A DNA stretch of 64,000 nucleotides. It comes from Lacibacter cauensis (GTDB taxonomy: Bacteria; Bacteroidota; Bacteroidia; Chitinophagales; Chitinophagaceae). Where the stretch lies: NCBI RefSeq assembly GCF_007830055.1, contig NZ_VLLE01000003.1, forward strand, positions 496,001 through 560,000, written 5' to 3'. The notes below the pieces were generated by a model. That model was not told the origin of the DNA, ran no database searches, and saw only the letters and a program-made list of their open reading frames with translations. Positions 1 through 64,000 of this stretch are shown in pieces; position 1 is the first letter of the stretch; the number at the start of each line of letters is the position of its first letter. The translations under genes were made by a program, and so were the position numbers.

Positions 1-39
1 GCCGTCAATTGAGATTTATTCATACAAAACTGTAACAAC

Positions 40-735
40 ATGATTGCACAAGTAACCGCAAAAATATTTTTAAGCGATACTCATACCGTTACTGAAACAA
101 ATGCATGGCGTAACAGTGCATTGTTCAGTAGCGCAGAAAACTTCAATGAACACCGGCAGCCTTTCGGACAATTGTATTTGCTTAATGATTATACACTTGA
201 TGGCGCAGGAGTTGTAACAGTTGCTGTAGAAGCTAATTCGTTTGTAATTGTATTACCAGTAGTGGGTGTGGTAGAATATAAGAATGGTGATAATAAAGAA
301 AGGCTCATCATTGCGGGGCAAACATTGATGTTGGAAAAAACAGCAGCTACAACTTTCACGCTCACCAATATTTTCGAAGAGGCACTCGTGAACGTTGTGG
401 TACTGGCATTTAAAATAAATGAAGCGTACCAGTTGCCATCCGGATTTATTTACTCGTACGATGTTACTGAAAGACCCAACGGCCTGGTGCGTACCCTCAC
501 CGGCCGTTATGAATTACCTGCAACAGTACATGTAGGTAAGTTCGATGGCAGAGCTGAAACAACTTACAGGTTGTTGCATGAACAGAATCGTGTGTTTGTA
601 TTTGTACTTACAGGAGCATTTGAAGTAGAAGGGCGGTTGCTGCATGCAAGAGATGGGCTGGCACTGGAAGGAATAGAGCGTATTGAAATGGAAGCATTGA
701 GTAACGATGCGTTGATTGCCGTAGTTGAGTTTTGA
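40..735 (+). CDS. Pirin-like cupin protein
   Basis: A 231-residue protein with no signal peptide. The last 50 residues (VFVFVLTGAFEVEGRLL, then RDGLALEG and IEMEALSNDA) match the C-terminal cupin of the pirin/quercetinase family. The N-terminal half is a second, more diverged beta-rich cupin-like domain. Many relatives have dioxygenase or cofactor-like roles, but I do not see a clear N-terminal His/Glu metal site, so enzymatic activity is uncertain. It starts at an ATG at 40 and has no close partner gene; the nearest gene is 300 nt downstream. The family call is reasonable; the function is not determined. Confidence 0.75.
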   Translation: MIAQVTAKIFLSDTHTVTETNAWRNSALFSSAENFNEHRQPFGQLYLLNDYTLDGAGVVTVAVEANSFVIVLPVVGVVEYKNGDNKERLIIAGQTLMLEKTAATTFTLTNIFEEALVNVVVLAFKINEAYQLPSGFIYSYDVTERPNGLVRTLTGRYELPATVHVGKFDGRAETTYRLLHEQNRVFVFVLTGAFEVEGRLLHARDGLALEGIERIEMEALSNDALIAVVEF

Positions 736-1036
736 AGTTTATAGTTTTTGGTTGAATACCCCAACAACCCTGCCTAATGCAGGCGGAAGTTGAAGACGCT
801 GCCGGCGGTTATGGATTGAAAACCTGTTAAACCATCAGCATATTTATCCCCTCCCCGGAGGGGCAGAACCAAGTTAAACTTGTAACCGAATCAGCAGGGG
901 TGGGTAACCGTAACTCTTAACCCGTAATAGTTTTCTAATGATCACTCTCTAACCAAAACCTGACGAACATCAGCCGTCTAAATCTGCATAACACAGCATA
1001 CACAAATAATTTTGTGCCGTTTTAAAAACGGCAGCT
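736..1036. other. Intergenic gap with no gene seen
   Basis: About 300 nt without a convincing ORF. It holds a GC-rich palindrome at 848-863 (CCCCTCC facing GGAGGGG with a 2-nt centre) and a later GGGGTGGG run, which look like remnants of an intergenic repeat. Its right end carries the queD promoter box at 1007-1014 and a small inverted repeat at 1017-1031 (CCGTTT facing AAACGG) at about the expected transcription start. Confidence 0.5.
1007..1014 (+). promoter_or_regulatory. Bacteroidota -7 box for queD-like gene
   Basis: TAATTTTG is an exact match to the Bacteroidota -7 consensus TAnnTTTG and lies 22 nt before the ATG at 1037. No clear TTG -33 element stands at the ideal spacing, so the call rests on the -7 box and its position. 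Confidence 0.5.
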
Positions 1037-1492
1037 ATGTTACTACTCACAAAAATTTTCGATTTTGAAACAGCGCATGCAATCGATGGTTACAACGGTC
1101 TATGCAAAAATATTCACGGCCATTCGTACGAACTGCATGTAACAGTAGGATCTATTGTAAATGAAAATGCATTTTTACCGGCGCCCGGTTTTTTGCTCGA
1201 TTTTAAAGATCTGAAAACGATTGTACAAAAAGCAGTGGTTGATCTGTTCGATCATAAGCTGGTGCTTTCGCATAATTATATTGCACAACATCCCGAAGTG
1301 CTGGAACAGGAAAACCTTGTTTCATGGGATGCAGAACCTACTGCCGAAAATTTATTACTCTTTATTAAATGGGCTATCCAGGACGAATTGCCTACCGATA
1401 TGAAGCTGGTGGAATTACGTTTGTACGAAACCAAAAATTCGTACGCCACCTGGAAAGAAGAAGTAGAAGTGTACCAGGGCGATATCTGGTAA
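1037..1492 (+). CDS. queD: 6-carboxy-tetrahydropterin synthase (QueD/PTPS family)
   Basis: A 151-residue T-fold enzyme of the 6-pyruvoyl-tetrahydropterin synthase family. In queuosine synthesis it converts 7,8-dihydroneopterin triphosphate to 6-carboxytetrahydropterin. The zinc ligands are visible as H14 (in FETAH) and H27 and H29 (in HGHSY), with the catalytic Cys23 just before them. The C-terminal ETKNSYATW carries the usual pterin-binding Glu region. Length and motif order fit the family. It is monocistronic here, with a TAnnTTTG box 22 nt upstream. Related PTPS proteins make biopterin, so the exact product is less sure than the family. Confidence 0.85.
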   Translation: MLLLTKIFDFETAHAIDGYNGLCKNIHGHSYELHVTVGSIVNENAFLPAPGFLLDFKDLKTIVQKAVVDLFDHKLVLSHNYIAQHPEVLEQENLVSWDAEPTAENLLLFIKWAIQDELPTDMKLVELRLYETKNSYATWKEEVEVYQGDIW

Positions 1493-1667
1493 TCCATCAC
1501 TACTTGTTTTACCGGGCACAAAATCAACCTGCCCGTTTGCTCCCAAGGGCTACTGTTTGTTCCTTTTGTTGCTGAAACGGCCGATCAACCGTTTGCGCCA
1601 ATTTGATTTTGCTGTGTTTGTAATTGATTAATTAGAGAAATTGCAAACACAAAAAACAGCGTTGAGC

Positions 1668-3104
1668 ATGGCAACAGATCGCAGAAAATTTTTACGCAGT
1701 ATTTCAGTGGGCGGCGGCTTACTGGCAACAGGCTTACCTGCATTTGCAGGCAATTTTGCAACAACCGATGAAGAAGTAGAACGGTCGAACCGTTTCGAAT
1801 CGGGTAAACAACGTTTTAATATGTGCGGCTATGCTGCACCAAAACTTCCCGTGGTGCGTGTTGGCATTGTTGGAGTGGGTATGCGTGGAAGCGGTGCTGT
1901 TGACCGGTTGAGTTACATTGACGGTGTAGAAATAACTGCACTGTGCGATAAGTATCCTGATCGTGTAACCAAAGCACAAAAAACACTCGAGAAAAAAGGA
2001 CGTCCGAAAGCAAAAGAATACAGTGGCGAAGAAGGCTGGAAAGCTTTGTGCGAAAGTAACGATGTTGATCTGGTGTACAATGCTACACCCTGGCATTTGC
2101 ATGCGCCCATTTCTTTATTGGCGATGAAGAATGGTAAACACGCTGCATCGGAAGTAAATGCAGGCTTAAGTATCGATCAGTTGTGGGAGTTGGTGGAAAC
2201 ATCGGAGAAAACCCGTAAGCACATGATGATGCTGGAAAACTGTTGCTACGATTTTTTTGAACTGCTCACACTCAACATGGCCCGCAATGGTTTGTTTGGT
2301 GAGATAGTGCATGGCGAAGGAGCATACATCCACGACCTCAGCAGAAGTTATCTTTTTAATAAGAATGCTTACACCGATATGTGGCGCCTGAAACAAAACT
2401 ATGCGTTGCACGGTAACCTGTATCCTACGCATGGTCTTGGTCCTATTGCACAATGCATGGACATTAACCGTGGCGATAAAATGGATCACCTGGTGAGTAT
2501 GAGCAGCAACGATTTTACATTGAATTCCATTGCAAAAGAAATGTCGGCAAAAGATGCGTTCTTTAACGAGTTTGTGGATAAGCCTTACCGTGGCAACATG
2601 AATACAAGCATCATCCGCACCAATAAGGGCAGAACCATTATGCTGCAGCACGATGTATCAACCGTACGTCCGTATTCACGTTTGCATACGCTTAGCGGAA
2701 CAAAGGGTATTGCACAGAAATATCCCGGTCCGGAGAAAATTGCGTTCGGTCATAGCTGGATTAAAAAGGAAGAGCTCGACGAGTTATACAAAAAATATAC
2801 ACCACCAATTGTAAAGCATATCGGCGAAATAGCGAAGGAAGTAGGCGGTCATGGAGGCATGGATTTTATTATGGACTGGCGCCTGATCGATTGTTTGCGT
2901 AACGGGTTGCCACTCGACCAGGATGTGTACGATGCGGCTGCGTGGAGTGCAGTCATTCCGTTGAGCGGAAGATCGGTAAACAACAAATCAAGAACAGTGG
3001 ATATTCCCGATTTTACAAGAGGTGCATGGAAAACCAACAAGCCCGTTGATCTTACGTTGAACGGCGGAGGTACCACTACCGTTCGCAAAGTAGAGAAGTC
3101 GTAA
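1668..3104 (+). CDS. Tat-exported Gfo/Idh/MocA family oxidoreductase
   Basis: A 478-residue NAD(P)-dependent oxidoreductase. Residues 1-28 form a Tat-like signal (DRRKFLRSISVGGG followed by a hydrophobic stretch ending AFAG), so it is probably exported folded with its cofactor. A Rossmann motif follows (VGIVGVGMRGSG), and the second half is the Gfo/Idh/MocA C-terminal domain. In Bacteroidota such exported members often act on sugars or glycosides; the substrate cannot be read here. I chose the ATG at 1668 because it places the twin arginine directly after the start; a TTG at 1641 would add nine residues. A strong terminator follows at 3124. Confidence 0.82.
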   Translation: MATDRRKFLRSISVGGGLLATGLPAFAGNFATTDEEVERSNRFESGKQRFNMCGYAAPKLPVVRVGIVGVGMRGSGAVDRLSYIDGVEITALCDKYPDRVTKAQKTLEKKGRPKAKEYSGEEGWKALCESNDVDLVYNATPWHLHAPISLLAMKNGKHAASEVNAGLSIDQLWELVETSEKTRKHMMMLENCCYDFFELLTLNMARNGLFGEIVHGEGAYIHDLSRSYLFNKNAYTDMWRLKQNYALHGNLYPTHGLGPIAQCMDINRGDKMDHLVSMSSNDFTLNSIAKEMSAKDAFFNEFVDKPYRGNMNTSIIRTNKGRTIMLQHDVSTVRPYSRLHTLSGTKGIAQKYPGPEKIAFGHSWIKKEELDELYKKYTPPIVKHIGEIAKEVGGHGGMDFIMDWRLIDCLRNGLPLDQDVYDAAAWSAVIPLSGRSVNNKSRTVDIPDFTRGAWKTNKPVDLTLNGGGTTTVRKVEKS

Positions 3105-3123
3105 CCCTGAGTTTTAAAAATGC

Positions 3124-3152
3124 AAGCCGGAACAATTGTTCCGGCTTTTTTT
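3124..3152 (+). terminator. Rho-independent terminator after the oxidoreductase
   Basis: AAGCCGGAAC and GTTCCGGCTT form a perfect 10-bp stem with an AATT loop, followed by a run of T. It lies 20 nt downstream of the stop at 3104. Confidence 0.9.
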
Positions 3153-3174
3153 ATTGTTGAGAAAGTTTGTTGGG

Positions 3175-3280
3175 CAGATCCTTCGTGCCTCAGGATGACA
3201 AGTTTAGTTGGCTTTGTACTGAAGATAGACGAAAGTACTATGCTCAGCAGCGTTGTCGTTCCGACGAAGGAGGAATCTGC
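3175..3280. repeat. Degenerate inverted repeat, intergenic
   Basis: Two imperfect 27-nt copies face each other. The left copy at 3175-3201 starts CAGATCC and ends ATGACAA. The right copy at 3253-3280 reads TTGTCGTTCCGACGAAGG then AGGAATCTG. They share the CAGAT, TTCGT and GACAA blocks. This resembles dispersed short repeats common between Bacteroidota genes. It carries no ORF and lies between a terminator and an AT-rich orphan gene. Confidence 0.55.
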
Positions 3281-3302
3281 TCATAAGTACTACGTATTTT
3301 TT

Positions 3303-3872
3303 TCATTTAGGTTGAAATATTTTGTCTCGTTCATACAAAATAGTCCAATTCGTTTCAAAAGCAGGCGTAGTTATTTCTATATCCCAGTTTTTTTGAATTG
3401 AAGGAAATGCTTCATGTAGGCGGTTTAAAAACTGATACCATCCTGCATGTTCTTCAGTAATTTCAAAATGAAGGTCTGGGTCGTATTCAACCAATAAACA
3501 AATACAATCAGTAGTTAAATAGTCTCTTTTAAAGCCACTTAATCTTTGTATTTGGCTCCATTTAATAAACCTGTTTTCATCTTTTGATTGAATGAAAAAC
3601 CCTTCGTCTGCAAAAGAAAATGGGCCATAATCTGAATATTCTTCTTCAAAATCTGATTTCGCTTTTTCGAAGAACTCTTCGCTCTTAGGGGTTGGATCAT
3701 TTACCCATTTAAATGGAGGGTAAAAAAGTTTTATCAAAAAGAAGGAACTGCCAATACTGAAGAACATAAACGATACCCAGCCAAATAGAAAACCATTTTT
3801 GATACCGACAATACTCATTGCCGAGAATAATATTCCGATGACGAGATAATGTAATGTTTTTATTTTATTCAA
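3303..3872 (-). CDS. Uncharacterised two-TM membrane protein
   Basis: A 189-residue protein I do not recognise. Two hydrophobic segments lie near the N-terminus (about residues 8-24 and 31-50), followed by an acidic soluble domain. The stretch FSFADEGFFIQSKDENRF followed by IKWSQIQRL looks like the PH-like beta-sandwich of YcxB-type membrane proteins, but this is weak. It sits 13 nt upstream of the TonB receptor stop codon and could be read as the tail of that transcript. It appears more AT-rich than its neighbours and lies next to a degenerate inverted repeat, so recent acquisition is possible. Confidence 0.6.
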   Translation of the reverse strand: MNKIKTLHYLVIGILFSAMSIVGIKNGFLFGWVSFMFFSIGSSFFLIKLFYPPFKWVNDPTPKSEEFFEKAKSDFEEEYSDYGPFSFADEGFFIQSKDENRFIKWSQIQRLSGFKRDYLTTDCICLLVEYDPDLHFEITEEHAGWYQFLNRLHEAFPSIQKNWDIEITTPAFETNWTILYERDKIFQPK

Positions 3873-3885
3873 TTCCCTAAGCTTT

Positions 3886-5952
3886 TTATTTCCTCTTCCC
3901 CCAAAACATCGCTACCCCAACTGCATAATTTCTTCCCGGTGCTACATTGTAAAAGCGATTGGCGGCTGCATTAATGTCGTTGCCTAAACTGTACACTTCG
4001 TTCAGCAAATTATCACCGCTAACAAACAAATCGAAACGGAAATCTTTTGCATATACCTGTTTAAAACCAATACGAGCAGCCAGTAAATGAAAATCATTTC
4101 CGTAAAATGTATTCGCATCATTCAACGGTGTTTTGCTGTTGTAGGTGTAGGTGAGGTTGGCATAAATGCCCGGCTTCAACAACACATCAATACCTGCAGC
4201 AAATATGTTATTGGGTACACTGGGCAAATGTTTACCGCTGAAATCGTTGGTCAGCTGTTTAAAGTCTTCATACTTAAAATCATTCAAGGTGTAACTTGTC
4301 CATCCAGAAAGATTTGATACAAACTGCTTTGCATCATCCACAACAATATAACGGGCATTCGCTTCAATGCCTTGCTGTTTGGTGCTGCCTGCATTTACAA
4401 AATAATCTGCACCACCTGCATCCCTTCGTTGTACAATTGTGTTGTTGAGTTGAAAGTAAAATGCATTTACATCTACAAACAGCTTCTGTTGGTAATTGTA
4501 ACGTACACCTGCTTCGTAATTCCAGCCTTCTTCTGCATTCAGATTGGTTGAGATCACACCCGTACTTGGTAATACTTCAGCAGAAGTAGGTGCAGAAAAA
4601 CCTTTTGCCGCCGATGCATACAACGATAAACTGTTGCGGAATTTTTTGAGCAATGAAATGCGTGGTGCAATTTCATTGGCATAGGTTCTTCGTTGCGGAC
4701 TCAACGGAAATTTATTCAGCCTTGTAATTTCAATGCGGTTTTGGTTACTGCTGGCACCTGCAGTAATAATCCAGTCGTTCGGTAATTTCCAATCGGCCTG
4801 CGCAAACACACTCCACAAAAACGGGTTCACTTCATCTTCTGTTTGCAAACTATCGCTTGTGCCGTTTACATTTTTATAAACACGGATGTTGTACCAGCCA
4901 CGTTGCAACTCTGCTCCCGCCACCAGTTTCAATTCGCCCAAACCAACAACAGGAGTGTAAGCAAACGTTGTTCTGCCGCCGGTATGTGGTTCGCTGCGGC
5001 GTTCGTAATTGCGAACGGTTGGATTGGCAAATTGTGAAAATGCACCGTACAGCGAAGTGGTATTTTTTAAATTGGAGGAGAAGTTGTAATCATAACTCAC
5101 ACCTGTTAGAAAACTTTTTTGGTTTACGCTTGCATTCGCTTGTGCACTGGATGCTGTTGCACCAACTCTTGGCCTGGCTTGCTCGGGATTAGCAGCAAAC
5201 TCAGCTGCAGTTAAACCGCCGGGTGTTTGGTACGAAAGATCGGCATACATTAAATAAGTACGGATGCTTTGCTTTTCATCGATGGTAAAACGACTGTCCC
5301 ACGTGAACACACTGCGGTCGAGTCTTGTCCAGTCACGGTAACCATCGCTGTGCAGTTTGGTAAAGCCAATTGTTTGCTGACTTTTGCCTTCACCAATACG
5401 TGCATACACATTGGTATTGTGCAAACCAAAACTGCCGAAGGTATAATCTATACCAACACCTGCAGGTTGATTGCTGTTGTTGGTTTTGATTAATACTGCA
5501 CCACCACTGCCTGCACCATACAAGCTGCCCGATGGTCCTTTCAACACTTCAACAGCGTTGATATTGTAAAAGCCAAGCAGGTTCAAATAGGTGGAGCCGC
5601 CGGGTTCGGTAAACGGAATATCATTAAGGTACACTTTCACATTACGCACACCAAAAGGCGAACGCAACGAACTGCCACGAATGTTCAACCGGTAACTGCC
5701 GGGACTGCGCTCTTCCATACGCACACCGGGTGCGGTATTCATTGCCGAAACAATAGATGCAGGGTTGAAACGGTTGAGTTGTTTATTGCCGATGTAACTG
5801 ATTGCAGCCGGAACATCCATCAACTTACGGTTCTGTTCAAACGCTGTGATGACTACTTCTCCTAATTCTTTGGTGGAATCGGTTGGGGTTTGTGCAAAAG
5901 CAGGAACTGCAAAGATTATTGCAGCAAGAATGGTTAGTAATTGGTTCTTCAT
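3886..5952 (-). CDS. TonB-dependent outer-membrane receptor
   Basis: A 688-residue TonB-dependent receptor that would move a ligand across the outer membrane using the TonB-ExbBD system. The start MKNQLLTILAAIIFAVPAFAQ is a good signal peptide; an upstream in-frame ATG at 5979 would put extra residues before it, so I prefer 5952. The plug domain covers roughly residues 40-160 (ELGEVVITA, LNIRGSSLRSPFGVR, VEVLKGPSGSLYGAGSGG), followed by the barrel, which ends in an aromatic-rich strand (YAVGVAMFWGKRK). There is no SusD partner and no CarboxypepD-like N-terminal extension, which favours a siderophore, metal or vitamin ligand over a glycan. The ligand is unknown. Confidence 0.88.
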   Translation of the reverse strand: MKNQLLTILAAIIFAVPAFAQTPTDSTKELGEVVITAFEQNRKLMDVPAAISYIGNKQLNRFNPASIVSAMNTAPGVRMEERSPGSYRLNIRGSSLRSPFGVRNVKVYLNDIPFTEPGGSTYLNLLGFYNINAVEVLKGPSGSLYGAGSGGAVLIKTNNSNQPAGVGIDYTFGSFGLHNTNVYARIGEGKSQQTIGFTKLHSDGYRDWTRLDRSVFTWDSRFTIDEKQSIRTYLMYADLSYQTPGGLTAAEFAANPEQARPRVGATASSAQANASVNQKSFLTGVSYDYNFSSNLKNTTSLYGAFSQFANPTVRNYERRSEPHTGGRTTFAYTPVVGLGELKLVAGAELQRGWYNIRVYKNVNGTSDSLQTEDEVNPFLWSVFAQADWKLPNDWIITAGASSNQNRIEITRLNKFPLSPQRRTYANEIAPRISLLKKFRNSLSLYASAAKGFSAPTSAEVLPSTGVISTNLNAEEGWNYEAGVRYNYQQKLFVDVNAFYFQLNNTIVQRRDAGGADYFVNAGSTKQQGIEANARYIVVDDAKQFVSNLSGWTSYTLNDFKYEDFKQLTNDFSGKHLPSVPNNIFAAGIDVLLKPGIYANLTYTYNSKTPLNDANTFYGNDFHLLAARIGFKQVYAKDFRFDLFVSGDNLLNEVYSLGNDINAAANRFYNVAPGRNYAVGVAMFWGKRK

Positions 5953-6158
5953 AGCGTAAAAATAAGGAGAAAGGAACAAGAGGCAAGTAACAAGGTGAAA
6001 GGCCTAAAAGCAAGTCAAAGAAAAAAAATCCAAAGGCCAAAAACAAAACCCAACAGGGAACAAGAAGCCGGCAACCGGAAACATGCAACCAGCAACAAAT
6101 CCTACATCATCCATCATAAATCCGTCATCTTCCCTATCTTCAAAGCCCAAGAAAAAGC
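5953..6158. repeat. Low-complexity purine-rich intergenic stretch
   Basis: About 200 nt between divergent genes with strings of AAG/CAAG/CAACC units (for example AACCGGAAACATGCAACCAG). It resembles the degenerate intergenic repeats seen in Chitinophagaceae. Any ORF through it has low-complexity translation and I do not regard it as coding. Promoters for both flanking genes must lie here, but no clear TAnnTTTG box is visible. Confidence 0.4.
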
Positions 6159-7478
6159 ATGAAGACTTCCAACAACAAACTCAACTTGTTTTCCTTTACC
6201 ATGATTGTGGTGGGATTGGTAATAGGCATGGGCATTTTCCGTACAGCTGCAACAAGTGCCAAAGATGCCATTGATCCCTCCGTTTATTTCAGTGCATGGC
6301 TGGTAGGTGGTTTGGTGGCGTTGTGTGGCGCATTAACCTATGCGGAGATCGGCAGCCGATTTCCGGTAACAGGTGGTTATTACAAAGTGTTTGCACAGGC
6401 TTATCACCCAAGTATTGCCTTTGCCATTAACTGTTTAATATTAGTGAGTAATGCTGCCAGCTTAAGTGGTGTGGCATTGATCGGCAGTGGGTATTTGCTC
6501 AAATTATTTCCCGGCGATTGGAACGATACACACAAAGCATTGCTAAGCTGCGGCGCCATTCTTCTTTTTTATTTTATTAATCTGCGTGGGCTCAAGCTGA
6601 GTTCCATGGCACAGAATATTTTAATGATCATCAAGATCGGGATGATACTGGTGCTCATTGCGGCATTGTTCTTTCCCAATGAATATGCGGTACAGGAAAC
6701 AACCTCTGCAACTTCAACATTCAGTACTATGGATTGGATCAAGAGTTTAGGTGTGAGTTTGATTGCGGTATCGTTTACCTATGGCGGTTACCAGCAAACC
6801 ATCAACTTTGGCAATGAAGTACAAAACCCAACGAAGAATATTCCCCGTGGTATTTTCATGGGTATTGCCATTATTATTGGTTTGTATTTGCTGGTGAACA
6901 TGAGTTACTACAATTTGGTTGGCTTTAACCAGATGAAAGGCGAACGTGAAATTGCTTATGTAGTGATTGATAAAATATTCGGCAAAACAGGTGCTACCGT
7001 TTTCTCGGCCTTTTTATTTTTAGGTGTACTGGCGTATGTGAACGGACTGTTGATGAGCAATCCACGGGTAATGTATGCCATGGGCGATGATGGAAGTCTG
7101 CCGAAGATTTTTGCAAAGCAGAATGAGAAAACAAATGTGCTTACGTTTTCACTCACTGTGTTTGCTGCCATTTGTATGGTGATTCTCTTCTTTGCACAGG
7201 AGTTTGAAAAAATTCTGTCATTCTCCATTTTTCTCGATTGCTTCGGTATGATCTTGAGCAGTGCGACCATTTTCTGGTTCCGGAAAAAAACAAAGAATCT
7301 CGATGGTACAGGTATTTATAAAATGAAACTGTTTCCATTAATGCCGTTGATTTTTATGGCAGCTTATGTATTTGTAGGTGCCAGCATTGCTATTGATGAT
7401 CCTGCTGCTGCTTTAACCGGGCTTGCTGTACTGGCAGGGTTTGTGATCATCTATTTTATCATTCATCGTAAAAAATAA
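6159..7478 (+). CDS. APC-family amino acid permease
   Basis: A 439-residue inner-membrane transporter with about 12 hydrophobic helices. The first helix carries the APC substrate-site signature (VVGLVIGMGIFRT), followed by ALTYAEIGSRFPVTGGYY in TM2-3, typical of the amino acid/polyamine/organocation superfamily (LAT-like). It opens a tight operon: the VOC protein starts 4 nt after its stop, and a Cys/Met-type PLP enzyme follows 4 nt after that. The context suggests uptake of an amino acid, perhaps sulfur-containing, that the PLP enzyme then uses. The substrate is inference. Confidence 0.85.
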   Translation: MKTSNNKLNLFSFTMIVVGLVIGMGIFRTAATSAKDAIDPSVYFSAWLVGGLVALCGALTYAEIGSRFPVTGGYYKVFAQAYHPSIAFAINCLILVSNAASLSGVALIGSGYLLKLFPGDWNDTHKALLSCGAILLFYFINLRGLKLSSMAQNILMIIKIGMILVLIAALFFPNEYAVQETTSATSTFSTMDWIKSLGVSLIAVSFTYGGYQQTINFGNEVQNPTKNIPRGIFMGIAIIIGLYLLVNMSYYNLVGFNQMKGEREIAYVVIDKIFGKTGATVFSAFLFLGVLAYVNGLLMSNPRVMYAMGDDGSLPKIFAKQNEKTNVLTFSLTVFAAICMVILFFAQEFEKILSFSIFLDCFGMILSSATIFWFRKKTKNLDGTGIYKMKLFPLMPLIFMAAYVFVGASIAIDDPAAALTGLAVLAGFVIIYFIIHRKK

Positions 7479-7482
7479 CCTT

Positions 7483-7830
7483 ATGCTGCAAAAACTCCGC
7501 ACTGTTATTTATCATGTCAACGATCTGGCTGCTGCCAAAGCATGGTACACATCTCTTACCGGTAAAGAACCATACTTTGACGAAGTGTTTTATGTTGGCT
7601 TTGACATCAACGGGTTTGAGTTAGGCCTTGATCCGGATATGAGCAATGTACAGAGTGGCAACCACAGTACAGCGTACTGGGCAGTAGAAGATATTCGTGC
7701 AGCAGTGGACAAAGCAACAGCCATTGGTGCGACAGTAGTTGATGCCGTGCACAATGTTGGCGGCACAATTGAAGTGGCAATTGTGGCCGATCCGTTCGGC
7801 AATCATATTGGTTTTATTACAGGCGCTTAA
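7483..7830 (+). CDS. VOC-superfamily (glyoxalase fold) protein
   Basis: A 115-residue single vicinal-oxygen-chelate domain with two beta-alpha-beta-beta-beta halves. Signature pieces are YHVNDLAAAKAWYTSLTG at residues 9-26 and VADPFGNHIGF at the C-terminus. Members include glyoxalase I, dioxygenases, epimerases and resistance proteins. H10 and an acidic residue could bind metal, but the full ligand set is not certain. It sits between a permease and a PLP enzyme with 4-nt gaps on both sides, so it is probably co-translated and serves the same pathway. No specific reaction can be assigned. Confidence 0.8.
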   Translation: MLQKLRTVIYHVNDLAAAKAWYTSLTGKEPYFDEVFYVGFDINGFELGLDPDMSNVQSGNHSTAYWAVEDIRAAVDKATAIGATVVDAVHNVGGTIEVAIVADPFGNHIGFITGA

Positions 7831-7834
7831 TTTT

Positions 7835-9004
7835 ATGGACTTATCATACATTCTCAACGAACTGGGCGAAGACCGTGCGCATTACTTCAATGCCATTGCA
7901 CCGCCCATTATGCAAACAAGTAATTTTCGTTTTAATAAAGTAGATGAACTGCGTGCTGCATTTGCCGATGAAATGAGCACCTATCTCTACAGCCGTGGCC
8001 TAAACCCAACAGTTGATATTCTGCGGAAAAAGTTAGCTGCATTGGATGGGGCAGAAGATTGTCTCATTTTCAACAACGGTGCTGCAGCCATTTTTGCTGC
8101 GGTACTCGCCAATGTAAAAGCAGGCGATCATATTGTAAGTGTAAGCAAGCCCTATACCTGGGTACAACGCATGTTCGATGTTATACTTCCACGCTTTGGC
8201 GTTAGCACCACGTATGTTGATGGAAGAGATGCCAACAACTATTTCAACGCTACAAAATCCAACACTACTTTTTATTACCTGGAAAGTCCGAACAGTTGGG
8301 ATTTTGCTTTGCAGGATATTGCAACTATTGCAGCATATGCCAAACAGCACAACATTGTTACCTTAATTGACAACAGTTACTGTACACCGTTGTACCAGCA
8401 GCCGATTGCGATGGGTATTGATATGGCCATGCAAACAGCTACCAAGTATATTGGTGGACATAGCGACACGTTGGGCGGTGTGCTCAGTGGCAGCAAAGAA
8501 ATGATCAAACGCATTTTCGACAGTGAATACCTCAATATCGGCAGCGGTATACAGCCGTTCAATGCCTGGTTGCTCATTCGTGGTTTACGTACGTTGCCCA
8601 CCAGGCTCGAACGCATTAACCGTTCAACCAAAGAAGTGCTTGCTTTTGTAAAAGCACATCCGGCGGTGAAGCGGGTGCTTTATCCCTTCGATGAAAGTTT
8701 TCCGCAGCACCAACTGGCCAGGCAGCAAATGAAAGAAGCACCCGGGCTGTTTTCCTTGTATGTACAGGCCGAAAGCAGGCAGCAGATTGTAACATTCTGC
8801 GAAAGCCTGCAACATATACAGATGGCCGTTAGCTGGGGCGGGCACGAGAGTTTATTGCTGCCCAAGTGTGCAGGAATGCAGGATGAAGAATTTGATGCTA
8901 CTAATGCCGAACACCAGATGATGCGGATGTACGTTGGGCTGGAGGATGCCGCTTATATAATAGCTGACCTTGATCAGGCTTTTGCAAAAGCCGGTTTAAA
9001 ATAG
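7835..9004 (+). CDS. Cys/Met metabolism PLP-dependent enzyme
   Basis: A 389-residue fold-type I PLP enzyme of the cystathionine gamma-synthase/beta-lyase family. The PLP lysine lies in ATKYIGGHSDTLGG (around residue 205), with the preceding Asp in TLIDNSYCTPLYQ. The N-terminal YSRGLNPTVD motif, which contacts PLP across the dimer, is present. Members make or break C-S bonds in cysteine, homocysteine or methionine metabolism; gamma-synthase, beta-lyase and gamma-lyase activities cannot be separated by eye. The ATG at 7835 is 4 nt after the VOC stop. A longer frame reaches back to 7739, but it would overlap the VOC gene and carries no family sequence. Confidence 0.85.
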   Translation: MDLSYILNELGEDRAHYFNAIAPPIMQTSNFRFNKVDELRAAFADEMSTYLYSRGLNPTVDILRKKLAALDGAEDCLIFNNGAAAIFAAVLANVKAGDHIVSVSKPYTWVQRMFDVILPRFGVSTTYVDGRDANNYFNATKSNTTFYYLESPNSWDFALQDIATIAAYAKQHNIVTLIDNSYCTPLYQQPIAMGIDMAMQTATKYIGGHSDTLGGVLSGSKEMIKRIFDSEYLNIGSGIQPFNAWLLIRGLRTLPTRLERINRSTKEVLAFVKAHPAVKRVLYPFDESFPQHQLARQQMKEAPGLFSLYVQAESRQQIVTFCESLQHIQMAVSWGGHESLLLPKCAGMQDEEFDATNAEHQMMRMYVGLEDAAYIIADLDQAFAKAGLK

Positions 9005-9101
9005 TTGCAGAAGACGAAAACTTCATAACAGCATCGTCCCGCTAATCAAAAATCAATAAATTCGTGGCCCCAAGGTCATTATATTGTCATTAATTTGATA
9101 T

Positions 9102-10559
9102 ATGAAAAAAACGCTGTCAGTAATCTTATCATCCATCTTCCTTTTAACCGGAACCCGGATCCTTGCACAGGAGAAGTGGGATCTGGTGCGATGTGTAGAG
9201 TATGCTATTGCCAATAATATTTCCGTTCGCCAGGCCGATGTGCAGGCACGTATCTTCAATCTTACGTACGAGCAGAATAAACTGAGCCGCTATCCCAATG
9301 CCAATTTCAATACCTCAACCGGTACTAACTTTGGCCGTGCGGTAAACCCCACTACCAACCTGTTTGAAAATACGACGTTGTTATTCCAACAGTATAATTT
9401 AAACGTAAACGCTCTATTGTTTAACTGGAACAGTGTGAAGAACGGCATTCTCAGTGCGCAATACAACCTGGCCGCTTCCAAGGCAAGTGTAGAAAGTGCC
9501 AAGAATGATATTGCGTTGAGCGTGGCTACAACCTACCTGCAGGCTTTGCTTGCGAAGGAACAGGCCCGCATAGCGCAGGTGCAGATGCAGCAAACAAGAG
9601 CAAGGCTTGTGGATACAAGGAAGCGGGTTGAAGCCGGATCGTTACCTGAATTAAATGCACTGGAACTGGAGTCGCAATATGCAGCCGACAGTGCCACCTA
9701 TATTAATGCGTTTACAACTTCGCAACAATCGTTGTTAACGTTAAAGGCTACGCTTAACCTGGATGCAGCACAACCTTTTGATATTACGGAACCACCGGTA
9801 TCGATGATTCCTGTAGAACCGATTGCAGATTTGCAGCCCGATGTTGTTTACGGTCTTGCGTTGCAAACGCAACCCAAACAAAAAGTAAACGATCTGCGCA
9901 TTAAAGCTATTGATGCGAATATTAAATCTATTCGGGGTCAGCTATATCCTTCTATTTCTGCTTTTGGGGGCTTAGGAACCAACTTTGCGAGTTCTAATTT
10001 GAAAATTACAGGCACACAATTTCTCGGTTACCAAAATACGTTAGGAAAGGTAAATGTTGCCGGTACTGATTATTTTGTTCAAACACCGAATGTACAGGTA
10101 CAGCAAGGCAAAAAGAACTTGGGTGAGATGTGGACCGGCTGGGGCAACCAACTGAACCAGAACTTCCGGCAGAACGTCGGTATCCAAATATCGGTACCCA
10201 TCTTCAATGGCGCAACGGTACGTACCAATTACAACCGCAGCAAGCTCGATCTGGTAAATGCAAAACTGGTAAAAGAGCAGGCCGATATGCAACTGAAGAA
10301 CGACATCTACCAGGCATACAATGCAGCAGTAAACGCATTGCAACGTTACAATGCCAGCAAGAAAACACTGGAAGTATCGGAACGTGCAAGTGTACTTGCG
10401 CAGAAACGATACGAAGCCGGGTTGCTGCAAACAATTGAACTAATTACCAACCAGAATAACCTGTTCCGTGCACGTATTCAAAACTTAGCCGATCAGTATG
10501 ATTATGTTTTTCGTATGAAAGTGCTGGAGTTTTACAAAGGACAGGGCCTGAAATTATAA
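9102..10559 (+). CDS. TolC-family outer-membrane efflux protein
   Basis: A 485-residue outer-membrane channel subunit of tripartite efflux or type I secretion pumps. A signal peptide (MKKTLSVILSSIFLLTG then ILAQ) is followed by the TolC repeat architecture: two halves of long coiled helices with short barrel strands. YNASKKTLEVSERASVLAQK and RYEAGLLQTIELI are the typical second-half outer membrane efflux motif. A HlyD-type adaptor starts 34 nt downstream, forming a two-gene unit closed by a terminator at 12000. The usual inner-membrane ABC or RND component is not next door. Confidence 0.88.
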   Translation: MKKTLSVILSSIFLLTGTRILAQEKWDLVRCVEYAIANNISVRQADVQARIFNLTYEQNKLSRYPNANFNTSTGTNFGRAVNPTTNLFENTTLLFQQYNLNVNALLFNWNSVKNGILSAQYNLAASKASVESAKNDIALSVATTYLQALLAKEQARIAQVQMQQTRARLVDTRKRVEAGSLPELNALELESQYAADSATYINAFTTSQQSLLTLKATLNLDAAQPFDITEPPVSMIPVEPIADLQPDVVYGLALQTQPKQKVNDLRIKAIDANIKSIRGQLYPSISAFGGLGTNFASSNLKITGTQFLGYQNTLGKVNVAGTDYFVQTPNVQVQQGKKNLGEMWTGWGNQLNQNFRQNVGIQISVPIFNGATVRTNYNRSKLDLVNAKLVKEQADMQLKNDIYQAYNAAVNALQRYNASKKTLEVSERASVLAQKRYEAGLLQTIELITNQNNLFRARIQNLADQYDYVFRMKVLEFYKGQGLKL

Positions 10560-10593
10560 TTATCATCATTTACAACCGGAATAACAGAAATAT

Positions 10594-11976
10594 ATGAGTA
10601 AGAAAATATGGTGGATTCTTGGTATCCTCTTGGTACTGGCAATTGTTTTGATTGTTCTTAAAAAGAAAGAAATAATTGGTAAGAAAGAAGCGGTAAAAGT
10701 TGCAACGGAGAAAATCATCCGCCGTACAATTATTGAAACCGTAAGTGCAAGCGGTAAAGTTTATCCTGAAGATGAGCGTAAGGTAAGCTCCGATGTTAGC
10801 GGTGAAGTTGTGGAGATGTATGTAGAAGAAGGCGACAGCGTACGCAAAGGTCAGTTGTTGGCAAGAGTATTTGCCGATGTATTAACGTCTGCAAAGGACC
10901 GTGCGGCATCAGTTGTTAATCAACAGCAGGCGCAGGTAGGTAATACTGAAGCTTCGTTGCGTGCATTTGAAGCCAGGCTGAACCAGGCGAAGCTTGCTTA
11001 CGACCGTCAGAAAAAACTGTACGATGATAAAGTTATCTCAAGAGCTGAGTTTGAAACGGCAGAAAGTGCATACTTAACAGCAAAGGCCGATCTGGATGCT
11101 GCCCGTCAAACCATCCGCAGCGGTAAGGCAAGTGTGCAAAGTGCACAGGCAAGCTTAACCGAAGCAGAAAAGAATTTATCTCGTACCACCATTGTATCTC
11201 CCATGGATGGCATCATTTCATTGCTGGCTGTAAAGAAAGGTGAGCGTGTGGCAGGTAACAGTTTCAGTCTTGGTACAGAAATTATGCGTGTTGCCGACAT
11301 GAGTAAAATTGAAGTGCGGGTTGATGTTGGTGAAAACGATATTCCGAAAGTAAAAATCGGCGACAGTGCTATTGTGGAAGTAGACGCTTACAACGACCGT
11401 AAATTTAAAGGTGTTGTTACGCAAATTTCCAGCAGCAGCACATCGGCACAAACACAGGCAGCTGCAACATCAACCGATGTTACCAACTATAAAGTGTACA
11501 TCCGTATCGATCCTGCTTCGTATGCAGATCTCATCGATCCGGCAAAAGGAAAAAATCTTCCTTTCCGTCCGGGTATGAGTGCAAGTGCCGATATTATGAC
11601 AACGAAGCAAGTGAATGTAATTGCAGTACCTATTCTTGCAGTTACAACAAGAGATAAAAACGAAGAAACTTCTAAGGCCAAGGCGAAAGAAGAAGAAGAT
11701 AAAAAGAAAGCACAGGGCCAGGAAACAACAACTGCAGCGAATGCCGTACTTACCGACGAAATGGAAGAAGTGGTATTTATTATGCAGAAAGATGGAACCG
11801 TGAAAAAAGTTGCAATTAAAACCAATATCCAGGATAACGAATACATTGAGGTGTTGAGTGGTATTAAAGAAGGTGATGAAGTGATCAGCGCACCGTACAA
11901 TACCATCAGTAAAACACTAAAGGATGGTATGAAAGTGACAGTTGTTCCAAAAGACAAAGTGTACGACGGAAAATAA
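10594..11976 (+). CDS. HlyD/MacA-type periplasmic adaptor subunit
   Basis: A 460-residue membrane-fusion protein. A single N-terminal TM helix (residues 5-22) anchors it in the inner membrane. A lipoyl/barrel-sandwich half-motif follows (SGEVVEMYVEEGDSVRKGQLLA), then a long alpha-helical hairpin rich in Ala/Gln/Lys (about residues 100-190), the second lipoyl half (TIVSPMDGIISLL) and beta-barrel domains. The segment around residues 350-380 is highly charged (KAKAKEEEDKKKAQ) and looks like an inserted flexible loop. It would bridge the TolC protein encoded just upstream to an inner-membrane transporter, most likely a MacB-like ABC permease encoded elsewhere. Confidence 0.87.
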   Translation: MSKKIWWILGILLVLAIVLIVLKKKEIIGKKEAVKVATEKIIRRTIIETVSASGKVYPEDERKVSSDVSGEVVEMYVEEGDSVRKGQLLARVFADVLTSAKDRAASVVNQQQAQVGNTEASLRAFEARLNQAKLAYDRQKKLYDDKVISRAEFETAESAYLTAKADLDAARQTIRSGKASVQSAQASLTEAEKNLSRTTIVSPMDGIISLLAVKKGERVAGNSFSLGTEIMRVADMSKIEVRVDVGENDIPKVKIGDSAIVEVDAYNDRKFKGVVTQISSSSTSAQTQAAATSTDVTNYKVYIRIDPASYADLIDPAKGKNLPFRPGMSASADIMTTKQVNVIAVPILAVTTRDKNEETSKAKAKEEEDKKKAQGQETTTAANAVLTDEMEEVVFIMQKDGTVKKVAIKTNIQDNEYIEVLSGIKEGDEVISAPYNTISKTLKDGMKVTVVPKDKVYDGK

Positions 11977-11999
11977 TTCATAAAAAAAGCAACAGGAAA

Positions 12000-12030
12000 A
12001 ATCCCGCTGAGAGGCGGGATTCTTTATTTT
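12000..12030 (+). terminator. Terminator after the tolC-adaptor unit
   Basis: AATCCCGC and GCGGGATT form a perfect 8-bp stem with a 6-nt loop at 12000-12021, followed by TCTTTATTTT. It begins 23 nt after the adaptor stop codon. Confidence 0.85.
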
Positions 12031-12178
12031 AGAGCGTTGAACTATTGGTAGAAAGAACAGCATGCGTTTATTGGGAAAGGATGTTTATTTTTATGGATAG
12101 TCCGGCGGCATGTAAATGCCAATCAATTAAACACGAGAAACTATTTGCTTGAAAAAGGAAGGGAATAATACAAAGAAG

Positions 12179-13228
12179 ATGTCGGTTATTGGCAGTGGCA
12201 GTTTTGCTACCGCTCTTACAAAAATTCTTAATGGCAACGGGCATGCGTTGCACTGGTGCGTACGTAATCAACACATCATTGATCATTTGCAGAAGTATGG
12301 GCACAATCCGAGTTACCTGCGTTCGGCAACGTTTAATGTAGCATTATTGCAGCTGAGTACAAACATGGAAGAAACCATCCGTGCAACTGATTTTATTATC
12401 CTTACTGTACCATCAGCTTATATTGAAGATATACTGGCAGCATTGCCAAAAGATATTTTTAAAGGGAAGAAAATTATTTCTGCAATCAAAGGTATTTTGC
12501 CCAAACGCAACATGCTGCTGAACGATTACCTGAAAGCGGAGTTTGATTTTGATGCCAACGATTATTACACCATCATGGGGCCTTGCCATGCAGAAGAAGT
12601 GGCATCGGAGAAATTATCATACCTCACTTTTACCGGTTTAAATCAAACCACCACACAATGGATTGCCGATCAGTTCCGCAATCATTATATCAATACCGTT
12701 ACCAACGATGATGTATATGGTGTGCAGTTTGCAGCCATCTTAAAAAACATTTATGCACTCGGCAGCGGTATTGCACACGGGCTGGAATACGGTGATAATT
12801 TTTTAAGCGTGTTAATTGCAAATGCTGCCGATGAAATGGCCGGCTTTTTACGCAAAGTGGGTATCCGTAATATTGAAGTGGGTGTGCACAAGGAACCCAT
12901 ACCCGGTGTACAGTTATTAAAAACATCGCTACGTAAATCTGCTAACTATGCAGCCAGCGTGTACATGGGCGATTTGCTGGTAACCTGTTATTCGTTGTAC
13001 AGCCGTAACCGTACGTTTGGTAATATGATCGGTAAAGGCTTTAGTGTAAAAGCAGCACAGCTTGAAATGAATATGGTGGCCGAAGGCTACAACGCCAGCA
13101 AATGTTTTTATCAGATCAACCAGGAAGTAGGTGCCGATATGCCTATTGCTACTGCTATCTATAAAATTTTATGGGAAGGTGTACAACCCGCCGAAGCATT
13201 TGAGCAGTTGGAGCAGGTGCTGATTTAA
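12179..13228 (+). CDS. gpsA: Glycerol-3-phosphate dehydrogenase [NAD(P)+]
   Basis: A 349-residue cytoplasmic enzyme that reduces dihydroxyacetone phosphate to sn-glycerol-3-phosphate for phospholipid synthesis. The dinucleotide-binding loop is VIGSGSFATAL at the N-terminus; family motifs SAIKGILP and GPCHAEEV follow. The catalytic-lysine region is FAAILKNIYALGSGIAHGL. The length matches GpsA. I chose the ATG at 12179, which puts the first beta strand directly at the start as in relatives; a TTG at 12149 would add ten charged residues. Confidence 0.9.
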   Translation: MSVIGSGSFATALTKILNGNGHALHWCVRNQHIIDHLQKYGHNPSYLRSATFNVALLQLSTNMEETIRATDFIILTVPSAYIEDILAALPKDIFKGKKIISAIKGILPKRNMLLNDYLKAEFDFDANDYYTIMGPCHAEEVASEKLSYLTFTGLNQTTTQWIADQFRNHYINTVTNDDVYGVQFAAILKNIYALGSGIAHGLEYGDNFLSVLIANAADEMAGFLRKVGIRNIEVGVHKEPIPGVQLLKTSLRKSANYAASVYMGDLLVTCYSLYSRNRTFGNMIGKGFSVKAAQLEMNMVAEGYNASKCFYQINQEVGADMPIATAIYKILWEGVQPAEAFEQLEQVLI

Positions 13229-13321
13229 TGTAATCGACATCTTGAAATACGTCTGATATAATTTTTAGTTTACTCTTCTGCTCATATTCTGCATTGCTCT
13301 TTTCAACTAATTCAAACGAAG

Positions 13322-15811
13322 ATGGTACGTTCAATTATAGTTATTCTATTCTTTCTTTTTTTTAGCGGAGTTTTTGCACAGGATACTGTTCGTTTCACGA
13401 AAGGCCTTGCCGTTGCAAGCGGCAGTCGTTACGGGCGGGAAGCAATTTATACCGATCTGCTTGCATGGAACATGTATAACGGCACATTGGTAAAACCATC
13501 AGTCAACGCTGTTTTTACAACCACTGAAAAGGGCGAACAAATCCTTTGGCGTGAAATAACTGCAGACAGCAGCGGACGTTTTCGTGTGTTTGGCCGAAAC
13601 TTTCAACGCAGTACCAATCCGTTTTTAAATCCGGGTTCTGCAGACAGAGGCAGCGATTATTTATATCTCACTTACAACAGCACGAAAGCACAACCGGCGT
13701 TGTTGAATATTATGGGCAACAGTGCGGTATATGTAAACGGGGCACCACACATGGGCGATCCGTACAGTGCAGGTTATATGTATGTGCCTGTACTTCTTAA
13801 AAAGGGTTTGAATGAATTTTATGTGCGTGCTGCCAATGTGTTACCGGAGCTTATTCTTAATGTTAAGCCTGTACAGCTTTTAACCAACGATGTTACAATA
13901 CCAATTATTGATGTAAGCCAACCAAATAAAAAAATAAACGCAGCGTTGGTTGTGGCGAACACTTCTGCATCTGTAGTAAAGAATATGCAGGTACAAACAT
14001 TTGTAGCCGGCAAAGAAATAACAGTAGTAATTCCATCTGTTCCTGCATTTGTTACACGAAAAATAATCATCGAAGCAGATGCATCAGCTATTACAGCAAA
14101 AGGCAAATACAATTGCAAGGTTTTGTTGTTGCAGAACGGCAAAGCGGTAGATGAAAAAACAATCACATTGGAAGCAGTAGAAAACGGAAGTCACTACAGC
14201 AATACATTCATCAGTACAATCGACGGCAGCTTGCAATACTATGCCGTTACACCACAACTTGGCGGCTGGAAAAGTAATGCAGCGTTATTTCTTTCGGTGC
14301 ATGGTGCAGGTGTGGAAGCAATAGGGCAGGCACGTGCTTACAAATCAAAAGACTGGGGCACATTGGTGGCAGCAACCAACCGCAGGCCACGTGGGTTTAA
14401 CTGGGAAGATTGGGGACGATTGGATGCATTAGAGGTGTTGACAATTGCCAGGCAAACTTTTCAACCTAATCCTCAACAGGTTTATTTAACCGGTCACTCA
14501 ATGGGTGGCCATGGTACCTGGTTTCTTGGTGCAACTTATTCTGATAAATGGGCAGCCATTGCTCCGGCAGCAGGTTATGCTTCGTTGAAAGATTATGGCT
14601 CTGCCGACGGACGCATACCTGACAGCAGCAGAAGTGCTTCGGAAAAAATACTACTGCGTGCAGGTAATCAAAGCGATGTGCCCAAGCTTGCATTCAATTA
14701 TAAACCGCTTGGCGTATACATTTTGCATGGCGATTCGGATAAAGTTGTGCCTGTAACGTATGCACGGCAAATGCGCAAAGTACTCGCCGATTTTCACAGT
14801 GATTATAACTACTATGAATATCCCGGTGGTGAACATTGGTTTGGCGACCAGAGTGTAGATTGGCCACACATCTTCAGCTTTTTTAAGTGGCACAGTATTC
14901 CGCATGATACAGTTGTTAACACAATTGACTTTACAACTTCAAGTCCGGGTATTGCTGCAACGTATCGTTGGGCAACAATCTATCAACAGCTGCATCCTTT
15001 ACAGTACAGCCGTATTCAACTGCAACGAAACCGTGCAGCAAAATCCATTACCGGTTCAACAGAAAATGTATTGTTGCTGCAATTAGCGTTGAACAATTTT
15101 GGTGCTGCTGCAGAAGTGAAGATTGTGTTGGACAGTACTAATGCTGTTTTGTATAAAACATCTTCTGCAAATGATACAATTTTTGTAAGAAAAGAAAACG
15201 GCAAATGGGTTGTTGCCGCAAAGCCGGATGTGTATGAGAAAAACCCTGTACGTTATGGTACGTTTAAGGAAGCATTCAATCATCACATGTTGTTTGTTGT
15301 TGCAACCGGCGGAACTGCAGAGGAAAAAGAAACAGTGATGAACAAAGCTGTGTACGATGCTGAAACCTGGTATTACCGAGGTAACGGTGCGGTTGATATT
15401 ATTACCGACAAAGAATATTCTCCTGCGAAGTATGCAGGACGAAATGTTATACTCTACGGAAATGCGAATACCAATGCTGCATGGAAAACTCTGCTCAGCA
15501 ATTGTCCTATACAAGTAAACAACAATGAACTAAAAGCAGGTGATGCAAGTTGGAAAGGAAACAATCTTGCAGCATATTTTATTTGGCCACAGAAAGATCC
15601 AACCTTGCTTACAGGTGTAGTGGCAGCAACCGGCACAGCGGGAATGAAAGCGGCCTATGCCAACCAGTATTTTGCAGGCGGAAGCGGTTTCCCCGATTTC
15701 ATGATCTTTAACAGCGATATGCTGAAAGGCGATGACAAAGCAATCAAGCTTGCCGGCTTTTTCGATCAGCAATGGAAGCTTTCTCCGGCAGAATATGTGT
15801 TGCAGCAGTAA
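13322..15811 (+). CDS. Secreted prolyl-oligopeptidase-type serine hydrolase
   Basis: An 829-residue exported alpha/beta hydrolase. The signal peptide MVRSIIVILFFLFFSGVFAQ is clear. An N-terminal beta-rich domain (about residues 20-290) precedes the hydrolase domain, which has the nucleophile elbow GHSMGGHGTW near residue 392, an Asp in HGDSDKVVPV and a His in GGEHWFGDQ. That gives a complete Ser-Asp-His triad. A C-terminal domain of about 290 residues follows the catalytic core. Relatives are annotated as peptidases or carbohydrate esterases; the substrate is open. No T9SS C-terminal domain is recognisable by eye. Confidence 0.82.
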   Translation: MVRSIIVILFFLFFSGVFAQDTVRFTKGLAVASGSRYGREAIYTDLLAWNMYNGTLVKPSVNAVFTTTEKGEQILWREITADSSGRFRVFGRNFQRSTNPFLNPGSADRGSDYLYLTYNSTKAQPALLNIMGNSAVYVNGAPHMGDPYSAGYMYVPVLLKKGLNEFYVRAANVLPELILNVKPVQLLTNDVTIPIIDVSQPNKKINAALVVANTSASVVKNMQVQTFVAGKEITVVIPSVPAFVTRKIIIEADASAITAKGKYNCKVLLLQNGKAVDEKTITLEAVENGSHYSNTFISTIDGSLQYYAVTPQLGGWKSNAALFLSVHGAGVEAIGQARAYKSKDWGTLVAATNRRPRGFNWEDWGRLDALEVLTIARQTFQPNPQQVYLTGHSMGGHGTWFLGATYSDKWAAIAPAAGYASLKDYGSADGRIPDSSRSASEKILLRAGNQSDVPKLAFNYKPLGVYILHGDSDKVVPVTYARQMRKVLADFHSDYNYYEYPGGEHWFGDQSVDWPHIFSFFKWHSIPHDTVVNTIDFTTSSPGIAATYRWATIYQQLHPLQYSRIQLQRNRAAKSITGSTENVLLLQLALNNFGAAAEVKIVLDSTNAVLYKTSSANDTIFVRKENGKWVVAAKPDVYEKNPVRYGTFKEAFNHHMLFVVATGGTAEEKETVMNKAVYDAETWYYRGNGAVDIITDKEYSPAKYAGRNVILYGNANTNAAWKTLLSNCPIQVNNNELKAGDASWKGNNLAAYFIWPQKDPTLLTGVVAATGTAGMKAAYANQYFAGGSGFPDFMIFNSDMLKGDDKAIKLAGFFDQQWKLSPAEYVLQQ

Positions 15812-15895
15812 GGTATTCCTGTTACTTAGTGTTAAAGTTGATGGCTGGCGCACATCAGCAAACATCTCTTTGTAACTTTATACAAACAAACAACG

Positions 15896-16006
15896 ATGCC
15901 TCTTTCATTTACAGGTTTTGGCGGTTGGGTACTTTTGCTGATGCTGGCAATTGGTATTGTGCAGCACATTGTAAGCAGCAGGCGTACAAAAACATCTTCG
16001 CATTAA
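15896..16006 (+). CDS. Small single-TM protein (36 aa)
   Basis: ATG at 15896 to TAA at 16004-16006 encodes 36 residues: MPLSFTGFGG, one hydrophobic helix (WVLLLMLAIGIVQHIV), then a basic tail (SSRRTKTSSH). This topology, with a short N-terminus outside and a positively charged tail inside, is that of small bacterial membrane proteins. It starts 85 nt after the serine hydrolase and stops 5 nt before the convergent gene's stop. Function unknown. The chance that this is a random ORF is not negligible. Confidence 0.45.
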   Translation: MPLSFTGFGGWVLLLMLAIGIVQHIVSSRRTKTSSH

Positions 16007-16010
16007 TGCG

Positions 16011-16733
16011 TTAATGCTGCTGTAAAGGAATTATCTCTTCATTTTTAAGTTCGGTTTGCATACCTGCGGCTGCTTTGTAATAATGCAGTATGGCGGCAAT
16101 CATAGCCATATGACTTACATCGTTATAATTAAACCAGTAATGGATGCTTAATTGCAAAGCATGACAAAGCAATGCCGCTGCGCCCCATGCGGTTGCATAA
16201 AAAATATGTTTTAATGCCGCATCTTTTGTTTTGCTGTACACATAGAGTTCGAAGCAGAAAACAACTACCAGCAAACCATACATTGCATGCAGGATTACAA
16301 AAAAGAAACGTAATGTAATAAGCGAAAGAATCATAAACGTCAGTATCTCGGCATAATTAAACCACGAGAAAAAACGACCGATTTGTTTATTCATCAATGG
16401 ACGGCTGTGAATGATTGCGGCCCTTTCAAATGCAGCTACAGCCGCCATGCCGGTGTACCAGCCGGGAATTTTTCCATACATCCCAGTTGCGTATAAAAAT
16501 GCATGACCTATTACACCGCCTGCAAGAGTAGATATTCCCATTAACAAAAAGAAAAGGAACAGTAAACGTTGCGGCAGCGTTTGGTTTAATTTTTTTGCAC
16601 GAAGATGAAAGCAGGCGTAAAAGCAGGCTGCAGCAATAAAGATGTTTGTAAGAACCGTAAAGGGCTCAAGAATTTTGATGCCAAACAAATGCATGAAAGG
16701 CATATCTGTAAAGTCAATATTCGGCTCCATCAT
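16011..16733 (-). CDS. Multi-pass, histidine-rich membrane protein (DUF6962-like)
   Basis: A 240-residue protein with about seven hydrophobic segments. Histidines recur at membrane-interface positions: GHAFLYATG, ILHAMYGL, CHALQLSIHYWFNYND and SHMAMIAAILHYY. The pattern recalls metal-binding membrane hydrolases of the CREST type, and I think it belongs to the DUF6962 family, but both are tentative. The frame is open back to 16847; I chose the ATG pair at 16730-16733 because MMEPNIDF is followed directly by the first helix, whereas the upstream extension overlaps the end of hemW. It lies downstream of hemW on the same strand with an 80-nt gap. Confidence 0.6.
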   Translation of the reverse strand: MMEPNIDFTDMPFMHLFGIKILEPFTVLTNIFIAAACFYACFHLRAKKLNQTLPQRLLFLFFLLMGISTLAGGVIGHAFLYATGMYGKIPGWYTGMAAVAAFERAAIIHSRPLMNKQIGRFFSWFNYAEILTFMILSLITLRFFFVILHAMYGLLVVVFCFELYVYSKTKDAALKHIFYATAWGAAALLCHALQLSIHYWFNYNDVSHMAMIAAILHYYKAAAGMQTELKNEEIIPLQQH

Positions 16734-16812
16734 AGTGCTGCAATTTTTTGGTGAAAGCAACCGAAATTCTTTAAACAATGTACAACGAAGAAATGTAAAA
16801 GTGAAGCTTGTT

Positions 16813-17946
16813 TTAAGCAAACAGGTCAGCAGCAATGCTGTCAGCAAATAATTTACCGGGTTGCGTAAGAATAAGATGATCGTTTGCTGCTGTAAGTAAT
16901 CCTTTACTTACAAATGCAACTGCTTCTGTTCGTATTCGATTAGCAGCAGCAATACCAAACCGTTGTTCAACATAGTGCAGATCGCATCCTTCCATTAAGC
17001 GAAGACTGGTCATGATGTATTCGTTGAGCTGTTGTTCTTTGGTAAGTTCTTCTTTTTCGAAAGGAATAGTATGTTGTTGTAATGCCTGAATGTATTGCTG
17101 GTTGTTGGCAACATTCCACTGCCTGCTGATGCCGTTAAACGAATGTGCTGATGGTCCGAGACCGAGATAATGTACACCCTTCCAATAACTGCTGTTGTGT
17201 TTACTACGGTAACCCGGTTTGGCAAAGTTGGAAATTTCGTAATGTTCAAAACCCGCTTTTTGCAATTCGTTCATCAATAAAATAAACTGCCTGCTTTGTT
17301 GTTCTGCATCAACATCTGTTTTTTTATGTTGACGGATGAGTTTATCCAGCGGCGTTTTTTCTTCTACTGTTAATGCATAACAAGAAAGATGATTGATGTT
17401 TTGCTGCAACACCCAGTTTATATTGCTCAACCATTTTTCATCGGTTAATCCCGGTGTACCATAAATCAGATCAACTGTAAAGCTGTTAAAGCCTGCAGCC
17501 CTTGCTTTGGTAATTACCTGTTTGGCTTCTTCGGCAGTGTGTGCCCTGTTCATCCATTGCAGGTCTTCTTCAAACAGCGATTGAATGCCGATGCTGAGGC
17601 GGTTAATGCCTAAGGTTTTCCAGCCTACAAGTTTTTCGTCTGTTACATCATCGGGGTTTGCTTCCAGCGTTATTTCAGCATCGGCTGTAACAGTAAAATG
17701 CTGCTGCAATGCCTGCATGATCTGCTGCAGTTCTTCAACAGTTAAAAGGCTGGGGGTACCGCCGCCGAAATAAATGGTTGCAATAGACTGGTCTTGTAAA
17801 TAGTTCGCAGCAGCTTGCAGCTGTATCTCATTCAATAAAGCCGCAACAAAATCGTTCTTGTAATGCAAACTGGTACTGAAATGAAAATTACAGTAATTAC
17901 AAGCCTGTCTGCAAAATGGAATATGAATATAAATGCCTGCCATCAT
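16813..17946 (-). CDS. hemW: Radical SAM haem chaperone HemW
   Basis: A 377-residue cytoplasmic radical SAM protein, related to coproporphyrinogen III oxidase HemN but acting as a haem chaperone in the best-studied members. The N-terminal YIHIPFCRQACNYC holds the CxxxCxxC cluster motif (C12, C16, C19). YFGGGTPS follows, then SKHNSSYWKGVHYLGLGPSAHSF, characteristic of HemW. The C-terminal HemN domain is complete. The start is one of two tandem ATGs at 17943-17946. It is divergent from the Omp85 gene with about 40 nt between starts. Confidence 0.9.
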   Translation of the reverse strand: MMAGIYIHIPFCRQACNYCNFHFSTSLHYKNDFVAALLNEIQLQAAANYLQDQSIATIYFGGGTPSLLTVEELQQIMQALQQHFTVTADAEITLEANPDDVTDEKLVGWKTLGINRLSIGIQSLFEEDLQWMNRAHTAEEAKQVITKARAAGFNSFTVDLIYGTPGLTDEKWLSNINWVLQQNINHLSCYALTVEEKTPLDKLIRQHKKTDVDAEQQSRQFILLMNELQKAGFEHYEISNFAKPGYRSKHNSSYWKGVHYLGLGPSAHSFNGISRQWNVANNQQYIQALQQHTIPFEKEELTKEQQLNEYIMTSLRLMEGCDLHYVEQRFGIAAANRIRTEAVAFVSKGLLTAANDHLILTQPGKLFADSIAADLFA

Positions 17947-17988
17947 CAACCCGAAACCTTAATTTCGATTCTGCAAAACTAACCGTTC

Positions 17989-19794
17989 GTGCATCAACTT
18001 CGTTCAGCTGTTTATAAAACCGGAATATTAACTGCAGTTGCCTGCGTGGTATTGCTATGCAGCCATGCACAAACAAAGTATTTGCTCAACTATCGTTTTA
18101 CCGATACTGCAGATGTATCTACCGCAATGGGATTGAAAAAGGAGTTTGATGATAAAAATCTCTGCTCACAATACATTTTTGAATTGCCGGCGCTGTTACA
18201 GAAAAAAGGGTTTATTGCCGCATCGGTTGATACGGTAACAATGGATTCAGCACAGGCAATGGTGGTGCTGTATCTCGGAAAGCCTTGGCGTTGGGCGAAG
18301 CTTACCACATCATCGGTACCAACAGAATTACTCAACGCAGCAGGTTACAGAGATCGCAACTATACCAAGCAAGCGCTCGATTATGCTGCTATACAACAGC
18401 TGCAGGTAAAAATTCTTGATAAACTGGAAAATACCGGTTATCCATTTGCGAATGTGTACCTCGACAGTTTTGCCATACAGGATGGTGATGTTACCGCTGT
18501 TTTAAAAGTTGATAAAGGACCGGAGTACAAAGTAGATAGTATAAGAGTTTTTGGCGATGTGAAAATCAGCAATCGTTTTCTGCAGCGTTATCTCGAAATA
18601 TCCGATGGTTCTATTTATCAGAAACAAAAGCTGTTGACTATTTCTTCCCGTTTGTTGCAGCTGCCCTATCTGTACGAAGAACAGAAATGGAACATGACTT
18701 ATCTCGGCACAGGTTCTATTGTGAATCTTTACCTCAAGGAAAGGAAAAGCAGCCAGGTAAACGGATTAGTTGGTTTTTTACCTGCTACCGATGAAGCGGG
18801 CAGAAATAAATTGTTGGTTACAGGCGATTTCAATCTTAACCTCAAAAATGGATTTGGTTTGGGCGAAGCATTAACCATGCAGTTTCAGCAAATACAGGTG
18901 CAGTCGCCACGTTTACAGTTAGGCTATCAACAACCTTTTTTGTTTGGTTCGCCATTTGGTGTGGATGTGAGTTTTGATGGGTTGAAAAAGGACAGCAGCT
19001 TCCTAAACATTAATATGCAGATAGGCGTTTTGTATGCATTTGGCGGAAACAGAAGTGCAAAGATTTTTTACCAGCAGTTCATATCAAATCTGTTAACGGT
19101 AGATACGATTGCTGTGCGTAACAGCAAACGTTTGCCCGATCAGATCGATCAGACAACATCCAACATCGGTCTTGAATACGAATGGTACAATACCGATTAC
19201 CGGTTTAACCCCAGAAAAGGTTTTGATGTGAAGTTCACCGGCTCTGCAGGTATTCGTAAAATAAGAGCCAACAACAACATTACATCTTTAAAAGATCCGC
19301 TTAATCCGGTGTTCAATTATCAGGCATTGTATGATTCAGTTGGCACAAGGGCATATACTTTTCGCTTAAAAGCAAGTGTGGCCCGCTATTTTAAAACCGG
19401 TAAACAAACAACATTCAAAACAGCAATCAATGCAGGCATGGTGCAAAGTCCACGCATTTTCCGCAACGAGTTGTACCAAATCGGTGGCTTTCGTTTGTTG
19501 CGTGGTTTCGATGAAGAAAGCATTTTTGCTTCGGCTTATGCTGTGCTTACAACTGAGTACCGCATACTGCTGGGTTTAAACAGTTTCCTGTATGCTTTTG
19601 CCGATGGTGGTTTGGTGCGTAACAACAGCCAGTTTGCCAACACAAACAGCCAACTGTTCGGCGCAGGCTTTGGCATGGCGTTCGAAACCAAGGCTGGTAT
19701 TTTTAATATTGCTTTTGCTGCAGGTAAACGCAACGACTTACCGTTTAATCTCCGCCAAAGTAAAATCCATTTTGGTTACGTGAATTTTTTCTGA
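17989..19794 (+). CDS. Omp85-family outer-membrane protein (BamA/TamA-like)
   Basis: A 601-residue Omp85-superfamily protein. The signal peptide (to about residue 27, ending CSHAQ) is followed by two or three POTRA-like repeats; LENTGYPFANVYLDSF followed by KVDKGPEYKVDSIRVFG is a typical POTRA beta-alpha-alpha-beta unit. The C-terminal 16-stranded barrel holds the conserved loop-6 motif in FRLLRGFDEESI (the RGF of the family's VRGF/Y motif) and ends in aromatic Phe-Phe. It is shorter than true BamA (five POTRAs), so a TamA-like or lineage-specific assembly/export role is likelier. The start is GTG at 17989; no ATG precedes the signal peptide. The DUF4271 gene starts 3 nt after its stop. Confidence 0.82.
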   Translation: MHQLRSAVYKTGILTAVACVVLLCSHAQTKYLLNYRFTDTADVSTAMGLKKEFDDKNLCSQYIFELPALLQKKGFIAASVDTVTMDSAQAMVVLYLGKPWRWAKLTTSSVPTELLNAAGYRDRNYTKQALDYAAIQQLQVKILDKLENTGYPFANVYLDSFAIQDGDVTAVLKVDKGPEYKVDSIRVFGDVKISNRFLQRYLEISDGSIYQKQKLLTISSRLLQLPYLYEEQKWNMTYLGTGSIVNLYLKERKSSQVNGLVGFLPATDEAGRNKLLVTGDFNLNLKNGFGLGEALTMQFQQIQVQSPRLQLGYQQPFLFGSPFGVDVSFDGLKKDSSFLNINMQIGVLYAFGGNRSAKIFYQQFISNLLTVDTIAVRNSKRLPDQIDQTTSNIGLEYEWYNTDYRFNPRKGFDVKFTGSAGIRKIRANNNITSLKDPLNPVFNYQALYDSVGTRAYTFRLKASVARYFKTGKQTTFKTAINAGMVQSPRIFRNELYQIGGFRLLRGFDEESIFASAYAVLTTEYRILLGLNSFLYAFADGGLVRNNSQFANTNSQLFGAGFGMAFETKAGIFNIAFAAGKRNDLPFNLRQSKIHFGYVNFF

Positions 19795-19797
19795 TGG

Positions 19798-20715
19798 ATG
19801 ATTGTGCTTAAGTATTTTTGCAAACAACCCATGCGTTTTACAATTTTTTTCATCGGCATCTTCATTTGTTTGCTTGCAAAGGCACAGGATAGTGCTGTTG
19901 TTCAACAAAAGGCAGACAGTGCATTGAAAATTGCAACGCAGCCAGTCGATTCTGTAACGAAAGCAATTCCGTTGGTTGCCATTGATTCCTGTTTCAAAGC
20001 AGTACTGCAAACATCCAGGCTTCAATTATTTGCCAAAGCAGAGTTTCAGATAGAGAAAGAAAAACAGGTAGAAAAAAAGGAGTGGTTGTTTTATTATTTG
20101 CTGGGCATAGCCCTCATGTTTGGATTACTCCGTTTAAGCTATCTCCGTTATTTCAACGATATGTTCCGTGTGTTTTTCCGTACATCACTGCGGGTAAATC
20201 AAATTCGGGAGCAGCTGGTGCAATCGGGGCTGCAGTCGTTGCTGTTTAATTGTTTGTTTGCCATTGTAGCCGGCGCTTATGTGTATTTACTCATCCGTTA
20301 TTTTAAAGTATCCATACAGCTGCCCGAAGTGTTTATACCGTTAATAACAGCTGCTGTTGTTGCGGTGCTGTACATCGCTAAATATCTTTTCCTGGAGTTC
20401 AGCGGATGGTTGTTCAGTATTAAAAATGCTGCCAGTACTTATTCGTTCATTGTGTTTTTGATCAATAAGATCATTGGTATTTTGTTGCTGCCGTTCCTGT
20501 TTATCATTGCATTTGCAAACAGGGAGTTGGCGGGCATTGCCATAACTATTTCTTTGGTTATTGTGGGCGGGCTTTTCTTATATCGTTTTCTCCGGGCATA
20601 CAGTCCCGTTCAGTCCGATGTGAAGGTGGGCAGGTTTCATTTCTTTTTATTCTTTTTAGCCTTTGAGGTGGCGCCTTTGTTGGTGATCTACAAGCTGGTG
20701 CTTGGATTTTTGTAA
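19798..20715 (+). CDS. DUF4271 membrane protein
   Basis: A 305-residue membrane protein. A hydrophobic N-terminal signal/anchor (IFFIGIFICLLAKAQ) is followed by a linker of about 60 residues and then six or so TM helices (about residues 95-305). It matches the DUF4271 proteins that in Bacteroidota commonly precede hemD, as here: hemD begins 39 nt after its stop. No function is established; co-occurrence with uroporphyrinogen synthase hints at a tetrapyrrole link. It begins 3 nt after the Omp85 gene, so translation is probably coupled. An ATG at 19831 is an alternative start. Confidence 0.75.
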   Translation: MIVLKYFCKQPMRFTIFFIGIFICLLAKAQDSAVVQQKADSALKIATQPVDSVTKAIPLVAIDSCFKAVLQTSRLQLFAKAEFQIEKEKQVEKKEWLFYYLLGIALMFGLLRLSYLRYFNDMFRVFFRTSLRVNQIREQLVQSGLQSLLFNCLFAIVAGAYVYLLIRYFKVSIQLPEVFIPLITAAVVAVLYIAKYLFLEFSGWLFSIKNAASTYSFIVFLINKIIGILLLPFLFIIAFANRELAGIAITISLVIVGGLFLYRFLRAYSPVQSDVKVGRFHFFLFFLAFEVAPLLVIYKLVLGFL

Positions 20716-20726
20716 AGAATTGTACT

Positions 20727-20734
20727 TACCTTTG
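20727..20734 (+). promoter_or_regulatory. Bacteroidota -7 box for hemD
   Basis: TACCTTTG matches TAnnTTTG exactly and lies 20 nt before the hemD ATG, just after the stop of the DUF4271 gene. hemD may therefore have its own promoter. Confidence 0.5.
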
Positions 20735-20754
20735 CAGAAATTTTCCAAGTACGT

Positions 20755-21540
20755 ATGGGAAAAAACGGTATGAAGCCACAAAAAGAAAAAGCTATTAAAA
20801 GCATCCTCATTACGCAGCCAAGGCCCGAATCCGACAAGTCACCATACTATGAGCTTGCCCGGAAATATAACGTTGAGCTTTCCTTTCAGCCCTTTATACG
20901 GATTGAAGGTATTCCTGCAAAAGATTTCAGAAAACAGAAGATTGATATTACCGCTTTCTCTGCTGTCATTTTTACCAGCCGTAATGCGATCGATCACTTT
21001 TTCCGTATCTGTGAAGAAATGCGGATCTCTGTTTCTCAGGAAACCAAGTATTTCTGTATTACCGAAGCCGTTGCTTTATATCTGCAAAAGTTTATCCTCT
21101 ATCGTAAGCGGAAAGTATTTTATGGTGCAGATGGCACCAACAAGAGTTTGTTTGATGTGGTGAATAAGCACAAAAGCAACGAAAAGTTTTTATACCCCTG
21201 CAGCGAAAATATTGACAACGAAATAACCACCTGGTTACGTAATCACAACTGCGAATTTTCTACACCAATTCTTTACAAAACCGTGAGTAACGATGTAAAA
21301 GAATTGGTTACAGAAGGCGGCTTTGATGTGATTTGCTTTTTTACTCCAAGCGGTGTAAAGAGTTTGTTCGAGAACTTACCAAAATACCAGCAGAACGGAA
21401 CGTTTATCGGTGCTTTTGGCGCAAATACATTTAAGGCGGTTGAAGAAGCAGGCTTGCAATTACAGATCAAAGCACCGGAACCGCAGGCTCCAAGTATGGT
21501 TTCTGCACTCGACCGTTTCCTGGCTCAGCTCACAAAATAA
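20755..21540 (+). CDS. hemD: Uroporphyrinogen-III synthase
   Basis: A 261-residue cytoplasmic enzyme that cyclises hydroxymethylbilane to uroporphyrinogen III in haem biosynthesis. The HemD family is poorly conserved, but the two-domain pattern is visible: VIFTSRNAIDHFF in domain 1, FLYPCSENIDNEI in the middle and DVICFFTPSGVKSLFENL in domain 2, with FGANTFKAVEEAGL near the end. The basic N-terminal extension (MGKNGMKPQKEKAIKS) is typical of the Bacteroidota form. A promoter box lies 20 nt upstream. Together with hemW nearby this makes a loose haem-related neighbourhood. Confidence 0.85.
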   Translation: MGKNGMKPQKEKAIKSILITQPRPESDKSPYYELARKYNVELSFQPFIRIEGIPAKDFRKQKIDITAFSAVIFTSRNAIDHFFRICEEMRISVSQETKYFCITEAVALYLQKFILYRKRKVFYGADGTNKSLFDVVNKHKSNEKFLYPCSENIDNEITTWLRNHNCEFSTPILYKTVSNDVKELVTEGGFDVICFFTPSGVKSLFENLPKYQQNGTFIGAFGANTFKAVEEAGLQLQIKAPEPQAPSMVSALDRFLAQLTK

Positions 21541-21601
21541 TTCTGCATTTTCTTTAGTGAAAGGAACGAGCTTTGTTGATTCAAACATGGCTTAAATTGT
21601 T

Positions 21602-23662
21602 ATGCAACATACTAACAGGCTTTCGAAAGAAAACAGTCCCTATTTATTACAACACGCCCATAACCCTGTCGATTGGTATCCATGGGGAGATGAAGCGTTG
21701 CAAAAAGCAAAAGCAGAAGATAAACCGGTGCTGGTAAGTATTGGTTATTCGTCTTGCCATTGGTGTCATGTAATGGAGCGGGAAAGTTTTGAAGATGTGG
21801 CTACTGCAGACATTATGAATAAGCACTTCATCAACATCAAGATCGATCGGGAAGAGCGCCCCGATCTTGATCATATTTATATGGATGCGGTGCAGTCGAT
21901 GACGGGTAGCGGCGGCTGGCCATTGAATGTTTTTTTAACACCCGATCTGAAACCTTTTTATGGCGGCACTTATTTTCCACCGGTACGTGCATACAACCGC
22001 AGTTCTTGGAAGGAAGTGTTGTACGGCATTGCTAATGCCTTTAAAGAAAGGAGAGATGAAATTGAACAACAGGCAGCAGAATTGGTGCAGCATCTGCAGA
22101 ACGCAAACTCGTTTGGCACACAAAAAATATTGAAGTTCGATTTACCAGCCGAAGAACTGTTTCCTGCCAGGCACAACGATTTGATGTTTGAAGCCATTAT
22201 GAAAACGGCCGATACAGAATGGGGAGGCTTTGGCAGAGCACCTAAATTTCCGCAGACCTTTACCATCGGGTATCTTTTAAAATATCATTACTTCACAGCC
22301 AAGCCGGAGGCGTTAAACCAGGCTTGTCTCAGTTTAAATAAAATGATTGCCGGTGGTTTATACGATCATATCGGTGGAGGTTTTGCCCGGTACAGCACCG
22401 ATACGGAATGGCTTGTTCCGCATTTTGAAAAAATGTTGTACGACAACGCCTTGCTGGTAACAGTTTTAAGCGAAGCCTACCAGGTAACAAAAGATCCGCT
22501 GTACAAAAAAACCATTGAAGAAACGCTTGCCTTTACAGAACGGGAAATGACTTCGCCCGAAAATGGCTTTTATGCTGCGTTGGATGCTGATAGCGAAGGG
22601 GTGGAAGGGAAATTTTACACTTGGCGTAAAGCTGAAATTGAAGCGATTTTAAAGGAGCATGCAGCATTATTTTGCAATTATTACAACATTACTGAAGCTG
22701 GTAATTGGGAGGAAGTCAATATTCCGCACACCAGAACTACTGCCGCTGCTTTTTGTCAACAACAAGGATTGGGCGAAGCGGAATTTACCAGCATAATGGA
22801 AGAGTGCAAAGCAAAATTGCTTGCTGCCCGTGCGCAACGGATACGGCCTTTGCTCGACGATAAAATTATCTTGGGCTGGAATGTGCTGATGAATGCAGCT
22901 TACAGTTCGGCTTTTGCAGCATTGGGTATCGAAGCATATCGGCAGAAAGCAATTGCCAACATGGATTTTCTGTTACAAACCTTCCGGAAAGAAACCGGCT
23001 GTTGGCATGTGTACAAAGAAGGCGAGAGAAAATTCCCGGCATTTTTAGATGATTACGCATTTTTTATCAATGCTTTGTTGCAGTTGCAGGAAATAACATC
23101 CAACCAGGATTACCTGTTTGTAGCCAAAGCGCTGTGCGAATATGTGCTGGCACAGTTTGGAGAAGAGGAAACCGGCTATTTCTTCTTTACCGCAGAAGGA
23201 CAACCCGACATTGTTGTCCGAAAAAAAGAGGTGTACGACGGAGCCGTACCTTCCGGCAATGCGGTAATGGCCGATAACCTTGCCCGGCTGGGAATCCTGT
23301 TTGATTTGCCTGAATGGCGGGAACGCAGCGCTAAAATGGTTTTAGGATTACAGGATACGTTTGTACAGTACCCGGGCTCTTTCGGCATATGGGCGTCGCT
23401 TCAGCTGAAATTAAGCAAAGGTTTTGCCGAACTGGCGGTAGTTGGGCCGGACTTTGAAACTAAACGAGATGAAATTCTCAGGCTTTTCCGACCTCACGTA
23501 ATTCTGCAGTCTTCCGCAGGAAACAATCGTACTTTCCCGCTATTATCTAACAGGGAAACACCCCAAGGGAATACGCTTTTCTATCTATGCAGGGAGTATG
23601 CCTGCCTCAGGCCTACTGCTGAAATGCAGGAAATACAGGCACTCTTAAGTTCTGCATCCTGA
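21602..23662 (+). CDS. DUF255 thioredoxin-domain protein (YyaL/SPATA20 family)
   Basis: A 686-residue protein. The N-terminal thioredoxin-like DUF255 domain (residues about 1-165) begins [21 protein letters not shown] and carries a CHWC active-site-like motif at C52-C55. The remainder is an (alpha/alpha)6 barrel resembling glycoside/cellobiose-epimerase folds ([41 protein letters not shown]). Domain order and length match YyaL and human SPATA20. The biochemical role is not established. It has no signal peptide and so is probably cytoplasmic. Confidence 0.88.
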
Positions 23663-23718
23663 TAAAACAATAAAAAAATCAATTCCCCGTTATGCTTCTG
23701 ATGCCTAAAAACATTTTG

Positions 23719-23739
23719 AATAATTAAAAATTAATTATT
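23719..23739. repeat. AT-rich inverted repeat upstream of gldK
   Basis: AATAATTAA and TTAATTATT form a perfect 9-bp inverted repeat with an AAA centre, 44 nt upstream of the gldK -7 box. It lacks a T-tract and GC pairs, so it is a poor terminator. An operator or UP-type element is possible; AT richness alone could also produce it. Confidence 0.3.
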
Positions 23740-23758
23740 AGCATTGCGATGAATTTTA

Positions 23759-23768
23759 AGCTAATCTC
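23759..23768 (+). promoter_or_regulatory. Shared 10-mer upstream of gldK
   Basis: AGCTAATCTC occurs here, 14 nt before the gldK -7 box, and again at 25162-25171 upstream of gldL. Both copies follow a short T run. It may be a binding site shared by the two gld leaders; two copies are too few to be sure. Confidence 0.25.
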
Positions 23769-23782
23769 CAAGGCGGAGTACT

Positions 23783-23790
23783 TAAATTTG
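23783..23790 (+). promoter_or_regulatory. Bacteroidota -7 box for the gldKLMN operon
   Basis: TAAATTTG matches TAnnTTTG exactly, 37 nt before the gldK ATG at 23828, in an AT-rich region with no upstream gene closer than 160 nt. No ideal TTG -33 element is visible. Confidence 0.5.
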
Positions 23791-23827
23791 TCCAATACCT
23801 TAATCAAGAAAATTAAATTCTTAACAA

Positions 23828-25096
23828 ATGAAGAACCAACTGTTAAGTTGCCTAACAATCGCCGCCCTATCCGTACTGGCAGTAAGCTGCGGTAAGTCTA
23901 AGTCTTCTTCCAAAACTGCAAACAACGGACAACTTGTTGGTGCTGCTTATGGAGCTAAGCAAAACAACAATACTCATCTCGGAATGGTAATGATTCCGCA
24001 GGGTACTTTTCACATGGGTCCCAGCGATGAAGATATTAACTATGCCTATACTGCACGTAACCGCCAGGTATCGATCAGCGGTTTCTGGATGGATGCGACA
24101 GAAGTTACCAACAGCGAGTACAAGCAGTTTGTATATTATGTACGTGATTCTATTGCGGCAACAATTCTTGGTTATATCGACCCCAAAACAAACAGCATCG
24201 ATAAAAAGAAAGCTGCAGGCATCTGGAAAGAGAAGAATGTATTTGAAAAACTCGGTCAGATGATGATGGCTCCGGATGATCGTATTTTCGGTAAAATGGA
24301 AATCGATCCTGATAAATTAATTTACCAGGAAGAGTATGTAGATTACAAAGCTGCTGCTTACCGTAAGCCAAACGAACCCCGTTCTAAATTTATTATTAAA
24401 AACCCCGTAAAGGTTTATCCCGATACATTGGTATGGGTGCGTGACTTCTCTTACAGTTACAACGAGCCCATGAGCCAACGTTATTTTGCACACCCTGCAT
24501 TTGCTAACTATCCTGTGGTTGGTGTTACCTGGAAACAGGCAACTGCGTTTTGTAACTGGCGTACCCGTTACCTGAACGATTACAACGATTCAAAAGGATA
24601 TGCAACAGAATCGAGCTACCGCTTGCCTTCTGAAGCTGAGTGGGAATACGCAGCACGTGGCGGTCGTTCGCAATCAATGTTCCCTTGGGGTAACTATTAT
24701 CTCCGTAACCGTAAAGGATGTTTAATGGCCAACTTCAAACCCGGCCGTGGTAACTATCCTGAAGACGGTGGTTTCTACACAGTACGTGCCGATGCTTATT
24801 GGCCAAACGATTTCGGCTTATATAACATGGCTGGTAACGTTGCAGAGTGGACAGGTTCTTTATATTATGAAGGTGCATACAACTTTGCACATGACATGAA
24901 CCCCGATATCCGTTACAACGCCAAAGACAGTGATCCTCCCCGTATGAAACGTAAAGTGGTACGTGGTGGCAGCTGGCAGAGTGTTGGTTACTTCCTGCAA
25001 ACAAGTACACGTAACTACGAGTACCAGGATACAGCGAAGTCTTACATCGGTTTCCGTTGTGTAATTAACCTTCCTCCAATGATGCGCAAGCGTTAA
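23828..25096 (+). CDS. gldK: Gliding motility / T9SS lipoprotein GldK
   Basis: A 422-residue outer-membrane-associated lipoprotein that forms the periplasmic ring of the type IX secretion system with GldN (PorK/PorN in Porphyromonas). The lipobox is LAVSC, with the acylated Cys at residue 21. The body is a formylglycine-generating-enzyme-like (SUMF1) fold: MVMIPQGTFHMGPSDED, then SGFWMDATEVTNSEYKQF, SEAEWEYAARGG and VRGGSWQSVGY ending in GFRCV. It leads gldK-L-M-N in the canonical order, which separates it from the similar GldJ. Expression is probably driven by the box at 23783. Confidence 0.95.
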   Translation: MKNQLLSCLTIAALSVLAVSCGKSKSSSKTANNGQLVGAAYGAKQNNNTHLGMVMIPQGTFHMGPSDEDINYAYTARNRQVSISGFWMDATEVTNSEYKQFVYYVRDSIAATILGYIDPKTNSIDKKKAAGIWKEKNVFEKLGQMMMAPDDRIFGKMEIDPDKLIYQEEYVDYKAAAYRKPNEPRSKFIIKNPVKVYPDTLVWVRDFSYSYNEPMSQRYFAHPAFANYPVVGVTWKQATAFCNWRTRYLNDYNDSKGYATESSYRLPSEAEWEYAARGGRSQSMFPWGNYYLRNRKGCLMANFKPGRGNYPEDGGFYTVRADAYWPNDFGLYNMAGNVAEWTGSLYYEGAYNFAHDMNPDIRYNAKDSDPPRMKRKVVRGGSWQSVGYFLQTSTRNYEYQDTAKSYIGFRCVINLPPMMRKR

Positions 25097-25161
25097 TACT
25101 AAACAGCATTTAATTTTTTAAACCCAATATTTATTTTTTAGAACAAAAGCGTTGCTTTTTG

Positions 25162-25171
25162 AGCTAATCTC
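25162..25171 (+). promoter_or_regulatory. Shared 10-mer upstream of gldL
   Basis: Second copy of AGCTAATCTC (first at 23759), 33 nt before the gldL ATG and 11 nt before a near-consensus box TACCTTTT at 25183. A weak hairpin (AAAAGC, GTT, GCTTTT) lies just upstream at 25145-25159. Confidence 0.25.
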
Positions 25172-25204
25172 AAACCATCATTTACCTTTTTAAATCCAAC
25201 TTTT

Positions 25205-25954
25205 ATGGCAGTTTCTAAATCAACCGAAAAAATCACAAACATCATCGTATCAGCAGGTGCAGCCGTAGTAATCTTTGGCGCATGGGCTAAAATCTTACAC
25301 CTCTCTTTTGCTGATATGATGCTTACAGTAGGACTTTTAACTGAGGCAGGCATTTTCGTTGTATATGCTTATCTGGCAACGCAAGGTTATGGTTTGCACG
25401 ATGATCATGCCCCGGCAGCCGGTGCTGCAGGAACTCCTGCGCTGGCCTCTTTAGATAAAATGTTACACGAAGCAGATATTACACCTGCCAACTTAAAAAG
25501 CCTGGGCGAAAACTTCCAGAAGCTGAACAGCACAGTTGGTGGTATTAAAGATGTAAGCGATGTTGTTGCTTCTACAGGCGAACTCAGCGCATCATCAAAA
25601 GAAGCTGCGAAAGTGTTAAGCGGTATGAAAGATGCTTACCAACAAGCTGCATCAACCGTTTCATCGTTCAACCTCGCTGCAGAAGGTACAAAAGCATACC
25701 ACGAGCAAGTACAGGTAATGACGAAAAACCTCGGTTCATTAAATACAATTTATGAACTCGAATTACAGGATACAAATAATCATCTTAAAGCAATGAATAA
25801 GTTCTACGGTAACCTTACACAAGCTTCTGAAGCAATGTTGGGTAGTGTAGATGATGCTAAAAAAGCACAAGAGCAAATTGGTTCATTAGCTAAGAACCTC
25901 GGCACCTTGAACAACATCTATGGTAACATGATCAATGCAATGCAGGGCCGTTAA
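25205..25954 (+). CDS. gldL: Gliding motility / T9SS motor protein GldL
   Basis: A 249-residue inner-membrane protein; with GldM it forms the proton-driven T9SS/gliding motor. Two N-terminal TM helices (about residues 11-33 and 38-60) carry the conserved arrangement IIVSAGAAVVIFGAWAKIL and LTEAGIFVVYAYLA, with a membrane Glu in the second helix that is thought to take part in proton flow. The rest is a long cytoplasmic helical region. It lies 108 nt after gldK and 59 nt before gldM. Confidence 0.95.
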   Translation: MAVSKSTEKITNIIVSAGAAVVIFGAWAKILHLSFADMMLTVGLLTEAGIFVVYAYLATQGYGLHDDHAPAAGAAGTPALASLDKMLHEADITPANLKSLGENFQKLNSTVGGIKDVSDVVASTGELSASSKEAAKVLSGMKDAYQQAASTVSSFNLAAEGTKAYHEQVQVMTKNLGSLNTIYELELQDTNNHLKAMNKFYGNLTQASEAMLGSVDDAKKAQEQIGSLAKNLGTLNNIYGNMINAMQGR

Positions 25955-26013
25955 TAATGAAACAACAGACGAACCAAAACTTATTCCTGATTTAAAACCA
26001 AAATCCGAAAAAG

Positions 26014-27537
26014 ATGGCACTACCTAAAGAGCCCCGGCAGAAGATGATTAACCTGATGTACCTGGTGTTAACAGCACTGTTGGCACTCAACGTATCAGCA
26101 GAAATCATCAATGCATTTAAAGTAGTCGATAATAGCCTTACCACTACAAACGCAGTTGTTAACCGTGCTACGGAAACAATTATGGAGTCATTTAAACTGA
26201 AAATGCAGGATCCTACTTCCAAAGCGAAAGCAGAAGTGTGGATGCCAAAAGCACAAACTGCAGTTCAGCTCACAAAAGAGATGAGTGACTATATTGAGCA
26301 GATTAAAACAAAAATTAAAGTAGCAGCAGGATATAATCCAAACGATCCTGAATCGAAGTTTAAAGAAGATAATATCGATATTGCCACCCGCATCATGGAC
26401 AAAGAAGGTGAAGGTGAGAAGCTGCGTAAAAAACTGGACGAATACAAAGCAAAAATGCTTGCGCTTGATCCAGAAGTTGGAAAAATGTTTGCCACTAACC
26501 TCCCGATCAACACTGAAATTCCAAAGTTGAAGAACAGCAAAATCGGTAATGTTACATGGGCGTATGCCTATTTCCACATGACACCAACTGTTGCAGCATT
26601 AACCATGCTGAGCAAGTTCCAGAACGACGTTAAAACAACTGAAAGCCGCCTTGTAAATGAGTTTCACAACCGTGTAGGTCAGGTAGTAGTTCGTTTCGAT
26701 GCGTTTGAACCAATTGTTGGCTCTAACACAACCTATCTTTTCCCTGGTCAGGAAATGGAAATTACTGCAGGCTTAGGTGCATTCAGTAAGCAAAAACTTC
26801 CTACGGTATCTATTGCTGGTGCGCCAGTTGAATTAAATGAGAAAGGATTGGCCATTAAGAAATTTAAAGTGGGTAGTACAAGCGGTTCGGTTAAAGTAGT
26901 TGTAAACTACACCGACCAGGATGGTAATCCTCAAACAAAAGAAACCGAAATAAACTATACAGTTGGTACCGCAACCGGTGCGTTTGTAAGTGCCGAAAAA
27001 GTAAAAGTATTATACATTGGTTTAGATAACGAACTCGCTGTTAGCGGTGGTAACGTAGGCGACGAAAAAGTAAGTGTTAGTATCAACAACGGTAGCTTAA
27101 CAAAAATTGGTCCCGGCCGTTATGTAGCAAAACCTGCTTCGCCTGGTAAAGCAATCGTCACCGTAAATGCTGATGGCAAACCAAGCAGCTTCGAGTTCCG
27201 TGTAAAATCAGTTCCTGATCCTGTTGCAATGGTTGGCCCAAGCAAGGGTGGTCGTATGCAGTCGAATGTGTTTAAGGCACAACAAGGTGTTCGAGCTGAA
27301 TTAGAAAACTTTGTATTTGAAGGAGTTCAGTATACTGTTACAGGATATGTTATTTACATGACTGGTGCTGGTTTCCCTGATCCTCAATTCCGCCAGGTGA
27401 GTGGAAATACATTCTCTGCTGTACAGGATCTCATCAACAAAGCTAAACCGGGTACAACAGTTACGCTGGATGAGGTGCAGGTACAAGGTCCCGGAGGTAG
27501 GAGAAGAATTCCAGGAATATTCTTTAACCTGTATTAA
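26014..27537 (+). CDS. gldM: Gliding motility / T9SS motor shaft GldM
   Basis: A 507-residue protein with one N-terminal TM helix (about residues 15-33, MINLMYLVLTALLALNVSAE) and a long periplasmic part of helical and Ig-like domains (D1-D4) that spans the periplasm to the GldK/GldN ring. The N-terminus MALPKEPRQKMINLMYLVL is a hallmark of the family. It acts with GldL as the rotating shaft. The gldN upstream frame begins 2 nt after its stop, so the operon is tightly packed here. Confidence 0.95.
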   Translation: MALPKEPRQKMINLMYLVLTALLALNVSAEIINAFKVVDNSLTTTNAVVNRATETIMESFKLKMQDPTSKAKAEVWMPKAQTAVQLTKEMSDYIEQIKTKIKVAAGYNPNDPESKFKEDNIDIATRIMDKEGEGEKLRKKLDEYKAKMLALDPEVGKMFATNLPINTEIPKLKNSKIGNVTWAYAYFHMTPTVAALTMLSKFQNDVKTTESRLVNEFHNRVGQVVVRFDAFEPIVGSNTTYLFPGQEMEITAGLGAFSKQKLPTVSIAGAPVELNEKGLAIKKFKVGSTSGSVKVVVNYTDQDGNPQTKETEINYTVGTATGAFVSAEKVKVLYIGLDNELAVSGGNVGDEKVSVSINNGSLTKIGPGRYVAKPASPGKAIVTVNADGKPSSFEFRVKSVPDPVAMVGPSKGGRMQSNVFKAQQGVRAELENFVFEGVQYTVTGYVIYMTGAGFPDPQFRQVSGNTFSAVQDLINKAKPGTTVTLDEVQVQGPGGRRRIPGIFFNLY

Positions 27538-27596
27538 TTGTGCGGCAGTATATTATTTCAACGAAAATTGCGTTTAATCAGAATAAAACGGACAAA

Positions 27597-28682
27597 ATGA
27601 AAATGAAAAACCTGGGTATTGGAATGTTAGCGCTGTTCCTGATTGTATCAGGTGGTGCTGTTGCTCAGCAAAGGAAGAAAACAACCAAAAAGACGACTAC
27701 ACAGCAGCAGTCTTCCGGATATGGTTCTTCGGGCTATGGCAATTCTGGCTATGGCAATACTCCTTCGAATACGCAACAACAGCCACAAAATTCTGCATAC
27801 GGTAATAATAACCAGCAGCAGCAATCCAATCAGCCGCAAGCCAATATTCCAATTGTTGTTGTCCCTAAGTCAGGAAACAATTCTTTAGATACAGTTATTC
27901 CTTCATTGCGAAACGATGCGGCAATTGAACGTAACCTCATCAAAGACCGTCAGCCATTAGCTTATGAGCATATTCGTGAGGACGATGCGGTTTACCGTCA
28001 GCGTGTTTGGAGAGAAATCGATACACGTGAAAAAATGAATCTGCCTTTCCGTTATTCGGCAGATGAAGACAATGGTAACCAACGCTTCATCGCTATTATC
28101 TTAAAAGCAATTAAAGACAGAGAAATAACAGCATTTGATGCGAATGACGATCGTTTTACAACACCGCTCACGCCTCAAAAAGTAATGGAAGCATTTGCGG
28201 GTGGGGTTGATACGGTTCCTGTGTATGATATGCAGGGTAATATAGAACGTTACGAAGTTCGTACACGTGAGTTTGATCCTGACAGTATTTATCAATTTCG
28301 GATGAAAGAAGAATGGGTGTTCGATAAAGAATCGTCACGCATGTTTGTACGCATTCTGGGTATTTGTCCTGTAAAACCGGTTTATACAACGCAAGGTACG
28401 TTTGTAGGAATGTTCCCGATGTTTTGGATTTATTATCCCGATGCCCGTGGTGTTCTTTCACGCTACGAAGCATTTAACGGTAAAAACTTTGGAGCACGTA
28501 TGACATGGGAAGAGCTGTTTGAAAACCGAATGTTCAGCAGCTATATTACCAAGTCTACAATGGACAATCCTTACGATCGCCGTTTGAAAGATTACATCAA
28601 AGACCCGATCCTTCGTTTACTTGAAGGTGAAAATATCAAAGAAAAAATATTTAACTACGAACAAGATCTGTGGTCGTACTAA
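27597..28682 (+). CDS. gldN: Gliding motility / T9SS ring protein GldN
   Basis: A 361-residue exported protein that forms the periplasmic T9SS ring with GldK. I chose the ATG at 27597 because MKMKNLGIGMLALF followed by GGAVAQQ is a clean signal peptide; the frame is open from a GTG at 27540, but that would bury it. Residues about 22-80 are a Q/S/G/Y/N-rich linker with three SGYG-type repeats. The conserved GldN domain follows (YRQRVWREIDTREKMN, FDPDSIYQFRMKEEWVFDK, TWEELFENRMFSSYI). It ends the operon before a strong terminator at 28698. Confidence 0.93.
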   Translation: MKMKNLGIGMLALFLIVSGGAVAQQRKKTTKKTTTQQQSSGYGSSGYGNSGYGNTPSNTQQQPQNSAYGNNNQQQQSNQPQANIPIVVVPKSGNNSLDTVIPSLRNDAAIERNLIKDRQPLAYEHIREDDAVYRQRVWREIDTREKMNLPFRYSADEDNGNQRFIAIILKAIKDREITAFDANDDRFTTPLTPQKVMEAFAGGVDTVPVYDMQGNIERYEVRTREFDPDSIYQFRMKEEWVFDKESSRMFVRILGICPVKPVYTTQGTFVGMFPMFWIYYPDARGVLSRYEAFNGKNFGARMTWEELFENRMFSSYITKSTMDNPYDRRLKDYIKDPILRLLEGENIKEKIFNYEQDLWSY

Positions 28683-28697
28683 GAATATCGATTTACA

Positions 28698-28730
28698 AAA
28701 AAGGGCCGTCTTAACAAGACGGCCCTTTTT
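28698..28730 (+). terminator. Terminator of gldKLMN
   Basis: AAGGGCCGTCTT and AAGACGGCCCTT form a perfect 12-bp GC-rich stem with an AAC loop, extended by flanking A/T pairs and a T run. It lies 16 nt after the gldN stop. Flanking A and T runs make it able to work in both directions. Confidence 0.95.
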
Positions 28731-28838
28731 GTATGATTATGGTCAGTAAAAACTGAGCATCAATATTTTAAACAGCTGCGGTTCAAAACAGTAGGCAAAA
28801 CAAATATGAAAAGGTTTAAAAATACTCGATTCCGGGTA

Positions 28839-28868
28839 TTGCACTTCTGGTATGAGTTTGTATCTTTA
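28839..28868 (+). promoter_or_regulatory. Promoter of a candidate intergenic small RNA
   Basis: TTG at 28839-28841, a 19-nt spacer and TATCTTTA at 28861-28868 match the Bacteroidota TTG-N19/20-TAnnTTTG promoter with one mismatch in the last base. It lies downstream of the gldN terminator and reads away from it. Confidence 0.5.
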
Positions 28869-28873
28869 CCTCG

Positions 28874-28936
28874 GTTTTTCATAGGATATTGGATTTTAAA
28901 GACGGGGCTGGATTTCTATCCTGGCCCCATTTTTTT
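28874..28936 (+). ncRNA. Candidate small RNA between gldN and uvrC
   Basis: The promoter at 28839-28868 and an independent plus-strand hairpin/T-tract at 28897-28934 define a transcript of about 60 nt with no ORF of its own (no ATG in the stretch). The body starts in a T-rich segment and ends in a hairpin (GGGGCTGGA facing TCCTGGCCCC) followed by seven T. gldN already has its own strong terminator at 28698, so a second plus-strand terminator needs another transcript. No known RNA family is recognised. Ends are estimates. Confidence 0.4.
28897..28934 (+). terminator. Plus-strand terminator before uvrC
   Basis: GGGGC pairs with GCCCC and GGA with TCC across a small internal loop, followed by ATTTTTTT. 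The T-tract is only on the plus-strand side, so it would not serve uvrC, which is on the minus strand and ends at 28951. Confidence 0.7.
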
Positions 28937-28950
28937 ACCTTTTCAGTGAA

Positions 28951-30762
28951 TTAAATTTCCGCATCTTCTAATGCTTTTTTCACAAGCATTGCTTTGCTTT
29001 CACCTACAACTTTAGTCAATTCTTCAACAGATGCTGTACGTATGTTTTTAACCGATTTAAATGTGTTTAACAGTAGTGTAGCAGTTGCCTCGCCAATACC
29101 ATTAATCGTATCGAGTTCTGTTTTAAATGTGCCTTTGCTTCGTTTAGCACGGTGAAAGGTAATACCGAACCGATGCACTTCATCCCTTATACTACGGATA
29201 AGACGTAAGCTCTCGCCGTTGTAATCGAGCTTCAGCGATTGTTGATCGCCTGTAAAAAATATTTCTTCTACATTTTTTGCAAGCCCTACAACGGTCATTT
29301 TATTTTCAAGCTGCAAAGCTTTGATGCTTTCCATTGCAGATGAAAGCTGCCCTTTACCACCATCGATAATTACAAGCTGTGGAAGCGGTTCATCTTCTTC
29401 TGTTAAACGTTTATAGCGACGCATCACCACTTCTTTCATTGAAGCAAAGTCGTTGATACCCTGCACTGTTTTTATATTAAACTTGCGGTAATCGTTTTTA
29501 CTGGGTTCTCCGTTTTTAAAACAAACCATTGCAGAAACAGGATAAGAACCCTGGAAATTGGAGTTATCGAAACACTCTATGTGTAATGGTAATTGCGGAA
29601 GATGAAGATCTTTTTGAAGCTGCTCAAGTATGCGCAGGTTGTTTTCTTTTTTTCGATCGAGTAACTGCAGTGCTTTCTTACGTTTATATTCTTCAAAGAA
29701 AATGGCTGCGTTTTTTTGCGAAAGTTCCAGTAGTTTTTTCTTTTCGCCTGCTTTGGGAACCGTTATTTTTAACTGTTCGTCGAGTAATTCAATTTCAACA
29801 GGAACAATTAACTCCGGTGAGATGCTTTCGAATCTGTTGCGGATATAGCTTACTGCAAACTCAAGAATTTCTTTTTCATTTTCGCCCAGCCTGCTCTCGA
29901 GTTGCAGATTTTCTGTTTGGATGATGCTGCCATTCTGCACCATCATGTAATTAAGAAACGCTTTTTCTTCATGAATCACCAATGAAATAACATCTGCATC
30001 TCCAAGTTTTGGGTTAACTACCGTTGATGTAGCCCGGTAGTTTTCGAGGTGTTCAATTTTTTTTCTGTTGATCTCTGCTTTTTCAAAATTCAGATCAGCA
30101 GCAAACTGTTTCATCTCTTCTTTCAAATGACGGATAACAGGTGACAGATTTCCCTTTAAAATATTTTTTACCTGTTCAAGGTTATCCCTGTAGTCGGCTT
30201 CTGTTTGCAGTCTTTCACAAGGGCCTTTACAGTTGCCCAAATGATATTCAAGACAAACTTTGTATTTCCCTTTTTTCAGCTGCGTTTCTGCCAGGTTTAA
30301 TTTACAGTTACGGATAGGAATATGCTGGCGAATAAAATCAATCAGGTCTCTTACTTTGGCAACAGATGTAAATGGGCCAAGATAGGTGGAGCCATCGTTT
30401 ATTTTTTTCCTTGTAAGAAAAACTCTCGGAAACGGTTCGTTTTTAATAACAATAAACGGGTAGCTTTTATCATCCTTCAGATCAATATTAAAAACAGGCT
30501 GAAACTGTTTAATGAGTGAGTTTTCTAAGAAAAACGCATCCTGTTCCGAATTAACAACTGTAAACTCAATGCTTCTGATACGGCGAACGAGCTCCTGCGT
30601 TTTGTATGATTGAAGTGTTTTTGTGAAGTAAGAGGAAACACGTTTACGCAGATGCTTGGCTTTGCCAACATACAATAACTTTTTATCAGCATCGTAATAC
30701 TTGTAAATTCCGGGTTGTGCAGGAATGCCCGGCAAAACTTTTTTTAATTCAGCTTCGGTCAT
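28951..30762 (-). CDS. uvrC: Excinuclease ABC subunit C
   Basis: A 603-residue, full-length nucleotide excision repair nuclease that incises on both sides of a lesion when bound to UvrB-DNA. An N-terminal GIY-YIG domain (GIYKYYDADKKLLYVGKAKHL), a UVR motif around residues 205-240, the RNase H-like endonuclease domain (IECFDNSNFQGSYPVSAMV, LVIIDGGKGQLSSA) and C-terminal helix-hairpin-helix repeats (LDTINGIGEATATLLL) occur in the normal order. The lipoprotein gene upstream ends 2 nt before its start, so the two are probably cotranscribed. Confidence 0.96.
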   Translation of the reverse strand: MTEAELKKVLPGIPAQPGIYKYYDADKKLLYVGKAKHLRKRVSSYFTKTLQSYKTQELVRRIRSIEFTVVNSEQDAFFLENSLIKQFQPVFNIDLKDDKSYPFIVIKNEPFPRVFLTRKKINDGSTYLGPFTSVAKVRDLIDFIRQHIPIRNCKLNLAETQLKKGKYKVCLEYHLGNCKGPCERLQTEADYRDNLEQVKNILKGNLSPVIRHLKEEMKQFAADLNFEKAEINRKKIEHLENYRATSTVVNPKLGDADVISLVIHEEKAFLNYMMVQNGSIIQTENLQLESRLGENEKEILEFAVSYIRNRFESISPELIVPVEIELLDEQLKITVPKAGEKKKLLELSQKNAAIFFEEYKRKKALQLLDRKKENNLRILEQLQKDLHLPQLPLHIECFDNSNFQGSYPVSAMVCFKNGEPSKNDYRKFNIKTVQGINDFASMKEVVMRRYKRLTEEDEPLPQLVIIDGGKGQLSSAMESIKALQLENKMTVVGLAKNVEEIFFTGDQQSLKLDYNGESLRLIRSIRDEVHRFGITFHRAKRSKGTFKTELDTINGIGEATATLLLNTFKSVKNIRTASVEELTKVVGESKAMLVKKALEDAEI

Positions 30763-30764
30763 AA

Positions 30765-31334
30765 TCAGTTTTCTTCACGTTCATCCCAAATTACTTTCTC
30801 TGTAATTGTTTTTTCCGGCTGATCTTTTTTTGCTTTAGAAGTAATGAGTACTAAACTTTTATTGTGTTTCCAGAGTAGCTGCTGTACAATGGATGAATCG
30901 CCTTTCTCTTCGTGACGAACAAGGTACAGTTGTGTAATAGTTTCCTTTTCGGGGTTTACATAAATATCCACCCGTGTTACTGGCACATCTTCATTTATTG
31001 ATTCGTAGTTAAGTGTGAGCGATTCGATCGTTTCATCTGCAAACGTTACTTCCTTAAAGTCCTCTTCAAAATTTTTCTTTTCAATTTCCTTTACCAGGAA
31101 TGGCTGCAGAATTGCTTTCACCTGTTCTTTGCTGATAAACTGTGAATCGGTGTAAACACTGTCTTGCTGTACCACTTTTAAAAAGGCAAAAGGAACAGTG
31201 TCAATATATTTCAGTTGTCCTTTCAGGTAAGACGAAACATCAACATAATCTTTTGGTTCTTTTGGTTTGCTCTTACAACTTCCTAAAAAAAAGATTGCAG
31301 CAATTGTTACAGCAACGAATAATAAATGCTTCAT
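30765..31334 (-). CDS. Uncharacterised lipoprotein
   Basis: A 189-residue lipoprotein of unknown function. The signal ends in a lipobox (FFLGSC, Cys20), followed by Lys/Pro-rich KSKPKEPKDY. The mature part alternates beta strands and charged helices (EQVKAILQPFLVKEIEKKNF, TRVDIYVNPEKETITQLYLVR). The stop lies 2 nt before uvrC. I do not recognise a named family; its association with uvrC here may simply reflect lineage synteny. Confidence 0.7.
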   Translation of the reverse strand: MKHLLFVAVTIAAIFFLGSCKSKPKEPKDYVDVSSYLKGQLKYIDTVPFAFLKVVQQDSVYTDSQFISKEQVKAILQPFLVKEIEKKNFEEDFKEVTFADETIESLTLNYESINEDVPVTRVDIYVNPEKETITQLYLVRHEEKGDSSIVQQLLWKHNKSLVLITSKAKKDQPEKTITEKVIWDEREEN

Positions 31335-31392
31335 GCTGTAAAAATATTGAAAACTACGGTGTAATGGTGAAGGCGGTTAACTTCCGTTATAT

Positions 31393-32784
31393 TTATCGGA
31401 GGGTTTTAACCAAGCCTATCCGGAAGCCATAGTCAACCAAATGTTCTTTGATCGGATAATCGCCTCGGGTGTTAGAGAAAAGCTGGTACCTGAGTTGAGG
31501 GCCCGCCTGCAACTGAAAGTCTTTCATGTTCCAGCGAAGGAATGTTTCCAGTGAAGAATTTAAATTCAGATTACTGAGCAAATCCGGAGCTTTAACGTAT
31601 TTCTTAAGATCGTTGGTAAGGAAATATCCGGAAGCAGAAAGTAAGTAGGTTGGTTGCAAATTGGCAGCCATGTGCAACTGCAGGTTGCGTTGACCAGCCA
31701 GTTTAAATTCAAAGCCAAGCGGTATTGCCAACTGGAATGTTTCGTTTTTAACCACGCTCAAAAAGCCTGAGTCTGCTCTCAAAGCAGAAATGCGTTGTAC
31801 AGTTCCTGAAGAACCAAAAGAGATCGTTGCCACTTGCGGATTAGACCTGAATACTTCTACATTATAACGGGTATAATTTAACTGCAAACCTGTACGGAAG
31901 CGAACGTTTTTTGAAGCCGGGAATAGTATGGCAGCACCGGCTTCCATACCAACAGAAGGGGTATGCCGTGCAACATTTTCCGGGTTTTGATTTTGAAGAT
32001 TACCAAATGTTAAGCGATTATCGCTATACAATACCCTGTAGCTTGCACTTGATGTAAGATAAAACTGAACCTGTTTCTTCAGTGGTTGTTTTACAATAAC
32101 AGGAACCTTTACTTCGTAATTAAGTTCTGCATCAGTTAATGCAGAAGTAGCTGCCGTTTCGGTTGCAGGAGCCTGTTCAGCAGGTGCAACAATTATTTCA
32201 GGTGAAGTTGGTTTTATTTGCGGAACACGTTGTGCAGGATCAACAGACATTAACCTGTTTTCAGCAGAAATTTTTTCAAGTGAACGGGTGTCATCAGCTG
32301 CGGTTGTTTGTGCATCTTGTACAGTAAGTACTTCCGTATTTGTTTCTGCAGTTACAACCTGTTCCTGTTCAGTTGAAAATGTTTCAGTATTCTTTTCTAA
32401 ACCAGCCTGTGTGCCTGTTATTGTGTTGTTACTATAATTACGTTTACTGATCGAAATTACAGGAGTTTCATTGCCGGCAGTAAGTTCATCTGCATCGTTA
32501 TCAATAAGCTGCTGTTCTGTATTTGAAGTAAGTAATTCGTTATTTGTTCGTTCATCGTCACCTGTAGCAATGGCAAAACCCAACAGGAGTAAAGTGCTTA
32601 AACCAAAAGATTTGAAATTGAAAGTGCGGTTGCTGCGTCGGATTTGTTTTTGAATATGCTCCCACGATTGCTGTGACGGGTACATGCGATACTGGTCAGC
32701 CTTTTCCTTAAGCGTTCCTTCAAATGAATCATCCTGGTACATAAAGCGCTCCATAATCAGTTTTTGGTTTGGTTGTACGGACAT
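31393..32784 (-). CDS. Putative dual-membrane-spanning anti-sigma factor with OM barrel
   Basis: A 463-residue protein with an unusual layout. Residues 1-56 are soluble and charged (with SWEHIQKQIRRSNRTF). One TM helix follows at about 57-74 (FKSFGLSTLLLLGFAIATG). Then comes a linker of about 160 residues rich in Thr, Glu, Ala and Gln, and from about residue 239 an outer-membrane beta-barrel of about 225 residues (FYLTSSASYRVLY, RTGLQLNYTRYNVEVF, ending VDYGFRIGLVKTLR). This is the architecture of Dma proteins of Bacteroides: cytoplasmic anti-sigma end, inner-membrane helix, periplasmic linker and OM barrel in one chain. It directly abuts the sigma gene (0 nt), supporting partnership. An ATG at 32754 is an alternative start. 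Confidence 0.75.
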   Translation of the reverse strand: MSVQPNQKLIMERFMYQDDSFEGTLKEKADQYRMYPSQQSWEHIQKQIRRSNRTFNFKSFGLSTLLLLGFAIATGDDERTNNELLTSNTEQQLIDNDADELTAGNETPVISISKRNYSNNTITGTQAGLEKNTETFSTEQEQVVTAETNTEVLTVQDAQTTAADDTRSLEKISAENRLMSVDPAQRVPQIKPTSPEIIVAPAEQAPATETAATSALTDAELNYEVKVPVIVKQPLKKQVQFYLTSSASYRVLYSDNRLTFGNLQNQNPENVARHTPSVGMEAGAAILFPASKNVRFRTGLQLNYTRYNVEVFRSNPQVATISFGSSGTVQRISALRADSGFLSVVKNETFQLAIPLGFEFKLAGQRNLQLHMAANLQPTYLLSASGYFLTNDLKKYVKAPDLLSNLNLNSSLETFLRWNMKDFQLQAGPQLRYQLFSNTRGDYPIKEHLVDYGFRIGLVKTLR

Positions 32785-33369
32785 TTAAAACCGAACATGG
32801 GCTGCTGCAACCCATTCATCCTGTCTCTGCGGCCGGATAATAATTTTCTTTTGAACTAAAATCTGCTCCAGCATGGCTTTGGCTCTTGTGTATTGCGAAC
32901 GGCTTGTGCTTTCTTCAATATCCAGCATTTGTGCAATTTCACGATGCGTGTAACCGTCAATCGCAAAAAGGTTTAATACCGTTCGGTAACCAATCGGTAG
33001 CATACGAATACATTCTACTACCTGTTTGGCCTGGATTATCGAAGGAACACTATCTTCCCTTACCTGTAATGTATGGGCTTGGGAAATGTCCACACTGTCA
33101 TTAAACTTCTTGTGCTTTTTAAGATGATTAATGCAGGTGTGTACAATGATGCGCCGGATCCAACCTTCAAAAGAGCCTTTGCTTTGAAACTGATGAATTT
33201 GTGTAAACACCCTGATGAAACCTTCCTGCAGCATGTCTTCTGCATCTTCCCGGTTACGGGCAAAACGATAACAAACGGCCAGCATTTTAGGGCTGTACTT
33301 ACTGTACAGTTCCTGTTGTGCGGCAGGTTGATTTTTAAGACATCCCTGTAAGATTGCTTCCTCAGTCAT
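32785..33369 (-). CDS. ECF-type RNA polymerase sigma factor
   Basis: A 194-residue sigma-70 family factor with only regions 2 and 4. Region 2 spans YSPKMLAVCYRFARNREDAEDMLQEGF-type sequence at about residues 24-55, with the core-binding DAEDMLQE motif, and FEGWIRRIIVHTCINHLKK after it. Region 4 covers LPIGYRTVLNLFAIDGYTHREIAQMLDIEESTSRSQ-type sequence with the helix-turn-helix. It is immediately followed by a membrane protein that looks like its anti-sigma factor. Target promoters are unknown, but envelope genes are likely. Confidence 0.92.
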   Translation of the reverse strand: MTEEAILQGCLKNQPAAQQELYSKYSPKMLAVCYRFARNREDAEDMLQEGFIRVFTQIHQFQSKGSFEGWIRRIIVHTCINHLKKHKKFNDSVDISQAHTLQVREDSVPSIIQAKQVVECIRMLPIGYRTVLNLFAIDGYTHREIAQMLDIEESTSRSQYTRAKAMLEQILVQKKIIIRPQRQDEWVAAAHVRF

Positions 33370-33411
33370 TCACAGATGGGTTTGCAACCCTGAATTTAGA
33401 CAAATTCCATG

Positions 33412-33455
33412 AAAAAACTGCTGCTTTCCTGCCAAAAAAAGCAGAAAAGCAGCAG
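33412..33455 (-). terminator. Terminator of the TonB receptor gene (minus strand)
   Basis: CTGCTGCTTTCCTGC at 33418-33432 faces GCAGAAAAGCAGCAG at 33441-33455: 15 pairs including one wobble, with an 8-nt loop and, on the minus strand, six T after the stem. It lies 25 nt past the receptor stop at 33480 and before the sigma gene. Confidence 0.9.
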
Positions 33456-33479
33456 TAGGTAAATGAGGATCTAAAGCGC

Positions 33480-35753
33480 TTAAAATTCCACTCTTACTGC
33501 CAGAATGAAGTTTCTGCCAGGTGCCGAAAAACCCGAGGCAAAGTAGCGGTAATTGCGGTCGAAGATATTTTCTATGCTAAACTGTAAGGTTACAGGTTTG
33601 AAACTGTAAGAAGTACGCAGGTTAAACGTAACCCAGCCCGGCATACCATCGGCAGTTGCATACTGGGCATTGTCTTCGCCATCGGCATTGTACTGATCGA
33701 GTTTTTTCCAGCCGTTGTACAAAGCAAAAATTTCTGCAAACAGTTTTTCTTTTTGATAGCTGATGCTTGTTTTTCCAAATACAGGAGGAATATGATCGAG
33801 TGGTTTTGATGAAACTTTTTTACTCACCAATGCGTACGATCCGTTTGCTTGTTTTTCATATACCGATGAGTTTTTTGTATTATCGGTTTGAAAGCGTCCT
33901 CTGGTAAAATTGATCTGGCTGCTGAACGTAATATAATTTGCAACGGTTGCATAAACTGCACCCGATACACCAAACAGATAGGCTTTGTTGGCATTGCTGT
34001 TTGCCAGCACCTGGCTCAACACACCATTATACAAAATTGAATCTTGGCCGTTTAAACGATAAGGTGCTTTCACCAACGCATTTCGGAACCAGGTATAAAA
34101 CGTACTGGCTTCTATGCGAATATTCTTGCCAATGTTCTGGCTGATACCAAGATCGATATTGTAGGTTCGTTCGGGCTTAATGTTGTTATTGGGTACAACT
34201 ACCTGCCGGGCGGCTGTGCTCGATTCGAAAATTTTTGCCAGATCATCTACGTTTGGTGCACGAAACCCACTGGCAATATTTACACTGAGTTTGGAACCTG
34301 AAGCCGGCAAATAAACCAAGCCAACATTACCAGTAACAGTTGTATTCTTCTGCTCAATTTTGGTAAACGGAAGATTGAAAAAAGAGTTGTCGGTAATAGT
34401 AGAAAGCAAACGGCTTGTTTGCACACGCAACCCATCATTCAACATCAGTTTTTTGTTTTTGAATTTGTGCACATGCTGTGCAAACAAGCCGGCGTTGAGC
34501 TGATTGTTTTTTCCGTTGGGATAGCGTGTATCGAGTTTGGTTGATGCACCGGTGTTGATGTTTACTCTCGATGCAGTTGATTGAAGTGTGTTGTATTGCC
34601 CGTCAATACCAATTGTAAGTTCATTGTTGTTCCAGATTTTGCGTGAATCGAGAACAAAGCCTGCAACGTTTACATTTTCAACTCTACCGTCTAAGCGATC
34701 GTAACGGCGATAGTCTCGTGTATAGCGGCTCTCTTCAATTTCCTGGTAGTTGAGGTTAAGGTTGATATTGTCGAACCTTCCTGCTTTTGCAATGCGTAAT
34801 TCGTAAGCCGTAAGCAGGCGTTCCTGCGGTCCGTAGTACCATTCTGCAAAACGAAGGGTACCATTACGCTTATCTTGTAAACGATCGTAACGGGGAACGT
34901 TGGTTGTATTAGAGTACTGCACGTTGAGTATGTGCGTTACGTTATCGGATTGTTTAAACAACAGCTTCTGCAAAATATCCCATTGTTTGTAACCCGAAAA
35001 TTTCTGCACTTGCGGGTTGGCATTTTTCAGAACGGTATCGATGCCGTTCATGCGTGTCACAAACGAATCTCTACGGCCGAATGTGGGATAAGCAGATGGA
35101 TAGTTTGCTCCCATTTTCATATCGCCAAAATCGCTGTAAGTATACGATTGCAACCATGCGAATTTTTTCCAGCCAAGGTTAATGTCTTCGTGTATGGTTT
35201 TTTCGTTGTTGGCCGAACTGTAGCGTGCAAACCCCGAACCTTTTACCAATGTGGTATTGTTGGTTGATAAAACCGGATCTTTTGTACGAAAGTGAACCAC
35301 ACCACCCAAGGCATCACTGCCATAAATAGTTGATGCCGGTCCGTACAACACTTCCATACTGCTCAACATATTCTGATCGACAGTAATGGCATTTTGCAAA
35401 TGACCTGAGCGATAGATCAGATTGTTCAACCGTACACCATCTACCACCAGCAATACCCGGCTTGCTTCAAAGCCACGTATAACCGGGCTACTGCCGCCTT
35501 GCTGACTTTTTTGTACAAACACATTGCCTGTATTGATGAGCAGATCGCCTGTGTTTTGTGCATTTACCCGGCTGATGTATTTTGAACTGATCACATCAAT
35601 CCGTTGTGCTACGTTTAATTTTTTTTCGGGGAACTTACTTGCGCTGATGACTACTTCCGACAATTCTTTTAAAGCGCTGTCGCTTACTGTTTCTTGTGCA
35701 TGCACCCATAAGCCGGCTACATTTGCCAGTAATGCAATTGCTATTTTTCTCAT
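33480..35753 (-). CDS. TonB-dependent receptor (haem/siderophore type)
   Basis: A 757-residue outer-membrane receptor. The signal peptide ends at WVHAQ. The plug covers about residues 35-165 (LSEVVISASKFPEKKLN, GGSSPVIRGFEASRVLLVVDG, MEVLYGPASTIYGSDALGGVV) and the barrel ends RNFILAVRVEF. The plug is of the haemoglobin/transferrin-receptor and BtuB/FepA style, and no SusD homologue follows. It has its own terminator at 33412. A small membrane protein gene lies 94 nt upstream and may share its transcript. Iron or haem uptake is the likeliest role, by inference. Confidence 0.88.
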   Translation of the reverse strand: MRKIAIALLANVAGLWVHAQETVSDSALKELSEVVISASKFPEKKLNVAQRIDVISSKYISRVNAQNTGDLLINTGNVFVQKSQQGGSSPVIRGFEASRVLLVVDGVRLNNLIYRSGHLQNAITVDQNMLSSMEVLYGPASTIYGSDALGGVVHFRTKDPVLSTNNTTLVKGSGFARYSSANNEKTIHEDINLGWKKFAWLQSYTYSDFGDMKMGANYPSAYPTFGRRDSFVTRMNGIDTVLKNANPQVQKFSGYKQWDILQKLLFKQSDNVTHILNVQYSNTTNVPRYDRLQDKRNGTLRFAEWYYGPQERLLTAYELRIAKAGRFDNINLNLNYQEIEESRYTRDYRRYDRLDGRVENVNVAGFVLDSRKIWNNNELTIGIDGQYNTLQSTASRVNINTGASTKLDTRYPNGKNNQLNAGLFAQHVHKFKNKKLMLNDGLRVQTSRLLSTITDNSFFNLPFTKIEQKNTTVTGNVGLVYLPASGSKLSVNIASGFRAPNVDDLAKIFESSTAARQVVVPNNNIKPERTYNIDLGISQNIGKNIRIEASTFYTWFRNALVKAPYRLNGQDSILYNGVLSQVLANSNANKAYLFGVSGAVYATVANYITFSSQINFTRGRFQTDNTKNSSVYEKQANGSYALVSKKVSSKPLDHIPPVFGKTSISYQKEKLFAEIFALYNGWKKLDQYNADGEDNAQYATADGMPGWVTFNLRTSYSFKPVTLQFSIENIFDRNYRYFASGFSAPGRNFILAVRVEF

Positions 35754-35846
35754 TCGTTTGGTTTAATAAAATACACATACCAATACCTGTTAACAGATGC
35801 TTTGCAACTGTTAGCAGTATTTTTTTCCATTACTCAGTCAATTGTA

Positions 35847-36344
35847 TTAAGCAAAACGTGGGGGAGGCTTCAGGAATTCGATATAGGGGTTAAAATACCG
35901 ACTCTTATGAAATAAAGGATAGCGCTTTTTAAGAACAAGCATCGGCGGTTGTGTAGAGAGGTAGTCCGGAATTAAAACAACCAATGAGAGTAGTTTAATA
36001 CAGTAGCGTGCCTGTTTAGATTGCTGTTGCGAGTTGGATGCTGCAAGTTTCTTCAACTGTTTTTCTTCAGTATCGTACAAACCGGTTAAAACCAATGTGG
36101 TTCCTTCTTCCTGCAAATATTTTACATCAAACATTTCAGCACCAATCATACATTCTCTCTCGGGCTTTACCCAGTTAACCATTTCTTTTTTAACACGAAT
36201 GCTGATAAGACTTTTCTTTTCCAGTTCTTCCAGCATTTCATGTTGTATATGCAGCTGTTTCAGTTGCAGGTAAACCGGTGTGAGTAACGGCACCAGCAAA
36301 CACACAAATAAAACAGCTGCAGTTATGGTTCTAAGTACAAACAT
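35847..36344 (-). CDS. Small membrane protein between gpmI and the TonB receptor
   Basis: A 165-residue protein I do not recognise. An N-terminal TM/signal helix (residues 4-28) runs into a charged coiled region (LKQLHIQHEMLEELEKKSL), then a soluble part with a single Cys (RECMIGAEMF), a second hydrophobic stretch (CIKLLSLVVLIPDYL) and a Pro-rich end (FLKPPPRFA). It starts 1 nt after the gpmI stop, so it is translated from the gpmI message or a downstream promoter, and it precedes the TonB receptor by 94 nt. A link to that receptor is possible but unsupported. Confidence 0.65.
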   Translation of the reverse strand: MFVLRTITAAVLFVCLLVPLLTPVYLQLKQLHIQHEMLEELEKKSLISIRVKKEMVNWVKPERECMIGAEMFDVKYLQEEGTTLVLTGLYDTEEKQLKKLAASNSQQQSKQARYCIKLLSLVVLIPDYLSTQPPMLVLKKRYPLFHKSRYFNPYIEFLKPPPRFA

Positions 36345-36345
36345 G

Positions 36346-37863
36346 TCAGGAGATCAATACGTCACCAGTCATTTCAGCCGGAACGGGCAAGCCCATCATG
36401 GTTAAAATGGTAGGTGCAATATCTCCTAATTTGCCCGGTTTTACTGTTCCTTTCCATGAGCGGTCGATAACAAATAGCGGAACAAGGTTTAATGTATGAG
36501 CAGTGTTCGGAGTTCCATCTTCATTGATCAAATAATCGGCATTGCCATGATCGGCTGTAAGAAAAACAGTATAGCCATGATCCAATGCGGCTGTAACAAC
36601 ACGCTTCACACAGGCATCAACTGTTTCAACCGCTTTTACTGCTGCACTGAAAACTCCCGTATGGCCAACCATGTCCGCATTCGCATAATTCAAACAAATA
36701 AAATCAGCTGTTTCGTCCTGTATTTCCGGTACAATGGCATCGGTAACTTCTACCGCACTCATTTCGGGCTGCAGATCGTACGTAGCTACTTTGGGTGAAG
36801 GAATCATAATACGTTTTTCACCCTCAAAAGGTTTTTCTCTGCCACCGCTGAAGAAGAAACTTACATGCGGATATTTTTCTGTTTCTGCAATGCGTATTTG
36901 TGTACGGTTGTGTTGCTCCAATACTTCACCTAATGTTTTCGTAAGATTATCGGTAGCAAAAATGACGTGTACATTTTGGTACGTTTTATCATACTCCGTC
37001 ATGGTAGTGTAGTGCAGGTTCAGTTTTTTCATGCCGAACTCAGGCATATCCTGCTGCGTTAACACCTGTGTAATTTCACGGCAACGATCGGTGCGGAAGT
37101 TGAAGCAGATCACAGCATCACCATCCTGTATTTTCGTGTTCTCAACTTTTGTATTGATGATTGGTTTCAAAAACTCATCGGTAACTTCATTGGCGTACGA
37201 TGTTTCAACAGCCTTCAATATATCATCTGTTTGTTCACCAACAGCATTTACCAATGCATCGTAAGCCAGCTTTACACGCTCCCAGCGTTTGTCACGGTCC
37301 ATTGCATAATAGCGGCCGGTTACAGTTGCAAGAACGCCAACTGTTTTATCGAGATGCTGCTGCACATCGGTTAAATAGCCTAATCCGCTTTTGGGGTCGG
37401 TATCACGGCCATCGGTAAATGCATGCACCAATACATTGCTGAGGCCTTTTTCTTTGCAAAGCGTGGTAATAGCTTTTAAATGACTGGTGTGTGAGTGTAC
37501 ACCACCATCGCTTACCAAACCAATGATGTGTAATGTTTTATTGTTGCTGATGGCATAATCAATACTGTTGTTCAAAACCTTGTTTGCAGCAAATTCGCCA
37601 CTGCGTACAGCTACATGAATACGCTGTAATTCCTGGTACACAATGCGGCCGGCGCCAAGGTTTAAATGTCCTACCTCACTATTGCCCATTTGTCCGTCGG
37701 GTAAACCAACTGCTTCGCCGCAAGTGGTAAGGGTTGTGTTGGGGTATTGGCTGTAAAGACTGCTAACGAATGGTACTTTGGCATTTTGGATGGCATCTGC
37801 AGCAGGTACCTTGCCCAGTCCCCATCCGTCCATTATTACGAGGATTGCTTTTTTCTTTGTCAT
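36346..37863 (-). CDS. gpmI: 2,3-bisphosphoglycerate-independent phosphoglycerate mutase
   Basis: A 505-residue glycolytic enzyme interconverting 3- and 2-phosphoglycerate with two Mn2+ ions. The alkaline-phosphatase-like metal motifs are visible: VIMDGWG at the N-terminus, the catalytic serine in QMGNSEVGHLNLGAGR, GGVHSHTSHL, HAFTDGRDTDP and TADHGNADY. Length is standard. It works one step before enolase, whose gene lies at the end of this window. The -7 box at 37869-37876 sits 5 nt from the ATG, predicting a leaderless mRNA. Confidence 0.96.
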   Translation of the reverse strand: MTKKKAILVIMDGWGLGKVPAADAIQNAKVPFVSSLYSQYPNTTLTTCGEAVGLPDGQMGNSEVGHLNLGAGRIVYQELQRIHVAVRSGEFAANKVLNNSIDYAISNNKTLHIIGLVSDGGVHSHTSHLKAITTLCKEKGLSNVLVHAFTDGRDTDPKSGLGYLTDVQQHLDKTVGVLATVTGRYYAMDRDKRWERVKLAYDALVNAVGEQTDDILKAVETSYANEVTDEFLKPIINTKVENTKIQDGDAVICFNFRTDRCREITQVLTQQDMPEFGMKKLNLHYTTMTEYDKTYQNVHVIFATDNLTKTLGEVLEQHNRTQIRIAETEKYPHVSFFFSGGREKPFEGEKRIMIPSPKVATYDLQPEMSAVEVTDAIVPEIQDETADFICLNYANADMVGHTGVFSAAVKAVETVDACVKRVVTAALDHGYTVFLTADHGNADYLINEDGTPNTAHTLNLVPLFVIDRSWKGTVKPGKLGDIAPTILTMMGLPVPAEMTGDVLIS

Positions 37864-37868
37864 ACCGC

Positions 37869-37876
37869 CAAAATTA
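37869..37876 (-). promoter_or_regulatory. -7 box of gpmI, leaderless configuration
   Basis: Read on the minus strand this is TAATTTTG, an exact TAnnTTTG match. Only 5 nt separate it from the gpmI ATG at 37863, so transcription should begin at or next to the start codon. Confidence 0.55.
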
Positions 37877-38036
37877 CTTTATTTGGGTCAAAATCATTTG
37901 ATTAGAAAAGCTGACAACGAATAGCCAACTTTATGCGTCTGAACAGTTGGTTTGTGGCATGTTTTTCGTACTCATTGCATACAGATGTATGGCCAAAAAG
38001 CCGGATACATGCAGAAAACGTAATAAACAGAAACGT

Positions 38037-38423
38037 ATGAAAATGAAATATTTTTTGCAATCGATTTTTTTGATGCTGATGGTAACGGCCTTGGTTGCCT
38101 TTACGCAAAAAGATGATATTGTTGCAGCGCTGAAAACCGGAAGCGTTGAAAAAATGTCGAAGTATTTTGATAGCATGGTAGATGTTACCTTACCTGGTAA
38201 AAGCAATTCCTTCAGTAAAGGACAGGCCGAGCTGGTGATTAAAGATTTCTTTAACCTGAATAAAGTAAAAGGTTTTGAGTTACAACATTCGGGCAGTAAC
38301 CCGTCCTCCAACTTTATTATTGGTACGTTGGTAACCAGCGGCGGTACTTACCGTACTACTGTGTATATGCGTACCAAAGGCGACAAGAATTTAATTCAGG
38401 GAGTAGAATTCGAACAGAAATAA
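38037..38423 (+). CDS. DUF4783 exported protein
   Basis: A 128-residue exported protein of the DUF4783 family, which has an NTF2-like fold. The start MKMKYFLQSIFLMLMVTALVAF at 38037 gives a proper signal peptide; the frame is open from 37947, but the added 30 residues are basic and precede the signal. The mature part contains DDIVAALKTGSVEKMSKYFD and GGTYRTTVYMRTKG, typical of the family. No biochemical role is known. It is followed by a hairpin terminator at 38444 and then nadC. Confidence 0.78.
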   Translation: MKMKYFLQSIFLMLMVTALVAFTQKDDIVAALKTGSVEKMSKYFDSMVDVTLPGKSNSFSKGQAELVIKDFFNLNKVKGFELQHSGSNPSSNFIIGTLVTSGGTYRTTVYMRTKGDKNLIQGVEFEQK

Positions 38424-38443
38424 GAGGAAAAGCAAGCGTGAAG

Positions 38444-38475
38444 AGGCCCACTGTTTTCGAGCAGCGGGCCTTTTA
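38444..38475 (+). terminator. Terminator between DUF4783 gene and nadC
   Basis: AGGCCCACTG faces CAGCGGGCCT with one A-C mismatch, an 8-nt loop and TTTTA after the stem. It ends about 30 nt before the nadC promoter box. Confidence 0.7.
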
Positions 38476-38501
38476 CATTTTAGTGCTCACCTGTATTCCT
38501 T

Positions 38502-38509
38502 TAGTTTTG
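38502..38509 (+). promoter_or_regulatory. -7 box of nadC, leaderless configuration
   Basis: TAGTTTTG matches TAnnTTTG exactly and ends 4 nt before the nadC ATG at 38514, so the predicted transcript starts at the initiation codon. Confidence 0.55.
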
Positions 38510-38513
38510 CAGC

Positions 38514-39374
38514 ATGGTAGCCAACTACAACGAATTACTACAGGAACTGATTACTTCTGCATTGAAAGAAGATATCGGTGAAGGTGATCATTCAACACTC
38601 AGCTGTATATCGGCCGATGCAAAAGGAAAGGCTGTGTTGAAAATTAAAGAGGCAGGTATATTGGCAGGGATGAAACTGGCAGAAGCGGTTTTCCGTCATC
38701 GGCAGCCCGATATTGTTTTTAATGCCTACAAAAAAGATGGTGATACCATGCAGCCCGGCGACATTGCTTTTGAAGTAGAAGCATCGGTGCATACCATTTT
38801 ACAGTGCGAACGCCTAGTGCTAAACTGTATGCAACGCATGAGCGGCATAGCTACACTTACACATACGTATGCAGAAAAACTGAAAGGATACAAAACACGC
38901 ATTCTCGATACACGTAAAACAACCCCTAATTTTCGTTTGCTTGAAAAAGAGGCAGTAGCAATCGGTGGCGGTTACAATCATCGGTTTGCATTGTACGACA
39001 TGATTATGCTGAAGGATAATCATATCGATTATTGCGGAGGTATAGAAGCTGCTGTTGAAAAAGCATACAACTATGTACAAACAGTAAAGCCGGGTTTAAA
39101 AATAGAAGTGGAAACCCGCAACCTTGATGATGTGAAGCGTGTACTGGCAACCGGCAAAGCAGATCGGATTATGCTTGATAATTTTACACCGGAGTTGATA
39201 AAGGATGCGGTTTCTTTAATTGGCGACAAAGCAGAAACCGAGGCCAGCGGCGGCATTAACCTCAGCAATATTGAAACCTATGCTGCAACTGGCGTAGATT
39301 TTATAAGCGTAGGGGCACTAATACACCAGGCACGCAGTTTAGATTTAAGTTTAAAAGCAGTAATAAACAGTTAA
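38514..39374 (+). CDS. nadC: Nicotinate-nucleotide pyrophosphorylase (carboxylating)
   Basis: A 286-residue quinolinate phosphoribosyltransferase making nicotinate mononucleotide from quinolinate and PRPP in NAD synthesis. Family motifs are plain: EDIGEGDHST at the N-terminus, ERLVLNCMQRMSGIAT, ILDTRKTTPNFR, AVAIGGGYNHRFALYDMIMLKDNH and EASGGINLSNIETYAATGVDFISVG. Length is normal. The SUI1 gene follows after 3 nt. nadE, the last NAD step, is encoded 4.5 kb away in this window. Confidence 0.96.
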   Translation: MVANYNELLQELITSALKEDIGEGDHSTLSCISADAKGKAVLKIKEAGILAGMKLAEAVFRHRQPDIVFNAYKKDGDTMQPGDIAFEVEASVHTILQCERLVLNCMQRMSGIATLTHTYAEKLKGYKTRILDTRKTTPNFRLLEKEAVAIGGGYNHRFALYDMIMLKDNHIDYCGGIEAAVEKAYNYVQTVKPGLKIEVETRNLDDVKRVLATGKADRIMLDNFTPELIKDAVSLIGDKAETEASGGINLSNIETYAATGVDFISVGALIHQARSLDLSLKAVINS

Positions 39375-39377
39375 GTA

Positions 39378-39722
39378 ATGAGTAAGAAAAATAAACCGGA
39401 CAACAGGGGCTTTGTGTTTAGTACCGATCCGGATTTTCGTTTTGAAGAAGTGCGTGAAGAAAAGGAAACCTTACCGCCAGCACAGCAAAACCTGCGTGTA
39501 AAACTGGAAACCAAACACCGTGCAGGTAAAACAGTTACACTGGTAGATGGTTTTGTTGGCACCGATGACGATGCAGAAAAACTGGGCAAACAACTGAAAA
39601 ATGTATGTGGCACCGGCGGGTCTGTAAAAGATGGTGAAATTATTGTGCAGGGCGATCATCGTGAAAAGGTGCTGCAGTTCCTGCTGAAGAACGGTTATGC
39701 CAAAACGAAAAAAGCAGGGTAA
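39378..39722 (+). CDS. SUI1/YciH-family translation initiation factor
   Basis: A 114-residue basic protein related to eukaryotic eIF1 and bacterial YciH. After a charged leader, the SUI1 domain occupies residues about 40-110 (LRVKLETKHRAGKTVTLVDGF, LKNVCGTGGSVKDGEIIVQG, REKVLQFLLKNGY). GTGGSVK is the signature. In bacteria it is thought to affect start-codon fidelity, but its role is not settled. It is probably cotranslated with nadC (3-nt gap). Confidence 0.88.
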   Translation: MSKKNKPDNRGFVFSTDPDFRFEEVREEKETLPPAQQNLRVKLETKHRAGKTVTLVDGFVGTDDDAEKLGKQLKNVCGTGGSVKDGEIIVQGDHREKVLQFLLKNGYAKTKKAG

Positions 39723-39784
39723 GCCTTTTCCGTTTTAACTATCTTTACCATCATTCAAACGTTCTAAAAACCAACTAGCCCGTG

Positions 39785-40033
39785 ATGTCTATTATTCTTC
39801 TTGGAGCTTACACTGCAAGACTGGAACTGTTTAAATTCTTTTTCTTTTTCTCCTTCGGAATGCTGATCTGGAGTTTCTATTTGTTTTACGAAAGTTCGGG
39901 CTCTAACAGCCGTAAACGTAAAAAGAAAAGAGCGGTTATTCTAATGATTGTTTCTTCTGTTATAGTAACGGGCATGTCGGTAATTTGGTTGCTGAGCAAA
40001 ACCAATATTGGTGAATACTGGTTCAGGAAGTAG
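39785..40033 (+). CDS. Small two-TM membrane protein
   Basis: An 82-residue protein with two hydrophobic helices (about residues 15-34, FKFFFFFSFGMLIWSFYLFY, and 48-68, VILMIVSSVIVTGMSVIWLL) separated by a strongly basic loop (SNSRKRKKKRA). The positive loop should be cytoplasmic, giving a hairpin with both ends outside. Family not recognised. A near-consensus box TATCTTTA lies at 39740. It overlaps the convergent Fe-S gene by 11 nt. The start is the second of adjacent GTG-ATG codons. Confidence 0.6.
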   Translation: MSIILLGAYTARLELFKFFFFFSFGMLIWSFYLFYESSGSNSRKRKKKRAVILMIVSSVIVTGMSVIWLLSKTNIGEYWFRK

Positions 40034-40268
40034 TGTTGCCGGAGCCAGCTTCTTCATTCAAAAAGTAACTGAGTGCACCACTCGGGCATTGTTGCACTTG
40101 TTTAACAATAGCATCGGTTGTTGCAGCGTTTGGATTGATCCATGGTCGTTTAGCAGGGTCGAATACTTCGTTCAATCCTTTCCAGCAAAGTTTGGAGTGT
40201 TTACACAGTTCGGGCTGCCATACAATGGTTACTTCGCCGTTTGAATAGTGATGTGTTGTTTTAGACAT
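40023..40268 (-). CDS. YjdI-type (4Fe-4S) mono-cluster protein
   Basis: An 81-residue small iron-sulfur protein of the divergent mono-cluster family (YjdI). Signature parts are YSNGEVTIVWQPELCKHSK (C22), LCWKGL (C28), FDPAKRPWI and QQCPSGALSYF (C61). Three cysteines are visible in these positions. The ATG at 40268 aligns the N-terminus with relatives; an ATG at 40301 would add eleven residues. It may carry electrons for an unknown partner. It is convergent with the small membrane protein gene and divergent from apaG. Confidence 0.82.
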   Translation of the reverse strand: MSKTTHHYSNGEVTIVWQPELCKHSKLCWKGLNEVFDPAKRPWINPNAATTDAIVKQVQQCPSGALSYFLNEEAGSGNTTS

Positions 40269-40349
40269 ACTGGTATGTGTTTTTAACCGTTCTTCAACCA
40301 TGTGAACATATTTTATAAAATTCGATTATTTTTATATCAAATAAGCAAA

Positions 40350-40736
40350 GTGGTATTTCAAATTTCAGAAGGAGTAAAAGTTAGTGTAGAAACCTACTAC
40401 CAGCCGGATTACAGCAACCCGGTAGCTTCTGAGTTTATGTTTGCTTATCGTATTACCATCGAAAACAACAATACTTTTCCTGTTAAACTGTTGCAACGTC
40501 ACTGGAATATTTTCGACAGCAATGGTTCGTATAAAGAAATTGATGGCGAAGGAGTAGTAGGTGTTCAGCCAGTTATTCTTCCCGGCGATCAGTACCAGTA
40601 TGTAAGCGGCTGCAACCTGAAAACCGAAATGGGTAAAATGCAAGGCAGCTATACAATGGAGAACCTGCATACCAAAAAGGAATTCGATGTGCGCATTCCG
40701 ATGTTTGAAATGATTGCGCCTTTTAAGGTTAATTAG
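40350..40736 (+). CDS. apaG: ApaG-domain protein
   Basis: A 128-residue ApaG protein, an immunoglobulin-like fold implicated by genetics in Co2+/Mg2+ resistance but of unclear biochemistry. ISEGVKVSVETYYQPDYSNP, YRITIENNNTFPVKLLQRHW, EGVVGVQPVILPGDQYQYVSG and GKMQGSYTMEN are classic ApaG blocks. I chose the GTG at 40350 because it gives MVFQISEGVKVS and the family length; the frame is open from a GTG at 40302, but the added 16 residues have no counterpart. Confidence 0.88.
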   Translation: MVFQISEGVKVSVETYYQPDYSNPVASEFMFAYRITIENNNTFPVKLLQRHWNIFDSNGSYKEIDGEGVVGVQPVILPGDQYQYVSGCNLKTEMGKMQGSYTMENLHTKKEFDVRIPMFEMIAPFKVN

Positions 40737-40847
40737 TTACTGTAAAGCTTTGTTATTGTTACTCGTTAAAGCTGTTTGCTAATCAATAAACGTTATCTTC
40801 ACGCACTGTCGTAGTCGTTCTGATTTAAAATGACAGTAATTTAGCAT

Positions 40848-41930
40848 GTGGCCAAAGTCTCGTTTAACAATTCCAATGCAATTTTCTTTGCAGATCTCAA
40901 ACAATCAGTAGAACAGTATTTTGCTCAGGCATCCATCAGGAAAACAGGTAATTTCAAATTATACCTGAAAACAATCGTACTTATTCCTGCAGCAATTCTT
41001 ATTTACACTTTGTTGTTAACCGTTTCAATGCCTGTGTGGACATCATTAGTGTTGTGCGGTTTGCTGGGCTTTGTATCTGCCAGCATCGGGTTTAATATTA
41101 TGCACGATGCCTGTCATGGAAGTTATAGCCGCAAAAAATGGGTAAATACAATTTTAGGCTACTCCATCAATGCATTAGGCGGCAATGCTTTTATCTGGAA
41201 ATTCAAGCACAACATTATCCACCATACATACACCAATGTAGATGGAATGGATGATGATATAGCACGTAGCCCCTTACTACGCCAATGCAGTACACAGTTA
41301 TGGAAACCTGCACACAAGTACCAGCATGTTTATGTGGTGTTTCTGTATGCTATCTCCTCGCTGGCATGGGTGGCTTATCTTGATTTTGATAAATACTTTA
41401 AGCAGAAAGTAAACAATACGGTGATGCAGAAAATGAAACTATCTGATCATATTATTTTCTGGGGAAGCAAATTGCTGTATGTTTTCTTTTATGCTATACT
41501 GCCTATAGCAGTGCTTGGTTTTACAAAATGGGTCATTGGTTTTTTGGTGATGCAGTTTGTATTAGGGTTTGTGTTGGCTATTGTATTTCAACTGGCACAT
41601 GTGGTAGAAGAAACGGAGTTTGAATATGCAGGTCCAAACGATCAGGTACTCATCGAAAACGAATGGGCGGTACACCAGATAAAAACCACTTCCAATTTTG
41701 CACCACGCAATCAAATACTTTCCTGGTTTGCAGGTGGATTAAATTACCAGGTAGAGCATCATTTATTTCCACGCATCAGCCACGTACATTATCCTGCCAT
41801 CAGTAAAATTGTAAGTGAGAAATGTAAAGAATATCAACTGCAGTACAACTCAATTAAAACCATGCGTGGCGCTATTGCTTCACATTTCAGAATGATGAAG
41901 CAGATGGGTAAGCAGCCGCAAATGGGTTAA
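40848..41930 (+). CDS. Membrane fatty-acid desaturase
   Basis: A 360-residue integral membrane diiron desaturase of the linoleoyl-CoA/front-end type, introducing double bonds in acyl chains. The three histidine boxes are intact: HDACHGS (HxxxH), HNIIHHTY (HxxHH) and QVEHHLF (QxxHH), the last with the Gln seen in front-end desaturases. Four TM helices lie between the boxes. There is no N-terminal cytochrome b5 domain. The start is a GTG at 40848. The stop overlaps the convergent GldB-like gene by 4 nt. It would adjust membrane fluidity. Confidence 0.9.
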   Translation: MAKVSFNNSNAIFFADLKQSVEQYFAQASIRKTGNFKLYLKTIVLIPAAILIYTLLLTVSMPVWTSLVLCGLLGFVSASIGFNIMHDACHGSYSRKKWVNTILGYSINALGGNAFIWKFKHNIIHHTYTNVDGMDDDIARSPLLRQCSTQLWKPAHKYQHVYVVFLYAISSLAWVAYLDFDKYFKQKVNNTVMQKMKLSDHIIFWGSKLLYVFFYAILPIAVLGFTKWVIGFLVMQFVLGFVLAIVFQLAHVVEETEFEYAGPNDQVLIENEWAVHQIKTTSNFAPRNQILSWFAGGLNYQVEHHLFPRISHVHYPAISKIVSEKCKEYQLQYNSIKTMRGAIASHFRMMKQMGKQPQMG

Positions 41931-42970
41931 TGCGGTTTGTAATCAGCCTCGTTAAATATGTTTTTGTTGGATGTGCGCATGAGTTGCGCAACAGTAACAG
42001 ATGGCTTTTTTTGCATGTATGCTTTTACAATTTCCCAACCGAGAAAAGCACCAATATTTCCCGGACTTTGCTCAGGCATTCCCTGTGTGGTTGGTCCATC
42101 AGTTGTAAAGTTTTGTGTTAGTGCAGGATCAATTTCGAACAAGAGGTTTTGCTGTATAAAAAAGTTATACATGCTGCGTTCATTTTCTTTACACCATTCG
42201 AGTTGCTTGCCGGTGTAACCAATCAACAATGTGTCGTTACTGTTTGGCAGAAACTGTTGCAACAAGTACAAGCGTTTTCCTTTTTCAATAAAACGTTCAA
42301 TTAACGGGTATCGGCTACTGCTGTCGGGAAACAAATCATCAATCACCAGTTTAAACACATCACTTGCAATATATTCTTTGCTGAAACGGGCGCTTCTGTA
42401 TTGCGGGGCAACACTGCTGACGTAACCGGGATCGTTATAAATACTGAAATCTTTGCCGAGGTAGAATTGCAAGCTGACAGCCAGGAAATTTTCACCCATG
42501 TAATTCGGGCTTGGTTCATTATTACTCATGGGAGCCAGTGCATCCATTGGTCCAACGGTGGTAATAATCGTGGGCACTTTGTAATCGGGAAAATAATGTT
42601 TCACATAGCGGAAACCATTCTCCAGTTCTTTTGCAGTACCGCTGAAATCTTTAAATAACTTCTGCGAGTCTTTGTACACCACCTGGTTAAGATTGAGAAA
42701 GCGTTTGCTTCCTTCAAATGCCAGTTCGTTGGTATCGTTTACCGGTCCAAGCCCCAGCACATGATTTACAAACAAGGGAAGAAAAACAGGGTACTTCTGC
42801 TCCAGTTGAAAAATGCCGGCTTTGGTATTGTTGCTGTCGATGGCAAAAAAATCCTGTTCAAACCGCTCGGTTTTTAAATCGATCTTGATATGCGAAACAT
42901 CGGGTGCATTGTTGCCGCTGTTGCAGGAAGCCAAGCCGATGAGCAGGAGAATGGGCAGTAATTTTTTCAT
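41927..42970 (-). CDS. gldB: GldB-like gliding motility lipoprotein
   Basis: A 347-residue lipoprotein with lipobox GLASC (Cys16). The body resembles GldB: KIDLKTERFEQDFFAID, YPVFLPLFVNHVLGLG, FSGTAKELENGFRYVKHYFPDYKVP and near the end GNIGAFLGWEIVKAYMQKKP. In Flavobacterium GldB is needed for gliding and is encoded close to nadE; here it is divergent from nadE with about 90 nt between starts, supporting the assignment. It is membrane-anchored, and its biochemical role is not established. Confidence 0.82.
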   Translation of the reverse strand: MKKLLPILLLIGLASCNSGNNAPDVSHIKIDLKTERFEQDFFAIDSNNTKAGIFQLEQKYPVFLPLFVNHVLGLGPVNDTNELAFEGSKRFLNLNQVVYKDSQKLFKDFSGTAKELENGFRYVKHYFPDYKVPTIITTVGPMDALAPMSNNEPSPNYMGENFLAVSLQFYLGKDFSIYNDPGYVSSVAPQYRSARFSKEYIASDVFKLVIDDLFPDSSSRYPLIERFIEKGKRLYLLQQFLPNSNDTLLIGYTGKQLEWCKENERSMYNFFIQQNLLFEIDPALTQNFTTDGPTTQGMPEQSPGNIGAFLGWEIVKAYMQKKPSVTVAQLMRTSNKNIFNEADYKPH

Positions 42971-43061
42971 GTGTTCTCTAACGATATATTATTGGGTTTG
43001 TTGTTGACCTCTGCTTAAAAGAAGCCTGCTAAATGAAATGCAAATTCCTGAAATTTGTGGA

Positions 43062-44744
43062 ATGAAGATTTTCTTAGCGCAGCAAAATTATCACATCGGC
43101 AATTTCGAAAGTAATACACAAAAAATAATTACCGCTATTGAAGAAGCCAAGCGGCAGGGTGGCGATTTGATCCTGTTCAGCGAACTGTCTGTTTGCGGCT
43201 ATGCACCTCGTGATTTCCTGGAGTTCAACGATTTTATTGAGAAGTCGTATAAAGCTATTGACGAGATCAAACAACATGCGGATGGTATTGCTGTGCTGGT
43301 TGGTGCTCCCGATCGTAACAAACAACGTGAAGGAAAGGATTTGCACAACGCAGCGTTCTTTTTGTACGAACAGCAAATAAAAGCGGTTGTACATAAAACC
43401 TGCTTGCCTAATTATGATGTGTTTGATGAGTACCGCTACTTTGAACCGGCGTACGATTGGAACATTGTTGAATTTAAAGGAAAGAAATTAGCCATAACTG
43501 TTTGTGAAGATATCTGGAACCTGGGCGATAATCCTTTGTACCGCATTTGCCCGATGGATGAGCTGATGAAATTTTCGCCGGATTTGATGCTGAACATGTC
43601 TGCATCGCCATTTGATTACACGCATGTGGAAGACCGTAAGGCGATTGTAAAACTGAACGTACAGAAATACAAATTGCCGATGCTGTATTGCAACAGCGTA
43701 GGTAGCCAAACCGAGATTGTGTTTGATGGCGGTTCGCTGGTGTTTGATAAACATGCCAACATGATTGCACATTTGCCGTTGTTTGAAGAAGCATTGGTAG
43801 CTGTAGAGCTGAAAGATGATGGAACATTTGTACAACCGGTACAATCGAAAGCAGAGGAAGTTCCCAATGAAGAATTGAATCCCTTGCATTTAGATGAAAC
43901 CCTTAGCATAAAAGAAATACACGATGCCATCATCCTCGGCATACGTGATTACTTCCGTAAAATGGGTTTTACCAAAGCCATCCTCGGCAGCAGTGGTGGT
44001 ATCGACAGTGCTGTTACATTAGCATTAGCATGTACTGCATTGGGTAAAGAAAATGTACGTGCCATTTTAATGCCATCGCATTATTCAACGGAGCATAGTG
44101 TAAGTGATGCTGAACAGTTAAGTAAGAACTTGGGCAATCCCTACGGCATTGTTCCCATCAAAAATATTTACGACAGCTTCTTAACCGAACTGAAACCGAT
44201 CTTCAACGATCTGCCGTTTTCATTGGCTGAAGAAAATATACAAAGCCGCAGCCGTGGAAATTTGCTGATGGCGATTGCCAATAAGTTTGGTTACATCTTG
44301 CTCAACACCTCCAACAAAAGTGAGCTGGCAACTGGCTACGGTACGTTGTACGGCGATATGGCCGGTGGGTTAGGTGTGCTGGGCGATTGTTATAAACTGC
44401 AGGTATACGAACTGGCGAAGTACATTAACCGCAACGAAGAAATTATTCCGGATAACATCATCACCAAACCACCGAGTGCAGAATTAAGACCCGGACAAAA
44501 AGATTCTGATTCGTTGCCCGATTATTCAATCCTTGATAAAGTGTTGTATCAATACATCGAACGACGTCAGGGACCGAAAGAAATTAAAGCATTGGGTTAC
44601 GATGCAGCGTTGGTTGATCGTGTATTGAAAATGGTAAACGTAAACGAATACAAACGTAACCAGTTTTGTCCCATTATACGTGTAAGCCCGAAAGCATTTG
44701 GTGTGGGAAGAAGGTTGCCGATTGTAGCAAAGTATTTAAGTTAA
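43062..44744 (+). CDS. nadE: Glutamine-dependent NAD+ synthetase
   Basis: A 560-residue two-domain enzyme that amidates deamido-NAD using glutamine. The N-terminal nitrilase-type glutaminase domain (about 1-250) has the Glu-Lys-Cys triad in LFSELSVCGY, VHKTCLPNYDVFDEYRYF and ITVCEDIWN. The C-terminal synthetase domain has the PP-loop LGSSGGIDSAVTLAL and TSNKSELATGYGTLYGDMAGG. I chose the ATG at 43062 (MKIFLAQQNYHIG), which fits the nitrilase start; an ATG at 43038 would add eight residues. Confidence 0.96.
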   Translation: MKIFLAQQNYHIGNFESNTQKIITAIEEAKRQGGDLILFSELSVCGYAPRDFLEFNDFIEKSYKAIDEIKQHADGIAVLVGAPDRNKQREGKDLHNAAFFLYEQQIKAVVHKTCLPNYDVFDEYRYFEPAYDWNIVEFKGKKLAITVCEDIWNLGDNPLYRICPMDELMKFSPDLMLNMSASPFDYTHVEDRKAIVKLNVQKYKLPMLYCNSVGSQTEIVFDGGSLVFDKHANMIAHLPLFEEALVAVELKDDGTFVQPVQSKAEEVPNEELNPLHLDETLSIKEIHDAIILGIRDYFRKMGFTKAILGSSGGIDSAVTLALACTALGKENVRAILMPSHYSTEHSVSDAEQLSKNLGNPYGIVPIKNIYDSFLTELKPIFNDLPFSLAEENIQSRSRGNLLMAIANKFGYILLNTSNKSELATGYGTLYGDMAGGLGVLGDCYKLQVYELAKYINRNEEIIPDNIITKPPSAELRPGQKDSDSLPDYSILDKVLYQYIERRQGPKEIKALGYDAALVDRVLKMVNVNEYKRNQFCPIIRVSPKAFGVGRRLPIVAKYLS

Positions 44745-44757
44745 TCGATTCCTATAG

Positions 44758-44793
44758 GGTCTGCCGGGGGCTTTGCAGCGCTGCAGACCTTAT
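44758..44793 (+). terminator. Weak hairpin after nadE
   Basis: GGTCTGC at 44758-44764 pairs with GCAGACC at 44783-44789 around an 18-nt loop, with only TTAT after it. It could terminate nadE but lacks a good T-tract. Confidence 0.35.
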
Positions 44794-44812
44794 ACGATAA
44801 AACATCATCATC

Positions 44813-45250
44813 ATGCCAAGAGAAGGTTTTGCCATCACTACCGAAAAGGAATTCTTTAATGTAGAATACATTCATGCATTTCTGTCGTCATCTTATTGGG
44901 CAGAAAAGATTCCCATTGAAACGGTGCAGAAGTCGATTGATAATTCACTTTGCTTTGGTGTTTTTCATCTGGGAAAGCAAATCGGTTTTGCAAGGGTAAT
45001 AACTGATAAGGCAACTTTCGCTTATCTCGCCGATGTGTTTATTGATGAGGCGTATCGTGGACAGGATTTAAGCAAATGGTTGATGGAAGAGATTATGGCA
45101 TATCCTGATATTCAGGGCTTGCGTCGCTTTATGCTGGCCACCAGAGATGCACATGGATTGTATGCAAAGTTTGGTTTTGGGCCAATGACTTTTACCGATC
45201 GCTGGATGCAGATACATAAGCCGGATATTTACAAACAAGCCTCAGAATAA
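44813..45250 (+). CDS. GNAT-family N-acetyltransferase
   Basis: A 145-residue GNAT domain protein. Motif A, which binds acetyl-CoA, is seen as LADVFIDEAYRGQDLSKWLMEE (usual Q/RxxGxG/A replaced by YRGQDLS), followed by MLATRDAHGLYAKFGF. This is the compact type often annotated as an acetyltransferase of unknown substrate. It lies alone between nadE and serS. The acceptor cannot be predicted. Confidence 0.85.
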   Translation: MPREGFAITTEKEFFNVEYIHAFLSSSYWAEKIPIETVQKSIDNSLCFGVFHLGKQIGFARVITDKATFAYLADVFIDEAYRGQDLSKWLMEEIMAYPDIQGLRRFMLATRDAHGLYAKFGFGPMTFTDRWMQIHKPDIYKQASE

Positions 45251-45269
45251 AAAACAAAATCTAATGAAC

Positions 45270-45376
45270 GCCCATCCCGACTCCGCTCGATGGGCTTGAC
45301 CGTCCTTCGACTATCGCTCAGGACTACTCAGGACTCAGGGGCTTTCGTACCTCGTACTTCTAACTTCGTACTTCCG
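45270..45376. repeat. Composite intergenic repeat before serS
   Basis: Two repeat-like pieces: CCCGACTCCGCTCGATGGG, then GTCCTTCGACTATCGCTCAG with repeated AGGACT units, followed at 45348-45374 by TACCTCGTACTTCTAACTTC and CGTACTTCC. The latter recurs in inverse orientation at 52512-52531. These look like dispersed intergenic repeats of the genome. No coding content is seen. Confidence 0.5.
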
Positions 45377-45378
45377 CT

Positions 45379-45386
45379 TATCTTTG
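45379..45386 (+). promoter_or_regulatory. Bacteroidota -7 box for serS
   Basis: TATCTTTG matches TAnnTTTG exactly and lies 16 nt before the serS ATG at 45403, giving a leader of about 10 nt. It directly follows the intergenic repeat. Confidence 0.6.
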
Positions 45387-45402
45387 CGCAAATTTTTGAG
45401 TT

Positions 45403-46674
45403 ATGTTACAATTGGCATTTATTCGCCAGAACAGAGATTTGGTGAAAGAACGACTGGCCGTAAAACATTTTGCTGATGTAAACCTCGTTGACCAGATTAT
45501 TGAACTGGATGAGCAACGCAGGAAAACGCAGCTGGAAAATGATGAGCTGGCATCGAAAGTAAATGCAGCATCGAAAGAAATCGGGATGCTGATGGGTAAA
45601 GGACAAAAAGAAGAAGCCGAAGCAAAGAAAACAGAGGTTGCACAGTATAAAGAATCGTCGAAAAACATTGCTGATCAGTTAAGCACATTGGAACAGCAGG
45701 TGAATGAGTTGCTGGTGCGTTTGCCCAATCTGCCGTCTACATTAGTACCTGTTGGTAAAACAGCAGACGAGAATGTGAATGTAAAAGAAAGCGGCGATGA
45801 GCCTGTGTTGCCTGCCAATGCAAAACCACATTGGGAATTGATTGAGCAATACGATATCGTCAATTTTGAATTAGGTGTAAAAATCACCGGCAGAGGTTTT
45901 CCGGTGTACAAAGGAAAAGGTGCCAAGTTGCAACGTGCACTCATCAGTTATTTTCTTGATTACAATACGGCAGCAGGTTATACCGAATATATTCCGCCGT
46001 ACATGGTTAATGAAGCAACTGCTTATGGTACCGGACAATTGCCCGATAAAGAAGGACAGATGTATTACATGCAGGCCGATAATTTTTATATGATCCCCAC
46101 TGCAGAAGTACCTGTTACCAATGTGTATCGTGATGAGATTGTAAAAGAAAATGAACTGCCGATTAAAATGACGGCATACACACCATGTTTCCGCAGAGAA
46201 GCAGGAAGCTTTGGTGCCGATGTGCGTGGTTTAAACCGTGTACACCAGTTCGATAAGGTAGAAATCATTCAATTGGTTCATCCCGAAAAGAGTTATGAAA
46301 CGTTGGATGAAATGGTAGCGCATGTAGAAAAGCTGTTGCAGAATCTCGGTTTAAAATACCGCATTCTTCGTTTATGCGGCGGCGATATGAGTTTTACTTC
46401 TGCATTAACATACGATTTTGAAGTATGGAGTGCCGCACAAAAGAAGTGGCTGGAGTGCAGCAGCGTAAGTAATTTCGAAAGCTTCCAGACTAACAGGATG
46501 AAGATTCGTTTTAAAGATGAAAAAGGAAAAACACAATTAGCACACTCTTTAAATGGAAGTTCATTGGCGTTGCCACGTATCATGGCTGCATTGCTGGAGA
46601 ATAATCAAACAGAAAATGGCATTGTAATACCGGAAGTATTACGTCCGTATTTTGGAGCAGATGTGATCAATTAA
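45403..46674 (+). CDS. serS: Seryl-tRNA synthetase
   Basis: A 423-residue class II aminoacyl-tRNA synthetase charging tRNA-Ser. The N-terminal antiparallel coiled-coil arm spans about residues 1-110 (LVDQIIELDEQRRKTQLEND). Class II motif 2 lies in TPCFRREAGSFGADVRGLNR followed by VHQFDKVE, and motif 3 in LNGSSLALPRIMAALLENNQ. Length is standard. It has its own promoter box and ends in a strong bidirectional terminator shared with the convergent metalloprotease gene. Confidence 0.97.
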   Translation: MLQLAFIRQNRDLVKERLAVKHFADVNLVDQIIELDEQRRKTQLENDELASKVNAASKEIGMLMGKGQKEEAEAKKTEVAQYKESSKNIADQLSTLEQQVNELLVRLPNLPSTLVPVGKTADENVNVKESGDEPVLPANAKPHWELIEQYDIVNFELGVKITGRGFPVYKGKGAKLQRALISYFLDYNTAAGYTEYIPPYMVNEATAYGTGQLPDKEGQMYYMQADNFYMIPTAEVPVTNVYRDEIVKENELPIKMTAYTPCFRREAGSFGADVRGLNRVHQFDKVEIIQLVHPEKSYETLDEMVAHVEKLLQNLGLKYRILRLCGGDMSFTSALTYDFEVWSAAQKKWLECSSVSNFESFQTNRMKIRFKDEKGKTQLAHSLNGSSLALPRIMAALLENNQTENGIVIPEVLRPYFGADVIN

Positions 46675-46694
46675 AATCAAGTAGTGTATAAATG

Positions 46695-46726
46695 AAAATG
46701 CCCTGTTACTATCAGGGCATTTTTTT
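46695..46726. terminator. Bidirectional terminator between serS and the first M43B gene
   Basis: AAAATGCCCTG and CAGGGCATTTT form a perfect 11-bp stem with a 7-nt loop, with T on the plus side and A (T on the minus strand) on the other. It serves the convergent genes on both sides. Confidence 0.9.
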
Positions 46727-46741
46727 ATGTACCAGCAAAAC

Positions 46742-47721
46742 TTAATTCGCAAGTGAAGCTCTCGGGCCGCCAATTGCATACGTTGCCTGTACACGCATGG
46801 CTTGTCCCTTCGAAAACATATACATACAGGCATCGTCTGTATGTATATGTAGTTCATCGTCATTTCAATACCGCCGTCGCAACTGCTTATTTTATTTGCA
46901 GGCGGACAACCGAAGTTGTACGTATAATGCAGCGGTGTATCATCTACATAATCGTTCCCGCATTGGCGATCGCCCCAAATATGACGCAGGTTAAAGTAAT
47001 GGCCCACTTCATGTGTTGCTGTACGGCCAAGGTTGTAATCTGTGTAAAGATTATAAGCAGCTCCACGGCCAAATGCAAGTGTATTGATTACTACACCATC
47101 AGTTGCTTTATTACCTCCGGGAAATTGAGCATATCCTAAAATACCGCCGCCTAAATTACAAACCCACATGTTCATCGTTGTTTCAGGGCTTGTGGCATCG
47201 ATGCCACCACGACTTGCTGATTTCATAGCATTGTTGGTAGAAAATGCAGTAACAGTTGTATACTTCCTGTTTACCTGTTTTAGGATAAAACGAATTTTAA
47301 GATCACCCGACTTCACACTGTTATAGGTGCTGGTGGTAAACAAATCTTTGTTGGTTGCTCCGAAATCTTCATTAAGCACATCTAGCTGCGATTGTATTTG
47401 CCTGTCTGAAATATTTTCTTCGGGTTTATTGTAGAGCACATTTACAACCACCGGTAATTCAAGTACTCCGTTGATTACTTTTCGATAGGCAGCGGGGTTT
47501 TGTATATAGCGGTTGGTAAAGGCTTCGATGTCGTTCATGCGGTCTTTTAAAGTGGGGTCTGCTTTCAGTTGCTCCTGGAACACTTCGTACGTACGGCAGG
47601 CTTTACCGGGCGCTTTGGTAATAAACAACTCTTCGCCCTCGGCAGTATTTATTTTGCTGTCGGTTTTAGCACAACCGAACATTGTGAGCAGCAATACTAT
47701 GCTGAAATAGTATGTTTTCAT
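46742..47721 (-). pseudogene. M43B metalloprotease lipoprotein, frameshifted near the 3' end
   Basis: A pappalysin-like zinc metalloprotease lipoprotein (lipobox MFGC, Cys17). The catalytic motif HEVGHYFNLRHIWGD is intact. After MTMNY at about 46846 the frame is lost: translation continues as an unrelated tail to 46639, inside serS. Shifting frame restores TDDACMYMFSKGQ then GGPRASLAN and a stop at 46742, matching the neighbouring paralogue (TADACMYMFTAGQ, GGPRASLR). Relative to the paralogue one base is missing and the Met-turn (MNYMDY) is damaged. The event sits exactly in a perfect 14-bp inverted repeat (46816-46850). The coordinates give the restored gene of 326 codons. It may be a real lesion or a sequence error; downstream coding is otherwise intact, so it is recent. 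Confidence 0.82.
46816..46850. repeat. Perfect 14-bp inverted repeat inside the frameshifted gene
   Basis: ACATATACATACAG at 46816-46829 and CTGTATGTATATGT at 46837-46850 are exact reverse complements with a 7-nt centre (GCATCGT). The right arm is where the coding frame is lost. The paralogue at 47876-48865 has only an imperfect version at the same codons. Confidence 0.95.
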
Positions 47722-47807
47722 GTGTTGTAGTTTAGAATGATGAATAAATGCAACGGATAAACTACAATTTTTGCTGCAGGATTAAAAGCATACTGCCGGA
47801 TTATTTA

Positions 47808-47837
47808 CAAAAAAAAGAATCCCGCCAGTTGGCGGGA
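47808..47837 (-). terminator. Terminator of the second M43B gene (minus strand)
   Basis: TCCCGCC and GGCGGGA form a 7-bp GC-rich stem with an AGTT loop; on the minus strand it is followed by TTCTTTTTTTT. It lies 40 nt past the stop at 47876. Confidence 0.88.
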
Positions 47838-47875
47838 CCCTGTTTTCTCATGTTGATTATAGTAAAGCGATCATC

Positions 47876-48865
47876 TTATCTTAATGAAGCTCTTGGACCA
47901 CCAGCTGCAAAAGTTGCACGCATACGTGTTTCCTGCCCTGCAGTAAACATGTACATACAAGCATCAGCTGTATAATCCATATAATTCATATTCATTTCAA
48001 GAGGCTTACCGCTACACGCACTTTTTGCACCAGCTGCGGGGCAACCATAGTTTGCACCATCATGCGCAGGTGTATCTCCAACAAAATCATCACCACATCT
48101 TCTGTCGCCCCAGATATGACGCAGGTTCAGCCAATGGCCAACTTCATGTGTTGCTGTTCTTCCTAAATCGTAGGTAGATGTGAATGTGCCTGAAGGAACT
48201 TTGGCACGGCTGCCGAAAGCACTGTAAAGAATTACTACACCATCGGTTGCAGTAGAACCACCCGGAAACTGAGCGTAACCTAACAGGCCACTTCCAAGAT
48301 TACAGCTCCACATATTTAATGAAGTAGTAGGATTAGTAGGATCAATACCACCTTGTGATGATTTTTTCATTGCATCATTTGTACCCCAAGATGTAATTGT
48401 TGTTGATTTACGAATAATTCCGGCTAATGTAAAACGGATATTTGTGTTACCTGCTTTAACAGTTTGATAGGTAGATGTTTTATTTACATCTCCGTTTGAA
48501 CCAGCATAATCTTCATTCAGCACATCGATTTGCGATTGGATTTGTGCATCAGAAATGTTTTCAGCAGCGTTACTATATAATACATTCACGTATACAGGAA
48601 TCGTCATTGTAATGCCATCTGCTTCGAGTTTACCGTTTACACTTTTTTGTGCAACATAACGGGCAGTAAAAGCTTCAATTTCATCCATACGTTTTTGCAA
48701 TGAAGGATCTTCCTTCAATTTTGCCTGTAATACTTCGTAGCTGGCGCAACGGCGTGTCGTTGCCTCTACTGTATTCTCCTCTTCTTGTTGTTTGTCCGAT
48801 ACGGATTTGCTACAGCTAACGAGCAGCATTAATGCAGCTGCTGTTAGCACAGATAATTTCTTCAT
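47876..48865 (-). CDS. M43B (pappalysin-like) zinc metalloprotease lipoprotein
   Basis: A 329-residue surface or periplasmic lipoprotein protease. The signal MKKLSVLTAAALMLLVSC gives acylated Cys18; the frame is open back to 49039, but the signal fixes the start at 48865. The propeptide-like region is followed by the catalytic domain with HEVGHWLNLRHIWGD (the extended HExxHxxNLRHxxGD zinc motif) and the Met-turn MNMNYMDY. Paired cysteines surround the active site. It ends GGPRASLR without a T9SS sorting domain. It is a tandem paralogue of the gene just downstream (154 nt gap), and both probably digest extracellular protein. Confidence 0.88.
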   Translation of the reverse strand: MKKLSVLTAAALMLLVSCSKSVSDKQQEEENTVEATTRRCASYEVLQAKLKEDPSLQKRMDEIEAFTARYVAQKSVNGKLEADGITMTIPVYVNVLYSNAAENISDAQIQSQIDVLNEDYAGSNGDVNKTSTYQTVKAGNTNIRFTLAGIIRKSTTITSWGTNDAMKKSSQGGIDPTNPTTSLNMWSCNLGSGLLGYAQFPGGSTATDGVVILYSAFGSRAKVPSGTFTSTYDLGRTATHEVGHWLNLRHIWGDRRCGDDFVGDTPAHDGANYGCPAAGAKSACSGKPLEMNMNYMDYTADACMYMFTAGQETRMRATFAAGGPRASLR

Positions 48866-49228
48866 GCTTTGTCTAGAGTTTGGTTTAAGTGTAAAAAAAT
48901 GACTATCGGAAGTTATTGTTTTTTTACTTCCAACCGTTAGCGGAAGAGAATATTTTTTTGAAACGTTGCTGCATTTGAATGGTTTTATCGTAGATCTACT
49001 GTTGATAAGCTGTTGCACAATCGTTGTTTTACGAGCCATCCATTTCTTAATATTTCTCTAAGAAACATTTCTTTAAGATTTTAATCGAATAACTGATTCT
49101 ATACTTGTGCTTCAACAACTAAATGCTATGAAATGAGCCATATTAAAATATTCATTTTCTTACCAACCGGGAATGAAAATTTTAATGTGGCGAATAACAT
49201 GCGACCTAAATCAAACAACAATTAACGC
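48866..49228. other. Intergenic region between M43B gene and OM barrel gene
   Basis: 363 nt between divergent genes, AT-rich. An open frame continues from the metalloprotease but its translation is not protein-like. Small inverted repeats occur at 48908-48931 (GGAAGT facing ACTTCC) and 49044-49066 (TTTCTTA facing TAAGAAA). No exact TAnnTTTG box is seen for either gene. I see no RNA gene. Confidence 0.4.
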
Positions 49229-49882
49229 ATGAAAAAAATTATTACACTTTCAGTTATTGTATTGCTGGCCTTCAACGCTTCTGCTCAGTTTCAAAAAGGA
49301 AATAAAGTATTGGGTTTTGGTTTTAGTGTAGGTAGCTCTTCACGGGAAATAACGTACGATCCTGCTGTAAGATTGATTAAAAACAATTACGCTAATCTGA
49401 ATGCAGAATTAGGTTTCGCAAAATCAGAAAGCAGACTCAATGGCTTTTATATCAGCTCCGGCTACGGTACAATAAAGCAGTACAATACTTCATCAGCTAC
49501 AACGAATAAAAACCAGGAAGTTAATTTCAGGGCTGGATATTTTGCACGAAAATATGTATTGCTTGCAAACAGGTTTTTTGTTTTTGGCGCAGCGGAAGCA
49601 GGTGGGTTCTATGCAGCGAATTACCGGGCAAGGTTGAATGATGCATACCAACAGAATTTCGGAGCATCTGTTTCCTTGCGTCCGGGTCTGGCCTACAAAA
49701 TAAAAGAGCGGTTTCTTTTAGAATTGGAATTTGCTGATCTGGCAAACATCACATATTCGCAATTAGAATATGAAACCGGGCTGGGAAATAAAAGCATCAA
49801 TCGTAGTTTTAATCTTGGCACAAGCCTTGGTCTTGGTTACTTCGCTAGTATCGGTATCGGAGCCCGCATTATTTTAAAATAA
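49229..49882 (+). CDS. Outer-membrane beta-barrel protein
   Basis: A 217-residue exported protein with signal MKKIITLSVIVLLAFNASAQ and a mature chain of alternating amphipathic strands (VLGFGFSVGSSSREITY, NAELGFAKSESRLNGFYIS, SLGLGYFASIGIGARIILK). The size suggests an 8-stranded barrel of the OmpW/PorT-like kind. It has no enzyme motifs, and its function is unknown. Its terminator lies inside the 3' end of the convergent gene at 49914-49944. Confidence 0.75.
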   Translation: MKKIITLSVIVLLAFNASAQFQKGNKVLGFGFSVGSSSREITYDPAVRLIKNNYANLNAELGFAKSESRLNGFYISSGYGTIKQYNTSSATTNKNQEVNFRAGYFARKYVLLANRFFVFGAAEAGGFYAANYRARLNDAYQQNFGASVSLRPGLAYKIKERFLLELEFADLANITYSQLEYETGLGNKSINRSFNLGTSLGLGYFASIGIGARIILK

Positions 49883-49904
49883 TACAAACTGATTATAAGA
49901 ACAC

Positions 49905-50969
49905 CTATGCTGTAAGAGGAGGCGCCGCAGGCGTCTCTTTTTTTATGCGGTTGTTCATGATGTAAAACCAAAGTGGCGGTATATGCGCCAGCAACATCAT
50001 ACCGGGATAGCCGGTGGGCATTTGCATGGAATGTTCGTGATGCCGCAGAATTTGATATTTACGACTGGCCATGTAATGATGATCGCTGTGACGGCTAAGT
50101 TCAAACAACATTAACCGGCCAATGATGTGATTACTGTTCCAGCTGTGGTGCGGCATGGTACGTTCATACAATCCGCTGCTGCTCTTGCTTCTGCTGAGGC
50201 CATAATGTTCAATATAGTTTACACATTCTAGTAACAACATACCCATGAACGCTGCTAACAGATAGGCCAGCAGAATAATTAAACCAAACAGTAAGAAGAT
50301 GATTAGTACAAATGCCAGCTGTAATAATTGCAGCTGCAACATTTCGTTGTGCAGACTTAATGCAGACTTTCCCTTCTTTTCACACTCTTTGTTTGCAATT
50401 TTCCAAGCACTGATGTACGTGAAGAATAAGGTGCGTGGATAGAATGCAAAAATCGATTCGTTGTAACGGGCACTGGATGGATCGTCGTGTGTGGCCACAT
50501 GTTTGTGATGCCCTTTGTTATGCTCAATAAAGAAATGTGTGTAGAGCGAGGTTAACAGCAAAGCTTTTGCCATCAGCTGTTCCCATTTGTTTACACGATG
50601 GCCAAGCTCGTGTGCTACATTAATGCCGAATACACCGCACAACAATCCCATGGTTATAATATGCCCTGCTTTATCAACAGTTGAAAGATCGCTTTGCTTC
50701 ATTGAAAACAAGAAGCTGATGAGCATAAAGTATTGCAAGGGTAAAACGAGGTAAAGAATAGCATCGTATGTCTTATCACGCTTCGCAACTTCTTCTTCGG
50801 CTACAGAAAAATTAGACAGATCGGGTTTCAGAAAGAGCTCCAGCAACGGAATGCAAACGAAGGCATAGGTCACTGCCAGAAAACTCAGCCACCCACTTGC
50901 CTGTAGCGAAATCCATGCAAGTACAAAAACAATAAATGGACTTAAGTATTTATATGGCCGTACGTTCAT
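49905..50969 (-). CDS. AlkB-like membrane diiron monooxygenase
   Basis: A 354-residue integral membrane protein of the alkane 1-monooxygenase/fatty-acid hydroxylase superfamily. All the AlkB-type histidine motifs are present: HELGHR, EHNKGHHKHV, NYIEHYGL and LSRHSDHHYMASRKYQIL. About six TM helices surround them. The HYG motif and NYIEHYGL separate AlkB from desaturases. True AlkB hydroxylates medium-chain alkanes with rubredoxin; no rubredoxin or reductase gene is adjacent, so another hydrophobic substrate is possible. The last 11 codons overlap a terminator of the convergent gene. Confidence 0.87.
   Translation of the reverse strand: MNVRPYKYLSPFIVFVLAWISLQASGWLSFLAVTYAFVCIPLLELFLKPDLSNFSVAEEEVAKRDKTYDAILYLVLPLQYFMLISFLFSMKQSDLSTVDKAGHIITMGLLCGVFGINVAHELGHRVNKWEQLMAKALLLTSLYTHFFIEHNKGHHKHVATHDDPSSARYNESIFAFYPRTLFFTYISAWKIANKECEKKGKSALSLHNEMLQLQLLQLAFVLIIFLLFGLIILLAYLLAAFMGMLLLECVNYIEHYGLSRSKSSSGLYERTMPHHSWNSNHIIGRLMLFELSRHSDHHYMASRKYQILRHHEHSMQMPTGYPGMMLLAHIPPLWFYIMNNRIKKETPAAPPLTA
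49914..49944 (+). terminator. Terminator of the OM barrel gene, inside the convergent AlkB-like CDS
   Basis: AAGAGGAGGCGCC at 49914-49926 pairs with GGCGTCTCTTTTT after a GCA loop; 13 consecutive pairs include three G-T wobbles, and a run of T continues to 49944. The same bases encode the C-terminal tail of the AlkB-like protein on the other strand. Confidence 0.8.
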
Positions 50970-51076
50970 ATCTTAAATGTAAGAAGAACGCTGTTTCGAT
51001 AAACGATTTTTTCAAATTCATCGTTTACTATTAAACTCTTTCAAGAATAAGGAGTCAATAACAAATAATTTTTTCC

Positions 51077-52501
51077 ATGGCAATATCGGTTCAGTTAAAA
51101 AATCAGCATCTGTTATGGCGTGCGGGCTTTGGTCCGGCAGTAGAGCAATGGGGCGATCTTTCAAAAACAACACCTGTTAAACTTTACGAAGCATTAGAAA
51201 AGGCTTCTAAGAAAGAGCTCCTGCCGTTAAAGGTGGCAAGCAATTTTGTAGAAGGGTTGATGAATGGTGTTGATGGCGTACGTCGTACAGAAATGACGAA
51301 GGAGCAGGCGCAGGCCATGCAGAAAAAGTCGAGAGAAGAAATTCGCAACCTCAACTTAGAGTGGCTCGATGAAATGGTGAACAGTGAGCAGCAGCTGCGT
51401 GAAAAAGTTGCGCTGTTCTGGCACGGACATTTTGCTTGCCGTAATCTGAATGCACTTTATCAACAGGAATTATTACAGGTTATCCGTGCAAATGCACTCG
51501 GCAATTTTGGTACATTATTGAAAGAAGTAAGTCGCAGTGCAGCTATGCTGGCCTTTCTCAACAATCAGCAAAACAGAAAACAGAAACCCAACGAAAATTT
51601 TGCACGGGAGGTAATGGAGTTGTTTACCATGGGCCGTGGCAACTATACCGAAAAAGATATTAAAGAAGCAGCCCGTGCATTTACCGGCTGGCAGTTTAAG
51701 TTAAACGGTGAATTTATTTTTCGTCCGGCTATACATGACGATGGATTAAAAACAGTGCTTGGTAAAACAGGCAATTTTGATGGCGATGATATATTGGATC
51801 TGTTGCTGGAACAAAGGCAAACAGCGGTTTATCTTACAAAAAAACTCTATCGCTTTTTTGTGAATGAACAGGTTGATGAAAAGCATGTGCAATGGCTCGC
51901 CGATCGGTTTTTCAAATCGGGTTACGAAATAAAAGCATTGCTGAAAGATATTTTTACCAGCGATTGGTTTTATGAGGAGAAGAATATTGGCTCACATGTA
52001 AAATCGCCGGTGGAATTACTGGTGGGCATCCGCCGTGCAATGCCGATGCAGATTGCCAATGAAGATGCACAGCTGTATTTACAAAAAATTTTGGGGCAAG
52101 TATTATTCTATCCGCCCAATGTTGCGGGATGGCCCGGTGGTTTCAATTGGATCGACAGTTCATCGCTCATGTTCCGCATGCGTATTCCGCAGCTTGTGGC
52201 AACGAAAGAAGCCTTTAATATTAAAGCAAAATCAGATGATGACCAGGAGATGGGCCGTGGTAATAAATTGCCTGGCCGTGTGGTGGAAACAACCATCAAC
52301 TGGGAGCCGGCAAATAAACAGTTAGAAAAAGTAAAGCGTGAAGAGCTGTTGCAACACATTGCATCGCTCATGTGGCAAACGAATACCGGCAAGTTTAATA
52401 AAGCAATGGTTGAAAAGTTTGTAGATGCAAGCTCAAGGGAGCGCTACATTCAAACGTCCATTATTCAGTTAATGTGTACACCGGAATATCAAATGTGCTA
52501 A
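51077..52501 (+). CDS. DUF1800 family protein
   Basis: A 474-residue protein of the DUF1800 family. Typical blocks are HLLWRAGFGP at the N-terminus, LREKVALFWHGHFAC, NENFAREVMELFTMGRGNYTE, ARAFTGWQF, RFFVNEQVDEKHV and VLFYPPNVAGWPGGFNWIDSS. No enzymatic function is established. It has no obvious signal peptide, unlike many homologues. It is followed after 75 nt by a DUF1501 gene; the two families occur as neighbours in many bacteria, suggesting a joint role. Confidence 0.88.
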   Translation: MAISVQLKNQHLLWRAGFGPAVEQWGDLSKTTPVKLYEALEKASKKELLPLKVASNFVEGLMNGVDGVRRTEMTKEQAQAMQKKSREEIRNLNLEWLDEMVNSEQQLREKVALFWHGHFACRNLNALYQQELLQVIRANALGNFGTLLKEVSRSAAMLAFLNNQQNRKQKPNENFAREVMELFTMGRGNYTEKDIKEAARAFTGWQFKLNGEFIFRPAIHDDGLKTVLGKTGNFDGDDILDLLLEQRQTAVYLTKKLYRFFVNEQVDEKHVQWLADRFFKSGYEIKALLKDIFTSDWFYEEKNIGSHVKSPVELLVGIRRAMPMQIANEDAQLYLQKILGQVLFYPPNVAGWPGGFNWIDSSSLMFRMRIPQLVATKEAFNIKAKSDDDQEMGRGNKLPGRVVETTINWEPANKQLEKVKREELLQHIASLMWQTNTGKFNKAMVEKFVDASSRERYIQTSIIQLMCTPEYQMC

Positions 52502-52511
52502 ACCAAAGTTG

Positions 52512-52565
52512 GAAGTAAGAAGTACGAGGTATGAATCTTACCTCCTTCATCTTACTTCTTACCTC
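52512..52565. repeat. Imperfect inverted repeat between DUF1800 and DUF1501 genes
   Basis: GAAGTAAGAAGTACGAGGTA at 52512-52531 faces CTTACCTCCTTCATCTTACT at about 52537-52556, then TCTTACCTC: an imperfect stem. The left arm read on the other strand (TACCTCGTACTTCTTACTTC) is nearly the same as 45348-45367, so this is a dispersed repeat. Confidence 0.5.
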
Positions 52566-52576
52566 AACTCTTTTTT

Positions 52577-53776
52577 ATGTATATCAAACGCAAAGAATTT
52601 TTACAGATCGGTTCACTCGCAACAGCATCGCTGCTGATGCCGCAGTTTTTAAAAGCATTTGAAAAAGGAAAGCTGGTGCCGCCGGGTAATAAGGTTACGG
52701 TTATCATTCAGCTGAGTGGTGGCAACGATGGATTGAACACAGTGATTCCCTACAGAAATGATTTGTATTACAGCAACAGACCGAAGTTGGGTATACAACG
52801 CAATGCGGCCTTATCATTAACCGATGAAGCAGGTTTGCATCCATCGCTTACTGCATTTAAAGATTTGTATGATGATGGAAGTCTTGGGATTTTCAACAGT
52901 GTTGGCTATCCCAATCCCGATAAAAGTCATTTCCGTAGTATGGATATTTGGCATACTGCCAGCGATAGTAAAGAGTACTGGAACACTGGTTGGGTGGGTC
53001 GTTACCTCGATACACAATGCAAGGGTTGCGATAAACCAACACAGGCATTGGAAATTGATGATGTATTAAGTCTTGCATTGAAAGGAGAAAATATTAAAGG
53101 ACTTGCTTTGGAAGATCCGAGACGTTTGTACACCACCAGTCAGGAACGTTACTTCAAAGAAATCATGGCCAATTATCAACACGATGCGCATGAGCAGCCG
53201 GTTGATTATTTGTACAAAACCATGGCTGAAACGATTTCAAGTGCCGATTATATTTTTAAACAGAGTAAACAACGACCATCATCTGAATCGTATCCTGCAA
53301 CAGATTTAGGCAAAGGATTAAAAACAATCGCCTCGCTCATCTTCAGCGACATCAATACAAAAGTGTATTACATATCGCTGGGAAGTTTTGATACGCACAT
53401 TAACCAGGAAGGGCAGCAGAAGCGTTTGTTTACCGAGTTAAACGATGCAGTAAAAGCATTTGTAAAAGACCTCAAAGCAAATAACCGTTTCGATGATGTA
53501 TTGCTTTTTACCTTTTCTGAATTTGGAAGAAGAGTAGCACAAAATGCCAGCAACGGAACTGATCATGGTAAAGCAAACAACATGTTCTTCATCGGTGGTG
53601 GATTAAAAAAGCAGGGCCTTTATAATCCATTGCCCGACCTGTCAAACCTTGATGATGGCGATGTAAAATTCCAGCTAGATTTTAAACAGGTGTATGCAAC
53701 CGTACTCAACAAATGGCTGGGGGCCGATGCCGATGCTATTTTGAAGCAAACGGTGAAGCCGCTCGATTTTATTTAA
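52577..53776 (+). CDS. DUF1501 (sulfatase-like) exported protein
   Basis: A 399-residue protein of DUF1501, distantly related to the alkaline phosphatase/sulfatase fold. The N-terminus (MYIKRKEFLQIGSLATAS, LLMPQFLKAF) resembles a Tat-type signal, though the twin arginine is KRK. VTVIIQLSGGNDGLNTVIPY, FRSMDIWHTAS, FDTHINQEGQ, FTFSEFGRRVAQN and GTDHGKANNMFFIGG are family blocks, the last resembling the TDHG metal motif of the superfamily. It pairs with the DUF1800 gene upstream. Activity is unknown. Confidence 0.88.
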   Translation: MYIKRKEFLQIGSLATASLLMPQFLKAFEKGKLVPPGNKVTVIIQLSGGNDGLNTVIPYRNDLYYSNRPKLGIQRNAALSLTDEAGLHPSLTAFKDLYDDGSLGIFNSVGYPNPDKSHFRSMDIWHTASDSKEYWNTGWVGRYLDTQCKGCDKPTQALEIDDVLSLALKGENIKGLALEDPRRLYTTSQERYFKEIMANYQHDAHEQPVDYLYKTMAETISSADYIFKQSKQRPSSESYPATDLGKGLKTIASLIFSDINTKVYYISLGSFDTHINQEGQQKRLFTELNDAVKAFVKDLKANNRFDDVLLFTFSEFGRRVAQNASNGTDHGKANNMFFIGGGLKKQGLYNPLPDLSNLDDGDVKFQLDFKQVYATVLNKWLGADADAILKQTVKPLDFI

Positions 53777-53838
53777 AATCAAGCAGTTAAGATTGGCTGC
53801 CGTAAAATTACTGTAGCAAGATTAGGTGGTAACTCCTA

Positions 53839-53869
53839 TTGTGGGTGGTTGCAAAGCCTTTTATATTTG
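53839..53869 (+). promoter_or_regulatory. Promoter of the glycosyltransferase gene
   Basis: TTG at 53839-53841, a 20-nt spacer and TATATTTG at 53862-53869 form a full match to the Bacteroidota promoter consensus. The predicted start leaves a leader of about 35 nt before the ATG at 53912 and excludes a TTG at 53849 as the translation start. Confidence 0.7.
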
Positions 53870-53911
53870 TATTGTCCAATTATTCGAGAAACCAAACATC
53901 GTCCAACATCC

Positions 53912-54964
53912 ATGGAAGTCGCATACTTCTTTCGTAAAAAAAGATTGCATGCATTCAGTATTGAATCCTTATTCAATAATGTGCAGGCGCAGGTAGCAGA
54001 AACTACACACTTCAAAGCCAGCAAGGTTGAAGTGCCTTCCATTCGCAACGTATTTCAAAACATTTTCAGTTCACGTAAGCAGCAATCGGAAATTAATCAC
54101 ATCACCGGTGACATTCATTACGTATCGCTTGGATTGAAAAAGAGCAACACCATTCTTACTATTCATGATTGTGTGTTCTTAACGAAGTACAGCAAAACCA
54201 ATCTCAAATACTGGTTGTTTAAATTTTTCTGGTACCAGTTACCCATGTGGCGTGCAAACACCATTACGGTTATCAGCGAAAAAACAAAGCGTGAATTAAT
54301 CGCACTTACCGGCGTACGTGCAGAGAAAGTAAAAGTGATTCCCAACTTTGTAGATCCACGTTTTGAGTTTACACCAAAAGAATTCAACGCACAAAAGCCT
54401 CGTATTTTACAGATCGGTACAAAAGAGAATAAAAATATTCATAACCTGGCCAAAGCATTAAAAGGCATTAATTGCGAACTGCATATTGTAGGAAGCATTG
54501 ATGTAGAAACACAGCTTGTGCTGCAGGAAAATAAAATTGATTTTAAAACACATACCAATCTTTCGTTTGATGAATTGAAACAACAATACATCCTAAGTGA
54601 TATGGTGGTGTTTGCATCTACTTACGAAGGTTTTGGCTTACCAATTCTTGAAGCATGTTCTGTTGGCCGTCCGTTGGTAACCAGCCGTATTTCGCCGATG
54701 GATGAAATTGCAGATGATGCAGCATGTAAAGTAAATCCTTACAATGTATTCGATATCCGTCGTGGTATATTAAAGGTGATTGAAAACGAGGCATACCGTG
54801 ATCAGTTAATTAACAACGGTTGGAAAATGCGTTATCAATACAGCATTGCCAACGTAACCAATAAATACACCGAGCTGTACGAAGAAATTGCAAACCGTAA
54901 AGAGCAGGCGTTTTCTATTCTTGGTCCTGCTAAAGCAGCAGCTTCTTTTCTTGGTTTAATGTAA
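53912..54964 (+). CDS. GT4-type glycosyltransferase
   Basis: A 350-residue cytoplasmic glycosyltransferase of the GT-B fold. The C-terminal donor-binding half has ILQIGTKENKNIHNLAKAL and, near residue 240, DMVVFASTYEGFGLPILEACSVGRP, where the EGFGLPILEA motif binds the nucleotide sugar. The N-terminal half is the acceptor domain. I chose the ATG at 53912 because the promoter box at 53862 lies downstream of the earlier TTG. No sugar-pathway genes adjoin it, so the acceptor is unknown. Confidence 0.88.
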   Translation: MEVAYFFRKKRLHAFSIESLFNNVQAQVAETTHFKASKVEVPSIRNVFQNIFSSRKQQSEINHITGDIHYVSLGLKKSNTILTIHDCVFLTKYSKTNLKYWLFKFFWYQLPMWRANTITVISEKTKRELIALTGVRAEKVKVIPNFVDPRFEFTPKEFNAQKPRILQIGTKENKNIHNLAKALKGINCELHIVGSIDVETQLVLQENKIDFKTHTNLSFDELKQQYILSDMVVFASTYEGFGLPILEACSVGRPLVTSRISPMDEIADDAACKVNPYNVFDIRRGILKVIENEAYRDQLINNGWKMRYQYSIANVTNKYTELYEEIANRKEQAFSILGPAKAAASFLGLM

Positions 54965-55005
54965 TCGTACTTACTGACCCATTCGCATAGTTGTAGTTTT
55001 AGAAA

Positions 55006-55037
55006 AAGAGCCTCCATTTGGAGGCTCTTATATTTTT
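55006..55037. terminator. Bidirectional terminator between glycosyltransferase and OPT genes
   Basis: AAGAGCCTCC and GGAGGCTCTT form a perfect 10-bp stem with an ATTT loop; A-rich sequence on the left and TATATTTTT on the right allow use from both convergent genes. Confidence 0.9.
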
Positions 55038-55053
55038 CAGCAGGTTTCGATTA

Positions 55054-57111
55054 TTACGATTCCTGTATCTTTTCTGTTTTTTGTATACCGATGCGGTACA
55101 GTACAAAACCCATTAACACAAAGAACAACGCACCAAGCAAATAGTAACCATTATCGCCAAGCATGCCTGTTAACCCATGCTCTGCATTTACTTTGCCAAG
55201 TGATGCTGCAATAGAATCGTTCACTGAAAGTATCGCTACTAGCACACCGGCTAATGCTCCACCTGCAACAAGACCGGTCGCAAACAAGTTGCCTTTACCT
55301 AAGTCTTCTTCTTCGGCACTTAATTCTTCGCCTGCTTTCTTTTTACGCATATCCACTATACCACGAATAGCGCCACCGATAAAGATGGGCAAAGTGGTTG
55401 ATAAAGGCAGGTATAAACCCACTGCAAAGCTGAGCGATTTAATACCGCACAACTCCATGGTAATAGCAATGAACACGCCCACCAATACAAACTGCCAATC
55501 GAGATTGAATGAAAGAATGCCCTTGATGAGTGTTGCCATTAATGTGCCTTGCGGTGCAGGATATTTATCGGTACCAATAGCATGCGTAATACCTTGTGCC
55601 GCCATTTCTGCTGTTGGTGTATCGAGTACTTTAATGGTTGCACCAATAGCAATGGATGAAACAATGGCACCAATGAACAACGCCATCTGTTGATTTTTTG
55701 GTGTAGCACCAACAATATAACCGGTCTTTAAATCCTGCGATGTTGCACCGGCATTGGCAGCTGCAATACAAATCATACCACCTACAACAAGCGCCATGGG
55801 TTCGTATACTTTACCGGTCCAGCCAACTGCAATAAAAATCAAACAAGTGCCCATGAGTGTGGCAATCGTCATACCGCTGATGGGGTTGTTGCTCGAACCG
55901 ATCAAACCAACAATGCGTGATGATACGGTAACGAAGAACGCACCAAAGATCACCACCAATAAGCCGAGTAATAATTTGCTGCCGATACTGTCGCCGGGCA
56001 CTTGTGGCAATACCGCCATCAATGCAATCAATACCAGGCTGCCGATACCAACAATTTTAATGTTGAGATCTCTTTCAGTTCTTCTTACTTCAACTGCAAC
56101 ACCATCTTGTTTTTTGATAGAACCAAGACTGCTTTTGAAGGATGAAATAATGGTAGGAATGGTTTTGATCAACGTAATAAAACCACCTGCAGCTACAGCA
56201 CCTGCACCAATCTGCCGGATGTATGCACGATAGATGGCTGTTGAATAATCGGCGAAGCTATGTGTTACAGGATCCCATCCACCTGGGCCGCCGGGTTTGG
56301 CAACATCAGCCAGGTAACCAAGTTTAGCCAGCTGTGCAGCAATAGTATCAGGCGGCACCAGCGAAGCCATTAATGGTGTAAATGCAAACCATGCAATCAC
56401 ACCACCGGCAACCAGCACACCACTGATTTTTGGACCAATGATATAACCCACACCTAAATACTCCGGTGTAATTTCTCCACTCACTTTTGCAGACGGGAAA
56501 AATTTATTGGCCTGCTTCGTCATCCAGAAGGGTGTTTCAGCAATTACATGAAAGATTTTTTGCAGAATAGCATACACAAAGGCAAACCCTAAACCCATGA
56601 AAGCAGTCTTGGCAAAAGAGCCGCCCCGTTCACCGGCTTTTAAAACACTGGCGCAGGCTGTTCCTTCGGGATAGGGAAGTGTGCCGTGTTCTTTTACAAT
56701 CAACGATCGCCGCAACGGTATCATCATCAATGTACCAAGGATGCCACCAAATATGGCCAGCGTAAGAATGGTAAAGTAGTTGAAGAATTGCGAGCTGTCT
56801 TTCTCACTCAAAAACAAAAAGCCCGGCAAGGTAAACACTACACCGGCTGCAATACTTTCGCCGGCGCTGCCCGTTGTTTGAATGATGTTGTTTTCAAGGA
56901 TGGTTGTTTTAAGTGCCCATCGTCCAAGTGTGATAGCAATAACAGCAATAGGAATAGATGCACTCACAGTTAAACCGGCTTTCAAAGCAAGGTAAACGGT
57001 GGAGGCACCAAAGATGATTCCGAACGCAGCGCCAACAAGTACACTTTTAATGGTGAACTCGGGCATCTTACTGTCGTCGGGAACAAAGGGTTGAAATTTT
57101 TGCTCGGACAT
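55054..57111 (-). CDS. OPT-family oligopeptide transporter
   Basis: A 685-residue inner-membrane transporter of the oligopeptide transporter family, with about 15-16 hydrophobic helices and a soluble N-terminus (MSEQKFQPFVPDDSKMPEFT). FTIKSVLVGAAFGIIFGAST and ITPEYLGVGYIIGPKISG are typical of the bacterial OPT branch; members carry small peptides or metal chelates. I chose the ATG at 57111; the frame is open to 57156, but the added residues are hydrophobic and unlike the family start. There is no adjacent peptidase. Confidence 0.9.
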   Translation of the reverse strand: MSEQKFQPFVPDDSKMPEFTIKSVLVGAAFGIIFGASTVYLALKAGLTVSASIPIAVIAITLGRWALKTTILENNIIQTTGSAGESIAAGVVFTLPGFLFLSEKDSSQFFNYFTILTLAIFGGILGTLMMIPLRRSLIVKEHGTLPYPEGTACASVLKAGERGGSFAKTAFMGLGFAFVYAILQKIFHVIAETPFWMTKQANKFFPSAKVSGEITPEYLGVGYIIGPKISGVLVAGGVIAWFAFTPLMASLVPPDTIAAQLAKLGYLADVAKPGGPGGWDPVTHSFADYSTAIYRAYIRQIGAGAVAAGGFITLIKTIPTIISSFKSSLGSIKKQDGVAVEVRRTERDLNIKIVGIGSLVLIALMAVLPQVPGDSIGSKLLLGLLVVIFGAFFVTVSSRIVGLIGSSNNPISGMTIATLMGTCLIFIAVGWTGKVYEPMALVVGGMICIAAANAGATSQDLKTGYIVGATPKNQQMALFIGAIVSSIAIGATIKVLDTPTAEMAAQGITHAIGTDKYPAPQGTLMATLIKGILSFNLDWQFVLVGVFIAITMELCGIKSLSFAVGLYLPLSTTLPIFIGGAIRGIVDMRKKKAGEELSAEEEDLGKGNLFATGLVAGGALAGVLVAILSVNDSIAASLGKVNAEHGLTGMLGDNGYYLLGALFFVLMGFVLYRIGIQKTEKIQES

Positions 57112-57187
57112 GTTGTAAGTTGATTTAGAAAAAGGAAGATAGGGAAAAACGATCAACTGTTATTACTGATGCTTAGCAGCAATAAAA

Positions 57188-57211
57188 AACGCCGCTGTAT
57201 AGCGGCGTTGT
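57188..57211 (-). terminator. Terminator of the Bax-inhibitor-1 gene (minus strand)
   Basis: AACGCCGCT and AGCGGCGTT form a perfect 9-bp stem with a 4-nt loop at 57188-57209; on the minus strand it is followed by TTTTTTATT. It lies about 20 nt after the stop at 57232. Confidence 0.9.
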
Positions 57212-57231
57212 ATTTATTTGAAAAGCTAAGT

Positions 57232-57990
57232 TTATTTTCTGTCGTTGAGTTTAGAAAGTAAACGGAGTATTTCGAGGTATAACCATACCAATGTTACCAA
57301 TAGCCCAAATGCACCATACCATTCCATGAATTTTGGAGCGCCCATTTCACTGCCACGTTCAATCATATCAAAATCCAGCAACAGGTTTAAAGCTGCAATA
57401 CCAATTACCGCTAACGAAAACACAATGCCGAATGTAGAACCCGTGGTAAGGAATGCGAAGTGAATGCCAAAGAAACCAAGTATCCATGTAAGCAAATAGA
57501 AAACAGCAATGCTGGCCGTTGCTACAAAGATGACAGAACGTAAACGTTCGGTTACTTTAATAATGCGTAACGAATAAAGCAGGTACATACTTGCCGCAAC
57601 TGCAAATGTGAGCAGTACTGCATGCATGATAATATCGGGATACTTTTCACGAAACAGGAAATTGAAGTAAGCAGAAATGGCACCTACAAACACACCTTCC
57701 AGTATACCATACGCAGGAGCTAAATAGCCACTCCATTCTTTTTTAAAAGTAATAATCAACGCAACAACCAAACCGCCTAATGCACCAATCAACAAATAAG
57801 GCAGAATATTTTTTCCTTCGTTAAAAGCCTGCCAGCTGAATGCAGCGCCGGCCATGACCATCAGCATCAGGAAACCAAATTTGTTCATGGTTCCCCGTAC
57901 AGTCATGGTTTCAAAACTGTTATAGCCCGAAGTAGTTTGTTGAAATTGTTTTTCGCTGAGAGTAGGATTGCCCGATTTAAATAAAGACAT
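57232..57990 (-). CDS. Bax inhibitor-1/YccA family membrane protein
   Basis: A 252-residue protein with seven hydrophobic segments, in the YccA/TMBIM-like family. After a soluble N-terminus, the first helix follows GTMNKFGFLMLMVMAGAAF. GYLAPAYGILEGVFVGAISAYF, TGSTFGIVFSLAVIGIAALNLLLDFDMIE and PKFMEWYGAFGLLVTLVWLYLEILRLL are strong family blocks, with the FDMIE acidic site of the pH-sensor region. In E. coli YccA interacts with FtsH; the role here is unknown. A near-consensus minus-strand box TACCTTTA lies at 58011-58018. Confidence 0.92.
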   Translation of the reverse strand: MSLFKSGNPTLSEKQFQQTTSGYNSFETMTVRGTMNKFGFLMLMVMAGAAFSWQAFNEGKNILPYLLIGALGGLVVALIITFKKEWSGYLAPAYGILEGVFVGAISAYFNFLFREKYPDIIMHAVLLTFAVAASMYLLYSLRIIKVTERLRSVIFVATASIAVFYLLTWILGFFGIHFAFLTTGSTFGIVFSLAVIGIAALNLLLDFDMIERGSEMGAPKFMEWYGAFGLLVTLVWLYLEILRLLSKLNDRK

Positions 57991-58031
57991 AATTCAAGTA
58001 ATTTAAAGAATAAAGGTAAACATTGTTTTTC

Positions 58032-58889
58032 TTACTTCAGTCCGGGGTAACGGCTGATGAATTCCAGTTCATATTCCTGCTTTGTTTTCATCTGCTGAAT
58101 AAACTTCCGCAGCGATGCAGTACTCAACGAGTCAACAAAAGTTTGATCGTGTGTAAGCAACACAATGTGGTCGGGTGTTTTTGTTTTGTTGTGCAGCAAC
58201 ATGCTGTCAACCTGCAGTATCAATTCATCGCTGGTTTGCTTCAGCTTCATTGAATCGTTGTAATGCCATTCAAGATCCCAACCCATTACAACAAAGCCAT
58301 TGCTGTATAACGAGTCGGCTGCAGCTTTACTTTTCGCAATATCGCTTGCATTAATAGTACTTGTTCGCCACATGTTGCGGCCGGGTGTACGTACAATACG
58401 GTTGTTGAGTTGTAGTGAATCTTGTGTTCGTTCAAAGTCTGCAACAACAGCCGTATCGTTGCTGTAAAATTTTGCAAACTTGTTGTGTGCATGCGTGTAG
58501 CTGTGGTTGCAGATTTCAACCCAGGCGTTGTGATGCAAACTGTCCCAGGTAGCCTGTTGTTCTCTGCTGCCATACACATGTTCACCCACAACAAAAAAGC
58601 TCACAGGAATCTGTTCTTCGTTCAATACCTGTAATACGTTACGAGTGCCTTTGTTGGGACCATCATCAAACGTAATGTAAAGTTTCTTTTTCTTTTTGGG
58701 TGGAGGTGCGGGCTTTGCTGTAACCGGTTTACTTTCTGCAACAGGCAACACAATATTTACCAGTTCGGTATTCACTTTGTTGTAACTGCAGCTGCTGAAT
58801 AAAAGGAGAAGAAGAAGGTGGGGAAGATAGCGGGTGGCGTTTACAGGCTCACCTTCATCGTCGGCAGACGATGATACATTTTGGTTCAT
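58032..58889 (-). CDS. Polysaccharide deacetylase (NodB domain) lipoprotein
   Basis: A 285-residue exported carbohydrate esterase family 4 protein. After a 20-residue polar start, a hydrophobic stretch ends in FSSCS, a likely lipobox. The NodB domain runs from about residue 70: motif 1 LYITFDDGPNKGT (metal and catalytic Asp), motif 2 EICNHSYTHAH (HxxxH metal ligands) and motif 3 RTPGRNMW. It would remove N- or O-acetyl groups from peptidoglycan or an extracellular glycan. The unusually long polar N-terminus suggests that the true start might lie inside it, but no later ATG precedes the lipobox. Confidence 0.87.
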   Translation of the reverse strand: MNQNVSSSADDEGEPVNATRYLPHLLLLLLFSSCSYNKVNTELVNIVLPVAESKPVTAKPAPPPKKKKKLYITFDDGPNKGTRNVLQVLNEEQIPVSFFVVGEHVYGSREQQATWDSLHHNAWVEICNHSYTHAHNKFAKFYSNDTAVVADFERTQDSLQLNNRIVRTPGRNMWRTSTINASDIAKSKAAADSLYSNGFVVMGWDLEWHYNDSMKLKQTSDELILQVDSMLLHNKTKTPDHIVLLTHDQTFVDSLSTASLRKFIQQMKTKQEYELEFISRYPGLK

Positions 58890-58977
58890 AAAAGTTTTAT
58901 TGATTGTTTAATTCGGATATGAAATTATTCTGCAGCAACATCACTTGCAACTACCCCATCGTTAAAGATTGTATAAA

Positions 58978-59012
58978 ACAAAAAAGCGTTTTCATGTTAA
59001 ATGAAAACGCTT
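58978..59012 (-). terminator. Terminator of the YtxH gene (minus strand)
   Basis: AAGCGTTTTCAT and ATGAAAACGCTT form a perfect 12-bp stem with a GTTAA loop; on the minus strand it runs into TTTTTTG. It lies 50 nt past the stop at 59062. Confidence 0.9.
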
Positions 59013-59061
59013 GAAATTATTATAGTACCAGTCATGCAATTGCTTTAAGGAAACAGTTCCG

Positions 59062-59358
59062 TTAAACTGAACCGTTACTGCTGCCGGTTTCTTTTTTCTT
59101 AAATAGATCATTGAAAAAAGATTCTGCTTCGCCCATATAATCTTTCATACTGTCGGCACCTTTTGTTTTTAGTTCTTCAAAATACTCACCTGCTTTGCCG
59201 GCAGCTTTTTCTGCTTCGTCTTTCAGGTTGTTGGCTTTCTCTTTTAAGTCGGCGTACAGCTTTTCTTTTTCTTCATCGCTCATGCTGTTGTATTTAAACA
59301 AAGCGTATCCGGCTGCCGCTCCCAGTAAGAAGGTGGCGATGTGTTTAGGGTTCACCAT
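59062..59358 (-). CDS. YtxH-domain protein
   Basis: A 98-residue protein with an N-terminal membrane segment carrying the YtxH glycine pattern (HIATFLLGAAAGYALFKY), followed by an amphipathic, Ala/Lys/Glu-rich helix (EEKEKLYADLKEKANNLKDE, then AEKAAGKAGEYFEELKTKGA). Similar proteins are general-stress or envelope-associated. I chose the ATG at 59358 because a promoter box at 59374-59381 overlaps the only alternative, a TTG at 59376. Confidence 0.8.
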   Translation of the reverse strand: MVNPKHIATFLLGAAAGYALFKYNSMSDEEKEKLYADLKEKANNLKDEAEKAAGKAGEYFEELKTKGADSMKDYMGEAESFFNDLFKKKETGSSNGSV

Positions 59359-59373
59359 AATTGTGTGTTTTAC

Positions 59374-59381
59374 CAAAGCTA
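59374..59381 (-). promoter_or_regulatory. -7 box for the YtxH gene
   Basis: Read on the minus strand this is TAGCTTTG, an exact TAnnTTTG match, 15 nt before the ATG at 59358. Its position decides the translation start. Confidence 0.6.
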
Positions 59382-59539
59382 TTCAATTGAAGTGCCAGAA
59401 AACGCAGGGTGACAAGAATGCAGCAAGCTCAGGGTATCTACCTGCTTTTATTGTGTGGGTATAAACAAATGCCCGTTTGCCTGAAAAAAATGTGGCTTAA
59501 AAATGATTAATATCAATTTTTTCATAGCTTGGAGCGGCC

Positions 59540-59547
59540 TAACTTTG
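59540..59547 (+). promoter_or_regulatory. -7 box for korA
   Basis: TAACTTTG matches TAnnTTTG exactly and ends 8 nt before the ATG at 59556, so the leader is very short. It lies downstream of a TTG at 59529 and so excludes that codon as the start. Confidence 0.6.
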
Positions 59548-59555
59548 CCTCCGTT

Positions 59556-61400
59556 ATGACAAGAACCCAGGAAGTATTACAAGACGTAGTAATTAAGTTC
59601 GCCGGCGATAGCGGCGATGGTATGCAGTTAACCGGTAGTCAGTTTACCAACAATACCGCTTTGATGGGTATTGACCTGGCAACTTTCCCCGATTTTCCTG
59701 CCGAGATCCGTGCTCCTCAAGGAACATTAGCCGGTGTAAGTGGTTACCAGTTGCGTTTCAGCAGCGATAGCGTGTTTACCCCCGGCGATGAGTGCGACGT
59801 ATTGGTAGCGATGAATGCAGCTGCTTTAAAAGCCAACCTCAAGTCAATTAAAAAAGGTGGTAAGATCATCGTGAATACTGATGGTTTTGATGCCAAGAAT
59901 CTTCGTTTGGCCAACTATCCCGAAGGTGTAAATCCATTGGAGAACGACAGCCTGTCGAACTACACGGTGATTAAAATGGATGTGACCAAAATGACCCGTG
60001 AGGCTTTGAGCGATATTACCATGGGTATGAAGGAAAAGGATCGTGCCAAGAACATGTTTGTGCTGGGCTTCCTGTATTGGATGTACAACCGTGATATGGA
60101 GAATACCATCAGCTTCCTGAAAGAGAAGTTTGGTAAGAAACCCGATATCCTCGAAAGTAATATCCGTGTACTCCGTGCGGGTTATAACTACGGTGATACA
60201 ACTGAAACATTTACGACTACTTATAAGGTTGAAAAAGCCAAAATGGAAAGCGGTGTGTACCGTTCCATTATGGGTAACCAGGCGGTGAGCTATGGCTTAA
60301 TTGCAGCTGCGCAAAAAAGCGGTTTGCAAATGTTCCTTGGCTCGTATCCTATTACTCCGGCAAGTGATATCCTGCACGAACTTTCACGCCACAAAGCCTT
60401 TGGTATTAAAACCTTCCAGGCCGAAGATGAAATTGCAGCGATTACATCGGCCATTGGTGCTGCGTATGGCGGTGCGTTGGGTGTAACAACCAGCAGTGGT
60501 CCCGGTATTGCATTAAAAGGTGAAGCGATGGGTTTGGCGGTGATGCTGGAAATTCCTTTAGTAATTGTAAATATTCAACGTGGTGGTCCTTCTACAGGTT
60601 TGCCAACCAAAACAGAACAGAGTGATTTGATGCAGGCTTACTACGGCCGTAACGGCGAATGTCCGATGCCGGTTATCTCTGCATCTACACCTGCAGATTG
60701 TTTTGATGCGGTGTATGAAGCCGTACGTATTGCAGTGCAACACATGACGCCTGTTATGTTCCTGAGCGATGGTTACATTGCCAATGGTGCAGAGCCTTGG
60801 CGTTTCCCCAAAAGCGAAGACTTGCCGGCTATTACCGTCAACTTCAAAAAAGGACTCGACGAAGGCGAAGAAAAATTACAACCGTATAAGCGTGATGAAA
60901 AACTGGTTCGTCCCTGGGCTATTCCCGGAACACCAGGCTTGGAACATCGTATCGGTGGATTGGAAAAACAAGATGGTACAGGTAACATCAGCTACGATGC
61001 CGATAACCATCAGCACATGGTGAAAACAAGACAGGCAAAAGTTGACAACATTGCTGATTATATACCATTGCAGAAATTGGACAGCGGTACTGCAACAGGT
61101 AAAGTACTGGTTGTTGGTTGGGGCAGTACCTACGGTGCCATTAAGAGTGCCTGTACAGAATTGCAGGCGCAGGGTAAATCGGTAGCACATGCACACCTGC
61201 GTTACATCCGTCCGTTCCCTAAAAACCTGGGTGAAATACTGAAGAGTTACGATACCGTGTTGGTACCGGAGATCAACAATGGTCAGCTGATTCGTATTTT
61301 GCGTGATGAGTTTTTTGTGGATGCAAAAGGTTACAACAAAATCAAAGGTGTACCCATTACAAAAGGTGAGCTGATTGAAGAAATTGGTAATTATTTGTAA
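59556..61400 (+). CDS. korA: 2-oxoacid:acceptor oxidoreductase, alpha subunit with fused gamma domain
   Basis: A 614-residue KorA-type subunit that decarboxylates 2-oxoglutarate (or a related oxoacid) with CoA, passing electrons to ferredoxin, together with a TPP-binding beta subunit. The N-terminal gamma domain (residues about 10-190) contains VVIKFAGDSGDGMQLTGSQF. The alpha domain follows from about residue 235 (GNQAVSYGLIAAAQKSGLQM, YPITPASDILHEL, AEDEIAAITSAIGAAYGGA, TTSSGPGIALKGEAMG). Substrate by eye is most likely 2-oxoglutarate. KorB is normally the next gene in Bacteroidota but is absent here: a terminator follows at 61426. Confidence 0.9.
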   Translation: MTRTQEVLQDVVIKFAGDSGDGMQLTGSQFTNNTALMGIDLATFPDFPAEIRAPQGTLAGVSGYQLRFSSDSVFTPGDECDVLVAMNAAALKANLKSIKKGGKIIVNTDGFDAKNLRLANYPEGVNPLENDSLSNYTVIKMDVTKMTREALSDITMGMKEKDRAKNMFVLGFLYWMYNRDMENTISFLKEKFGKKPDILESNIRVLRAGYNYGDTTETFTTTYKVEKAKMESGVYRSIMGNQAVSYGLIAAAQKSGLQMFLGSYPITPASDILHELSRHKAFGIKTFQAEDEIAAITSAIGAAYGGALGVTTSSGPGIALKGEAMGLAVMLEIPLVIVNIQRGGPSTGLPTKTEQSDLMQAYYGRNGECPMPVISASTPADCFDAVYEAVRIAVQHMTPVMFLSDGYIANGAEPWRFPKSEDLPAITVNFKKGLDEGEEKLQPYKRDEKLVRPWAIPGTPGLEHRIGGLEKQDGTGNISYDADNHQHMVKTRQAKVDNIADYIPLQKLDSGTATGKVLVVGWGSTYGAIKSACTELQAQGKSVAHAHLRYIRPFPKNLGEILKSYDTVLVPEINNGQLIRILRDEFFVDAKGYNKIKGVPITKGELIEEIGNYL

Positions 61401-61425
61401 ATTACTGTCAGCTTCTTAAATAGTT

Positions 61426-61458
61426 AAATCCATCAATACCCATTGATGGATTTTTTGT
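61426..61458 (+). terminator. Terminator after korA
   Basis: AAATCCATCAAT and ATTGATGGATTT form a perfect 12-bp stem with an ACCC loop, followed by TTTTG. It starts 25 nt after the korA stop. Confidence 0.88.
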
Positions 61459-61497
61459 TTTCAGCTTTTGCAAGAAGCTTAACTTGTTTCAAATCTT

Positions 61498-61950
61498 ATG
61501 ATCATGAACAGAATAGTCTTTATTACAGCATGCCTGCTTTTTTCAGTTACAGTATCTGCACAGCAAACTAAAGCGCCCATAGAAAAAGAAAAATGGCATT
61601 GGGGCGATCCCAATAAACAGGATACTGCGGCGGGTTATGCTCAGGTACTGAAAGTGGGTGATGTGCTCTACATTTCCGGAACTGTTTCGCTTACCATTGA
61701 TGAGGCAGGTATAAAGCGTTTATACAGCGGTTTGGAACATTCGCTTAAGCAATACGGATTAACTTTTCAGCATGTGGTAAAAGAGAATTTATATACAACC
61801 GATATTGAAGCGATGAAGCAATTCAATTATGTACGCAAACAATTTTACAAAGGCGATTTTCCTGCGGCTACCTGGGTGCAGATAACACGCTTGTACATGC
61901 CCGAGGCAAAGCTGGAAATTGAATTGATTGCACATTTTCCGAAACAGTAA
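61498..61950 (+). CDS. Exported RidA-family protein
   Basis: A 150-residue protein made of a signal peptide (MIMNRIVFITACLLFSVTVSAQ) and one RidA/YjgF domain. RidA normally hydrolyses reactive enamine/imine intermediates in the cytoplasm. Family blocks are VLYISGTVSLTIDEAG, LKQYGLTFQHVVKENLYTTD and ATWVQITRLYMPEAKLEIELIAH, which contains the conserved Arg that binds the substrate carboxylate. The export signal makes it unusual within the family. Alone between a terminator and nth. Confidence 0.85.
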   Translation: MIMNRIVFITACLLFSVTVSAQQTKAPIEKEKWHWGDPNKQDTAAGYAQVLKVGDVLYISGTVSLTIDEAGIKRLYSGLEHSLKQYGLTFQHVVKENLYTTDIEAMKQFNYVRKQFYKGDFPAATWVQITRLYMPEAKLEIELIAHFPKQ

Positions 61951-61976
61951 ACGGATTCTTATTTCTACAAACCTCG

Positions 61977-62621
61977 TTACTTGTTATTCTTTACAAAATA
62001 CCTACAGCAATGCTGCAGCCCACATTCTCTGCATTTGGGTGTGCGGGCTAAACAGGTATAGCGGCCATGTAATATGAGCCAGTGATGTGCTTTATAAATC
62101 AGTTCAGTTGGAAAGTTTTTGATGAGCTCTTTTTCAACTGCCAATGGAGTGGTGGCCGATTGTTTTACCAGACCTATACGCTTGCTTACACGAAACACAT
62201 GCGTATCTACCGCCATGTTGGGTTGCTCATCCACAACCGATGTAATAACATTGGCTGTTTTACGGCCAACACCCGGCAGGGTAATTAACTCGTCTACCGT
62301 TAACGGCACTTCGCTGTTAAACTCGTCTACGAGTTTTTGAGCCATACCTATTAAATGCTTGGTTTTGTTATTGGGGTACGATATGCTTTTGATCAAAGGA
62401 AACAGTTCATCAAAAGTGGCCTTGCTGAGTGCTTCGGCATCGGGGTATTTTTTGAAAATGGCAGGGGTAGTTAAATTCACCCGTTTATCGGTGCATTGGG
62501 CACTGAGGATTACAGCCACGAGCAACTGGTACGGGTTGTCGTACAAGAGTTCAGTTTCTGCATCGGGTGCATGTACCGTAAAATAATCGATAACTGATTG
62601 ATAACGCTCTTTTGTGGTCAT
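61977..62621 (-). CDS. nth: Endonuclease III
   Basis: A 214-residue base-excision repair DNA glycosylase/AP lyase removing oxidised pyrimidines. The helix-hairpin-helix LPGVGRKTANVITS contains the catalytic Lys, VDTHVFRVSKRIGLV the catalytic Asp, and the C-terminus holds the [4Fe-4S] cysteines (CLARTPKCRECGLQHCC, C-x6-C-x2-C-x5-C). Complete and standard length. It is downstream of a small unknown gene on the same strand. Confidence 0.96.
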   Translation of the reverse strand: MTTKERYQSVIDYFTVHAPDAETELLYDNPYQLLVAVILSAQCTDKRVNLTTPAIFKKYPDAEALSKATFDELFPLIKSISYPNNKTKHLIGMAQKLVDEFNSEVPLTVDELITLPGVGRKTANVITSVVDEQPNMAVDTHVFRVSKRIGLVKQSATTPLAVEKELIKNFPTELIYKAHHWLILHGRYTCLARTPKCRECGLQHCCRYFVKNNK

Positions 62622-62660
62622 TCAGCAAATAAATTGAATGACGGCGAAATTAGGGAAAGA

Positions 62661-62906
62661 TCAGTTGGTAGAAATATCTGTTGTAGCCAGCGTTTTGTTG
62701 GCATATTTAAGAACCGACAATACTGCTTCTGTTCTAGGAGAAATGTTTAGTTGTGAAAGTTGTTTGGCAGCTCTTTTAACCACTTCAAACTTTTCTCTCA
62801 GCGTCCAGTCTTCGGCTAAGGCCTTTTCTATGGCTTCAGTTTCTGCTGGGGTCGTTTCCTTATAGAGATATTGTAACAAGTCTTCCGGCGTAAATTTTTG
62901 TGTCAT
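62661..62906 (-). CDS. Small conserved soluble protein
   Basis: An 81-residue, mostly helical, charged protein (MTQKFTPEDLLQYLYKETT, IEKALAEDWTLREKFEVVKR, ISPRTEAVLSVLKYANKT). The N-terminal 'EDLLQYLYKETT' and 'ETEAIEKALAEDWTLREKFE' resemble the cytoplasmic part of anti-sigma or zinc-finger-like regulators (a helical ASD-type fold) but there are no Cys/His and no TM segment. The ATG at 62906 is preferred over 62939, which would add HKKGLL-type residues. Function unknown. Confidence 0.6.
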   Translation of the reverse strand: MTQKFTPEDLLQYLYKETTPAETEAIEKALAEDWTLREKFEVVKRAAKQLSQLNISPRTEAVLSVLKYANKTLATTDISTN

Positions 62907-62997
62907 AAGCAATCCTTTTTTGTGTAGGTGGCTTTCCATAAGGATGCTTTTCTATTAAACGCTGTTGGTAAACTTGTATTGTGCGGGCGGACTTTTT

Positions 62998-63291
62998 TTA
63001 TTCGTCGAAGAGGAAAATGTCCTCGTTGTCCTTTTTCATGTAGTATTTCTCACGGGCGAGGCGCTCGTAGGCTGCCGGATCGTTTTTGCGGCTTTCCAGC
63101 TCAGCTTTGGCGGCTTCGATCTTCTGGTTGTAATAGGTATTACTGTTCCTCAGATCGCTCAGCTTACGGTAACGGCCAATCTGGGTAAGAAAGTCGTTTC
63201 TGTCAACAAATAACATCCATACGGCAAAACCAATAATGGTTAAAACGTATTTGTTTTTCAATACCGGTGGAATATTACTCAGAACTTTCAT
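62998..63291 (-). CDS. Septum formation initiator (FtsB/DivIC family)
   Basis: A 97-residue bitopic cell-division protein. A short cytoplasmic N-terminus is followed by a TM helix (about residues 15-30, VLTIIGFAVWMLFVD), a periplasmic coiled coil (LRNSNTYYNQKIEAAKAELE) and the DivIC/FtsB end motif (YERLAREKYYMKKDNEDIFLF). It would act with FtsL and FtsQ in the divisome. It lies downstream of eno, as is common for ftsB in many bacteria. Confidence 0.85.
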   Translation of the reverse strand: MKVLSNIPPVLKNKYVLTIIGFAVWMLFVDRNDFLTQIGRYRKLSDLRNSNTYYNQKIEAAKAELESRKNDPAAYERLAREKYYMKKDNEDIFLFDE

Positions 63292-63306
63292 ATACGATCA
63301 AAATAA

Positions 63307-63348
63307 AAATAGCTCATAGTTCACGGTTAATGTCCATGAACTATGAGC
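63307..63348 (-). terminator. Hairpin terminator of eno (minus strand)
   Basis: GCTCATAGTTCA and TGAACTATGAGC form a perfect 12-bp stem with a 13-nt loop at 63312-63348; on the minus strand TATTTTTATTTT follows. It lies between eno and the ftsB-like gene and may cut off or attenuate read-through. Confidence 0.75.
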
Positions 63349-63361
63349 CATGAACAACGTG

Positions 63362-64000
63362 TTACTTACCAAATTTAATCTTTCCTTTTGGATATACACC
63401 GTTTCCGCCCAGCATTTCTTCAATGCGGATCAGCTGGTTGTATTTTGCCATACGGTCTGTACGTGAAGCAGAGCCGGTTTTGATCTGGCCGCAGTTTAAT
63501 GCTACCGCTAAATCAGCGATGGTCGTATCTTCTGTTTCACCGCTTCTGTGGCTCATTACCGATGTGTAACCTGCGTTCTGCGCCATTTGTACAGCATTGA
63601 TGGTTTCGGTTACAGTACCAATCTGGTTTACTTTTACCAGGATGCTGTTGCCGATTCCTTTGTCGATACCATCTTTCAAACGCTTTACGTTGGTTACAAA
63701 CAGATCATCACCTACCAGCTGGCATCTGCTGCCGATGCTTTCGGTTAATTTTTTCCAACCTGCCCAATCGTCTTCGGCCATACCATCTTCAATAGAAATG
63801 ATGGGATATTTATTTACCCACTCAGTCCAGTAAGCAACCATTTCATCGCTGCTGATTACTTTACCGGGGTTGCTCTTGTAGAACTTATAAGTGTTGGTTG
63901 CTTCATCATACATTTCGCTTGATGCAGCGTCCATTGCAATGGCTACTTCTTCGCCTGGCTTGTAACCGGCTGCAGAAATTGCTTCGAGTACAGTTTCAAT
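63362..64000 (-). CDS. eno: Enolase (C-terminal part, runs off the window)
   Basis: The last 212 residues of enolase, which converts 2-phosphoglycerate to phosphoenolpyruvate. The frame is open to the window edge at 64000; the ATG at 63934 is internal. Visible active-site parts are [12 protein letters not shown] (metal Asp), [11 protein letters not shown] (metal Glu), [20 protein letters not shown] (catalytic Lys) and [12 protein letters not shown] with [17 protein letters not shown]-type end. The 5' half is outside the window. Confidence 0.97.

Follow-up and report, generated by a model that had tools for sequence, protein, structure and literature searches.

Mutations in which a template switch makes an imperfect inverted repeat, or quasipalindrome, perfect form an established class, as described in the passages cited here (PMC7202029; PMC8604942). 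In Escherichia coli (the thyA hotspot and the lacZ QP reporters), phage T4 (rII) and yeast (CYC1, Ripley model), these passages describe imperfect repeats made perfect, or more nearly so, by new bases that match the partner arm, as we propose here; yet those are laboratory mutations, hotspots and reporters, whereas the Lacibacter change presented below is carried naturally and is recognised only via relatives (PMC7202029; PMC8604942). In strains of Saccharomyces cerevisiae, template-switch multinucleotide changes are described for 39 genes, with the homogenisation of arms in coding DNA inferred from phylogeny, as we do here; these changes are reported as amino-acid replacements, whereas the net -1 of the Lacibacter change breaks its gene (PMC8604942). 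Few in-gene cases had previously been reported according to that source (PMC8604942), and among the titles and abstracts listed by searches of open-licence papers none described a naturally fixed case in a Bacteroidota gene. The protein concerned belongs with the unicellular pappalysins of family M43B (ulilysin, mirolysin, and cytophagalysin). In mirolysin, the Met-turn is given as Asn282-Asp285 and the tyrosine switch as Tyr286 (PMC6949598); in cytophagalysin, M284 and Y286 are named as the Met-turn and tyrosine-switch residues, respectively (PMC11674741).

Our findings support a model where, in this Lacibacter lineage, the first of two tandem M43B genes was inactivated through a quasipalindrome-associated template-switch mutation, a reading to which we give a probability of about 85%. 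We regard the locus as a real and well supported case, natural and recent, of a mutation type already known, and not as a new system. It comes with intact orthologues, one of which holds an in-frame candidate precursor, and with a chance expectation that was counted; it suggests that the same error can break genes of wild Bacteroidota, and that a single genome and its relatives suffice to recognise such changes, which would otherwise be counted as several separate mutations.

The window, the whole stretch of DNA analysed (64,000 nucleotides), comes from a Lacibacter cauensis genome (family Chitinophagaceae; G000; 4.95 Mb, 10 contigs, 99.99% complete). The nearest relative among the genomes compared is Lacibacter luteus TTM-7 (G001), of the same genus; over 328 kb of aligned DNA the two are about 83% identical. 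The features of the locus are the following:

45403..46674, plus strand: convergent neighbour gene (ORF), which reads as serS (seryl-tRNA synthetase), a name given from its sequence
46686..46732, no strand: imperfect inverted repeat between the protease gene and the convergent neighbour (arms 46686-46708 and 46710-46732; repeat scan)
46639..47721, minus strand: first M43B metalloprotease gene, a frame-shifted ORF of 360 aa (ORF and Pfam match)
47879..48865, minus strand: second M43B gene, an intact tandem paralogue (ORF; PF05572, 50.8 bits)

The intact paralogue matches ulilysin and mirolysin across the catalytic domain. The broken first copy reaches 27.2 bits for PF05572 (cut-off 23) and scores higher, 30.9 bits, for Reprolysin_5 (PF13688, cut-off 27); it has the zinc motif HExxHxxxxxH, as HEVGHYFNLRH, in common with the unicellular pappalysins. 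The second copies have a history of their own: that of the window is 79% identical in amino acids to its counterpart in the genome G010 and 62% to that of L. luteus (L019/L020), whereas the first copy is closest to that of L. luteus (84%), and the second M43B copies turn over or are exchanged. The repeat at 46686-46732 is probably a two-way terminator; L. luteus has a perfect repeat at the equivalent position, just past the gene, and the window's repeat is absent from the output of a terminator scan. A tRNA scan of the 64-kb window gave none, and a plasmid search returned two records with partial matches over 8-10% of the query.

The frame in which the first M43B gene starts is open from 47721 to 46639, but it leaves the family sequence within the arm 46837-46850, where the first-pass annotation had placed the loss of frame. 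With the L. luteus orthologue as a tblastn query, residues 1-292 align at 83.6% identity and residues 294-325, read in a second frame, at 87.5%, down to an original-frame stop at 46742-46744, so that the frame switches between residues 292 and 294 and the original frame does remain coding beyond the event, as had also been claimed. On the gene strand, nine bases lie between the MNY and T codons in the homologues and eight, ATATACAT, in the window. We examined the Met-turn in 129 distinct genes, counted as those with an HExGH[W/Y/F] motif in the recovered homologous loci: 124 have the ATG in frame (108 of them reading ATGGAYTAY), one is broken, that of the window, and four are not readable, three being truncated by contig ends and one reading NYLDY. 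The latter, from a Segetibacter metagenome-assembled genome (L084), carries a leucine in place of the Met-turn methionine. At this point the window copy has MNYIYIQ instead of the MNYMDYT, or close variants of it, seen in homologues, and it has neither the Met-turn methionine nor the tyrosine-switch residue; thus, we file it only as a broken member of the M43B pappalysin family.

The break coincides with a perfect inverted repeat, already noted in the first-pass annotation, whose arms are complementary at 14 of 14 positions around a 7-nt spacer. Its parts are:

46816..46829, plus strand: partner arm ACATATACATACAG, taken as the template arm; its minus strand encodes the conserved CMYMF codons
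46830..46836, no strand: spacer of 7 nt, the hairpin loop
46837..46850, plus strand: changed arm CTGTATGTATATGT, the exact reverse complement of the partner arm, in which the frame is lost
46837..46842, plus strand: arm of an inner 6-bp stem, which pairs with 46824-46829 and could prime fold-back
46843..46846, minus (gene) strand: minimal replaced block, four bases against five in four orthologues, matching 46820-46823

The codons of the partner arm match those of the homologues except at third positions, and this arm shows one difference to L. luteus, against six in the changed arm. On the gene strand, GGATT in the four orthologues corresponds to ATAC in the window, and ATAC is the reverse complement of a segment of the partner arm; both junctions of the replaced block match the partner arm as well, the exact edges of the block (46843-46846) varying with the third-position states assumed for the ancestor. 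The several substitutions and one-base deletion initially described are better read as the replacement of five bases, GGATT, by four, ATAC, although the net loss of one base stands. As single-stranded DNA, the repeat is estimated to form a strong hairpin (-12.4 kcal/mol).

Orthologues in the same tandem arrangement were recovered from four genomes (G001, G002, G010, and G011), and all four are intact, with nine bases at the site where the window has eight. The change is thus placed on the window's own branch and, as judged from these orthologues, is derived. The perfect repeat occurs in one of 394 family genomes, the window's own, a sample that included 10 of the 14 Lacibacter genomes; when all 14 were scanned, no other Lacibacter genome had the perfect repeat with a 7-nt loop. 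In particular, an orthologue carrying the perfect repeat in an intact frame, the observation named at the outset as contrary to a template switch, was not found. What preceded the change is less uniform. The inner stem, ATACAG-N7-CTGTAT, occurs in frame in the orthologue from G002 and in a homologue from G013, and in no other of the Lacibacter genomes apart from the window's own (n = 14). The G013 homologue (L016) has both flanking matches, ACAT and ATACAG, one to each side, whereas in the orthologue from G002 the inner stem goes with an incomplete outer ACAT match. In the G001, G010, and G011 orthologues the longest stem at the site is 4 bp. Since such short stems are found in three of the four orthologues, including the nearest relative, the inner stem is only a candidate precursor for the true ancestor, whose state at the site is obscured by saturated third positions. 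Hence, of the expectation that relatives would carry an in-frame arm with an imperfect palindrome, the frame holds in four of four, with an inner stem of 6 bp in one (G002) and stems of 4 bp in the other three.

Under the proposed mechanism, the growing strand, here the plus strand of the window, would copy the arm 46816-46829, then the spacer, and then the initial six bases of the second arm, which would pair with the first arm as a hairpin. The hairpin end would be extended by four self-templated bases (46843-46846), and the growing strand would then go back to its true template at the ATGT/ACAT match. Five bases would thus become four, with the repeat made perfect and the frame shifted by -1 at the Met-turn. 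We take the plus strand as the growing one because the unchanged arm comes first on it. A positive GC skew usually marks the leading strand, and the skew of the plus strand is positive in 15 of 16 window bins and amounts to 0.038 over 400 kb; the plus strand of the window is therefore likely the leading strand. In G002, a single contig, about 2.1 Mb separate the orthologue from dnaA along the shorter arc, and its orientation agrees, provided that dnaA marks the origin. The title of the 1991 work of Trinh and Sinden, cited in PMC10710837, points the other way, reportedly to secondary-structure mutagenesis that prefers the lagging strand. For E. coli, the passage cited describes the leading strand as the more mutable one in induced template switching (PMC6357072). 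Overall, the strand evidence weakly favours a leading-strand event.

Counts place the repeat beyond what chance would give. In 400 kb of the same genome, 89.5% of it predicted ORFs of 150 aa or more, we found 18 perfect repeats (arm of at least 14, loop of at most 40), 16 of which lie outside ORFs, as terminators do, and two inside, the protease repeat and a terminator-like one; ten triplet shuffles of the same 400 kb produced one such repeat in total. Within 42 nt around the Met-turn, perfect stems reach a length of 3-6 bp in 123 of the 124 in-frame homologues and 9 bp in the remaining one, against 14 bp here. The 9-bp stem, with a 7-nt loop and in another register, belongs to the intact, in-frame second M43B copy of G011 (L006), indicating that the Met-turn codons are naturally palindrome-prone. 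Only one of the 256 possible 4-mers in the slot gives the 14-bp repeat, and it is the one present, the reverse complement of the partner arm; together with the intact orthologues, this supports the original suggestion of template switching during replication.

The same letters can nevertheless be obtained through two ordinary slippage indels at one spot, a loss of five bases and a tandem duplication of the neighbouring ATAC. On this view, the inverted repeat is a by-product of GTAT repeats that the codons impose on the other arm. A direct-repeat reading does exist, since the new block is identical to the four bases next to it, and this pair of events yields exactly what is observed. The initial statement that a simple indel would not produce the repeat hence holds for one indel (0 of 519 products of single simple events) and fails for two. 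However, a perfect repeat of at least 14 is seen in only 3 of the 144,942 distinct products of two events, and two independent events would be required within about 10 bases. We prefer one template switch over two indels because the remaining gene is without clear damage, and regard the latter as improbable. A random-event simulation (1-5 events, 50,000-200,000 runs each) returned the repeat once, at five events; having allowed deletions of at most 3 bases and no duplications, it favoured the template switch and is superseded by the enumeration.

That amplification fold-back or a local misassembly perfected the repeat in the assembly only, during sequencing, library preparation or assembly, seems a little more improbable still: such artefacts are possible in principle at inverted repeats, but this assembly has 10 contigs and is 99.99% complete, and a comparison with 214 ORFs of L. 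luteus (detailed below), which also serves as a control on the sequence quality of G000, found an internal frame split in one gene only. A repeat under selection, as a regulatory hairpin or as a programmed-frameshift signal for a shorter or altered protease, would fit the strength of the hairpin (-12.4 kcal/mol as single-stranded DNA); nonetheless, the repeat is missing from the 393 other sampled family genomes, the Met-turn codons themselves are destroyed, and the shifted ORF crosses the probable terminator into the end of the neighbouring gene, so that we hold this explanation to be highly improbable. Two further candidates were rejected outright: gene conversion from the tandem paralogue, which has ATGGATTAT at the site, and a conserved RNA hairpin, the repeat being found in no relative.

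Apart from the frameshift, the gene bears no clear signs of decay. The L. luteus comparison covered ORFs of 120 aa or more, each within one aligned block; ten of the 214 have a net frame difference in the window's genome, and only the first M43B gene is split inside; in each of the other nine, no more than 22 residues at an end fall outside a single frame. This single internal split and the 87.5% identity of the tail argue that the break is recent and no part of a general decay. Over the first 292 codons, dN to L. luteus is about 0.09 and dN/dS about 0.05, with dS saturated. Among amino-acid changes that could be polarised, 15 fall on the window's branch and 6 on that of L. luteus (25 are unpolarised; two-sided binomial, 0.078), a non-significant hint that the window gene is already under mild relaxation; thus, other changes may have preceded the frameshift in a gene already failing.

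Unlike ulilysin, mirolysin, and cytophagalysin, the broken copy has lost the Met-turn methionine, the aspartate and the tyrosine-switch residue that follow it, and everything C-terminal to them. As far as can be predicted from the sequence, its protease activity is very probably gone. The shifted ORF has no stop before the 46686-46732 repeat and extends into the 3' end of the convergent gene, where it stops; since no stop precedes the likely terminator, many shifted-frame transcripts may be without a stop codon. The intact tandem copy may make the loss of the first copy tolerable.

We also considered whether the locus points to something more general. With the intact L. luteus orthologue as query, 216 of 294 family genomes matched; among the 150 matches listed, 148 reach residue 311 or beyond (counted by eye) and two end at 292-294, the window gene and one at a contig end (G032), so that no match listed other than the window gene breaks there inside a contig. 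The absence of a second break among the matches listed, along with the occurrence of the perfect pattern in 1 of 394 genomes, argues against a frequent hotspot in the sampled genomes. Enzymes that could check such events were surveyed as well. In E. coli, ExoI, ExoVII, and SbcD act on fold-back (quasipalindrome) structures. Among the 14 Lacibacter genomes (G000-G013), xseA, for the ExoVII large subunit, was detected in one and SbcD above cut-off in one, with weak sub-cut-off matches in 12 others, and the recJ control in 13; the ExoI C-terminal family, a narrow one whose control matched E. coli only, of 14, was found in none. Exonuc_VII_L exceeds its cut-off in 23 of 97 family genomes (at least 95% complete), leaving 74 without it. 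Being usual in the family, the absence of ExoVII is no special cause for one event. The broader proposal, that an intrinsic quasipalindrome in the M43B Met-turn codons and apparently missing nucleases leave fold-back copying poorly checked, as a recurrent source of gene loss in this group, is one that we consider improbable.

Two scans extended the comparison with L. luteus beyond the locus. Clustered reverse-complement copies, sought over the 328 kb aligned with at least three edits and three clean columns per side, numbered 0 in the window's genome, the known site being missed, and 1 in L. luteus, with 0 in two controls. Starting instead from repeats of at least 12, three or more differences in one arm were seen in 10 of 27 aligned repeats in the window's genome, the protease site among them, and in 11 of 24 in L. 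luteus, against 0 to 1 in reversed and merely complemented controls. Many of these one-arm-differing repeats resemble diverged terminators, and thus no rate is claimed. One of them, an intergenic perfect 15-bp repeat of the window's genome (L119:15534-15577; G000:C2:365534-365577), has four differences to L. luteus in one arm and none in the other, and is a candidate second case of arm homogenisation.
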